Source of the DNA: Thermoplasmata archaeon
GTDB lineage: Archaea > Thermoplasmatota > Thermoplasmata > Lutacidiplasmatales > UBA184
Assembly: GCA_022750335.1 (NCBI GenBank)
Contig: JAKIVX010000009.1
Location: 1-37,003 of the forward strand
Reading direction: 5' to 3'
DNA length: 37,003 bases
A program made the translations under genes and the position numbers. Under the pieces are notes generated by a model. The model did no database searches, was not told where the DNA came from, and saw only the letters and a list, made by a program, of their open reading frames with translations. Shown here piece by piece: positions 1-37,003 of this stretch. Position 1 is the first letter of the stretch. Each line of letters starts with the position of its first letter.

Positions 1-294
1 TCGGATTGTGTGCAACGCACGATGCACCCTCCAGTTACACGCTCCGGAAAGGAGTCCGTTGTCAAGAAGACGCATCTCCGGGTGTAGTAGAATCGATTTC
101 AAGGCCCGGGGTTTTCAAAGGTCCCTTCGGGAAACTATCGGGCTGGCTCCGAACTTGGCCCTGATGGCACTCGTAACCGCCGATCGCATGGATTCGACTT
201 GGGGAATTCAGTAGTTTGCCTTGAGGTAGTCACGACCCACGGAATCCACGGCAGCCCGCTCAAGGGGCAACGTACAACATTCCGCTGACCCGGA

Positions 295-981
295 TTGTGG
301 CGGATTTATATTCGGGTTTGTCGGTCCCTGACCGAATCCGTTACGACCCAGAAATTCGACCTGACGACCGAGGCGAATCGGGAGCAACGCCAAGACCTGC
401 CTTTGCGCGCCATCGCCGCTTTCACTGGCATCGTATTCCTGGGCGGTGCACTCTTTCTCTTCACCCATCTTGGAGGGCGGGATCAGGGGCTTGGCTGGTT
501 CGCCCTGTTCTCCTTAGGCGCAAGCGCAGTCCTCCTTCGAGTCGGCTTCGGCGGCTTGGCGGCTTACCCGACGGCACTGGAGTTCGACGACGATGGGTTC
601 CAGTTCCGCTACCCCCACGGCCCTCCTTGGCGGTTCTACTGGAAGGAACCGCACCTTCGGGTCAACCTGTACGACTACTCCCAAGTCCCGCCGTCCCAGG
701 TTTCGGCCTTGGGGGGCCACCGATGGGTCGCTGTACTCGTCCTCAAGCGGAAACCGTCCTCTTCGGCACGGTTATGGGGGGAGCGCACCCTCTTGGTTGC
801 GTACAGGACCTCTTCGATCTCGCTCTCCCAGAACGCATTTGTTGGAATCCAAGTGTCGGCGAGGGCCCATGGGGTGACAACCTCCGGCCCGGAGCCCGTC
901 TTCGGATGGGCAAGTCGAATCCGGGTCGGAGCTCCCGACAACCTCCGCTCGCCGGTCACGCCCAGCAAGAAAGCCCAGTAG
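295..981 (+). CDS. Membrane protein of unknown function, two TM segments plus soluble C-terminal domain
   Basis: I do not recognise a named family. The first ~40 residues are polar. Two hydrophobic segments follow at about residues 40-60 and 67-90, then a soluble part rich in beta-type residues (about 95-200) with a PH-like look. The start is uncertain: this frame opens at a TTG, but a TATA-like box (tttata, 305-310) lies inside the first codons, so translation may begin further down, for example at the TTG at 403 just before the first membrane segment. The size and order of parts resemble the decayed gene at 4095-4773, so the two may be paralogues (inference). The gene stands alone; the next gene is on the other strand. 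Confidence 0.6.
   Translation: MWRIYIRVCRSLTESVTTQKFDLTTEANREQRQDLPLRAIAAFTGIVFLGGALFLFTHLGGRDQGLGWFALFSLGASAVLLRVGFGGLAAYPTALEFDDDGFQFRYPHGPPWRFYWKEPHLRVNLYDYSQVPPSQVSALGGHRWVAVLVLKRKPSSSARLWGERTLLVAYRTSSISLSQNAFVGIQVSARAHGVTTSGPEPVFGWASRIRVGAPDNLRSPVTPSKKAQ
305..310 (+). promoter_or_regulatory. TATA-like box upstream of the first membrane protein gene
   Basis: The bases tttata stand out from GC-rich surroundings. Archaeal transcription would start about 25 nt downstream, near 333, which argues that the TTG at 295 is not the true start of the membrane protein gene. Confidence 0.4.
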
Positions 982-1275
982 CCCCGGCGCGCACGAGTGA
1001 CCCAAAAGGGTTCCGTTTACAAAGGCCGCCAAATGGTGCGATCATGTCTGCGCCGGGTTACTCGGTTTTCTCGTTTGGGGCATAGTGCATGCAGCCAATC
1101 TAGTTCCTTGGAGCTTGTCAATGGTGCCAAGAGCAATGTTGGCAGCCACGTTTCTCAGGTCTACACTCACCGCAGCTATGAAATCGTCCTACCCAGTCGG
1201 GGTCGCACTTTGCGCGGCATCCGCATCAGGATGTCGAGTAGTGGCCCCTAGCGAGCTCGACCGCGGCCGAAGGAT
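982..1275. other. Intergenic stretch, no supported gene
   Basis: I see no convincing gene here. A short plus-strand frame (1085-1285) ends with a faintly lipoprotein-like run, but it has no promoter box or recognisable domain and overlaps the DUF1330 gene. Confidence 0.5.
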
Positions 1276-1584
1276 TCACTTCTGAGGCGGAGTCGGGGGA
1301 TTCCCATCTACAACTATCGCACTTGAACGTGAACCGTTCAGGCGCTGCTCGAGAACCGGACGATATTTCTCCGAGTCGTACCAAGCTCGCAGAGCAGCCA
1401 TTGTGGGGAACTCAATCACAACCAACCGCCCCGGCAGCCACTCGCCCTCTACGACTTGGGCATCCGAGCGCGTCACCAGGAACGTACCCCCATACTCCTG
1501 TACCATCCCACCGAGGCCTTTGACGTAGGCCTCGCGAGCTTCGGGACTGTTCCACTGAATTTGGGCGATGAAGTACGCGGGCAA
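1276..1584 (-). CDS. DUF1330 family protein
   Basis: The protein is 102 residues, the usual size for DUF1330, a dimeric alpha-beta barrel (ferredoxin-like) family without an agreed function. It begins MPAYFIAQI and has the family's central pattern of a strand carrying VIEFP followed by a helix with the W-Y-x-S-x-x-Y region (about residues 78-95). The start is a TTG preceded four bases away by ggagag, a plausible ribosome binding site. An AT-rich box, gtctttaac on this strand (1645-1637), lies about 55 nt upstream, so this transcript probably has a short leader, unlike many genes in the window. It is monocistronic. Confidence 0.85.
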   Translation of the reverse strand: MPAYFIAQIQWNSPEAREAYVKGLGGMVQEYGGTFLVTRSDAQVVEGEWLPGRLVVIEFPTMAALRAWYDSEKYRPVLEQRLNGSRSSAIVVDGNPPTPPQK

Positions 1585-1636
1585 TTTCTCTCCACGAGAT
1601 CCAGCTGCGGACCCTGCTGTAGGAGCAACGTCCAGG

Positions 1637-1645
1637 GCCAGTTAA
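1637..1645 (-). promoter_or_regulatory. Putative promoter box for the DUF1330 gene
   Basis: The box gtctttaac on the minus strand is the most AT-rich patch upstream of the TTG start at 1584. A start site about 25 nt downstream would leave a leader of ~30 nt carrying the ggagag ribosome binding site. Confidence 0.35.
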
Positions 1646-1827
1646 AGACCCGGCTCACCCTCATGTTCGCGTGCCGGCCAGCCCCCGTTTCGAAAGGGAC
1701 TGTAGGTGCAACCCACAATGCACTCAACCGTCAACGTGCCGATTGACGCGCGTGGCCAATTTCGGTGTAGCGGTGACGCTGGTGAGTACGTCCCGTCGGC
1801 CACATCGGGTAGAATGGTACTGGCAAG

Positions 1828-2289
1828 TCACGCCGAGGCAGACTGGTGGCCGGGCACTGGGAACGATCCCACTATGACAAGAATGATAGAGCCCAACAGG
1901 GCCAGCCCTCCGAACCCTTCCATCGCGTACAAGGTACCTTGCGCTCCGCCCCCGATCAGAAAATCGGTTCCGCTGAGAGTCGCGATTACGACGGACACGA
2001 AGCAGAGCCCAGAGAGGATCCACGCGGGCGCGTGGTGCAGTCGGTAGGAGATGACGACCAGGTACGCACCCAGCAGGATCAAGAGAATTGAGAGCCCGAT
2101 GTGAGCCGCGAGATATCCGACCGGGTACGGGCTGCCGGCAAGAGCGAGCTCGTTGCCGACGAGGATCTCCGCCAGCACTAGTACCAGGAATGGGATTGCG
2201 TGATACCTCAGCCGGGAATCTCGCGTCGGGACGCTGCCAGTATTCGGTGGATCTCGATGGGAGTTTACGCCAATAGCGGGTGTGTTCAT
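1828..2289 (-). CDS. Four-TM membrane protein of unknown function
   Basis: The 153-residue protein has a ~30-residue polar N-terminus and then four hydrophobic segments at about residues 31-52, 59-80, 91-108 and 120-144, with short loops. The basic loop between the second and third segments suggests its side faces the cytoplasm. No catalytic motif is visible. The ATG at 2289 is supported by an AT-rich box (gctaatt on this strand, 2319-2313) 24-30 nt upstream, the spacing expected for a leaderless transcript. It could be a DoxX-like or respiratory accessory membrane protein, but nothing in the sequence decides this. The 240 bp between it and the DUF1330 gene holds no supported gene. Confidence 0.7.
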   Translation of the reverse strand: MNTPAIGVNSHRDPPNTGSVPTRDSRLRYHAIPFLVLVLAEILVGNELALAGSPYPVGYLAAHIGLSILLILLGAYLVVISYRLHHAPAWILSGLCFVSVVIATLSGTDFLIGGGAQGTLYAMEGFGGLALLGSIILVIVGSFPVPGHQSASA

Positions 2290-2312
2290 GCCCGGTGAGT
2301 CAAGTCGTGGTG

Positions 2313-2319
2313 AATTAGC
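2313..2319 (-). promoter_or_regulatory. Leaderless-type promoter box for the four-TM membrane protein
   Basis: The box gctaatt on the minus strand is centred 27 nt upstream of the ATG at 2289. Confidence 0.45.
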
Positions 2320-2556
2320 TTAACTCCTCCGCACCGGCGGCCGGCGCCTAGTGGGCGCATACTTGTTTAGGTCTGCGAACCCCGCCGGACAGCCGCTTAC
2401 TTCTGGACAATCCCGTGTCAGCCCCATCCAACCTGAAACCATCGTGTCGGCTTCGACACTGCCAGGTTGCCCGCCCCAGCCCTCGCCGACCAATCGCGTT
2501 CCGCTCAATCGCCCCCAGCTTGCAGGAGAGAAGCCAACGCCTCTCGGCCCACGGGG

Positions 2557-2580
2557 TGGGTGCAACAGCTCTTGCACCCA
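2557..2580 (-). terminator. Perfect 9-bp hairpin downstream of the M29-like gene
   Basis: The arms tgggtgcaa and ttgcaccca are exact complements around a six-base loop (cagctc). The hairpin lies 55 nt beyond the stop codon of the M29-like gene on the minus strand. A role as terminator or RNA-stabilising 3' structure is inferred; no clean T-run follows it on the minus strand. Confidence 0.4.
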
Positions 2581-2634
2581 GGTGGGCGCAGTCCCCGCAG
2601 CACCCGAATCGTCGGTGCCGGTTCTCAACCGAGT

Positions 2635-3738
2635 TCAGTGCGGGAGGGGAATGCGCTTCCCATCCACCTCGAAGTCTGCGCCAGCGACGATCGCCCAAGC
2701 GAAGAGATTCGCCTTGTTTTTTCCGCCGAGGTTTCGATTCGCTCCAACGGACACCATGATGGCCCCTGCTTCCATATCCTCGACCTGCGGCGTGTTGTGC
2801 AGTTTGGGATTGAGGCCGATCGCGAGTTGTCCCGGCTGATCCCGTCCCTTCCCGCCCTTCTTGAAATCCGCTTGGAATTTGTCCCCGCCCGACCCAAAAG
2901 TGGCGCTCACGAGGCGTCCGTTCACGAACTCGAACCGAGGCTCCGTGGCCACCCGGTCATCGTAGTAGTCGGTCCGGTTACCCACGATGACCCCGTCGGC
3001 GACGGATTCATCCAAGGCGACCCGAACCGATCCCGAAGGCAAGGACGTCAGCATCCTAAACGGGAGCTTGAGATCCGCGGCGCTCAAACGGCCCGTATTC
3101 GCCACAGGGTCGCGGCCGGCCAGCCCCAAGGTGAGGTCGGTGCCGTTCTCGTGAGTGATGTGGATGCGCTTTCCGGACTTCAACGCTTTTGCGATCGGCG
3201 CCGCAGTTTTGGCTAGGGACATTGGGTCCACCATCGTCCCTTCGACGAGGTCTTGGGTCCAGCGGTCGAGGTCCACCCCATAGGCTTTGGCAAGGTTCGG
3301 GTAGGGTCGCCCAAGCTCCAGCCGGGCCCCGCGCAATCCCGCCTTCTTGGCGGTGTCGTACCATGAATCGTTCCACTCGAATAGTTGGTTCGACTCCTTC
3401 GCGGGCATGGCGTTGAGCCGTACACGGTCGCCCGGGCCCCACATGTGAATGTAGACGTCGGTCTTTGCGAGGGACGCCCACTCGTGGGCCGGCTTTTGGC
3501 CAAGCAACTTCGCTCCGCCGCTCTCTACTGTGTCCCAATAGGCGTTTTCGTCTTCGTAGTGGATCACCGGGAAAGCCTTCATCCGACGAGCCTCCCTGGC
3601 CAAGACAACCGCCCAGGGAAGGGTGTGTGGCCAAGCCTCGATCGTGACATTTTCCCCAGGTTTCAACTGGAGATTGTTGCGGAGAATCGATTGCGCTAGC
3701 TTTGACTGCGGGTCCGTTGGAGGGGGGGCTTTCGGCAT
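2635..3738 (-). CDS. M29 aminopeptidase-like protein, metal ligands apparently lost
   Basis: The 367-residue protein matches the COG2309/peptidase M29 (aminopeptidase T, AmpS) layout: an N-terminal alpha/beta domain (QLKPGENVTIEAW at ~24-36) and a C-terminal beta-rich domain with the family's GxN segment near 308-310 and the late VGANRNLGG loop (331-339). True M29 enzymes bind two metals through Glu, Glu, His, Tyr, His and Asp. By motif alignment the corresponding positions here are Ser237, Gln304, Met328 and FAW (346-348) in place of the usual HWD. The fold is probably kept but the metal site is not, so peptidase activity is doubtful. The frame extends 19 codons further up, but the ATG at 3738 is chosen because ggtgg precedes it by four bases and a TAAG-type box sits 28 nt upstream. 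Confidence 0.8.
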   Translation of the reverse strand: MPKAPPPTDPQSKLAQSILRNNLQLKPGENVTIEAWPHTLPWAVVLAREARRMKAFPVIHYEDENAYWDTVESGGAKLLGQKPAHEWASLAKTDVYIHMWGPGDRVRLNAMPAKESNQLFEWNDSWYDTAKKAGLRGARLELGRPYPNLAKAYGVDLDRWTQDLVEGTMVDPMSLAKTAAPIAKALKSGKRIHITHENGTDLTLGLAGRDPVANTGRLSAADLKLPFRMLTSLPSGSVRVALDESVADGVIVGNRTDYYDDRVATEPRFEFVNGRLVSATFGSGGDKFQADFKKGGKGRDQPGQLAIGLNPKLHNTPQVEDMEAGAIMVSVGANRNLGGKNKANLFAWAIVAGADFEVDGKRIPLPH

Positions 3739-3760
3739 CGGACCACCGAAAACCAAAGTG

Positions 3761-3770
3761 GTACTTATCC
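3761..3770 (-). promoter_or_regulatory. Promoter box (ggataagtac) of the M29-like gene
   Basis: On the minus strand ggataagtac is centred 28 nt upstream of the ATG at 3738. It shares the ATAAG core with boxes before the genes at 20706 and 21970. Confidence 0.55.
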
Positions 3771-4094
3771 TCGGATGACTGCCTGGGATCCCCAAGGCGC
3801 AAGAGAGCGGGCAATCGCTAGCGCGCGATTGGACCTGCGTGCCCTCTTCACGCGTCGGAGACGTTACTTATGGCCTGCCACGGGTTCGGATTGATGAGCG
3901 GATGGCCGCTCGAGGCGCAGAAGATGGCATCGCCCGCCGGAGAAAATCGGGAACGGCCGGGAATGAGGTCACTCGGGCCCCGCAGGGCGATCTATCGCCC
4001 TACTCGAGCCGTCGGAAATGCGATTTTCACCTCGACCGTGGCACAGATCGGTGGGCGAGATTATTCGCTGGTTGGGGCCACCAACCAAGCGGAA

Positions 4095-4340
4095 ATGGGC
4101 AAGATCCGTTATGTCGGTCGGTTTCGGGAGTGGGCCGTCGCCGCCGCGATCATTCTCGCGGTGTTTGCCGGCTTTTCCTGGAATAGTCCTCTCTATTTCG
4201 TTATCTTCCTGGTCCCGTCGGCGGCGTTTGCCATCGTGGCGCTGATCCTCCATTTCAGGCGCCCCGTGATCGAGGTCGAGGAGAGCGAAATCAAAACCGG
4301 AAACTCCCGGCGGACCGCCACGAAGTATCCGCCGCCCTGA
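4095..4340 (+). CDS. N-terminal fragment of a two-TM membrane protein (probably a broken gene)
   Basis: The intact part codes for 81 residues: a basic start (MGKIRYVGRFREW), two hydrophobic segments at about 14-30 and 33-52, then the polar stretch EVEESEIKTGNSRR before a TGA. The frame is open from 3870, but the residues before 4095 look random, and the AT-rich gattattcg about 31 nt before the ATG at 4095 favours that start. The reading frame continues with protein-like sequence after the TGA, so this is most likely the front of the damaged gene described in the next entry. It could be expressed as a short membrane peptide. Confidence 0.45.
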   Translation: MGKIRYVGRFREWAVAAAIILAVFAGFSWNSPLYFVIFLVPSAAFAIVALILHFRRPVIEVEESEIKTGNSRRTATKYPPP

Positions 4341-4773
4341 GCGCTCGATGCAAGTTCGGTCCGATCGACCGGGTCGAGCCGTGCGAATTTGCCAGAATGG
4401 GACCCGCCGAGTGTTGCGTACGTGTATGCAGCCGACCCCCGGACGGTCACAATCGAAGAGTTCGAGTTCCGACCGGGAGGGAATCACTCGCTCCAGGTCG
4501 AGATGGACGACGGGTCGTCGATGCGTTTCCATGGGGAGTTTCGGGAGATCGACCCTCCCTGACGTCTTGTCAACACTTTCGAGCTCGACGTGCTTCTTGG
4601 GGCCCATGCAATTGAGACGGATGAATTCGAGCCGGTGGGTGACTTCACGAGCGTAAACGTCCACTGGGGGTACCACCGGCACGTGGACCGCAGAGAAAAT
4701 GTGGGGACCCGAAGTGGAACGGGCCATCAGCGCGACGCGGGAAAATGTCGACGAACTCCTCGAGAAGGGGTAG
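4341..4773 (+). pseudogene. Remnant of the C-terminal domain of the membrane protein begun at 4095
   Basis: The frame of the upstream fragment goes on through two TGA codons (4338-4340 and 4557-4559) with sequence that reads like protein: DPRTVTIEEFEFRPGG, then SSMRFHGEFREIDPP, then after the second TGA FELDVLLGAHAIETDEF. Near 4690 the good reading moves by one base: removing one a from cgcagagaaaatg joins HRHVDR to EKMWGPEVERAI and gives a helical end, ENVDELLEKG, before a TAG at 4771-4773. Both TGAs could be CGA (Arg) codons changed by one C-to-T step. The whole unit would be about 225 residues, like the protein at 295-981. Sequencing error is an alternative to real decay. Confidence 0.45.
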
Positions 4774-4778
4774 CCTGA

Positions 4779-4784
4779 GTATAT
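4779..4784 (+). promoter_or_regulatory. Promoter box (gtatat) of the RibD_C-like reductase gene
   Basis: The box gtatat lies 27-32 nt before the ATG at 4811, the leaderless spacing seen elsewhere in the window. Confidence 0.5.
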
Positions 4785-4810
4785 GGGAAGCCTTGCTTGA
4801 GGATGGGAAG

Positions 4811-5428
4811 ATGACGAGGAAAATCACGGCCAGTTTGTACATGACCCTGGACGGCCGCGGTGGCTTCCCAAAATACCTTGGCTCCGACCGGCCGTCGACG
4901 AATGAACCCAACGAGTTCTGGCGGGAATTCTGGTTCAACCGGTTTGATGATGTGACCACGGTCATCATGGGCCGGCGGTCCTTCGTCGGCCATCGACGGG
5001 TCTGGACCGAAAAGGCTCGGAAAAAGGGCGACCCTCAGTTCATGTGGGATTACTCGCGATACCTCGACAAGGTCGACAAGGTGTGCCTGTCGCACCGTCT
5101 GAAGTCCCCCGGGTGGGAGAACTCCCGGATCATGAAAGGCGACCTCTCCAAAATCGTGGCGAAACTGAAGGGCGAGAAGGGCGGGAACATCATCGCCGAG
5201 GGAGGCCCACGCCTCATTCAGGAGTTCATGCGGCAGCGGTTGGCTGACGACTACATGCTCATCGTCCAGCCGGTGGTCTGGGGCCAAGGGCCCCACTACT
5301 GGGGTCCAATGAAGGAACAGCTCACCCTCAAGCTCCTTTCGTCGAAGGTTCTAGAGGACGGCGAGTTGCTACTCCACTACGAGACGGTCCGAAAGAAACT
5401 GTCGAAGCGGGATCTCCAGGGCTCGTAG
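4811..5428 (+). CDS. RibD C-terminal/dihydrofolate reductase-like protein
   Basis: The 205-residue protein has the RibD_C (DHFR-fold) plan: an opening strand MTRKITASLYMTLDGRGG, a VIMGRRSF motif near residue 60, the nucleotide-binding region GGNIIAEGGPRLIQEF (about 126-141), and the LADDYMLIVQPVVWGQG strand that typifies this superfamily. Members reduce pyrimidine intermediates of riboflavin synthesis or dihydrofolate-type substrates with NADPH; here the substrate cannot be told, and many stand-alone copies are uncharacterised. The ATG at 4811 is preferred to the ATG at 4745 because family similarity begins there and the gtatat box lies 27-32 nt upstream. It stands alone between a damaged gene and a convergent membrane protein gene. 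Confidence 0.85.
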   Translation: MTRKITASLYMTLDGRGGFPKYLGSDRPSTNEPNEFWREFWFNRFDDVTTVIMGRRSFVGHRRVWTEKARKKGDPQFMWDYSRYLDKVDKVCLSHRLKSPGWENSRIMKGDLSKIVAKLKGEKGGNIIAEGGPRLIQEFMRQRLADDYMLIVQPVVWGQGPHYWGPMKEQLTLKLLSSKVLEDGELLLHYETVRKKLSKRDLQGS

Positions 5429-5545
5429 ACACCGGACTTGCCCCGAAGCGGAAGCGGTGGTCGCTGACTTGCCTGGGTGCGACAAGCGGTGCCGGCAGAA
5501 GCAGGCAAGTCTCCGGCGGGTCGGCACCGACCGTGGAATCCAAGA

Positions 5546-5824
5546 TCAGACCGGCGGCGCAGAGGGTGGGGCGCCGGACGGACCGGGGGTATGCGGGTGC
5601 TTCGGCAAGTAGCCGTAGATGAGATAGGCCAAGATGGCGACGTAAAGGATGACGCCTCCGATGATGGCTACGATGGTGTTCTCCCACACGCGGGAGGTTC
5701 CGTAGTCCTGCCAGTACCCGAGAAGCCCCGAAACCAAGATCGTGAAGACGAGGCTCAGGACGAACTGAACTGTGGTGGGCCGCCGACGGTAGAACGCCAC
5801 GGAAATGAGGCCTGGGAGGATCAT
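5546..5824 (-). CDS. Small two-TM or three-TM membrane protein
   Basis: The 92-residue protein has hydrophobic segments at about residues 1-12 (weak), 20-36 and 50-72, a short aromatic loop between the two strong segments, and a proline-rich tail (HPHTPGPSGAPPSAPP) that is probably disordered. No family is recognised. The ATG at 5824 is backed by a minus-strand box, ctttatca (5854-5847), 23-30 nt upstream. The gene converges on the reductase gene, with 117 bp between the stops. Confidence 0.6.
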   Translation of the reverse strand: MILPGLISVAFYRRRPTTVQFVLSLVFTILVSGLLGYWQDYGTSRVWENTIVAIIGGVILYVAILAYLIYGYLPKHPHTPGPSGAPPSAPPV

Positions 5825-5846
5825 GGCAGGCTCAGGGCCTCCCGTG

Positions 5847-5854
5847 ATGATAAA
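5847..5854 (-). promoter_or_regulatory. Promoter box (ctttatca) of the small membrane protein gene
   Basis: On the minus strand the box is centred about 27 nt upstream of the ATG at 5824, consistent with a leaderless transcript. Confidence 0.5.
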
Positions 5855-5890
5855 GGACCGACCGTCGGCTCCGTCCCAAGTTGAAGGGAC

Positions 5891-6397
5891 CTAGGTTTTC
5901 CCCGATCGCCGGACCCTGGAACGGGTCACGCTTCCTGGTTTCCGACGTCGACCCGCGGCTCGCACCGCCCGCTTTTTCTTGGGCGGGAACAGTCGAGGTA
6001 GGCTCCCGGGCGACGAAGGGCCGCAACAGCAGAGACCGACCCCGTCCGGGTCCTCGACAAAGATCAGTTGGGCCGGCCCGTCGACGAAACCCACCTTGGG
6101 CCGGGCCCCCGCGCCCACCGCCTGCCGGAGCCACTGACGTGCGTTCGACACATAGAATCCAAAATGGTCGAACTCCGTCCCCCGCCGAAAAGGCTCATAG
6201 AACGGGGAGCCCTTCGGGTAGTAATTGAGCTCGACCCGATGCTCAGAACCGGGAAAGACAAGGTGGACCCATTTCCCACCGTGGGAGAACCACCCTTGCT
6301 TGATGACCCGGAACCCCAGCGCCTCGTAAAATCGGACGGAGCGCCGTAGGTTCCGCACCCGGATTCCAGAATAGACGAATCGAACCCGATCCGGCAC
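5891..6397 (-). CDS. VOC (glyoxalase/bleomycin resistance) superfamily protein with basic tail
   Basis: Residues 5-128 form the paired beta-alpha-beta-beta-beta modules of a VOC protein: SGIRVRNLRRSVRFYEALGF at 10-29, the ELNYYPKGSPFY region at 56-67, FDHFGFYV at 76-83 and the closing FVEDPDGVGLCC. Likely metal ligands are Glu56, the His in FDHFGF and the Glu in VEDPDG, but the substrate is unknown. After residue 132 comes a ~35-residue tail very rich in Lys and Arg, which could bind nucleic acid. The start is a GTG at 6397 with a gtataaac box 21-28 nt upstream. It is divergent from the HTH_10 regulator at 6558. Confidence 0.85.
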   Translation of the reverse strand: MPDRVRFVYSGIRVRNLRRSVRFYEALGFRVIKQGWFSHGGKWVHLVFPGSEHRVELNYYPKGSPFYEPFRRGTEFDHFGFYVSNARQWLRQAVGAGARPKVGFVDGPAQLIFVEDPDGVGLCCCGPSSPGSLPRLFPPKKKRAVRAAGRRRKPGSVTRSRVRRSGKT

Positions 6398-6417
6398 GGT
6401 CTCCGAGGGGGGACGCA

Positions 6418-6425
6418 GTTTATAC
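6418..6425 (-). promoter_or_regulatory. Promoter box (gtataaac) of the VOC protein gene
   Basis: On the minus strand gtataaac ends 21 nt upstream of the GTG at 6397. The spacing matches a leaderless transcript. Confidence 0.6.
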
Positions 6426-6502
6426 TCCTTGACCGCGCGTCGGGCCGGGAGCGTCGGGACTCTTTCCCAGGTGCGATAGTAGTAGAGAGCCCTCTTCTCC
6501 TG

Positions 6503-6510
6503 TTTTATAT
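6503..6510 (+). promoter_or_regulatory. TATA box (ttttatat) of the HTH_10 regulator gene
   Basis: The box ttttatat is among the clearest TATA elements in the window. Transcription would begin near 6533, leaving a leader of about 25 nt if the GTG at 6558 is used. Confidence 0.6.
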
Positions 6511-6557
6511 CTCAAAGTCCGCTGAGTCTCCCGAGGCGACCCGACCCGGAGCTTGCA

Positions 6558-7352
6558 GTGACCGCGAATCGCGTCGGCGAATCCACAGGAGGAGTCCGGG
6601 GGAAGCATTCTGAACACCCTTCGCGCGCTCGATCCCCCCCCGAGAGCGCCCAAACCCGGTTGCTGCAGCTCCGACGCACCGCCGACGATTCCACGACCGA
6701 TCGTCTGTTCCTGGCCACGCTCCGGATTCGAATCCCCCGCAAACTGTGGACCGGCCCGTTCTCGTCGCTCCACCCTACCGTCCGATTGGAGATCCTCAAC
6801 CGAATGGAATCCGGGGCGGGGGTTTCGGTCTCCGATTACTGGATCAGTGGGTCCCCGCCTGGCGTCTGGGCTCGGGAGATCGCGTCCTACTCGGACGTCA
6901 TCGCGGTGGACAGCCTGGCGGAGGTCGCGGACGGGTGCCTCTACCGAGTGACCTACCGCAATCCTCCCGTGGTGGCCCTATATCGAAGGCTCCACCTGCC
7001 GATTCAATTCCCGCTGCGCCTGCAGGGCGGATTCATCCGATGGGAGGTCGTGGCGCGCCGGAGTGAGTTCGAACTCATCCTGAAGCACGCGCGGGCCGCC
7101 GACCCGAACTTCTCGATCGTCTCCATCCGCCGTCGACCGCTGCGCAGCCATCTCCCGATGCTGAGCGACGCGCAGAAACAGCTGCTGGACCAGGCGATGG
7201 CCGCCGGGTACTTTGCCGTGCCCCGTGGCATCACCCTCACCGCGCTCGCGCGAAAATTGAATCGTAGCAAGTCCGGAATCTCGGAGTCGATCGCGCTCAT
7301 CGAGAAGAAGCTCTTCGAGTCGGTCCTGCAGCCCAACATGGCGCTGACGTAG
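6558..7352 (+). CDS. HTH_10 (bacterio-opsin activator type) transcription regulator
   Basis: The C-terminus (about residues 202-255) is an HTH_10 domain: LSDAQKQLLDQAMAAGYFAV followed by GITLTALARKLNRSKSGISE, the same pattern as the DNA-binding end of halophile Bat and its Thermoplasmata relatives. The preceding part from about residue 50 (LFLATLRIRIPRKLWTGP) is the sensor-like region usually found with it. Residues 1-49 are low-complexity and may not be translated; GTG 6558 is the first in-frame start after the TATA box. Regulators of this type respond to small molecules or redox state, but the ligand is unknown. The gene lies upstream of the degenerate P-loop protein and the M1 peptidase and may control them (inference). 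Confidence 0.8.
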   Translation: MTANRVGESTGGVRGKHSEHPSRARSPPESAQTRLLQLRRTADDSTTDRLFLATLRIRIPRKLWTGPFSSLHPTVRLEILNRMESGAGVSVSDYWISGSPPGVWAREIASYSDVIAVDSLAEVADGCLYRVTYRNPPVVALYRRLHLPIQFPLRLQGGFIRWEVVARRSEFELILKHARAADPNFSIVSIRRRPLRSHLPMLSDAQKQLLDQAMAAGYFAVPRGITLTALARKLNRSKSGISESIALIEKKLFESVLQPNMALT

Positions 7353-7475
7353 GGCACGGGCGCGCGATTCGCCCTTCCGGAGGAACCGAACCCGTTCGGT
7401 GGGCCGAAGACGTTCGGCCTTGCCTCATCCCCCCAACTTCCCTAACGTGTCCCACAGAGGACCTCGGCTGATACT

Positions 7476-8207
7476 ATGACAGACCTGCGTGCCGCCGATC
7501 CCCCGGCCCGACCGGGGGGTTCGGTCCTCATTTACGGCGAGGGCGAATCGCCGATGGCCGTGCTGGCCTCGGCGCTGGCCCACCGCGAGGTCGGGGGATT
7601 CCGCTGGGCAGATGGCGCCGCCGCGTCTAGACTTCCGGAGACCGAGGCCCTGCGCGTACTCGAGGAAGGCTCCGGCCAGGGATCAGGACCGCGGGTGCCC
7701 GCGGAAGAGCTGCTTCCACCGGGAGCGGTCCAATCCGACTTCCGAGATTGGCTCGAGTTGGACGCCAGTGACAGCGAGGCAGTCTTGCGCCTGAGCGCTT
7801 TCCTCCGGCTTCCGTCCGTGCTCCAATTGCTGATCGCGCGCGCACCAGAACCGGCGGGACGAGTGGCGATCGTTCTCACGAATGTCGACGCCCTGCCGAT
7901 TCCCGCGCTCGAGAACGCGCTCGGTCAACCCGAGGCACACGATACGATGCGTCGGGAGGGGGTCCTGCTATTCGTCACGTTCCGTGGGTCCCCTTCGGTC
8001 GCCTTGCGGACCCCGTTCGACCGGATCTACCGGATCGAAGGGCATCGGGGCCAGATGTGGCAAGAAGCGACCGTCACGGTGGAGCGCGGGGAAGGGGCGG
8101 ATGGACTGAGCCCCGGAAGATCTCTTGGGGAGCGGCTCCCGTGGCTCGGACTTTCAGGGAGCGCGGTCGAGACGCCGGTCGCCATCCCACGCCACCGGTT
8201 GAGGTAG
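7476..8207 (+). CDS. Protein resembling a degenerate RecA/KaiC-type domain, function unknown
   Basis: The 243-residue protein has alternating strands and helices like a RecA-type domain: an opening strand and turn VLIYGEGESPMAVLASALA (about 18-36) where a P-loop would sit, and VAIVLTNVDALPIPALENAL (about 129-148) where a Walker B strand would sit. The GxxxxGK[ST] loop is absent, so ATP hydrolysis is unlikely. Such inactive RecA-like proteins are common in archaea near regulators, and it follows the HTH_10 gene by 123 bp. The ATG at 7476 has agagga a short way upstream and cctaacg about 32 nt upstream. The last 45 residues are low complexity. Confidence 0.5.
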   Translation: MTDLRAADPPARPGGSVLIYGEGESPMAVLASALAHREVGGFRWADGAAASRLPETEALRVLEEGSGQGSGPRVPAEELLPPGAVQSDFRDWLELDASDSEAVLRLSAFLRLPSVLQLLIARAPEPAGRVAIVLTNVDALPIPALENALGQPEAHDTMRREGVLLFVTFRGSPSVALRTPFDRIYRIEGHRGQMWQEATVTVERGEGADGLSPGRSLGERLPWLGLSGSAVETPVAIPRHRLR

Positions 8208-8267
8208 GTCGGCGCGGAGGCGTCCCTCCCCGCGGACTCGCCTCATTCGAGGCAGCATCAGCCTCAA

Positions 8268-10715
8268 GTGAGCCCGGCGAATCGCGGCCGCGTGCGCGCC
8301 CACGAGTATGACCTGGACCTCGACATCGACTATCCGGCCGGGACATTTCGCGGGACCGTCTTACTGACCGCCTCCGGGATACGAGGGTCGGTGGAACTGG
8401 ACTGCGAGGAACTCGAGGTACTCGAGGTCAGCGTAGACGGCGGGCCGGTGCCGTTCTCGGTCGACGCGAATCGGAGCAAATTGGTAATCCAGGCCGGAAC
8501 CTCGGACGGAGTTCGGCTTCGGGCCGTCTATCGGGGGGTGGCCTCCCGGAAGGACCTCTCCGGCCTGTACGTCTCCTCGTCCGGGGAACTTCCGGTACTC
8601 ACCACGATGCTGGCACCGATTTCGTGCCGTCGCCTGCTTCCGTGCCTGGATACGCCGGATCAGAAAGCGGTCTTTCGGGTTCGAGTGACCACGGGCGCCG
8701 AATCGGTCGTCATCTCGAACGCGGAACTGGCGAGCAGCGAGCTCGTGGCGGGCCGGAAGCAGTGGACCTTCTCCCCCACCCCCCCGATGTCCACTTATCT
8801 CCTGTACCTCGGCGTGGGACCGTTCGAGACCCGCGAACGGGTCGAGGACGGGGTCCGGGTCATCACGGCGACGCTGCCCGGCAAGGCGGCACGAACGAGC
8901 AAGATGTTGGCGCTTGCCGGCCCTTTGGTACGGGGGTATGGCGAGTACTACGGCCAGCCCTACCCGCTCCCGAAATTGCATCTGGTCGCCGTCCCCGACC
9001 TCTGGGCCGGCGCCATGGAGAATTGGGGGGCCATCGCCTTCCCCGAGATCGGATTGCTCGTGGACGAGGCGACCAGCCCAGGGATCGAGCGATGGGCGAT
9101 GGAAACGCTCGCGCACGAGATCGCCCATCAGTGGTTCGGCAACCTCGTGACGATGGAGACGTTCAACGACCTGTGGTTGAACGAGAGCTTCGCCACCTTC
9201 GTCGCGGCCAAGATGGAAGCCCGGCTCGGGATGCGCGCGGACGCGTGGAGCGAGTTCCTCCTCCGGATACGCCCCGCCTACTTCGCGGACTCGCTCGAGA
9301 ATACGCATCCGATCCGGATGGATATCGAGGACCCGAAGACGATCGCGGAAAGCACGGACGAGATCACCTACTTCAAGGGCGCGAGCGTGATCCGAATGAT
9401 CGACGCCTACCTCGGCGAGGAGGTCTTCCGAAAGGGCGTGGCGGCCTATCTCGACAAGTTCCAGTGGGGGAACGCCCGCGGGGAGGATCTCTGGACCGCC
9501 TTGGCCGCCGTCTCCGGTGAGCCGGTCGCCGAAGTCCTCCGGGCCTGGATCGAGCGCCCGGGCTTCCCCATCATTCGGGTCCGATTGGGCCCGGGGACCC
9601 TCCGGCTTGAGCAGGCCCGGTTCCAATTCGTCAACTCCCGAGGGGACGAGCCTCCGTGGCCAATTCCCCTCACCGTGACCCTCGGTGGAGTCGACCAGCG
9701 GGTGCTGTTCCGGGCGCACGAGATCGCCCTGCCGTTCGACGGCACCTCGAGCCCCCGCATCAACGGGGACCGGGCCGCCTTCGTCCGAGTATGGTACGAT
9801 GCCGAACTCCGGCCGAGGATCGTACGCGACCTCGCCTCCCGCCCACCCGCCGAACGGTGGGCCGTCCTCAACGATGCCTGGGCGTTCCTTCTCTCGGGCG
9901 ACTCGACCCTCGCGGAGTATCTCGAGTTGGTCCGGTTGGGACAAGGCTTCTCGGACTATCCCAGTGTTCTCGAACTTCTCCTTTCGCTCTCCCTGCTCGA
10001 GTCCTGGCTCGGGGAGAGGGTCGACGTACGCGCCGAGGCCGCGGCGTTCTACTGCGCCCAGCTCGCTCGGTTGTCGACCGATTCCCGGCCCGGGGAACCC
10101 GACACGGACGCCGTCCTGCGCGAGCAATTGTTGTTGAACCTCACCCGAACCGATGGGGCCTTCGCCGCCTCCCTCGCTCGCCGGTTCGGGGAGATCGACC
10201 ACCTTCCCGCGGCGCTCCGGTCGGCCGTGGCCCTCGCCTACGCGCGGACCGCTGGCGCCGACGCCTTCGACGCCCTCCTGGCACGAGCTCGGTCCACTGC
10301 CGACGAGGATGGGGCCCATGGGGCCGCCGAGGCCCTCGGAGGGCTCCCCACGGTGGAGCTCCTGTCCCGTTCGCTCGCGGCGGCCCTCGAACCCGGACTC
10401 CGCGCCTCCGTGGCCAACAGCATCATCGTGGCTTCGGGACACAACCCCCTCGGACGCGAAGTGACTTGGTCGTGGCTGCGAACGAACCTTCGGGAATTGG
10501 AGCGGAGGACCCACGGCAGTTGGGCCCTCGCCCGTCTCCTGGAGCTGACCCTTCCGCTGGTCGGGCTCGGCCGTCAGAGCGAGGTCGAGCGATACTTTGC
10601 GGTGGAATCGTTTCCCGAAGCGGCAAACGGGATCCGCAAGGCACTCGAAGTGCTCCGGCTCTCTTCGAAGCTCATCGAGCGGTTGGGTGTCCCTTCCGGG
10701 ACCGAGGGGCCCTGA
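8268..10715 (+). CDS. M1 family aminopeptidase (tricorn-interacting factor F2/F3 type)
   Basis: A full-length (815-residue) M1 zinc aminopeptidase. The N-terminal beta domain starts RVRAHEYDLDLDIDYPAG. The substrate-binding GAMENWGA begins at about residue 248, the zinc site HEIAHQWF at 283-290 is followed by the third ligand Glu306 (LNESFATF), and the catalytic Tyr is expected in the EITYFKGASVIRM segment (about 365-377). The long C-terminal part is the helical ERAP1_C-like domain. Enzymes of this type remove N-terminal residues from peptides released by the proteasome or tricorn protease in the cytosol. The start is a GTG at 8268, 60 nt after the previous gene and with no clear box, so it is probably cotranscribed with it. 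Confidence 0.95.
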   Translation: MSPANRGRVRAHEYDLDLDIDYPAGTFRGTVLLTASGIRGSVELDCEELEVLEVSVDGGPVPFSVDANRSKLVIQAGTSDGVRLRAVYRGVASRKDLSGLYVSSSGELPVLTTMLAPISCRRLLPCLDTPDQKAVFRVRVTTGAESVVISNAELASSELVAGRKQWTFSPTPPMSTYLLYLGVGPFETRERVEDGVRVITATLPGKAARTSKMLALAGPLVRGYGEYYGQPYPLPKLHLVAVPDLWAGAMENWGAIAFPEIGLLVDEATSPGIERWAMETLAHEIAHQWFGNLVTMETFNDLWLNESFATFVAAKMEARLGMRADAWSEFLLRIRPAYFADSLENTHPIRMDIEDPKTIAESTDEITYFKGASVIRMIDAYLGEEVFRKGVAAYLDKFQWGNARGEDLWTALAAVSGEPVAEVLRAWIERPGFPIIRVRLGPGTLRLEQARFQFVNSRGDEPPWPIPLTVTLGGVDQRVLFRAHEIALPFDGTSSPRINGDRAAFVRVWYDAELRPRIVRDLASRPPAERWAVLNDAWAFLLSGDSTLAEYLELVRLGQGFSDYPSVLELLLSLSLLESWLGERVDVRAEAAAFYCAQLARLSTDSRPGEPDTDAVLREQLLLNLTRTDGAFAASLARRFGEIDHLPAALRSAVALAYARTAGADAFDALLARARSTADEDGAHGAAEALGGLPTVELLSRSLAAALEPGLRASVANSIIVASGHNPLGREVTWSWLRTNLRELERRTHGSWALARLLELTLPLVGLGRQSEVERYFAVESFPEAANGIRKALEVLRLSSKLIERLGVPSGTEGP

Positions 10716-10748
10716 GGGTCCGCCCGAACGGCCCCGCCAGCGGCTCAA

Positions 10749-10757
10749 ATTCTATGT
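10749..10757 (+). promoter_or_regulatory. Possible promoter box for the ABC transporter operon
   Basis: The AT-rich ttctatgta lies about 60 nt upstream of the ATG at 10812. Just after it is a small hairpin (cgccg, loop ctgtt, cggcg; 10760-10774) that could end the upstream transcript. A gggag at 10800-10804 serves as ribosome binding site. Confidence 0.35.
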
Positions 10758-10811
10758 AGGCGCCGCTGTTCGGCGGCTCGGGGAACTCCGGTCACCCTAG
10801 GGAGCGGACGC

Positions 10812-11489
10812 ATGGCGGAGTCGGTCGTGGTGGGCGAGGACGTCTGGAAGGTGTATGGGAAGGGGGACACGGAGGTCGACGCCCTGCGCGGACTCTCGGT
10901 CGAGATCCGACGGGGGGAAATGGTAGCGGTGATGGGACCCTCCGGTTGTGGCAAGACGACCTTCTTGAATTGTTTCTCCGGGCTGGACTCCGTTTCGCGC
11001 GGGCGCGTTCTGGTGGGGGGCGTGGACGTCCATGCGATGCCCGACGCCCAACGCAGCGAGTTCCGAGCGAAGCAGACCGGATTCGTGTTCCAGGCGTACA
11101 ACCTGCTTCCGGTGCTGAGCGCGGTCGAGAACGTCGAGATGCCCTTGCTGATCGCCGGTGCCCGATCGAAGGATGCGCGCCGGCGTGCGAGTGAGATGCT
11201 GGGAGAGTTGGGTCTCGGGGACCGCCTCGACCACCGTCCGTCCGAACTCTCGGGTGGACAGCAGCAGCGCGTCTCCCTGGCGCGCGCTCTGGTGGCGCGG
11301 CCGGCCATCGTCTGGGCGGACGAACCCACCGGCAATCTCGATGACGAAGGCTCCCGCCAGGTGACGTCGCTCCTCCGCACGCTCAACCATGACTTCGGGC
11401 AGACGATGGTCGTCGTGACCCACGACTCGGAGGTCGCGGGCGCCTGCGACCGGATCTTGAAGATGCGCGACGGACGGTTTCACCCCTGA
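10812..11489 (+). CDS. ABC transporter ATP-binding protein, MacB/LolD type
   Basis: All nucleotide-binding motifs are intact in this 225-residue protein: Walker A GPSGCGKTT (42-50), Q-loop Gln94, signature LSGGQQQRVSLARAL (146-160), Walker B with WADEPTGNLD (168-177), and the switch His in VVVTHDSEVAG. The spacing and the NLLPVLSAVENVEMPL segment are typical of the MacB/LolD/FtsE branch, which drives FtsX-like permeases. It powers the permease encoded 15 bp downstream. A gggag ribosome binding site lies 7 bases before the ATG. Confidence 0.95.
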   Translation: MAESVVVGEDVWKVYGKGDTEVDALRGLSVEIRRGEMVAVMGPSGCGKTTFLNCFSGLDSVSRGRVLVGGVDVHAMPDAQRSEFRAKQTGFVFQAYNLLPVLSAVENVEMPLLIAGARSKDARRRASEMLGELGLGDRLDHRPSELSGGQQQRVSLARALVARPAIVWADEPTGNLDDEGSRQVTSLLRTLNHDFGQTMVVVTHDSEVAGACDRILKMRDGRFHP

Positions 11490-11504
11490 ACGGACGCGAC
11501 CGAC

Positions 11505-14459
11505 ATGGCGGACCCGACCGTTTTCACCGCTCTCCTGATCCTTGCGATCGTCGGGGTCGCGTCGCTCGCGTTTGCCGCCCGCCACCGCCTGCCGTTCCGC
11601 ATCGCGATGCGCAATGTCCGGCGCGGGCGGGGCCGCACAGTCCTGCTCATCCTGGGTCTCCTGGTCGGCACGACCATCATCTCGGGAAGCCTCATCGTCG
11701 GGTCGACGGTCCAGGCGCTGGACGTCCACTACACCTATCTCGGGGGAGGATACGTGCACGAGTCGGTCTCCGCCCTCGCGCCCTCCGGCGGATACGCCCC
11801 CTACCCCTACTCGGTATACTCCTCCCTCGCGGAAGCGGCGGCGGGGCGGAGCGATATCGCCGGAATCACTCCCATGATCCTGAGCACGACGCAGGTCTAC
11901 GATCGGACCACGGGCATCCCCGAAACCAACCTCAACCTCCTGGCGTCGAACGCGAACCAGAGCGCGAACCTAGGACCTTTCGTGTCGACGACCGGGAGCG
12001 TCGTGCCGGGCCCGGTGGGAGAGGTGGTCTATGTGGACGTCCAGACGGCCGTGGCACTCAACGCCTCGGTCGGAGACCAGGTCGTCGTCTACGGACCTCA
12101 CCCCATCGACGCCACGATCGGGGCGATCGTCCAGGACGACACGCGGGGAGGGGCGCTCACCGCCGGCCTGTCTCCCGGCAACGTCTTCGTCGACCTCCCT
12201 ACCGGTCAATCGCTCGAGAACCTCTCCGGCCAGATCAACTTCATCGCCGTGACGAACGTCGGCTCCCAGGCCGGCGGGATCGCCCTCACCACCCAGGTCA
12301 GCGCCTTCCTGAACACGACCCTGGCGACGATCCCCTCGGCGGCGGGACTCTCCGTGCAGGAGCCACTCAAGGATAGCGTCGCGGCCGCTGAACTAGCCGG
12401 AAGCAGCATCCAGACGATCTTCCTCGTACTGGGCCTGTTCTCCATCGTGGCGGGGGCGATGCTGATTGTCGGCATCTTCGTGATGCTCGCGGAGGAGCGC
12501 AAAGGCGAGATGGGGATGCTGCGCGCGGTCGGAATGCGTCGCGGGGAACTCGTGTTCGTCTACTACTTCGAGGGTCTCGTCTACGCGGTCGGCAGCGCCC
12601 TGGCGGGCACCGTGCTCGGGGTGCTCGTCGGTTATCTCCTCACGTACACGTTCAGCCTCCTCTTTGCGTCGGGCGCCCTGACCTCGGGGGCGATCCTCCA
12701 GTCGTTCACGGTCACACCGGATGACCTGCTGATCAGCTACGTGGCGGGGTTCCTGCTCACGCTCGTCACCGTCGCGGCGGCGAGCGCTCGGGTCAGCCGC
12801 CTCAACATCGTGGAGGCGATCCGCGACCTACCGTCCCCGCCGCCTCCCGTGCGGCTGTACACGGTCCTAGGGTACCTGGGAGCGGTCCTCGCCGTGCTCG
12901 GGCTCCTCCTGCTGGTCCCCAACGCCCAAGGCACGTCGGACATCTCCATCCCCATCCTCGGCGGCGGGTTCGTCATCCTCGGCCTCGGCCTGGTCGCCTC
13001 GCGGTTCGTGCGGAACCGGATCGCCTTCAGCGCGATCGGGGTCGCCCTGCTCATCTGGGCGGGGGCGGAGCCGGTCCACCGACTCGTCCTCGGAACCGCC
13101 CACACCGGCGGGATCTTCATCGTGTTCGTCGAGGGGATCTTCATGGTCGGCGGCGCGCTGCTCCTCTACGTCTTCAACTCTGCCACGATCCTGGGGGCGC
13201 TCCTCCGTCTCGCCGGTCGGGGCTCCCGGGGAGCCCCGGTCGCTCGGGTCGGCCTCTCTTACCCGGCCCGCCGCCCCGCGCGCACGGCGATCAACCTCAC
13301 CATCTTCGCCCTCGTCACGTTCACGATGGTCGCCATCGCGTGCTTCGGAGCGACCATCCAGGCGAACCTCAACAATACCATCCAAACGGAGACTGGGGGG
13401 TACAGCTTCTTCGGGTTCTCCACCCAACCGATCCCCGACCTCCCCGGTGATGTGGCCAACAATTCGACGTTGGCCGCGCTCTTCACGGTCGCCGTTCCGC
13501 TCATCTCCGGGAGCGTCGAGGTCAACGTGAGCGGTTCCACTCCGAACCCGTATACAGACAATATCTTCGCGGCCCCCGTGAACCAGTCCCCCGATTCGAG
13601 TTTCTATGCGACGAGCCAGTTTCCGTTCACGGCCACCTGGGACGGCCTCTCGAGCAGTCAGGTGCTGGCCGATCTCGAGACCAACCGTTCGGTGGCGATC
13701 GTCGACCAGAACTACGCTCCCTCGACCTCCTCCGTCTCCGGCGGCTCGGGCGCGCCGCACCCGACGCTCCAGGTCGGGGACTTCCTCCGGCTAAATCCCC
13801 CGGGAAGCTCCGCGGAGATCCCCGTCCGCGTGATCGGGATCATGTCCCAAAGCGTGATCACCGGGGTCTGGGTGAACCCCGCCGCCGCGGCGTCCTTAGG
13901 GTACACCGGCGTCAGCGCCTACCTCCTCACGGTCCGCCCCGGCGTCTCCACGACCCTCGCGGCCCAGGACGCGAAGCGCGCCTTCTTCCCGGAGGGGCTG
14001 GTGTTATTCGAGATCGCCCAGATCCTCGAGAGCTCGATCGCCTCGACGGAGGGGATCATCGGTCTGCTCGAGATCTTCGTCGGCCTCGGTCTCGGGGTCG
14101 GGATCGCCGCGATGGGCATTCTCGCGTTGCGCGCCGTGGTCGAGCGCCGTCGCGAGATCGGGATGCTTCGGTCGATGGGGTTCACCGAGCGGAAGGTGCT
14201 CACCGCGTTTGTGCTGGAGTACTCCTTCATCACGCTCCTGGGTCTCGGGATCGGAACCACCCTCGGGATCTGGATCGTCTACGACCTGTCCATCAGTCCG
14301 AGCGCGGCCGCTTCCGGAGTCTCGTTCTTCGCGGTCCCGGTCGAGAACATCGCGCTCATCCTCCTCGCGGCCTACGGCCTCGCGATGCTCGCGATCGCCG
14401 TTCCGTCCGTCCGTGCATCGCACATCCCTCCCGCGGATGCGGTACGGTCGACGGAGTGA
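11505..14459 (+). CDS. ABC transporter permease with two FtsX domains
   Basis: The 984-residue membrane protein has N-terminal hydrophobic segments (about 5-25 and 45-68), a large Ser/Thr/Gly-rich extracytoplasmic domain, then a first FtsX domain (three TM, about 300-440, with the EERKGEMGMLRAVGMRRGEL loop), further TM helices, a second outside domain and a second FtsX domain near the end (VERRREIGMLRSMGFTERKV at about 882-901). This duplicated form is usual in archaea and Actinobacteria, where such transporters export or extract envelope molecules; the substrate is unknown. The ATG lies 15 bp after the ATPase stop, so the two form one operon. Confidence 0.93.
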   Translation: MADPTVFTALLILAIVGVASLAFAARHRLPFRIAMRNVRRGRGRTVLLILGLLVGTTIISGSLIVGSTVQALDVHYTYLGGGYVHESVSALAPSGGYAPYPYSVYSSLAEAAAGRSDIAGITPMILSTTQVYDRTTGIPETNLNLLASNANQSANLGPFVSTTGSVVPGPVGEVVYVDVQTAVALNASVGDQVVVYGPHPIDATIGAIVQDDTRGGALTAGLSPGNVFVDLPTGQSLENLSGQINFIAVTNVGSQAGGIALTTQVSAFLNTTLATIPSAAGLSVQEPLKDSVAAAELAGSSIQTIFLVLGLFSIVAGAMLIVGIFVMLAEERKGEMGMLRAVGMRRGELVFVYYFEGLVYAVGSALAGTVLGVLVGYLLTYTFSLLFASGALTSGAILQSFTVTPDDLLISYVAGFLLTLVTVAAASARVSRLNIVEAIRDLPSPPPPVRLYTVLGYLGAVLAVLGLLLLVPNAQGTSDISIPILGGGFVILGLGLVASRFVRNRIAFSAIGVALLIWAGAEPVHRLVLGTAHTGGIFIVFVEGIFMVGGALLLYVFNSATILGALLRLAGRGSRGAPVARVGLSYPARRPARTAINLTIFALVTFTMVAIACFGATIQANLNNTIQTETGGYSFFGFSTQPIPDLPGDVANNSTLAALFTVAVPLISGSVEVNVSGSTPNPYTDNIFAAPVNQSPDSSFYATSQFPFTATWDGLSSSQVLADLETNRSVAIVDQNYAPSTSSVSGGSGAPHPTLQVGDFLRLNPPGSSAEIPVRVIGIMSQSVITGVWVNPAAAASLGYTGVSAYLLTVRPGVSTTLAAQDAKRAFFPEGLVLFEIAQILESSIASTEGIIGLLEIFVGLGLGVGIAAMGILALRAVVERRREIGMLRSMGFTERKVLTAFVLEYSFITLLGLGIGTTLGIWIVYDLSISPSAAASGVSFFAVPVENIALILLAAYGLAMLAIAVPSVRASHIPPADAVRSTE

Positions 14460-14527
14460 TCCACCCCACGTCGCCGGGAACGACCGGAGCAGGAGGGTCG
14501 CTTCGAGACCGGGGCGTCCGGACCGAA

Positions 14528-14535
14528 CCTAAGTA
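14528..14535 (+). promoter_or_regulatory. Promoter box (cctaagta) of the GNAT gene
   Basis: The box cctaagtac is centred about 28 nt before an in-frame GTG at 14558. It matches the TAAGTAC form seen before the M29-like and amt genes and decides the start of the acetyltransferase gene. Confidence 0.55.
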
Positions 14536-14557
14536 CATCCGTTCCTACTCCAACGCA

Positions 14558-15574
14558 GTGCCCGCGGTCGAAGCTCCCCCGGCGAGAATCCTCCTGCCGA
14601 TCCGAGAGCTCCGGAAGTCGGACCGGGCTTCCTTCATCTCATCGATCCTGGGGGGCTACGGGCCGTTCGAGGACATGATCGGCATGAGCCGCGACGGGTC
14701 GGCGGAGTTCGAGGCCCTGTTCCAGCCCGGGATCTGGTACCTCCTTCGGTTCCTCCGGATCTTCGGTCGGGCACCCCTGCGGGCGTTCGTGGTGGTGGAG
14801 GCCGATGCGGTCGTGGGCACCACCCTCCTGTTGCCGTGGCCGAGATCGGGCTACGTCCTCGGCGTTGGCGTGCGGCCCTCGCACCGACGGCGGGGGCTGG
14901 CCGGTCGTTTGGTGGCCCATGCCGAGGACGTCGCGCGCGACGGCGGGCGGACGTGGGCGGTGCTGGACGTCGAGGAGGAGAACCTTCCCGCCATCGCGCT
15001 CTATCGGGCCCGAAACTACACGACGATCCAACGGACCGTGTGGTGGAGGTCGGAGGCCCCGACCCGGATCGCCACGACGGCCCAGGTTCAGCCGCTCAGC
15101 GGACGCGCGGAGCGTCGGCAGGCCTCGGAGTGGGTCGCCCGCCAAGCCCCGTCCGAGCTCACGTCGAAGCTCCCCCCGACCGCGAACCGGTTGACCCATC
15201 TCGAGTCGCTCGGGCAGTCGCCCGGGAGCGCCCGGGAGGTGTGGGAGGCAGGACCCGCCGGGAACCCCCACGGGATCCTCTCGGCGATCGCGCGGGGACC
15301 GACCAAGCCCGGGATCCTCTTCATTCCGGCGGTAGGACCGGACGCCACCCGAGATGAGATCGTGAGTTTGGTCCAGGCGGGAGTCGGATGGCTGACGGGG
15401 CGAGGATGCGCGGGGGTCCTCGTATCGGTCCCGGATTACATGGGACCGGTGGCCTCCGTACTCTCGGACCTGGGGTTCTCGTCCCAACTGACGACCCTCA
15501 CCATGGCCTGTCCCCTGCCCGATGGGGGCGCGGGGCGCTCCCCCCGGGGGGCGGTAAGCGGGATGAATCCGTGA
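14558..15574 (+). CDS. GNAT family N-acetyltransferase with extra C-terminal domain
   Basis: The N-terminal half (about residues 10-160) is a GNAT domain: the acetyl-CoA pyrophosphate loop is RPSHRRRGLAGRLV (106-119), preceded by the strand YVLGVGV and followed by LDVEEENLPAIALYRARNY, the usual N-x-x-A-x-x-L-Y-x-x-x-x-Y pattern. The second half (about 185-330) may be a second, weaker GNAT-like domain. The acceptor substrate is not evident. The frame is open from 14456, overlapping the permease stop, but the GTG at 14558 is favoured by a cctaagtac box 28 nt upstream, so it probably has its own transcript. It is followed by the cupin gene 16 bp later. Confidence 0.85.
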   Translation: MPAVEAPPARILLPIRELRKSDRASFISSILGGYGPFEDMIGMSRDGSAEFEALFQPGIWYLLRFLRIFGRAPLRAFVVVEADAVVGTTLLLPWPRSGYVLGVGVRPSHRRRGLAGRLVAHAEDVARDGGRTWAVLDVEEENLPAIALYRARNYTTIQRTVWWRSEAPTRIATTAQVQPLSGRAERRQASEWVARQAPSELTSKLPPTANRLTHLESLGQSPGSAREVWEAGPAGNPHGILSAIARGPTKPGILFIPAVGPDATRDEIVSLVQAGVGWLTGRGCAGVLVSVPDYMGPVASVLSDLGFSSQLTTLTMACPLPDGGAGRSPRGAVSGMNP

Positions 15575-15580
15575 GACTCC

Positions 15581-15586
15581 GGAGGT
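15581..15586 (+). promoter_or_regulatory. Strong Shine-Dalgarno (ggaggt) of the cupin gene
   Basis: A perfect ggaggt lies four bases before the ATG at 15591. It stands out because many genes here lack any ribosome binding site, and it fits an internal operon gene read from a leadered transcript. Confidence 0.6.
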
Positions 15587-15590
15587 CGCG

Positions 15591-15962
15591 ATGGATGCGA
15601 TCGAAACCCTGGTCGAACGCGCTCGCCGATCCGGTCGCCGCTACTTCGAGTTTCTGCGCGTTCCCAGCATGTCCGCAGGAGTCTACGTCCTCCCCGCCGC
15701 GGGGATCGACGGGCAATCCCCGCACCGGGAGGACGAGGTCTACCACGTGGTCCGAGGACGGGCCACCTTCATGCACCGGGGGTCCGACCGGCCCGTAGGC
15801 CCGGGTGACGTGCTCTTCGTGCCGGCCCACGACCCTCACCGATTCCATTCGATCGAGGAGGAACTGGTCATGCTCGTCGTCTTTGCTCCCGCCGAGACAC
15901 CACCCCCTCCGACCGAGAGCCGGGACGGGCCGGGCGGTCGCGCGCGAGAACCCGAAGCCTAG
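15591..15962 (+). CDS. Small cupin domain protein
   Basis: The 123-residue protein is a single cupin barrel. Motif 1 is around SPHREDEVYHVVRGRATF (43-60), with His45, Glu49 and His52 as candidate metal ligands. Motif 2 is GPGDVLFVPAHDPHRF (70-85), with His83 the usual ligand. The C-terminal ~25 residues are low complexity. Single-domain cupins can be isomerases, dioxygenases or binding proteins, and nothing here narrows it. It lies 16 bp after the acetyltransferase gene on the same strand and has a strong ribosome binding site. Its end overlaps the convergent NmrA-like gene by four bases. Confidence 0.88.
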   Translation: MDAIETLVERARRSGRRYFEFLRVPSMSAGVYVLPAAGIDGQSPHREDEVYHVVRGRATFMHRGSDRPVGPGDVLFVPAHDPHRFHSIEEELVMLVVFAPAETPPPPTESRDGPGGRAREPEA

Positions 15963-16843
15963 CGCTCGGAGGCGAGACGCGGCACCGGGGTCGACGCAAG
16001 GAAGGTCGCGAAGCGCGTCATGTGCAGCCCCCAGCGTCGCTCGAGCGCCTCGATCTGACGATCGATCTCCCGGCGCTCGGCCTCCGGGTCCGCGACCTCG
16101 GGGAACCGACCAAAGCGTTCCTGGGCCTGGGGGTCGCTCTCTTCTTGAAAACGGACGGAGCGCCCGATCCAGGAACCGAGCATGCGGGCGATCTCGACGA
16201 AGGTGTGGGAGTCTCCCGTGAGGTCGATCGTCGCCCCGACCGCTCCGGCGCCCAGCTCGAAAACGCTCGCAGCCGCTTCGCCGATATCGCTGACCGAGAC
16301 GAGTTCGAGCCGTGTTTCCGGACGCGCCGGGAACGTGAGGAGGCCGGACCGGAGGCTCTCGAGCGTCCACGAGGAAGTGAAGTTGTCCATGAAGGTCGCG
16401 GGCCGCAGGATCGTCGCCGGCACGCCGAGTTCGGCGAGGAGTTTTTCGTTCGCCAGCTTCGACTCGAAGAGCGGGGTCGGAGGGTCGCCGGACGCCGGCG
16501 CCGCCGAGCTGAGGATCACATGGGGGGTTCCGGCGGTTTTCGCCGCCCGGAGGCCCATCCGCCCCTGGCGTTTTTCGCTCTCGAAATCCGGGGCGTCATA
16601 GCCCTTGTCGAACGGGGTGGTGAGCAAGAAGAATCCGTCCGCCCCCCGGAGGGCGTCCGCCAGGCCCTCTCCCGTGCGCAGATCCCCGGCGACCACTTCG
16701 GCCCCGAGAGTCCGCAACGTCAACGCCTTGGTCGGCTCCCGAGTAACCGCCCGAACGGCGTGCCCGCGTTTGAGCAGGCTGCGGGCCACGGCACCGCCCT
16801 GCCTTCCTGTGGCTCCGGATACGAGGAAGGTGCGCCGGCCCAT
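15959..16843 (-). CDS. NmrA-like NAD(P)-binding protein
   Basis: The 294-residue protein starts with a Rossmann nucleotide-binding loop of the atypical SDR kind, GATGRQGG (residues 10-17), followed by RGHAVRAVTREPTKA, where the Arg side chains suggest NADP preference, and by GDLRTGEGLADALRGADGFF. The segments HVILSSAA, KLANEKLLAELGVPATILRPATFMDN (split across two motifs) and DIGEAAASVF are characteristic of NmrA/HSCARG proteins, which are redox sensors or quinone and nitroreductase-like enzymes. The active-site Tyr of classical SDRs is absent, as is usual for NmrA. A rev-strand cctaacc patch lies about 35 nt upstream of the ATG at 16843. Confidence 0.9.
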   Translation of the reverse strand: MGRRTFLVSGATGRQGGAVARSLLKRGHAVRAVTREPTKALTLRTLGAEVVAGDLRTGEGLADALRGADGFFLLTTPFDKGYDAPDFESEKRQGRMGLRAAKTAGTPHVILSSAAPASGDPPTPLFESKLANEKLLAELGVPATILRPATFMDNFTSSWTLESLRSGLLTFPARPETRLELVSVSDIGEAAASVFELGAGAVGATIDLTGDSHTFVEIARMLGSWIGRSVRFQEESDPQAQERFGRFPEVADPEAERREIDRQIEALERRWGLHMTRFATFLASTPVPRLASER

Positions 16844-16964
16844 AGAGGATATTCGAACCCCCGACGCGCGTCGAGGTTAGGAGTTCTTCGGTTCGAGAGG
16901 CGGGCGGGGGGAGCGCGGGCCGGGGACCCAAAACCTCGACTACCCCCTCGGTCTAGGGGATGCG

Positions 16965-17633
16965 ATGACGGCCCTCCGCGAGATCGATGCCGCGATCGAA
17001 CGTCGCCACCTGCTGAAGCACCCGTTCTACACCGCCTGGTCGAAGGGGGAGCTGCCGATGGAAACGTTGCGCGAGTATGCCGGACAGTACTTCCACTTCG
17101 AAGCCAACTTCCCGAGGTACGTCGCGGGGGCCTATGCTCGACTGCAACGGCCCGAGGACCGGCGAGTACTCCTCGAGAACCTAACCGACGAGGAGGGGCG
17201 ATCCCCGACTCACCCCGAGCTGTGGGTGGATTTCGCGCGTGCGGTCGGAGCGCGATGGAATGCGCGCCGCCCTCCGCCGCCGCGACCCGGCGCGCTGGGC
17301 CTGTGCCGGACCTACGAGGCCCTGACGATGGGGCGCGGCTCCCCTGCCCAGGCCCTGGGAGCGTTGTACGCCTACGAACGACAGTTCCCGGCCGTCGCGG
17401 CCGAGAAATCTCGTGGCCTGCGCGCGAACTACGGGCTGACCTCGACGCCGGCGCACGAGTTCTTCCGGGTGCACACTACCGCGGACGTCGCCCACTCCGC
17501 GGCGGAACGCAAGATCCTCGCGCACGAGCTGCGCACGGAAGCGCCCGGAGACGGCGGCGCGACCGAGGCGGTCGAGAAGACGCTCGGAGCCTGGTGGTCG
17601 TTCCTCGACTCGTTCGGGGTCGGGCAGCCGTAA
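16965..17633 (+). CDS. CADD-family (heme-oxygenase-like di-iron) protein, candidate p-aminobenzoate synthase
   Basis: The 222-residue protein matches the CADD folate-metabolism family of the TenA/PqqC fold. Its residues line up with those of Chlamydia CADD: Tyr22 (HPFYTAW, the sacrificed Tyr27), Tyr38 (Tyr43), metal ligands Glu76 and His83 (Glu81, His88), Tyr137-Glu138 (Tyr141-Glu142), Lys148 (Lys152), and His170, Asp174, His177 (His174, Asp178, His181), with constant offsets of five and then four. Family members make p-aminobenzoate from one of their own tyrosines using a metal pair and oxygen, for folate; in archaea the product could serve tetrahydrofolate or methanopterin. The assignment is from motif memory, not a search. 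The gene diverges from the NmrA-like gene and converges on the sedolisin gene 9 bp away. Confidence 0.85.
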   Translation: MTALREIDAAIERRHLLKHPFYTAWSKGELPMETLREYAGQYFHFEANFPRYVAGAYARLQRPEDRRVLLENLTDEEGRSPTHPELWVDFARAVGARWNARRPPPPRPGALGLCRTYEALTMGRGSPAQALGALYAYERQFPAVAAEKSRGLRANYGLTSTPAHEFFRVHTTADVAHSAAERKILAHELRTEAPGDGGATEAVEKTLGAWWSFLDSFGVGQP

Positions 17634-17642
17634 CCGGGACGA

Positions 17643-19208
17643 TCAGCCGGGCGAGGGCGGACCTCGCAGGGCCATCAGAAGCTTGGTCCCGTCCGGAGTC
17701 CCCCAACCCGTGCACGCGTCCCATCCGGGTCCGGCCGAGTAGCCATCGTTGTTTCCGGAGGTGATGTCGTGACAGGTCTCGGACACCCCCGGGCGGTAGA
17801 GGATGGGATTGAAGAACCCCAGAGGCGCGCCTCGAGCTTGGATGCACCGGGCGACGAGTCCTGCCCAGAGCGGGGCCACGGCACTCGTACCTCCGTAGAC
17901 CGCCTCCGTCCCGTCGACTTGGACGGCATACCCGGTCGCGGGGTCTGCGTTCCCGGCCACGTCCGGAACGCCCCGACCCGAGCTTCCGTTGGGGGCCGCG
18001 GGGACCGGGGGCGTGGATTGGTACGGTGGAAGGGGAAAGTCTTCGCTGACCCCGCCCCCGGTAGCGCCCTCCCCCCCGGCGAGGTCGTTCCAGACGACTT
18101 CGGAGGAGATGGTCGTGCCGTCGAGGACGAGTGTCGTACCCCCGCAGGCCAGCACGTACGGGCTGGACGCGGGGAAGTCGACAACGAGCGGTCCCCCTTC
18201 GACCCCGTCGGACGCGCCCCCGTCTCCGGCGGCCACCAGGACCGTCACTCCCATCACGGCTGCGTCCGCGCAGACAGAATTGAGGGCCGATCGGGCCTGC
18301 GCCGTCCAGGACGGCTCCGGTCCACCCCAGCTGATCGAGATGACGTCGGGGTGGTGGACCGTATCGTGGAGCGCGGCGGAGAGGCCGTCAAGGAATCCCG
18401 CGTCCGTGTTCGGTGCGAAGTAGGCGACGAGGGACGCGCCGGAGGCCACTGAACCTGCCACTTCGAGGTCCAGCTGGACCTCCCCGTCGGGCCCCGAAGG
18501 ATCTCCGGTCGGCAGGTTCTTGGCCCCGTCGACGGAGACCGCCACGATGGTCGGGGGAACGAACCCCTGCCCGCGGAAGTAGGCTTCCATCTCGGCGTCG
18601 GAAAAACCCCCGCCTAGTTCGAGAAACCCGATTGACACGCCCGTTCCCTCCACCCCCGGTGGGAAGGCGTAGGCAGCCGCCACTTGCGCGGGAGGGTAGA
18701 CCCGGTCGGTAGCGGCGGGCGTGCGACGCCGGCGAAAGTGCGTCTGCGCCTGGGGACGATCGTCGAGCCCGAACACCCCGACCACGACCTGGTCCAACTC
18801 CGAAGGGATCTGGATCGGTCCCGTCCGCCCGCGGTAAGTACCGTCCGAGTACGCCCAGCGTTCTAGGGCGATGCCGAACGCCTGCTCGAACCGCTCGACG
18901 GTACCGGCCAGCCGCACGAGTCGTGGGCCCACCGCTTCCGAACGCACTTCCAACTGGCTCCGGAGGGCGAACTCGCGCACGCGCGCGAGATCGTCCGGAT
19001 GGGCTCCGTGCGTCTCGGCGAACTCCTCCCGCGAGAGACGGCGGGGGAAGGGAGACGGCGGGGAGGCGAGTTCGGTGAGGGCAGGATACGGCGAGCGGTC
19101 CGTTCGCCGACGGACCAAGACGGTCACTTCGAGACGACCCTCCGCCCGCGGTTGCCCGACCGAACGCGCGCCCGGAAGTGGGCTTCGCTCGCTGCCCGGA
19201 AGCTCCAT
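17643..19208 (-). CDS. Kumamolisin-like sedolisin (S53 serine-carboxyl peptidase)
   Basis: The 521-residue precursor has an S53 pro-domain (about 25-160) and a catalytic domain from about 165. The catalytic residues are all present: Glu243 and Asp247 (DGEVQLDLEVAG), Asp329 (oxyanion Asp, AAGDGGASDG), and Ser442 in GGTSAVAPLWAG. SISWGGPE (291-298) and the Ca-binding DITSGNNDGY...GWDACTGWG end are also standard. It is strikingly like kumamolisin of acid-loving Bacillales, which also lacks a typical signal peptide; none is seen here. The family acts at acid pH. It lies 26 bp after amt on the same strand and that gap contains a perfect 14-bp palindrome. Transfer between bacteria and archaea is plausible (inference). 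Confidence 0.95.
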   Translation of the reverse strand: MELPGSERSPLPGARSVGQPRAEGRLEVTVLVRRRTDRSPYPALTELASPPSPFPRRLSREEFAETHGAHPDDLARVREFALRSQLEVRSEAVGPRLVRLAGTVERFEQAFGIALERWAYSDGTYRGRTGPIQIPSELDQVVVGVFGLDDRPQAQTHFRRRRTPAATDRVYPPAQVAAAYAFPPGVEGTGVSIGFLELGGGFSDAEMEAYFRGQGFVPPTIVAVSVDGAKNLPTGDPSGPDGEVQLDLEVAGSVASGASLVAYFAPNTDAGFLDGLSAALHDTVHHPDVISISWGGPEPSWTAQARSALNSVCADAAVMGVTVLVAAGDGGASDGVEGGPLVVDFPASSPYVLACGGTTLVLDGTTISSEVVWNDLAGGEGATGGGVSEDFPLPPYQSTPPVPAAPNGSSGRGVPDVAGNADPATGYAVQVDGTEAVYGGTSAVAPLWAGLVARCIQARGAPLGFFNPILYRPGVSETCHDITSGNNDGYSAGPGWDACTGWGTPDGTKLLMALRGPPSPG

Positions 19209-19214
19209 GAGGAT

Positions 19215-19228
19215 CGAGGGGCCCCTCG
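19215..19228. repeat. Perfect 14-bp palindrome between amt and the sedolisin gene
   Basis: The bases cgaggggcccctcg read the same on both strands, with no spacer, and fill most of the 26-bp gap, ending 6 bp before the sedolisin ATG. It could be a regulator-binding site or form a hairpin that limits read-through from amt. Confidence 0.6.
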
Positions 19229-19234
19229 GGGGGT

Positions 19235-20551
19235 CTAGGTAGCGGTGTCCTCCAGCCGGGTCGCCGTGACTCCGCCTAGACCACGGCTGATGATGTGGAT
19301 CGCGACGAACGAGATCACGAAGACGACGGCGAACACCGCGAGGATCCCGAGCACTTCGACTCCCAGTTGGTGGATCGCGCTCGCTCCGCCTCCGAACAGA
19401 AGCCCGTTCGGCAGGTTAGGAAAACCGGAGCCCACAGCGAACTGGGTCTGTGCGAAGAAGGCGATCATGACGACCCCGAAGAGCCCTCCGACCAAATGCC
19501 CCGGGAGCAGCCCGACGGGGTCGGCGAACCAATGGCGTTGGCTGAAGTACTGTTCCGCGGCGAGGAAGAGCGGCCCGCCGAGCAGGCCCAAGACGATCGC
19601 GCTTCCCGGGCTCACGAAACCGGCGAGGGGAGTGATGATGATGAGGCCCATGAGGACCCCGTTCACCGACGTCAGGAGCGGGGACCCTTGCCGCGAAGCG
19701 GGAAGGAGGCGGGAGAAGCCGAGCGTGCTCAGTGAGGCCGAGCCCGCGGCCAGGAAGGTCGTCAGCACCACGACGATCGTCTCGTCGTTGAATTGGAGCA
19801 CGCTACCCGGATTGAAGCCGAACCAACCGACCCAGAGCAAGAGGATCGCGAGCGTGAGCCAACCGGGGTTCACCCGGATCGGCGTTTGAGGGCTCGAGAC
19901 GTTCCCCCGGGCTTTCTCCTCCCGCCAGATCTGGTACAGCACGGCCAGGCCAGCGGCGCCCGCGGCTCCGTGCACCACAAGGCCCCCTGCAAAATCGACC
20001 ATGCCCATCTGCGCGAGCCATCCCTGGGGGTTCCAGATCCACGCCGCTGGCAGGTCCCAGATGAGGGCGAAGTATACGATCGAAAAGAGGACGATCGCCC
20101 CGAGCTTGAGCTTGCGAAGGAATACGACCCCCACGAGGGCCAAGGTAACGGCAGCGAACGCGGTCTCGAACAGGAAGTAGGTGCCGGTCGTCAGCCCGGT
20201 GCCGGTCTGCGACCACCAGGTGTCGACCACCGGATTGGCCGAGGAGGATGTGAAACCACCCAGGAAGAACCCCGGGCCGTAGAATGGGTTGCCGATCAGG
20301 CCGTGCCAGGTGGGCGCGAACGCGACGTTGAAACCGACGGCGGCCATGACGACTAACGCGAGGCCGGTCATGAGTACCGTCTTGAGCAGGCTGAACGACA
20401 ACGACTCGCTGAGCTCGCCGACCTCGAGTAGGCCGACTGCGATCGTCATCGTGAAGACGAGGAGGGCGGCGAGGAGGACCCATAGATTGTTAATCGTCGG
20501 GGTCGGTACGATCACGTTGGTTCGGACTTGCCTCCGGCGTCGTCCGGGCAC
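19235..20551 (-). CDS. amt: Ammonium transporter Amt
   Basis: The 438-residue protein has about 11 TM helices and the Amt/Rh/MEP signatures: the pore twin histidines are His194 (DFAGGLVVHGAAGAAGL, with Asp186 before it) and His352 (DPVGLLPGHLVGGLFG). The segment WLTLAILLLWVGWFGFNPGS (231-250) is the usual family motif. It conducts ammonium into the cell. The start used is a GTG at 20551; a second GTG 12 codons later is possible. A ctaagtacc box lies ~45 nt upstream, so a short leader is expected. No GlnK gene is next to it, which is unusual for archaeal amt. It is followed 26 bp later by the sedolisin gene, suggesting cotranscription and a link between protein breakdown and nitrogen uptake. 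Confidence 0.95.
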   Translation of the reverse strand: MPGRRRRQVRTNVIVPTPTINNLWVLLAALLVFTMTIAVGLLEVGELSESLSFSLLKTVLMTGLALVVMAAVGFNVAFAPTWHGLIGNPFYGPGFFLGGFTSSSANPVVDTWWSQTGTGLTTGTYFLFETAFAAVTLALVGVVFLRKLKLGAIVLFSIVYFALIWDLPAAWIWNPQGWLAQMGMVDFAGGLVVHGAAGAAGLAVLYQIWREEKARGNVSSPQTPIRVNPGWLTLAILLLWVGWFGFNPGSVLQFNDETIVVVLTTFLAAGSASLSTLGFSRLLPASRQGSPLLTSVNGVLMGLIIITPLAGFVSPGSAIVLGLLGGPLFLAAEQYFSQRHWFADPVGLLPGHLVGGLFGVVMIAFFAQTQFAVGSGFPNLPNGLLFGGGASAIHQLGVEVLGILAVFAVVFVISFVAIHIISRGLGGVTATRLEDTAT

Positions 20552-20591
20552 TCCGGCTCTCGAATCACCGTTCGAAAAAGCTCTCGGAAGG

Positions 20592-20600
20592 GGTACTTAG
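20592..20600 (-). promoter_or_regulatory. Promoter box (ctaagtacc) of amt
   Basis: On the minus strand ctaagtacc lies 41-49 nt upstream of the GTG at 20551, giving a predicted leader of ~20 nt. It is nearly the same as the boxes before the M29-like and GNAT genes. Confidence 0.5.
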
Positions 20601-20674
20601 CCGTTCACCTCGAACGGCAGGTCGGAACGGGGGGGACTCCGCGACGGAGGGAGCGAGCGGGGCCGCGACGACAA

Positions 20675-20682
20675 CGATAAGC
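20675..20682 (+). promoter_or_regulatory. Promoter box (cgataagc) of the NDH-2 gene
   Basis: The box is centred 28 nt before the ATG at 20706; no Shine-Dalgarno is present. Confidence 0.55.
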
Positions 20683-20705
20683 GACCGCCGGCTCCGGCCT
20701 CCGGC

Positions 20706-21911
20706 ATGGCAACGCCGGTGAACGACTCCGGTGCGGGGCCCGTCGTCATCCTGGGGGCTGGATACGCCGGCCTCACGGTCGCCCGTGAAGTGGCTCGACG
20801 TGCACGGGGTCGGCTGCCACTGGTCCTAGTCGACCGAAATCCGGTCCACGTCCTCCGTACCGAACTGTACGAGATCGGGAAGATCGCGGCCGCTGCCGGC
20901 GACCCCCGCCCCTGGACTGTGCCGCTAGCGAAAGTCCTCGACCGGACGGGAACGACCCTTCGGCAGGGCTCGGTCGAGTCGATCGACCTCGATCGGCGAA
21001 CGGTTCGCTTGGATTCGGGCGAGGAGATCCGGTACGGGTTTCTCGTGATCGCGCTCGGGAGCGTGGCCGCCTACTACGGCGTGCCAGGGGCGGCGGAGAA
21101 CACGTACAACGTGTACCGACTCTCCGGTGCCCAACGCCTCGCCGCGGTCGTGCGCGACACGGAGCGCGCGTCGGCTGGTCTGCCCGGAGAACGTCGCCCG
21201 AGGTTCGTGATCGTGGGCGGCGGCTCGACAGGAACCGAGCTCGCGGCCGAGCTCGCCACGACCGACTGGGAACAGATCTCCGGACCCGGAGCGAGACCTC
21301 CGGACGTCATCCTCGTGACCGGTGCCCTCCCGTTCCTCGCTGGGTTCCCGCCCAAGCTGATCGTCCACGCCCGAGAGCTGCTCCGACGTGCGGGGGTCTC
21401 CCTCGTCCATGGGGTGAACGTGTCGCACGTCGACCCGGGGAAGGTGACCCTCGAGGATGGGTCGGTCCTCGCGTGCGATGCGGCCGTTTGGTGCGCGGGC
21501 CTGGAGGCGCCAGCGGTCGCCAAAACCCTCGCGGTCCCCCATGGGAAAGGGGGTCGGATCGCGGTCGAGCCCACGCTCGCGCTTCCCAACCACCCCACGG
21601 TCTTTGCCCTCGGCGACGTCGCAGAGATCCGCGATCCCTCCACGGGCCTCCTCGTCCCCGCGACCGCCCAAGCGGCCCTCGCGGAGGCCCGGACGGCGGG
21701 CCGGAACATCGTCGCCCGCTTCGAAGGACGGGTCTTGGAGCCGTTCCGATTTCGAGAACGCGGGGTCGTGGTGGCCCTCGGACTCGGTACGGCCGCGGGT
21801 ACCCTCGGAAGGGCTACGATCTGGGGGAGCCCGGCCGCGCTCTTGAAGCGGTTGGTGGAACGCGAGTATTCTCGGGCGGCCGAGAAGGGACAGGAATCGC
21901 GGCTCCTCTAG
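20706..21911 (+). CDS. Type II NADH dehydrogenase-like FAD oxidoreductase
   Basis: The 401-residue flavoprotein has two dinucleotide folds: the FAD-binding GAGYAG (17-22, after VVIL) and a second NAD(P)H-binding GGGSTGTELAAELA at about 170. The conserved FAD contacts LVIALGSVAAYYGVPGA (about 113-129) and TVFALGDVAEI (about 300-310) are present. It belongs to the NDH-2/sulfide:quinone reductase family; the Cys pair of sulfide:quinone reductases is not seen, so NADH:quinone oxidation at the membrane face is more likely. A C-terminal helix (SPAALLKRLVEREYSRAAEK) could attach it to the membrane. Transcription appears leaderless from a cgataagc box. The sugar nucleotidyltransferase gene follows 58 bp later with its own box. 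Confidence 0.9.
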   Translation: MATPVNDSGAGPVVILGAGYAGLTVAREVARRARGRLPLVLVDRNPVHVLRTELYEIGKIAAAAGDPRPWTVPLAKVLDRTGTTLRQGSVESIDLDRRTVRLDSGEEIRYGFLVIALGSVAAYYGVPGAAENTYNVYRLSGAQRLAAVVRDTERASAGLPGERRPRFVIVGGGSTGTELAAELATTDWEQISGPGARPPDVILVTGALPFLAGFPPKLIVHARELLRRAGVSLVHGVNVSHVDPGKVTLEDGSVLACDAAVWCAGLEAPAVAKTLAVPHGKGGRIAVEPTLALPNHPTVFALGDVAEIRDPSTGLLVPATAQAALAEARTAGRNIVARFEGRVLEPFRFRERGVVVALGLGTAAGTLGRATIWGSPAALLKRLVEREYSRAAEKGQESRLL

Positions 21912-21938
21912 TTCGATCCCGTTCGAACCGAACGAAGC

Positions 21939-21946
21939 GCATAAGG
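21939..21946 (+). promoter_or_regulatory. Promoter box (gcataagg) of the nucleotidyltransferase gene
   Basis: The box is centred about 28 nt before the GTG at 21970. Confidence 0.5.
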
Positions 21947-21969
21947 AGCTGTCCGGACTGGAGCGGCCC

Positions 21970-22968
21970 GTGAAGGCGCTGGTCCTCATCGGAGGGTTCG
22001 GGACCCGGCTCCGCCCGATCACCTACACGGTACCCAAGCAGCTGATCCCCCTCGCCGGCCGTTCGATGTTGTACCACGTCTTCGACCTCATTCCCAAGGA
22101 TGTGGAAGAGGTCGTCCTCGCGACCGGGTACAAGGCGGAGGTCGTCGACGCCTTCGTCCGGCAGCACCCGACGCCGTGGCCCGTTCGGACCGTTCCTGAG
22201 GCCGAGCCGCTGGGCACCGGAGGCGGCATGAAGAATGCGAGCGCCGGCCTCTCCGACCCGTTCTACCTCCTCAACTCGGACGTCGTCACCACGGTGGACC
22301 TCTCCGCCATGCTCGCGCTCCACCAACACCGGGGCGGGATCGGGACGATGGCCCTCGCCGAAGTCGAGGACACGCGCCCGTACGGTGTCGCGGCCCTTGG
22401 ACCGGACGACCGCATCGACGCGTTCGTGGAAAAACCGGAACCGAAGGACGCTCCCTCGCACTGGATCAACGCTGGGCTGGCGGTATGGGCTGGCTCGGTG
22501 CTCGACCGGATCCCCTCCGGTCGACCCGTGAGCTTCGAGCGCGAGGTCGTCCCCGGCCTCCTTCCCGAACGACTCTACGCGTTTCGACTGCGCAAGTACT
22601 GGGACGACGCCGGGACCCCGGAGCGTCTTCTCCGCTCGCAACAGCTCCTGTTCGACGACGGCCGCGGGGGTCGGGGCGGCGTGCCGGCGGGCGCCTTTGG
22701 GTCGGGCCCGGTCGCGGTTGCCCGGGGTGTTCGCGCCGAAGGCGCCTCCTTCGGGAAGTACGTCACGCTCGGCGAGGACGTCACGGTCGAACCCGGAGCC
22801 CACATCGAGAACTCGATCCTCATGGCCGGGACGCACGTGGAAAAAGAAGCGGTGGTCCTCGGTAGCTTGCTCGGACCCAAGGTCCTCGTGCGCGCGGGTC
22901 AGCGCGTGGTCGGCCAGGTATTCGGAGAAGGCGCCGAGGTCGGCGGCCCTACCACGCCGGGCCGGTGA
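21970..22968 (+). CDS. NDP-sugar pyrophosphorylase (nucleotidyltransferase with hexapeptide domain)
   Basis: Residues 1-225 form a nucleotidyltransferase domain: GGFGTRLRPIT (8-18) binds the NTP, PKQ (22-24) holds the catalytic Lys, NSD (102-104) binds the metal, and EKPEPKD follows near 155. Residues ~235-330 are a left-handed beta-helix of hexapeptide repeats (VRAEGASFGKYVTLGEDV). This layout is that of archaeal GDP-mannose or glucose-1-phosphate nucleotidyltransferases, which activate sugars for glycolipids, glycoprotein glycans or surface polysaccharides; the exact sugar is not decidable. The GTG at 21970 is backed by the gcataagg box. Its end overlaps the convergent alcohol dehydrogenase gene by 20 bp. 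Confidence 0.92.
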   Translation: MKALVLIGGFGTRLRPITYTVPKQLIPLAGRSMLYHVFDLIPKDVEEVVLATGYKAEVVDAFVRQHPTPWPVRTVPEAEPLGTGGGMKNASAGLSDPFYLLNSDVVTTVDLSAMLALHQHRGGIGTMALAEVEDTRPYGVAALGPDDRIDAFVEKPEPKDAPSHWINAGLAVWAGSVLDRIPSGRPVSFEREVVPGLLPERLYAFRLRKYWDDAGTPERLLRSQQLLFDDGRGGRGGVPAGAFGSGPVAVARGVRAEGASFGKYVTLGEDVTVEPGAHIENSILMAGTHVEKEAVVLGSLLGPKVLVRAGQRVVGQVFGEGAEVGGPTTPGR

Positions 22969-23986
22969 CGACCACCTTCACGGCCTCGTCCGGTCGGCCG
23001 GCGAGCCGGAACGCCTCGTCCAGGCGGTCGAGGGGGATCCGGTGCGTGATCAGGTCGGAGACCCGAAGGTCCCCGGAGGCGAGTCGTCGGTGGACTTCCA
23101 CGATATCGGGCTCCGTGGTGGCGTACGAGGGGATCAGTCGGACGCCCCGGAGGTAGAGGTCCTGGAGGTCCGCGTCCAGGCGGCTGCCGGCTTCGGGGAG
23201 ACCGAACAGGTTGACCGTTCCCCCACGTCGCACGATCTGGGTCGCGTCCCGAGCGACGGACGGTGGACCGACCGCTACCACGGCCAGGTCGACTCCGCGC
23301 CCCCCGGTGGCCCGGTCGACAGCGGCGCGGGCGGCCCCCGCCTCCCGGGGGTCGACGGTGACATCGAAGCCGCCCCGTTCGGCGGCGGCCCGGCGGAGCG
23401 GGCTCACCTCCGTCCCACCGACCCAGGCGGCCCCGAGGGAACGAAGGAGCCGACCGTAGAGGAGTCCGACCGGTCCGAGGCCGAGGACGAACGCGGTCGC
23501 GTGCTCGGGAAGGCCCACTTTTCGGATCGCGGTGTAGGCACAGGCCGCCGGTTCCAGGAGGGCCCCGGACTCCCAATCGACCGAATCCGAGAGCCGGAGG
23601 ACCGCCTTTCGGCTCACATTTTCCTGGGGGACCCGAAACGATTCGGCGAACCCACCCGGGTCGATGTTGGTCTTCGCATAGGTCGGGCAGAACGTGTAGT
23701 CACCGCGGGCGCACACCTCGCATGCGTAACAGGGGACGTGATGGTGGACGAAGACCCGGTCGCCCAGCGACAGCCCTTCCACCCCCGAGCCGAGCTGCGA
23801 GACTCGACCGACCGGTTCGTGCCCGATCAACCCCGCGCTCCGGTAGTTTCCCCGGAGCTTTTCGAGGTCCGTCCCGCAGACCCCACAGGCCGCGAGGGAG
23901 ACGACGACCTCGCCGACCCCCGCGTGCGGGACGGGAGCTTCGGCCAGTTCGACCCGTCCGGGTCCGGCGAGCCGGCCGAACCTCAT
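22949..23986 (-). CDS. Zinc-dependent alcohol dehydrogenase (MDR superfamily)
   Basis: A 345-residue medium-chain dehydrogenase. The catalytic zinc ligands Cys37 (CGVCGTD), His56 and Glu57 (GHEPVG) are present, as are all four structural-zinc cysteines (Cys86, 89, 92, 100). The coenzyme fold has VLGLGPVGLLYGRLLRSLGA. It oxidises an alcohol or polyol or reduces the carbonyl with NAD(P); GTDLEKLRG and the LLEPAACAYTA segment recall sorbitol, threonine and sugar dehydrogenases. The ATG at 23986 is chosen because it overlaps the stop of the upstream aminotransferase as ATGA, the classical mark of translational coupling; the longer upstream frame is low complexity. The two enzymes may act on the same pathway, an amino to keto to hydroxy conversion (inference). 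Confidence 0.93.
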   Translation of the reverse strand: MRFGRLAGPGRVELAEAPVPHAGVGEVVVSLAACGVCGTDLEKLRGNYRSAGLIGHEPVGRVSQLGSGVEGLSLGDRVFVHHHVPCYACEVCARGDYTFCPTYAKTNIDPGGFAESFRVPQENVSRKAVLRLSDSVDWESGALLEPAACAYTAIRKVGLPEHATAFVLGLGPVGLLYGRLLRSLGAAWVGGTEVSPLRRAAAERGGFDVTVDPREAGAARAAVDRATGGRGVDLAVVAVGPPSVARDATQIVRRGGTVNLFGLPEAGSRLDADLQDLYLRGVRLIPSYATTEPDIVEVHRRLASGDLRVSDLITHRIPLDRLDEAFRLAGRPDEAVKVVVTGPAW

Positions 23987-25374
23987 GCGCCCGCGCGTGC
24001 GGCGGAGATCGCCGCGTCGACGATCTCGATGGCCTCGTCGATCTCTTCGCGCCGGACGATGAGCGGGGGAATGAACCGGATCGCGGACCGTCCGCATCCG
24101 AGCAGGATGAGCCCGCGTCGATAGGCCTCCGTCAGGACCCGGTCCCGGAACTGGATCGCCGGTTCCTTCGTCCGTCGGTCGGTGACGAACTCGGCCGCCA
24201 CCATGAGCCCGAGGCCGCGGACGTCCCCGATCTCGTCGTACCGGCCCTGCAGTTCACGCAGCCGTTGCATGAGGTATTGGCCTTGGCTGGTGGCGTTCTG
24301 GAGGAGGTTCTCCCGCTCCATCACCCCGATGGTCGCGAGGGAAGCGGCCGACGCGATGAGATTCCCCCCGAAGGTGTTGGAGTGCGCCCCGGTCCCGAGG
24401 TCCAGGTCGGCGCGCATCGCCACCGCCCCCATCGGGACGCCGCCCCCGACGGCCTTGGCCATCGTGAGGATGTCGGGCACGACCCCCGAGTGCTCGATCG
24501 CGAACCATTTTCCGGTCCGCCCCATGCCCGACTGGACCTCGTCGCTGATGAACAGGATGCCGTGCTCGTCCAGTGTGGACTTGATCGCTTGGTGCCATCC
24601 CTTCGGTGGAACGAAGTATCCGCCCTCCCCCATCACGCCCTCCGCGATGAACGCGGCGACATCGTCCGGCGGGATGGACGTCTCGAAGTAGAGTTCCTTG
24701 AGGATCTTCGCACAATACAGGTCGCAGCTCGGATATTCGAGCTTGTACGGACACCGATAGCAGGTCGGGGCGGGGATGTGATGTCCCCCGTTGACGAAGG
24801 CGGAGTACCGGGCCCGTTGCACCGGTTTGGACGCGGTCATCGACAACGACCCCATCGAACGCCCGTGGAAGGCTCCGAGCAGTCCGATGGTGATCGGCCG
24901 TCGCCGGTTCCACCGGGCGATCTTGAGCGCCGCCTCGGCGCTCTCCGTCCCACTGTTGCTGAAAAAGATCTTCTTGGCGAACGTACCGGGCGTGATCTGG
25001 GTGAGCTTCTCCGCCAGCCGAACCTGGAGGTCGTAGTAGAAGTCGGTACCGGCAAAATGCTGCAGGATGCCCGCCTGGTCGCGGATGGCCCGCACGACGT
25101 CCGGGTGGCTGTGCCCCACGTTCATCACGCTGATGCCGGCGGCAAAATCGAGGAGACGGTTTCCGTCGACATCGGTGATCCAAACCCCCTGACCCGAGGC
25201 CGCGACGATCGGTTCGGACTTCGTGACCGTCATGAGGAATTCGTGGTCCCGGGCGATGACCTTCTGGGCCTCCGGCCCGGGAATCGGGGTCCGAAGGAGC
25301 ACCCCGCGGCTGAGTCGAGCGCCGGTCGCCGAAGGGGGGGACGGGAGAGAGGAGGCTATCGGTGTCTCGCTCAT
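23983..25374 (-). CDS. Class III PLP aminotransferase (4-aminobutyrate aminotransferase or amino acid racemase type)
   Basis: The 463-residue enzyme has the full class III set: PLP-phosphate contact GTES (142-145), SDEVQSGMGRTGKW (277-290) with Asp278 stacking on the cofactor, and Lys307 (MAKAVGGGVPMGAV) as the PLP lysine. A four-Cys loop (Cys205, 208, 217, 221 in CYRCPYKLEYPSC...C) is typical of archaeal members, some of which are broad amino acid racemases rather than GABA or ornithine aminotransferases, so the annotation should stay open. The ATG at 25374 is chosen over upstream codons, which are low complexity, and a gttataatg box lies ~35 nt upstream. It is coupled to the alcohol dehydrogenase gene by an ATGA overlap. 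Confidence 0.92.
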   Translation of the reverse strand: MSETPIASSLPSPPSATGARLSRGVLLRTPIPGPEAQKVIARDHEFLMTVTKSEPIVAASGQGVWITDVDGNRLLDFAAGISVMNVGHSHPDVVRAIRDQAGILQHFAGTDFYYDLQVRLAEKLTQITPGTFAKKIFFSNSGTESAEAALKIARWNRRRPITIGLLGAFHGRSMGSLSMTASKPVQRARYSAFVNGGHHIPAPTCYRCPYKLEYPSCDLYCAKILKELYFETSIPPDDVAAFIAEGVMGEGGYFVPPKGWHQAIKSTLDEHGILFISDEVQSGMGRTGKWFAIEHSGVVPDILTMAKAVGGGVPMGAVAMRADLDLGTGAHSNTFGGNLIASAASLATIGVMERENLLQNATSQGQYLMQRLRELQGRYDEIGDVRGLGLMVAAEFVTDRRTKEPAIQFRDRVLTEAYRRGLILLGCGRSAIRFIPPLIVRREEIDEAIEIVDAAISAARAGA

Positions 25375-25403
25375 GGAGGCTCGGCAGAGAACGACGGGAC
25401 GGG

Positions 25404-25412
25404 CATTATAAC
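25404..25412 (-). promoter_or_regulatory. TATA box (gttataatg) of the aminotransferase-dehydrogenase operon
   Basis: On the minus strand gttataatg lies 30-38 nt upstream of the ATG at 25374, leaving a leader of about ten bases. Confidence 0.55.
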
Positions 25413-25456
25413 TTCGGGGTCTCGGCCTTGGCCGGCCGCGTCCCGTGGACCGCCTT

Positions 25457-25465
25457 CCTTTAAGG
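25457..25465 (+). promoter_or_regulatory. Promoter box (cctttaagg) of the 96-residue gene
   Basis: The box is centred ~31 nt before the ATG at 25493 and is back to back with the TATA box of the divergent aminotransferase operon. Confidence 0.5.
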
Positions 25466-25492
25466 CAAACGGCTCGGCTCGGACCCCGAAGG

Positions 25493-25783
25493 ATGGCCGG
25501 TACTCCTGCCCGAGAGCCGCCGCGCGAAGCGGACGAGAAGTCGCTGGAGGAGGTCGTCCCGGCCCGCGCGGTCCTGACGGAGTTGGCGCGCGGTTTCCTT
25601 CTCGTGCACGAGTCGAACCCCGACCGTGCTCGCGCCTTCGCCCAGACGTTCCTTCGGGAACGGGAGGGGGCGGCGTCCGAGGCGCGGATCGAACCGGTGC
25701 ACAAGGTGACGCTCGCCCGCCTTGCGCTGGGGCGGTCGCCCCACGGCGCGGTGGAGCCGCCGTACTCGCGGCGGTTCCGCTAA
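25493..25783 (+). CDS. Small helical protein of unknown function
   Basis: I do not recognise this 96-residue protein. After a Pro/Arg-rich start it has a predicted helical core, EKSLEEVVPARAVLTELARG (about 16-35) and a second helix with DRARAFAQTFLRER, and a basic C-terminus. There is no signal peptide, Cys pair or clear DNA-binding motif. The ATG at 25493 is backed by the cctttaagg box ~31 nt upstream. It is divergent from the aminotransferase operon and its stop overlaps the convergent aminotransferase-like gene by four bases. Confidence 0.55.
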   Translation: MAGTPAREPPREADEKSLEEVVPARAVLTELARGFLLVHESNPDRARAFAQTFLREREGAASEARIEPVHKVTLARLALGRSPHGAVEPPYSRRFR

Positions 25784-26748
25784 CGGCCCCGCTCACCCAC
25801 GACCCGGTCGCGGACGCGCAGGTACTCGGCGAAGTCCCGCGGGAACGTTCGTCGGGTGAGGGAGATCCGGACCCCCGCCCGTTCCCCGAAAAAGGAGCCG
25901 GGGCACACGAGTACGGAGGAGCGTAGGCACTCGAGAGCGAGCCGATCTCCGTCCGGAACACGGTCGAAAAAAACCGGAGCCCGGATGGCCCGAGCGAGCG
26001 GGAGGGATCGCGCCATCACGGCCCGGTTCCGCTCGAAGATCCGGCGGACCCGGTTCCCGAGCGAGGTGCGCTCGTCGAGGATACGGAGCGCGGAAGCGAC
26101 CGAGAACGGAGGGAGTTCGTCCGTCACGACTCCGTGGAACCGAGCGAAGGTCTCGGCCGCCTCGGGAGGAGCTACGACGTACCCCACCCGCACGTCGTCG
26201 GCCGCGTAGAATTTAGTGAAGGAGCCCGTCACCCAGAGCCGGGGGGCGCCCACGCGCGAGCGGGACGGTGAACTTGAGAACTCCCGAAAGGTCTCATCGA
26301 TGAGGAGCGATCGCGCCCCAGCCGTCCACTCCGAGAATTCGCGGTCCGACCACAATACACCTTCTGGATTCCGAGGCAACGAGACCAACGCGAGCGTGGC
26401 GGGGGCCCGAGTCGCGCCCACGCGGAAGCCGGCCCAGGTCGCCCCGTCGACGAGCGACGGGTACTCGGGAGGGCGGACCCGCGCCCGGGGAGCCCGTCCG
26501 CGATCACTTCGGGCGAGAAACAGGGTCACCCACGCATTCGCCTCGGTCGCTCCGGGGGTCAGGAAGACCCGATAGGCATCCACCCCGAGTCCGTCCGCCA
26601 AGGACTTCACCAGCTTCTCAGTCGAAGCGGCCCGGACCTCCCGGAGCGTCGGTCGGGGATGCGCGATCGACCCACGCATACCGCTGCTGCCGAGGTTGTG
26701 ACGGCAGTCCATGTGGTCGTCGATCCAATCGGCGAGCGGGAACCGCAC
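25780..26748 (-). CDS. Short fold-type I PLP aminotransferase-like protein
   Basis: The 322-residue protein has aspartate aminotransferase-fold landmarks: TPGATEAN (64-71) for the PLP phosphate, LPRNPEG (124-130) with the conserved Asn-Pro, Asp151 (DETF) for the pyridine nitrogen, Lys179 (GSFTKFYAADDVRVGYVVAP, the SxxK[FL] site), and a C-terminal Arg in VRISLTR for the substrate carboxylate. It is 40-80 residues shorter than most members, mainly at the N-terminus, in the range of HisC/CobD-like or MalY-like proteins. The substrate is unknown. The GTG at 26748 lies 24 nt below a box (gtcattaac on this strand) shared with the divergent HNH gene. Confidence 0.85.
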   Translation of the reverse strand: MRFPLADWIDDHMDCRHNLGSSGMRGSIAHPRPTLREVRAASTEKLVKSLADGLGVDAYRVFLTPGATEANAWVTLFLARSDRGRAPRARVRPPEYPSLVDGATWAGFRVGATRAPATLALVSLPRNPEGVLWSDREFSEWTAGARSLLIDETFREFSSSPSRSRVGAPRLWVTGSFTKFYAADDVRVGYVVAPPEAAETFARFHGVVTDELPPFSVASALRILDERTSLGNRVRRIFERNRAVMARSLPLARAIRAPVFFDRVPDGDRLALECLRSSVLVCPGSFFGERAGVRISLTRRTFPRDFAEYLRVRDRVVGERGR

Positions 26749-26767
26749 GGGGGGTCTACGTGACGGG

Positions 26768-26776
26768 GGTTAATGA
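26768..26776. promoter_or_regulatory. Shared AT-rich promoter patch for divergent aminotransferase and HNH genes
   Basis: The patch gggttaatg (plus) or cattaaccc (minus) is the only AT-rich stretch between the two divergent starts. It lies ~24 nt from the minus-strand GTG at 26748 and ~33 nt from the plus-strand ATG at 26805, so one element may serve both. Confidence 0.4.
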
Positions 26777-26804
26777 CGGTCCGACCCCGGGCCCCCGACC
26801 GCCG

Positions 26805-27338
26805 ATGAACGACAATCCTCATACACCGCCCGGGGGAGATCGTGCCGTGGCGCGACGGTCCCCCACCCTTCCCTCGGTCCGGGTCGGCCCGAACGGTCGG
26901 ATCCTGGCGCTGTCGGTGGCGTGGTTCTCCGACGGAGCCACGCGACGTACCGAGGCCCGTCGGGCCGGCCGCTGCGTGGAGTGCGCTCGTGAGCTGCCAA
27001 CCCACCGAACGCCCTACTGCTCCCGCACCTGTCAATGGAAGTTCCACGGTCACTACTTCTGGGACTCGGCTCGGTCCTACACGATGCTCCGCGACCGGTA
27101 CCGCTGCCAGATCTGCGGGTCCCGTCGACGGGCCCGGGACCTAGACGTGGACCATATCCTCGAAATCGCCCGAGGAGGAGCGGCCCTCGAGTACTCCAAC
27201 CTACAGACGGTGTGCCGACCCTGCCATCGGGAAAAGACTCGCGCCTTCATGGTCGAGACGCGGGTCCCCGTCGCACCCGGTTCGGCGAGGGCGGACGAAG
27301 CGCCGGTACCCCCTCCGAGCGACTCCGTCGGCCCCTAG
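26805..27338 (+). CDS. HNH endonuclease with extra N-terminal zinc finger
   Basis: The 177-residue protein combines a four-Cys zinc finger (Cys57, 60, 72, 76: CVEC and CSRTC) with a C-terminal HNH nuclease domain: CQIC (101-104), the catalytic DVDHILEIARGG with His117, SNLQTVC with Asn132, and CRPCHREKT (137-145). The HNH domain has its structural Cys set and the metal-binding His. Such stand-alone nucleases occur as chromosomal genes of unknown role, as restriction-like enzymes or in mobile elements; no transposase or intron is nearby. The frame is open from 26760, but the ATG at 26805 fits the upstream gggttaatg box better. Confidence 0.88.
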   Translation: MNDNPHTPPGGDRAVARRSPTLPSVRVGPNGRILALSVAWFSDGATRRTEARRAGRCVECARELPTHRTPYCSRTCQWKFHGHYFWDSARSYTMLRDRYRCQICGSRRRARDLDVDHILEIARGGAALEYSNLQTVCRPCHREKTRAFMVETRVPVAPGSARADEAPVPPPSDSVGP

Positions 27339-27431
27339 CCCGACCCGCCCACGGGACGCGGCCCGCAGGCCCTCCGGGGACGCCACAACCCAAATGTACC
27401 CAGAAGACTCGCTTCTGTCGGGGGGACTCGT

Positions 27432-28772
27432 ACGAGCGTCCGCGTCGTCATCGGGGCCCAGTTCGGCGACGAGGCCAAGGGCAAGATCTCCGACTTTCTG
27501 TCCGCCGACGCGCGCTACGTCGTTCGCTCGGCCGGCGGCCCGAACACCGGTCACACCATCCACATTCCGGAAGGGACCGTCGTCCTCCACCAGGTCGCAT
27601 GCGGTGTGCTCCGACACCAGGTGGTCGGCATCAGCGGACCGGGGATGGTCCTCCAACCGATGAAGCTCGAGGAGGAGATCCGGGAGCTCGAGCGTCGCGG
27701 GCTCCTGCGCGGTGAGGTCGTCATCTCCGACCGAGCCCACGTGCTCCTCCCGATCCACGAGATCGAGGACGCCTGGCAGGACGACCTTCGCGCGGGGAAG
27801 AATCCCGCCGCGCAACTCGGAACGACCCGCCGCGGGATCGGCCCCGCCTACGAGGACCGGTACGGTCGCTGGGGCATCCGAATGGGGGATCTGTCCCGGC
27901 CGGCGGTCGTGCGCGAGCGCCTGGAGCTCCTCTACGCCGTCAAGGCGCATGTGCCCAACCTCCCCCCGATCGACCAGGTGGCCGCGGACCTCATCGAAAC
28001 CGGGGCGCGTCTCGCCCCGCACGTCCGGAGCACGGAGACGCTCCTCTGGGACGCGATCGCCCGGGGCGAGTCGGTCCTGCTGGAGGGAGCCCAGAGCACC
28101 CTGCTCGACATCGATTTCGGGACCTATCCGTACGTGACGAGTTCGCACCCGACCAGCGCGGGCGCGATGGTCGGGAGCGGCATCCCCCCGACCGACCTCG
28201 ACACCGTCGTCGGCGTGGCTAAGGCCTATTGCACGCGGGTCGGGGCCGGACCGTTCCCGACCGAGGACAGCGGTGAGAAGGGAGAGTTCCTGCGTCGGGT
28301 CGGAGGAGAACGGGGGGCGACGACCGGCCGAGCGCGTCGAACCGGATGGCTCGACCTCGTGCTGCTCCGGTACGCCGCCCGCCTCAACGGGTTCACCTCC
28401 CTCGCGATCACCAAGGTCGACGTGCTCGGTGGTATGGAGAGCGTCCCCGTCTGCGTCCAATATCTTCTCCCGGACGGGACCACGGTCCGGAACGGACTTC
28501 CGCTGGACGCCGGCGACCTCGCCAAGGTCCAACCCGTCTACGAGCACTTGGAAGGCTGGCCGCCGTTTCACGAGAGGCTCAAAGAACGACTCCGGCGTGA
28601 GGGGGCGAACGCGTTGCCGGCGCCCGTGCGCCGGTTCCTCGAGTTCCTCACGCAGGAAACGGGCGTGCCGGTCGAATACGTCGGGTACGGACCGGCGCGG
28701 GACGAAACGGTGTGGCTCGGCCCACCGATGGCGCTCGGTCGCCCCCGGTCCCTGACCCCGTGGTCGGGATAG
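27432..28772 (+). CDS. purA: Adenylosuccinate synthetase; no standard start codon in frame
   Basis: This enzyme joins IMP and aspartate using GTP, the first step from IMP to AMP. The similarity starts at VRVVIGAQFGDEAKGK and includes His41 (GGPNTGHT), GIGPAYEDRYGRWGIRMGDL, the KAYCTRVGAGPFPTE motif and a C-terminal GRARRTGWLD. The GTP loop reads GDEAKGK where GDEGKGK is usual. No ATG, GTG or TTG exists in frame between the upstream stop (27336-27338) and residue 41; the next candidate (GTG 27606) would remove the active site. I place the start at ACG 27432, after ggggga. Alternatively one G is missing from the six-G run at 27420-27425, which would join the frame to an ATG at 27394. Confidence 0.88.
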   Translation, partial: TSVRVVIGAQFGDEAKGKISDFLSADARYVVRSAGGPNTGHTIHIPEGTVVLHQVACGVLRHQVVGISGPGMVLQPMKLEEEIRELERRGLLRGEVVISDRAHVLLPIHEIEDAWQDDLRAGKNPAAQLGTTRRGIGPAYEDRYGRWGIRMGDLSRPAVVRERLELLYAVKAHVPNLPPIDQVAADLIETGARLAPHVRSTETLLWDAIARGESVLLEGAQSTLLDIDFGTYPYVTSSHPTSAGAMVGSGIPPTDLDTVVGVAKAYCTRVGAGPFPTEDSGEKGEFLRRVGGERGATTGRARRTGWLDLVLLRYAARLNGFTSLAITKVDVLGGMESVPVCVQYLLPDGTTVRNGLPLDAGDLAKVQPVYEHLEGWPPFHERLKERLRREGANALPAPVRRFLEFLTQETGVPVEYVGYGPARDETVWLGPPMALGRPRSLTPWSG

Positions 28773-28779
28773 CCGGCCC

Positions 28780-29652
28780 GTGGAGTTCGACCCGTATCTC
28801 TACGTGGCCTTCCTGATCGGACTGCTCGCGGGTCGGGTCCTGCGCCCCCATTCGCCGTGGGTCGGCCGGGCAACCCTCGTGACGATCGGGGTGCTGGTCG
28901 GACTTCTCGGGGCCAGCCTCGCTGCGGTACCGGTCGATCGCCTCCTACTCACGATCCCCCTCTCGCTCGCGTTCGCGGCCCTGATCCTGGTCCTCACGAT
29001 CGGGGCGTATGCCCTCCTCATTCGGTGGTCTCCCGGCGCCGAAACCACTGCGACGGGGCCTCGGCCGAGGACGAACGAGCGGGTACCGTTGAGTCTCCTC
29101 CTGCTGGCGGCCTTGCTCGGTGGCTACGCGCTGGGGCGCGTGATCGTGCTCCCGACGGCGGCCGCGATCCCTTGGGCGCTGTACGCAATGCTCGCCCTGG
29201 TAGCGTTCGACCTCAAGTTACGCACTGCCGCCCTGCGGCGACTCTGGGTGCCCCTCACCGCGGCTGTGGCCGGCGCGATCGCCGCGGCGGCCGTATTCGT
29301 TCTCCTGACCTCGACGTCGGCGACCGTGGCCCTCGCCACGACGTTTGCGTTCGGTTGGTACACGCTCGCGGGGCCTCTGGTCGGGGCCCGAGCCGGAGCC
29401 GTGCTCGGTTTGCTCGCCTTCTCGACGAACTTTCTCCGCGAGGACCTGACGATGCTGCTCTCTCCGGTGTTCGGACGTCGACTCCGGGGAGAGGGGTTGG
29501 TCGCGATGGGAGGCGCGACATCGATGGACACGACCCTGTACTTCGTGACCCGGTACGGAGACGCGGATGCCGGGAGCCTCGCCCTGGCGAGCGGCCTAGT
29601 ACTCACGGTGGTCGCCAGCCTCGTCCTACCCGCGCTCTTAGCCCTCGCCTGA
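28780..29652 (+). CDS. lysO: LysO-type (DUF340) amino acid exporter
   Basis: The 290-residue membrane protein has about eight TM segments and the DUF340/LysO signatures in its second half: FGWYTLAGPLVGA, FSTNFLREDLTMLLSPVFG (roughly 212-230), GGATSMDTTLYFVTRYGD (about 245-262) and the closing TM helix. LysO of E. coli exports L-lysine and its toxic analogue thialysine; whether this protein moves lysine is inferred from the family. The GTG at 28780 lies 7 bp after the purA stop, so the two are cotranscribed. Confidence 0.88.
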   Translation: MEFDPYLYVAFLIGLLAGRVLRPHSPWVGRATLVTIGVLVGLLGASLAAVPVDRLLLTIPLSLAFAALILVLTIGAYALLIRWSPGAETTATGPRPRTNERVPLSLLLLAALLGGYALGRVIVLPTAAAIPWALYAMLALVAFDLKLRTAALRRLWVPLTAAVAGAIAAAAVFVLLTSTSATVALATTFAFGWYTLAGPLVGARAGAVLGLLAFSTNFLREDLTMLLSPVFGRRLRGEGLVAMGGATSMDTTLYFVTRYGDADAGSLALASGLVLTVVASLVLPALLALA

Positions 29653-29656
29653 CCAA

Positions 29657-29664
29657 CATTAAGG
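29657..29664 (+). promoter_or_regulatory. Promoter box (cattaagg) of the tRNA-Val gene
   Basis: The box is centred 30 nt upstream of the first base of the mature tRNA and has the same TTAAGG core as the box at 25457-25465. Confidence 0.55.
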
Positions 29665-29689
29665 CGTCTCGACGCTCGCCCCGCAGTGC

Positions 29690-29762
29690 GGGCTCGTGGT
29701 CCAGTGGTTACGACGTCGCTCTCACACAGCGAAGACCGCCGGTTCGAATCCGGCCGAGCCCA
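29690..29762 (+). tRNA. tRNA-Val (CAC)
   Basis: A complete cloverleaf: acceptor gggctcg/cgagccc with discriminator a at 29762, D arm with the agtggtta loop, anticodon stem tcgct/agcga around the loop ctcacac giving anticodon CAC (valine), a five-base variable loop, and T arm gccgg/ccggc around ttcgaat. The 3' CCA is not encoded, as usual in archaea. No intron is present. A T-rich run follows ~27 nt later. Confidence 0.97.
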
Positions 29763-29787
29763 TCGTCGGGGGCAGTGCCAATTCGAA

Positions 29788-29796
29788 GTTTTTCTT
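29788..29796 (+). terminator. T-rich terminator after tRNA-Val
   Basis: The run gtttttctt lies 26-34 nt after the tRNA. Archaeal polymerase stops at such runs without needing a hairpin. Confidence 0.45.
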
Positions 29797-29950
29797 GACC
29801 AACTCGCTTGCCGACGGGCACCCTCACTCGACTGAGAACCGCCCAGTCGATGTCCCCGAATCGGGCCACTCCGGAAGCTTGGTCATTCCACCCCGCCACC
29901 AACTGGCCGACGAGGAGCTGGCGAGGAATTTTGGCCTCTCTGTTTCAGGG

Positions 29951-29961
29951 GTAAGGTAAAC
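29951..29961 (+). promoter_or_regulatory. Promoter region (gtaaggtaaac) of the SnoaL-like gene
   Basis: The AT-rich stretch lies 25-35 nt before the ATG at 29986, consistent with leaderless transcription. Confidence 0.45.
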
Positions 29962-29985
29962 TGGTTTTGAGACTCCATTCTTCTC

Positions 29986-30336
29986 ATGACGCCAAGAAAG
30001 CAAGTCATCGAACGATGGGCGGAGTGCTTTGCTCACCAGGACTGGAAGTCGATGGTTGGCCTGTTCACCGACGACGTGGAACGTTGGGAAGTCGGAGCGG
30101 ATCACCGAACCCATGGCAAGGTCGAATTCGAGAAGGAAGTGCTTCCCGGCCCTGACGTCGTCCGCCTAGGAATCCAAGTCGACAGGACGGTTGAGGAGGG
30201 CAACGTAGTCGTTGCCGAGGGGCTCGCTCACATCTTCAAGAAAGACGGGTCGACAATCGATGTTCAGTTTTGCGATGTCTTCGAATTTGAAGGAGAGAAG
30301 GTGAGGCGGATCACGGCCTACGGGGCAGTGGTTTAG
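29986..30336 (+). CDS. SnoaL-like/NTF2-fold protein
   Basis: The 116-residue protein shows the single-domain NTF2/SnoaL pattern: a first helix ending WAECFAHQDWKSMVGLFTDDV (split over two helices), a WEVGADHRTHGKVEF strand and loop, then paired strands with VVVAEGLAHI and FCDVFEFEGEKVRRITAYG, the standard family end. Such proteins are small enzymes, isomerases or binding proteins with a conical pocket; His40 and Asp93 are possible polar residues in the pocket. The substrate is unknown. It stands alone between the tRNA and a convergent SRPBCC gene, in a stretch of somewhat lower GC than the rest. Confidence 0.85.
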   Translation: MTPRKQVIERWAECFAHQDWKSMVGLFTDDVERWEVGADHRTHGKVEFEKEVLPGPDVVRLGIQVDRTVEEGNVVVAEGLAHIFKKDGSTIDVQFCDVFEFEGEKVRRITAYGAVV

Positions 30337-30562
30337 ACGAGGGCGCCGAGAGTTTGGCCGACGGGCCTCAATTTGGTTTCTGGCAGTACCCCGGCCCTCC
30401 GAATGTCGGTGCCTTCCTTCGGGGTAGGAGTTCGGAGCCGACCTGCCGTGGCCCTTGCCCCTTCTGATCCCGGAACCGGCCCTTCCCGAGGCTTACCCAG
30501 GGCAGCTCCGGAGGGAAAGTCGAAAGTGCCGAACCGTCTGAGAGCCAGCCCCCGATGGATGC

Positions 30563-31090
30563 TTACCGGCTCTTCGCCCTGACCGAGGGGTGTTGCTGCG
30601 CAAACTGGCGGAAATAGGGTAGGTCCTCCGAATAGGCATTCGCCCACATCTTCTTCCTGCCTCGTTTGAACTCCGCGTAGGTGAGCGTAGAAGACTGCCC
30701 ATAGCCAAACACATCGACGACCGTTCGGTCGCCTCGGGGCGTGTAGAGGAACACCGTCGTGGACCCTGCGTACGGCCCATGGAGGTCTTCCTGGATCCTC
30801 GTCGCGGGTCGTATCGTCGTCATGCGACAGACCCTCTTCTCCCACCGGCCCCCGTCTCGGAACTCATAGCTGAGGAGGGTCGTAACCTCGGAAAGGGCCC
30901 TTTCTACGAAGTTCCGCACAACCGCCCTGTGGGCCTTGGGATGGAAGATCTCGTCGTTCATGAAATCCCAAACGACTTCGAGTGGCGCGTCGTAGACGGC
31001 CCCTCTGTCCTCAACGTACGTCACTCTCGGCGAGAGTGCCTTGCGTTGGGTCTCCGTAGGTTGCTTGGTGCGTGCTTTCATTCCGTCCAT
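30563..31090 (-). CDS. SRPBCC (START/polyketide cyclase-like) lipid-binding family protein
   Basis: The 175-residue protein fits the SRPBCC helix-grip fold: the characteristic opening AVYDAPLEVVWDFMNDEIFH (31-50), a beta sheet with LLSYEFRDGGRWEKRVCRM, and the long C-terminal helix KKMWANAYSEDLPYFRQFA. Such proteins bind hydrophobic ligands or act as cyclases and transferases; no ligand can be named. An ATG three codons in (31081) is an alternative start, and an AT-rich patch, gatacc, is ~27 nt above it on this strand. The 220 bp between its stop and that of the SnoaL-like gene contains nothing I can support. Confidence 0.82.
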   Translation of the reverse strand: MDGMKARTKQPTETQRKALSPRVTYVEDRGAVYDAPLEVVWDFMNDEIFHPKAHRAVVRNFVERALSEVTTLLSYEFRDGGRWEKRVCRMTTIRPATRIQEDLHGPYAGSTTVFLYTPRGDRTVVDVFGYGQSSTLTYAEFKRGRKKMWANAYSEDLPYFRQFAQQHPSVRAKSR

Positions 31091-31235
31091 ACCCCAGCGG
31101 CCGTCGGTATCTCCGTGCCCTTTTCCTCGTTTCGCTTGGGTTCGCGTGGAGTGGGGGAGTCAGGCATCGTTACAGCCCGGACTTTCCCCGCGCCTTTGTA
31201 ACCTATATCCGCGAGCAGAAAGGGGGAAAGAGAAA

Positions 31236-31268
31236 GGCACCGGAGAGCCCAGAGGCTCTCGCGGTGCC
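31236..31268 (-). terminator. Strong terminator hairpin of the G1 peptidase gene
   Basis: The arms ggcaccg-g-agagcc and ggctct-cg-cggtgcc pair over 13 bp with a small internal bulge and a four-base loop (caga). On the minus strand the hairpin begins 38 nt after the G1 stop and is followed by a pyrimidine tract (tttctctttccccctttct), an intrinsic-type terminator. Confidence 0.65.
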
Positions 31269-31305
31269 CGAAAGGGTTGAGGAGCTCGATTCTCAGACCT
31301 TCCCT

Positions 31306-32325
31306 CTAGTCGTACCGCTTCCACGTGATGACGAAGTGGTCCTTATGGTAGTCAAACGAGGTCAGGCTGCTGATCTTCTGCTGGGTCAGCCCCGAGAGGA
31401 ACCCGATCGTCGTCACCTTGTAGACCGTCGCACCCGCGGAGGATGGGAGGCCCCCGATTCCGGCATAGTGTCCATTGACGGTCGCGTCGCAGGTGGCGAA
31501 GGTGGTCGTTCCGTAGTCGGGGAGGTAGTAGCCCTGGTCGACCAACGACTCGGAAATGCACTCCACCGTCGAGTCGGATCCGCTCTCGCACGCGCCGTTG
31601 CTCGGGTTGCATGTGGTGGGGTTTCCCACCACACTCAAGTCCGCCGCCGAGTTGGAGAGGTCGTTCACGACGATCGTGTACACCCCGCACGAGCTGCCGT
31701 AGCAGAACTGGGGGTTGAAGAGAATATACGCCTCGATCCAGTCACCCGCCGAGACCGAACTGCTGAAGCTCTGGATGCCGTTGTACGGGAAGAACTCCCA
31801 CCAGGTCCAGTAGTAGGGTCCGGCGCCCGTAGATGTGCAGTAGCCGTACGTTCCGCCCTGCTCGACCGTACCTGTGCCAAAGCCGTCGATCCCGACCCAG
31901 TTGTCGTTGATCGCCGGATAAGCCGAGCTGCAGCTGATCGACGGAACCTGCCATACTCCATAGGACTCGAGGATTGTACCGGCCGTCGCCGTGTCAGCGT
32001 AGCCGCCCCAGTTCGTGCTGGAGCTGCTCGGCGACGAGACATGGTGGAGCCGCTTCGCCAACGAGGCCGGTATCTTCTGGGCCGGTCCCAAGTTGGTCAG
32101 TCCTACGGACTGGGCCACATGGCTCGCCTCTGTCGCAGCCACGACCAAGGCCCCGGCAAGGCCGAAGCCCACCAGGCCCATGGTCGCTACAGCTACCGCC
32201 AGAAGTGCCGAAGTTCTTTCCTCGCTTCGTCGCCAATTCGTTCGTTCCAAAGGTTTCTCGCCCAAGGCGATTTCCCCCAGTGCCGAGAGGGCTTGTTCGT
32301 AGATAAAGCCCGGTGATTTTTCCAC
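31306..32325 (-). CDS. G1 family (eqolisin) peptidase-like protein with N-terminal membrane anchor
   Basis: The C-terminal ~240 residues form a G1 peptidase beta-sandwich: SSTNWGGYA opens it, NDNWVGIDG and VEQGGT carry the catalytic Gln (codon 31858-31860), WTWWEFFPYNG follows, and VECISESLV carries the catalytic Glu (codon 31561-31563). Eqolisins cleave proteins at strongly acid pH and are best known from fungi, with scattered bacterial and archaeal members. A TM segment or uncleaved signal (LLAVAVATMGLVGFGLAGALVVAAT) precedes the domain, so it acts outside the cell. Several Cys in the domain may form disulfides. The start is uncertain: GTG 32325 and TTG 32265 are the candidates; the frame further upstream is random-looking. 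A terminator follows. Confidence 0.88.
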   Translation of the reverse strand: MEKSPGFIYEQALSALGEIALGEKPLERTNWRRSEERTSALLAVAVATMGLVGFGLAGALVVAATEASHVAQSVGLTNLGPAQKIPASLAKRLHHVSSPSSSSTNWGGYADTATAGTILESYGVWQVPSISCSSAYPAINDNWVGIDGFGTGTVEQGGTYGYCTSTGAGPYYWTWWEFFPYNGIQSFSSSVSAGDWIEAYILFNPQFCYGSSCGVYTIVVNDLSNSAADLSVVGNPTTCNPSNGACESGSDSTVECISESLVDQGYYLPDYGTTTFATCDATVNGHYAGIGGLPSSAGATVYKVTTIGFLSGLTQQKISSLTSFDYHKDHFVITWKRYD

Positions 32326-32329
32326 GCCT

Positions 32330-32737
32330 GCGTGCAAGTTGCAACTACTACGCACATTCCATTCGGCTTCGGAGGGCCGAGATTGTGCACGAAGAGTCCG
32401 TAGTCGTCCGGCGCCCAAAAAATCTCGCTGTACGCCGAAGTTCTCTGGACCGCTACAGTTCAAAGCGGGCCAGCCGAACGGGCCGCACGGGGTCCCGACG
32501 ATCGCGCGAATGGATGAAGTGCTGAAAATGAGGGAATCTGGGCCGCACTGCGACGAATGGATGCCGACCCCGAGGGCACTGTTGGACGCCGAACTGAGTG
32601 TGGTCCGTTCCAAATAAAGTTCACGCGGAGGAGCGGGAGGGGGCCGGGGGATTGGGGGGCGCGCTCCGGGTTGGGTTGAACGCAGGTCAACCGCGCTCGG
32701 CCCGGGGGCGACCGAGGGCATCATCGTCACACACGAT
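32330..32737. other. Intergenic region, no supported gene
   Basis: About 400 bp between two minus-strand genes. Several frames are open but none shows domain-like sequence or consistent codon use. GC content is lower than in the flanking threonine synthase gene. Confidence 0.45.
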
Positions 32738-34012
32738 TTACCCAATGATGTCGGCGGAGGAAGCCGAGCCCGACGCCGGAGTGACCGGGGGATGCTCGAG
32801 GTCACGCGGCCGGGTGGGGGACGCTTCGAGCCGGTCGCGCAGGTGCGGGATCGAGTACGACTGGCCCGAACCAGTGTTGTAGAGGAGGACGGTCTCCCCG
32901 GGCCGCAGGTCTCCGCGCCGCATCAAGGGGCCGAGAGCGGCGTAGGGGGCCGCTCCTTCGGGGGACACGGAGATCCCTTCCCGTCGAGCCAGAACTTCCA
33001 TAGCGTCCACTAGGTCGATGTCGCGGACGACCACCCCTCCCCCACGGCTCGCTCGAACGGCCTCCAAGATCCGCTCGGAAGCGAACGGAGCGGGAACCAG
33101 AAGTCCGGGGGCGATGGTGGAAGGATGCTCCCACGGCTCCGCGGTCGGAGCTCCGCTCTCCAAGGCACGGACGACCGGAGCACATCCGATGGCCTGGATC
33201 GCGTATAGGCGGGGCATACGCTCCAGAAGCCCGAGCTCGCGGAGCTCGGTGAACGCCTTGTACATCCCGAGCAAACCGGTTCCACCCCCCGTGGGATAGA
33301 GGATGGCGTCGGGCAATTCCCCCACCGGGGACTGCTCGAAGATCTCGAGTCCCATGGTCTTCTTTCCTTCCACTCGGTACGGTTCCCGAAGGGTCGACAT
33401 GTCGAACGACCCTCGTCCGATTTCGGAGCTCCGAGCGACCGCTCCGGCCTCACGGATCGTCCCCGGTACGGCCATCACTTCCGCCCCGTACCTTCGGCAC
33501 ATTTCCTGCACGGATCGGGCCGTCCGGTCCGGCAGGTAGACCCGTACTCTCCTCGAGGCGCGAGCCCCATACGCCGCGAGAGCGACCCCGGCATTTCCCG
33601 CGCTGGGCACGTACAGGTCCGTGAGTCCAAGTTCGTGCGCTCGACTGACGGCGACCGTCATGCCCCGTGCTTTGAAGGAACCAGTGGGGAGTAGCCCATC
33701 ATCCTTGAGCTTCAGTCGGAGTCCGGGGGCTGCCGCCGCCTCGGTCAGGGAGAGGATGGGCGAGAATCCTTCGCCCAACGAGGCGATCATGGACGAGGAG
33801 CGAACCGGAAGCAGTTCCCGGTATCGCCACAGCGTGGACGAACGTCCATCGAGTTTCGAGCGCCAACTGTGCCCGTCGAGCTGATCCAGGTCGTACCGCG
33901 CGAGCAGAGTGTGGCCACAGGTCGGACAAGGCCCGACCGGGTGCGAGGCGTCGACCTCGGAGCAACAGGCCCGGCACTCGAGCATCGTCAGGAGAGAACC
34001 GGTCTCAGCCAC
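32738..34012 (-). CDS. Threonine synthase family PLP enzyme with N-terminal zinc ribbon
   Basis: The 424-residue protein starts with a rubredoxin-like zinc ribbon (Cys13, 16, 29, 32), then has the fold-type II PLP core: LPTGSFKARG with Lys114 binding PLP, SAGNAGVALAAYG (substrate-binding SxGN loop), and the phosphate-binding PTGGGTGLLG. This arrangement is typical of archaeal threonine synthases, which convert O-phosphohomoserine to threonine, though related enzymes act on other substrates. The GTG at 34012 is chosen because ggtgg lies three bases before it; ATG 33985 would also keep the ribbon. No other threonine genes are adjacent. It is divergent from the unknown gene at 34154. Confidence 0.88.
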   Translation of the reverse strand: MAETGSLLTMLECRACCSEVDASHPVGPCPTCGHTLLARYDLDQLDGHSWRSKLDGRSSTLWRYRELLPVRSSSMIASLGEGFSPILSLTEAAAAPGLRLKLKDDGLLPTGSFKARGMTVAVSRAHELGLTDLYVPSAGNAGVALAAYGARASRRVRVYLPDRTARSVQEMCRRYGAEVMAVPGTIREAGAVARSSEIGRGSFDMSTLREPYRVEGKKTMGLEIFEQSPVGELPDAILYPTGGGTGLLGMYKAFTELRELGLLERMPRLYAIQAIGCAPVVRALESGAPTAEPWEHPSTIAPGLLVPAPFASERILEAVRASRGGGVVVRDIDLVDAMEVLARREGISVSPEGAAPYAALGPLMRRGDLRPGETVLLYNTGSGQSYSIPHLRDRLEASPTRPRDLEHPPVTPASGSASSADIIG

Positions 34013-34153
34013 GGACCCACCGAGCCCGCGTCCGGAAGTCGGTCGAACGCTCCATCGGGCGACCACCGCTAGGCGCGAGGCGACGTAACCTCTTCCCCCG
34101 GAACGGTCCCGGCACATCCCAACCCTCATCTTGCAGGGGGTCTGGACTTGGCC

Positions 34154-34792
34154 ATGACGAGCCCGGGGGAGCCGCCTCTTTCTGCGCCGGACCTAATCGG
34201 TCCGATCTCGATCCTGAACCAGCCGGTGAGCGGGCCTCGTTCGGCCCGTCGTCGGCACAACCGGACCTTCGCGCACGTCCACCTGGTCGTCGAACTGAAG
34301 TCGAGCGCCGTGACACCGACGGCCGTCCCAGTGTTGCAACGCCTCGAGGCCCTTCTCGGAATGAGGAAGATCGTGGAGGCGGCGGACTTGATCCGGCTCG
34401 CTGGGTGGACACTCCATGCCTTCTCGGCACGAGGGTTCCGACGGGTCGACCATTGGGAGGTCGCCCCGGGCGGTTGGTTGCCCCTCCCCGAGGCGTCTGC
34501 CCGACGACCCACGGAGGAACCGGTGGGTCATTTGCTGAAGATCCTCGAGAGCGACGCGGCGCGGTCGATCGCCCAGGCACGGACCTTCTCGGTGCGGTTG
34601 TCCGACTTCCACGGCAACCACGCGGACGTAATCGTCCGGCGGGTTCACCGCGCCCGAAGGCCGGCGATCGAGCTCGACCTTCGGGGGATTTGGACTCGAT
34701 CCGATGTGGAGGACCTGAAGGAGGCCTTCAGCGAGCGATTGCCGGTCGTCCGGACGACGGTCACAAAGTTCCAGTACGCGGCCGGGAAGTAG
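34154..34792 (+). CDS. Hypothetical protein of unknown function
   Basis: The 212-residue protein is not recognised. Its middle (about 40-75) has a strand FAHVHLVVELKSS and a helix with VPVLQRLEALLGMRKIVEAA; its end (about 140-210) has two strands, FSVRLSDFHGNHADVIV and PAIELDLRG, and a helix EDLKEAFSERL. The pattern suggests a compact alpha/beta domain, possibly two copies of a small ferredoxin-like unit (tentative). There is no TM segment or Cys motif. The ATG at 34154 is two codons after an in-frame TTG. It is divergent from the threonine synthase gene. Confidence 0.5.
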   Translation: MTSPGEPPLSAPDLIGPISILNQPVSGPRSARRRHNRTFAHVHLVVELKSSAVTPTAVPVLQRLEALLGMRKIVEAADLIRLAGWTLHAFSARGFRRVDHWEVAPGGWLPLPEASARRPTEEPVGHLLKILESDAARSIAQARTFSVRLSDFHGNHADVIVRRVHRARRPAIELDLRGIWTRSDVEDLKEAFSERLPVVRTTVTKFQYAAGK

Positions 34793-34935
34793 GCGCGGCC
34801 TTCTCGGTCGGACATCGGCCGACCGCCCACCCGTTCCGAGGGCCGGGCGCGAGGGCGCCGCGCACATGACCTGGGTCCCTAGAAGCCTCCATAAAGGGCA
34901 CCGACCATCGGGCGAGGAGCCCCGAAGTCTCTCTT
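34793..34935. promoter_or_regulatory. Intergenic promoter region upstream of the MoxR cluster
   Basis: The AT-rich ccataaaggg (34888-34897) is the best promoter candidate for the cluster and would give a leader of about 20 nt before the ATG at 34936. Confidence 0.4.
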
Positions 34936-35430
34936 ATGGCTCTTCCAAAAGGACCCGAGGCCGGACGACCCTCCGAAACCGCGCCGGCGTGGTCGGGGAG
35001 CTCCGCAACCTCCGGTCGGATCGCACCCGTAGCGACGGCGGAACGGGATCTGGCGGACGGGCAGTACGACCGGGCCGTACGCGAGGCCTACCACCGCGTG
35101 GTCCTGGACCTCCAGAAAGCCTACGGGCTATCCCTCCCGGCCCAGTGGACGCACCGTGAGTTCCTCTCGGATTTCCTGCGGAACGACATGGGGATCTTGA
35201 CGACGCTCGTTGCCCAACTCTATCGGTTGTACGAGCCTGTCCGGTACGGCGTGCGCTCGGATTGGCTGACCGAAGACCCCCTACCGATCCTGCACCTCAT
35301 CTACAACGAACCCGCGATGCGCGACCTCTATCGAGTCGCGTCTCCGGGCCCGGCCGCGGCTCCGAAGGGACGTTCGTTCGCTTCGGGTCGGTCCCCGCTC
35401 GGCGATCGGGCCGACGGTCCTTCTGAGTGA
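34936..35430 (+). CDS. DUF4129-like protein of the MoxR cluster
   Basis: The 164-residue protein has, after a low-complexity start, a core YDRAVREAYHRVVLDLQKAY (about 44-63) followed by LPAQWTHREFLSDF, which matches the C-terminal domain of DUF4129 proteins (the AY-x-x-x-x..L..GL..P..T-x-x-E-[YF]L pattern). DUF4129 proteins usually have TM helices ahead of this domain; here none is seen, so it may be the soluble half. The tail is low complexity. It opens a cluster with the membrane protein 22 bp downstream and a MoxR ATPase. Such clusters, often with DUF58 and transglutaminase genes, are thought to mature or assemble envelope proteins. Confidence 0.7.
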   Translation: MALPKGPEAGRPSETAPAWSGSSATSGRIAPVATAERDLADGQYDRAVREAYHRVVLDLQKAYGLSLPAQWTHREFLSDFLRNDMGILTTLVAQLYRLYEPVRYGVRSDWLTEDPLPILHLIYNEPAMRDLYRVASPGPAAAPKGRSFASGRSPLGDRADGPSE

Positions 35431-35452
35431 GCGGGGGGTCGAGCGCAAGACC

Positions 35453-35959
35453 GTGGCCTACCTTCCGGTACTCTCGAATGTTTCGTTCGCCCTGCCCTTG
35501 GTAATCCTGGTCGCTGCTGGGATCCTCTGGTGGTGGACCACACGCGTGTCCGTTCCACCGCGGCTCGCCGCGGTATCCCCGCTTCGTTCGTGGAAGGTCA
35601 GCCCGGTCGCGGCCGTCTATGCGTCGTTGCGGCAGGACCAGTACCTGCTCGCGGCGTACCTCCTAAAGGCCCGTCTCGCCCGTCTCGCGTTCGATCAGGT
35701 CGGGATCGCCCCGGACGACTTGCGCACGTGGATGATCACAAAGACCGCTCCCGCGTTGCCGATCCCTCTCACTCCCGGGAAGGTCTGGTCGCACCTCACC
35801 TCCGCGTATGGCTCCGCCTACTTGGCCGAAGGTGCGCCGGTCTGGGAGTCGTTCTCTGACATCATCGTGCCGCGACGGCGCCGGAAGGCCGCCCGTGAGT
35901 TCGCCCGGGCGGCGGCCGAGGTGGAAGAAGTGGTCGCCGCGTGGTCGGGGGCGACGTGA
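35453..35959 (+). CDS. Single-TM protein of the MoxR cluster
   Basis: The 168-residue protein begins with one clear membrane segment (about 10-29, ending GILWWWTT), followed by a soluble domain rich in Ala, Leu and Arg with the helix SPVAAVYASLRQDQYLLAAY and an acidic-basic C-terminal helix (RKAAREFARAAAEVEEVVAAW). I do not recognise a named family, but its position between a DUF4129-like gene and a MoxR ATPase gene suggests it is a membrane partner of the same system, possibly the counterpart missing from the upstream protein. It starts with GTG at 35453 and its stop overlaps the next start as GTGA. Confidence 0.7.
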   Translation: MAYLPVLSNVSFALPLVILVAAGILWWWTTRVSVPPRLAAVSPLRSWKVSPVAAVYASLRQDQYLLAAYLLKARLARLAFDQVGIAPDDLRTWMITKTAPALPIPLTPGKVWSHLTSAYGSAYLAEGAPVWESFSDIIVPRRRRKAAREFARAAAEVEEVVAAWSGAT

Positions 35960-36990
35960 CGACCCCCGCGGCGCGGCCGGAAGGGTCCCCGTCTGCGACG
36001 ATCGACCCTGGTCCGAAGGAGGACCTTGCGACAGCCGCGGCCATCCTGGATCGATTGCAGGCGTCCATCGGCCGCGAAGTGATCGGGTACGCCCCGGTCG
36101 TCCGAGCCCTGGCGAACGCCCTCCTCGCCAACGGTCACGTCCTGCTCGAGGGCGTCCCCGGCCTGGCCAAGACCTACCTGGTTCGTTCGTTCGCCGGATC
36201 GCTCGCCCTCAGCTTCCGACGGATCCAGTTCACGCCGGACATGCTCCCCTCGGACATCCTCGGGGCGACCGTGCTCAATCCCAAGGACCGCTCGTTCGAG
36301 TTCCGCCCCGGCCCGATCTTCGCGAACGTCATCCTGGCCGATGAGATCAACCGGGCGCCGCCCAAGGTTCAGTCGGCCCTCCTCGAAGCGATGCAGGAGG
36401 GCCAGGTCACCATCGAGGGCCAAACGCATCCGTTACCGCGACCGTTCATGGTCATCGCCACCCAGAATCCGATCGAGCAGGAGGGGACCTACCCACTCCC
36501 CGAGGCCGAGCTCGATCGGTTCCTCTTCCGGTGGATCCTCGACTACCCGTCGGCCGCGGATGAAGTGACGATCCTGCGCACGCGCGGCGACGTCGAGGCA
36601 GACGGCGGGGGTGCGCCCGTGGTCACGGCCGCGGAGCTCGAGCGGTTGCGCACCCTGCCCGGGCAGGTGTTCGTCGCCGACGACCTCTTCCGCTACATCA
36701 CGCGCATCGTCCGCGGGACGCGCGAAGACCCCCGCATCCTGGTCGGGGCTTCCCCCCGAGCGAGTGTCCATCTCCTCAATGCCGCCAAAGCGGCCGCCGT
36801 GCTGGATGGGAGGAAGTACGTCATCCCGGACGATGCTCGCGACTTTGCGCTTCCCGTCCTCAGCCATCGCGTCATCCTCCGCCCCGAGGCCCTGACCCTA
36901 TCGCTCCAACGAGGGGGGATCGGTCGCACGGCCGAATCGATTCGAACAGTTCTCGACGAAGTACTCGCGCGCGTCGACATCCCCCGTTGA
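35956..36990 (+). CDS. moxR: MoxR-type AAA ATPase
   Basis: The 344-residue protein is a complete MoxR (AAA_3) ATPase: Walker A GVPGLAKT (66-73), the FTPDMLPSDILGA segment, Walker B LADEINRAPPKVQSALLEAM, sensor 1 IATQNPIEQEGTYPLPEAELDRF (split across two motifs) and a C-terminal helical lid with GASPRASVHLL. MoxR ATPases act as chaperones for metal or envelope protein maturation with partner proteins of the VWA or DUF58 type. The GTG at 35956 is preferred to GTG 35941 because it overlaps the previous stop by four bases (GTGA), implying translational coupling. The stop lies 13 bp before the window edge, so further cluster genes (DUF58 expected) are not visible. Confidence 0.95.
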   Translation: MTTPAARPEGSPSATIDPGPKEDLATAAAILDRLQASIGREVIGYAPVVRALANALLANGHVLLEGVPGLAKTYLVRSFAGSLALSFRRIQFTPDMLPSDILGATVLNPKDRSFEFRPGPIFANVILADEINRAPPKVQSALLEAMQEGQVTIEGQTHPLPRPFMVIATQNPIEQEGTYPLPEAELDRFLFRWILDYPSAADEVTILRTRGDVEADGGGAPVVTAAELERLRTLPGQVFVADDLFRYITRIVRGTREDPRILVGASPRASVHLLNAAKAAAVLDGRKYVIPDDARDFALPVLSHRVILRPEALTLSLQRGGIGRTAESIRTVLDEVLARVDIPR

Positions 36991-37003
36991 GGCGCCGGAG
37001 GGG

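Follow-up and report, generated by a model that had tools for sequence, protein, structure and literature searches.

The window analysed here, a stretch of 37,003 nucleotides, is contig C34 of an archaeal genome assembly of 1.6 Mb that is 72% complete. The source genome belongs to Ca. Lutacidiplasmatales, mostly aerobic archaea of acid soil, in an account from which folate is absent (PMC9287336). The genome collection names Thermoplasmata MAGs as relatives of this genome. The open reading frame of interest stands alone at its locus, with the end of a peptidase gene nine bases downstream. Both flanking genes lie outside the system.

16965..17633, + strand: gene for a probable CADD/PabS-type self-sacrificing p-aminobenzoate (pABA) synthase, ATG start, 222 aa
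15959..16843, - strand: gene for an NmrA-like NAD(P)-binding protein (Pfam PF05368), divergent upstream neighbour
17643..19208, - strand: gene for a pro-kumamolisin/S53-type peptidase (Pfam PF09286), convergent downstream neighbour

Elsewhere in the window are an ABC transporter ATPase gene followed by an FtsX-type permease gene, 984 aa (10812-14459), an ammonium transporter gene that adjoins a gene for a kumamolisin-type peptidase, followed further on by an NAD(P)H dehydrogenase-like flavoprotein (19235-21911), and a threonine synthase gene (32738-34129; NF006050, 433.6 bits, above cut-off). Among the CADD loci compared there was no synteny with folate genes; no neighbour recurs in more than 14 loci, and the only family common to all of them is CADD itself, together with its antisense frame.

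Family, fold and active site

The sequence-only reading had taken the protein for an archaeal CADD homologue, and this holds. The CADD family profile TIGR04305 matched with 191.9 bits (E 1e-56), a little short of its curated cut-off of 200 and far above the scores obtained with PqqC (TIGR02111, 25.6 bits) and BesC (NF042919, 30.5 bits), neither of which reached its cut-off (240 and 500, respectively). With TIGR04305, the orthologues from 30 congeners gave 200-225 bits; they share 54-63% identity with the window protein. In Pfam, Haem_oxygenas_2 scored 101.7 bits vs 56 bits for TENA_THI-4. The nearest solved structures by sequence were those of CT610/CADD (1rcw/8va9, E about 1e-36), and the 4-aminobenzoate synthase 9pj4 was matched at E 8e-33. 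An AlphaFold2 model generated from 45 native sequences had a pLDDT of 94.3. The structural comparison that had been proposed placed this model on CADD of Chlamydia trachomatis, the top Foldseek match (TM 0.91, rmsd 1.8 A, E 1.5e-13), and on neither PqqC (TM 0.75, 4.2 A) nor TenA (E about 5e-5 or weaker); the value for BesC was TM 0.73.

Ten residues had been named as having CADD counterparts at one constant offset. All ten are present and all are matched in the alignment, but the offset changes from 5 to 4 between the first half of the protein and the second. Y22, Y38, E76, H83 and Y137 align with Y27, Y43, E81, H88 and Y141 of CADD, and E138, K148, H170, D174 and H177 with E142, K152, H174, D178 and H181. 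The counterparts in NePabS are, in the same order, Y25, Y41, E88, H95 and F148, and E149, K159, H181, D185 and H188. Tyr22 and Lys148, whose placement had been singled out for scrutiny, coincide with the sacrificed Tyr/Lys pair, and both are invariant in the 45-row alignment. The ten residues all fall among the 32 invariant columns of that alignment (222 positions); the chance of ten random columns all being invariant is about 1e-9. In the following list the counts refer to 48 orthologues of the genus, two of which are fragments without the N-terminal part, hence the denominator of 46 at some positions.

17028..17030, + strand: Tyr22, predicted sacrificed tyrosine (CADD Tyr27, NePabS Tyr25), in 46/46 genus orthologues covering the position
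17076..17078, + strand: Tyr38, equivalent of the essential NePabS Tyr41, in 45/46
17088..17090, + strand: Tyr42, candidate radical-relay residue (NePabS Tyr45), in 46/46
17190..17213, + strand: Glu76 and His83, metal ligands (encoded by the two end codons of this stretch), invariant in the 45-row alignment
17223..17225, + strand: Trp87, candidate radical-relay residue (NePabS Trp99), in 48/48
17373..17378, + strand: Tyr137 (metal-side tyrosine, CADD Tyr141) and Glu138 (metal ligand), in 48/48
17406..17408, + strand: Lys148, predicted amine donor (CADD Lys152, NePabS Lys159), in 47/48
17460..17462, + strand: Phe166, metal-selectivity position (CADD Tyr170, NePabS Phe177), Phe in 48/48
17472..17495, + strand: His170, Asp174 and His177, metal ligands (H-x3-D-x2-H), invariant in the 45-row alignment

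The sole exception at Lys148 in the genus is a Met in the degenerate copy of genome G019. The dimetal ligands (E76, H83, E138, H170, D174 and H177) form a set of three His and three carboxylates, invariant in the 45-row alignment. In NePabS, Tyr25, Tyr41 and Lys159 are essential, Tyr45 and Trp99 are helpful, two O atoms come from O2, and the choice of metal is governed by positions 148 and 177; its F148Y variant uses Fe/Fe and Mn/Fe about equally (PMC11965152). The archaeal Tyr137/Phe166 pair equals the F148Y state of NePabS, which predicts a cambialistic or an Fe/Fe enzyme.

The same genomes contain a second HDO paralogue (C22:171979-172542 in the own genome; L111:16369-17106, - strand), scoring 70 bits with TIGR04305 and 61.6 bits with PqqC. 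It keeps all six metal ligands, but Tyr22 is replaced by Phe, Lys148 by Leu, Tyr38 by Trp and Tyr137 by Ser. Because a paralogue with the complete ligand set has other residues at these four positions, their conservation in the CADD-type protein is not a consequence of the fold alone. The second paralogue heads a shikimate cluster (ADH synthase, AroB', AroDE, a kinase, AroA and AroC), and its distance to aroC is alike in many congeners.

Distribution, pABA demand and chorismate enzymes

CADD was found in 49 of the 61 genomes of the genus (46 intact copies, two contig-edge fragments and one degenerate copy), compared with the 48.7 expected for a universal gene given the completeness of the assemblies. 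At E <1e-25 it occurred, among 390 genomes of the phylum, only in three genera of this family and in the distant genome G305. The G305 copy (L174:4990-5679) is above the TIGR04305 cut-off; a quick tree, with sparse bacterial sampling and weak deep branches, places it among bacterial sequences. The closest bacterial relatives, about 40% identical, are from Acidobacteria, Actinobacteria, Melainabacteria and Chlorobiales. It is likely that CADD came by transfer from bacteria, perhaps in two events. Contamination was ruled out as the origin of the gene, as dozens of independent MAGs carry CADD and the separate copy of G305 is located close to an IF5A-type gene. Transfer by plasmid was also considered and dropped, no close plasmid copies having been found.

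The dihydropteroate synthase (DHPS) of the own genome is of the folate type (TIGR01496, 305.6 bits; cut-off 162.6), and the 61 genomes of the genus all lack MptG, which makes folate the likely sink for pABA. The product had earlier been described as the precursor of a pterin cofactor; as far as folate is meant this holds as the most likely fate, and methanopterin is less likely. COX1 of cytochrome oxidase scored above its cut-off in 55 of the 61 genomes, and O2 is therefore plausibly available.

The own genome has a single chorismate-binding gene, which is TrpE-like and lies inside an aro/trp cluster beside the single full-scoring TrpG/trpG. A search for PabABC, suggested at the outset, found no such route in this genome, an absence that, at 72% completeness, rests largely on the relatives. 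In the congeners, too, the usual sole chorismate-binding enzyme is TrpE-like. No chorismate-binding enzyme was found in 19 CADD-bearing congeners, nor in G182, G379 or G305; DHPS is present in G018, G038, G051, G182, G379 and G305, all of them genomes without such an enzyme. In G018, with a completeness of 94%, the aro cluster is unbroken and has no trpE or trpG; asd is followed by a trpF-like gene and then by a tRNA endonuclease gene. That trpF-like (PRAI) gene has been kept after asd (L191:1906-3698), with trpE and trpG missing from the aro/trp cluster. Most congeners without a chorismate-binding gene retain chorismate synthase and are probably still able to make aromatic amino acids. In most of the genus CADD is the only recognisable candidate source of pABA.

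Four genomes of the family carry a PabB-PabA fusion gene followed by a PabC-like gene: two within the genus (G019 and G030) and two outside it (G193 and G447). In none of the four was an intact CADD found. The copy in G019 (97% complete) is degenerate, with the changes K148M, H83C, D174G and Y38F. The Fisher p for PabBA vs intact CADD was 0.043 within the genus and 0.004 across the family sample, values uncorrected for shared descent and incompleteness. The loci in two congeners without intact CADD are:

L112:4259-9350, - strand: PabB-PabA fusion and PabC-like gene
L113:78-3406, + strand: PabB-PabA fusion and PabC-like gene

The motif in these fusions is PIAGT, not PIKGT. The use of Lys or Ala in P-x-[KA]-GT as a discriminator between PabB and TrpE was dropped, since a haloarchaeal protein with a PabB annotation carries PIAGT as well. 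The fused proteins were named from the best scores of their single domains, from matches in the PDB, from annotated relatives in haloarchaea and from the aminotransferase next to them, which make a good case, though not proof, that they are PabBA. DHPS and TrpE occur together with neither CADD nor PabBA in G022 and G059 (genus, both >90% complete) and in G136, G277, G346 and G374 (family). As these six genomes keep DHPS without either route, the group must have a further source of pABA or salvage it.

Proposed reaction and alternatives

We consider it very probable that the gene encodes an O2-dependent self-sacrificing pABA synthase of the CADD/NePabS kind that supplies folate. This reading draws on the observed homology, fold and conserved residues, on the presence of DHPS and of a terminal oxidase, on PabABC not having been found, and on biochemical work on the equivalent residues of NePabS and CADD (PMC11965152); the chemistry would be that of the two characterised enzymes by orthology, and the choice of metal (Fe/Fe, or either) is predicted in the same way. 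The dimetal centre, held by Glu76, His83, Glu138, His170, Asp174 and His177, would activate O2. The oxidising equivalent would pass to Tyr22 via aromatic residues, for which Tyr137, Trp87, Tyr42 and Tyr38 are candidates. The side chain of Tyr22 would then be cleaved off to become the ring of pABA, leaving Gly behind; the carboxylate oxygens would come from O2 and the amine from Lys148. Each protein molecule would thus yield at most one pABA, which dihydropteroate synthase would use for folate.

The protein may make pABA and yet be accessory, the main supply coming from a methanogen-like early branch of the shikimate pathway or from uptake. In methanogens, an ADH-synthase/AroB'-type pathway is the presumed origin of the pABA branch. 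A pathway of this type is present here, and the relatives that have DHPS and lack both CADD and PabBA fit such a supply. However, the gene is kept in the genus at the frequency of a universal gene, and G019, where it has decayed, carries a PabBA-PabC operon, which makes an accessory role rather improbable. It is very unlikely that the protein is an HDO-family oxidase with another substrate, BesC-, PqqC- or UndA-like, and resembles CADD in looks only. The fold and the metal ligands are indeed common to the superfamily, and 191.9 bits is slightly below the TIGR04305 cut-off. Against this, the sacrificed Tyr, the Lys and the relay aromatics are invariant, where the true paralogue keeps the metal ligands only; structure and sequence scores are far closer to CADD, and the pattern of presence agrees with pABA supply. 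That TrpE-TrpG doubles as aminodeoxychorismate synthase and a class IV aminotransferase as PabC, leaving CADD some other role, is scarcely credible, for although many genomes have trpEG and one or two PF01063 genes, a chorismate-binding enzyme is missing from the 19 CADD-bearing congeners as well as from G182, G379 and G305, and those of them tested keep DHPS.

Beyond self-sacrificing synthesis by this one protein, we lean, on balance, towards the wider view that in the archaeal family Ca. Lutacidiplasmatales most de novo pABA for folate comes from the suicide enzyme, on which the family depends, including those members that have lost all chorismate-binding enzymes, and that the enzyme and the PabBA-PabC operon have been swapped more than once, with a decayed CADD left in one lineage. 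With an archaeal branch, the CADD/PabS family would reach into another domain. Such a branch would also provide about 50 diverse natural variants for work on the mechanism, among them a fixed Tyr/Phe metal-selectivity state and a null variant decayed in nature. It would further show circumstances under which an enzyme of one turnover is retained: folate synthesis is freed from PabB at the price of O2 and one protein per pABA.

Comparison with known systems

CADD and NePabS, the two characterised enzymes, both come from bacteria, and only bacteria are named in the survey that accompanies the work on NePabS (PMC11965152). No report of an archaeal self-sacrificing pABA synthase was found in the literature searched, subscription papers not being searchable. 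The archaeal protein shares with CADD/CT610 of Chlamydia trachomatis (1rcw, 8va9) the fold (TM 0.91), the metal ligands, the sacrificed Tyr and Lys, and a Tyr at the position of Tyr141. It differs in having Phe166 in place of Tyr170 and is about 33-35% identical; the gene is unlinked to folate genes, and its host is an archaeon. There is no ground for expecting a part in host apoptosis. With NePabS (NE1434 of Nitrosomonas europaea) it has in common all the ligands, the equivalents of Tyr25, Tyr41, Tyr45, Trp99 and Lys159, and Phe at position 177, but it has Tyr137 where NePabS has Phe148. The second HDO paralogue is alike in superfamily and in its six metal ligands and lacks the sacrificial Tyr/Lys. 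PqqC, BesC and TenA share the heme-oxygenase-like fold, but their sequence and structure scores are far lower than those of CADD.
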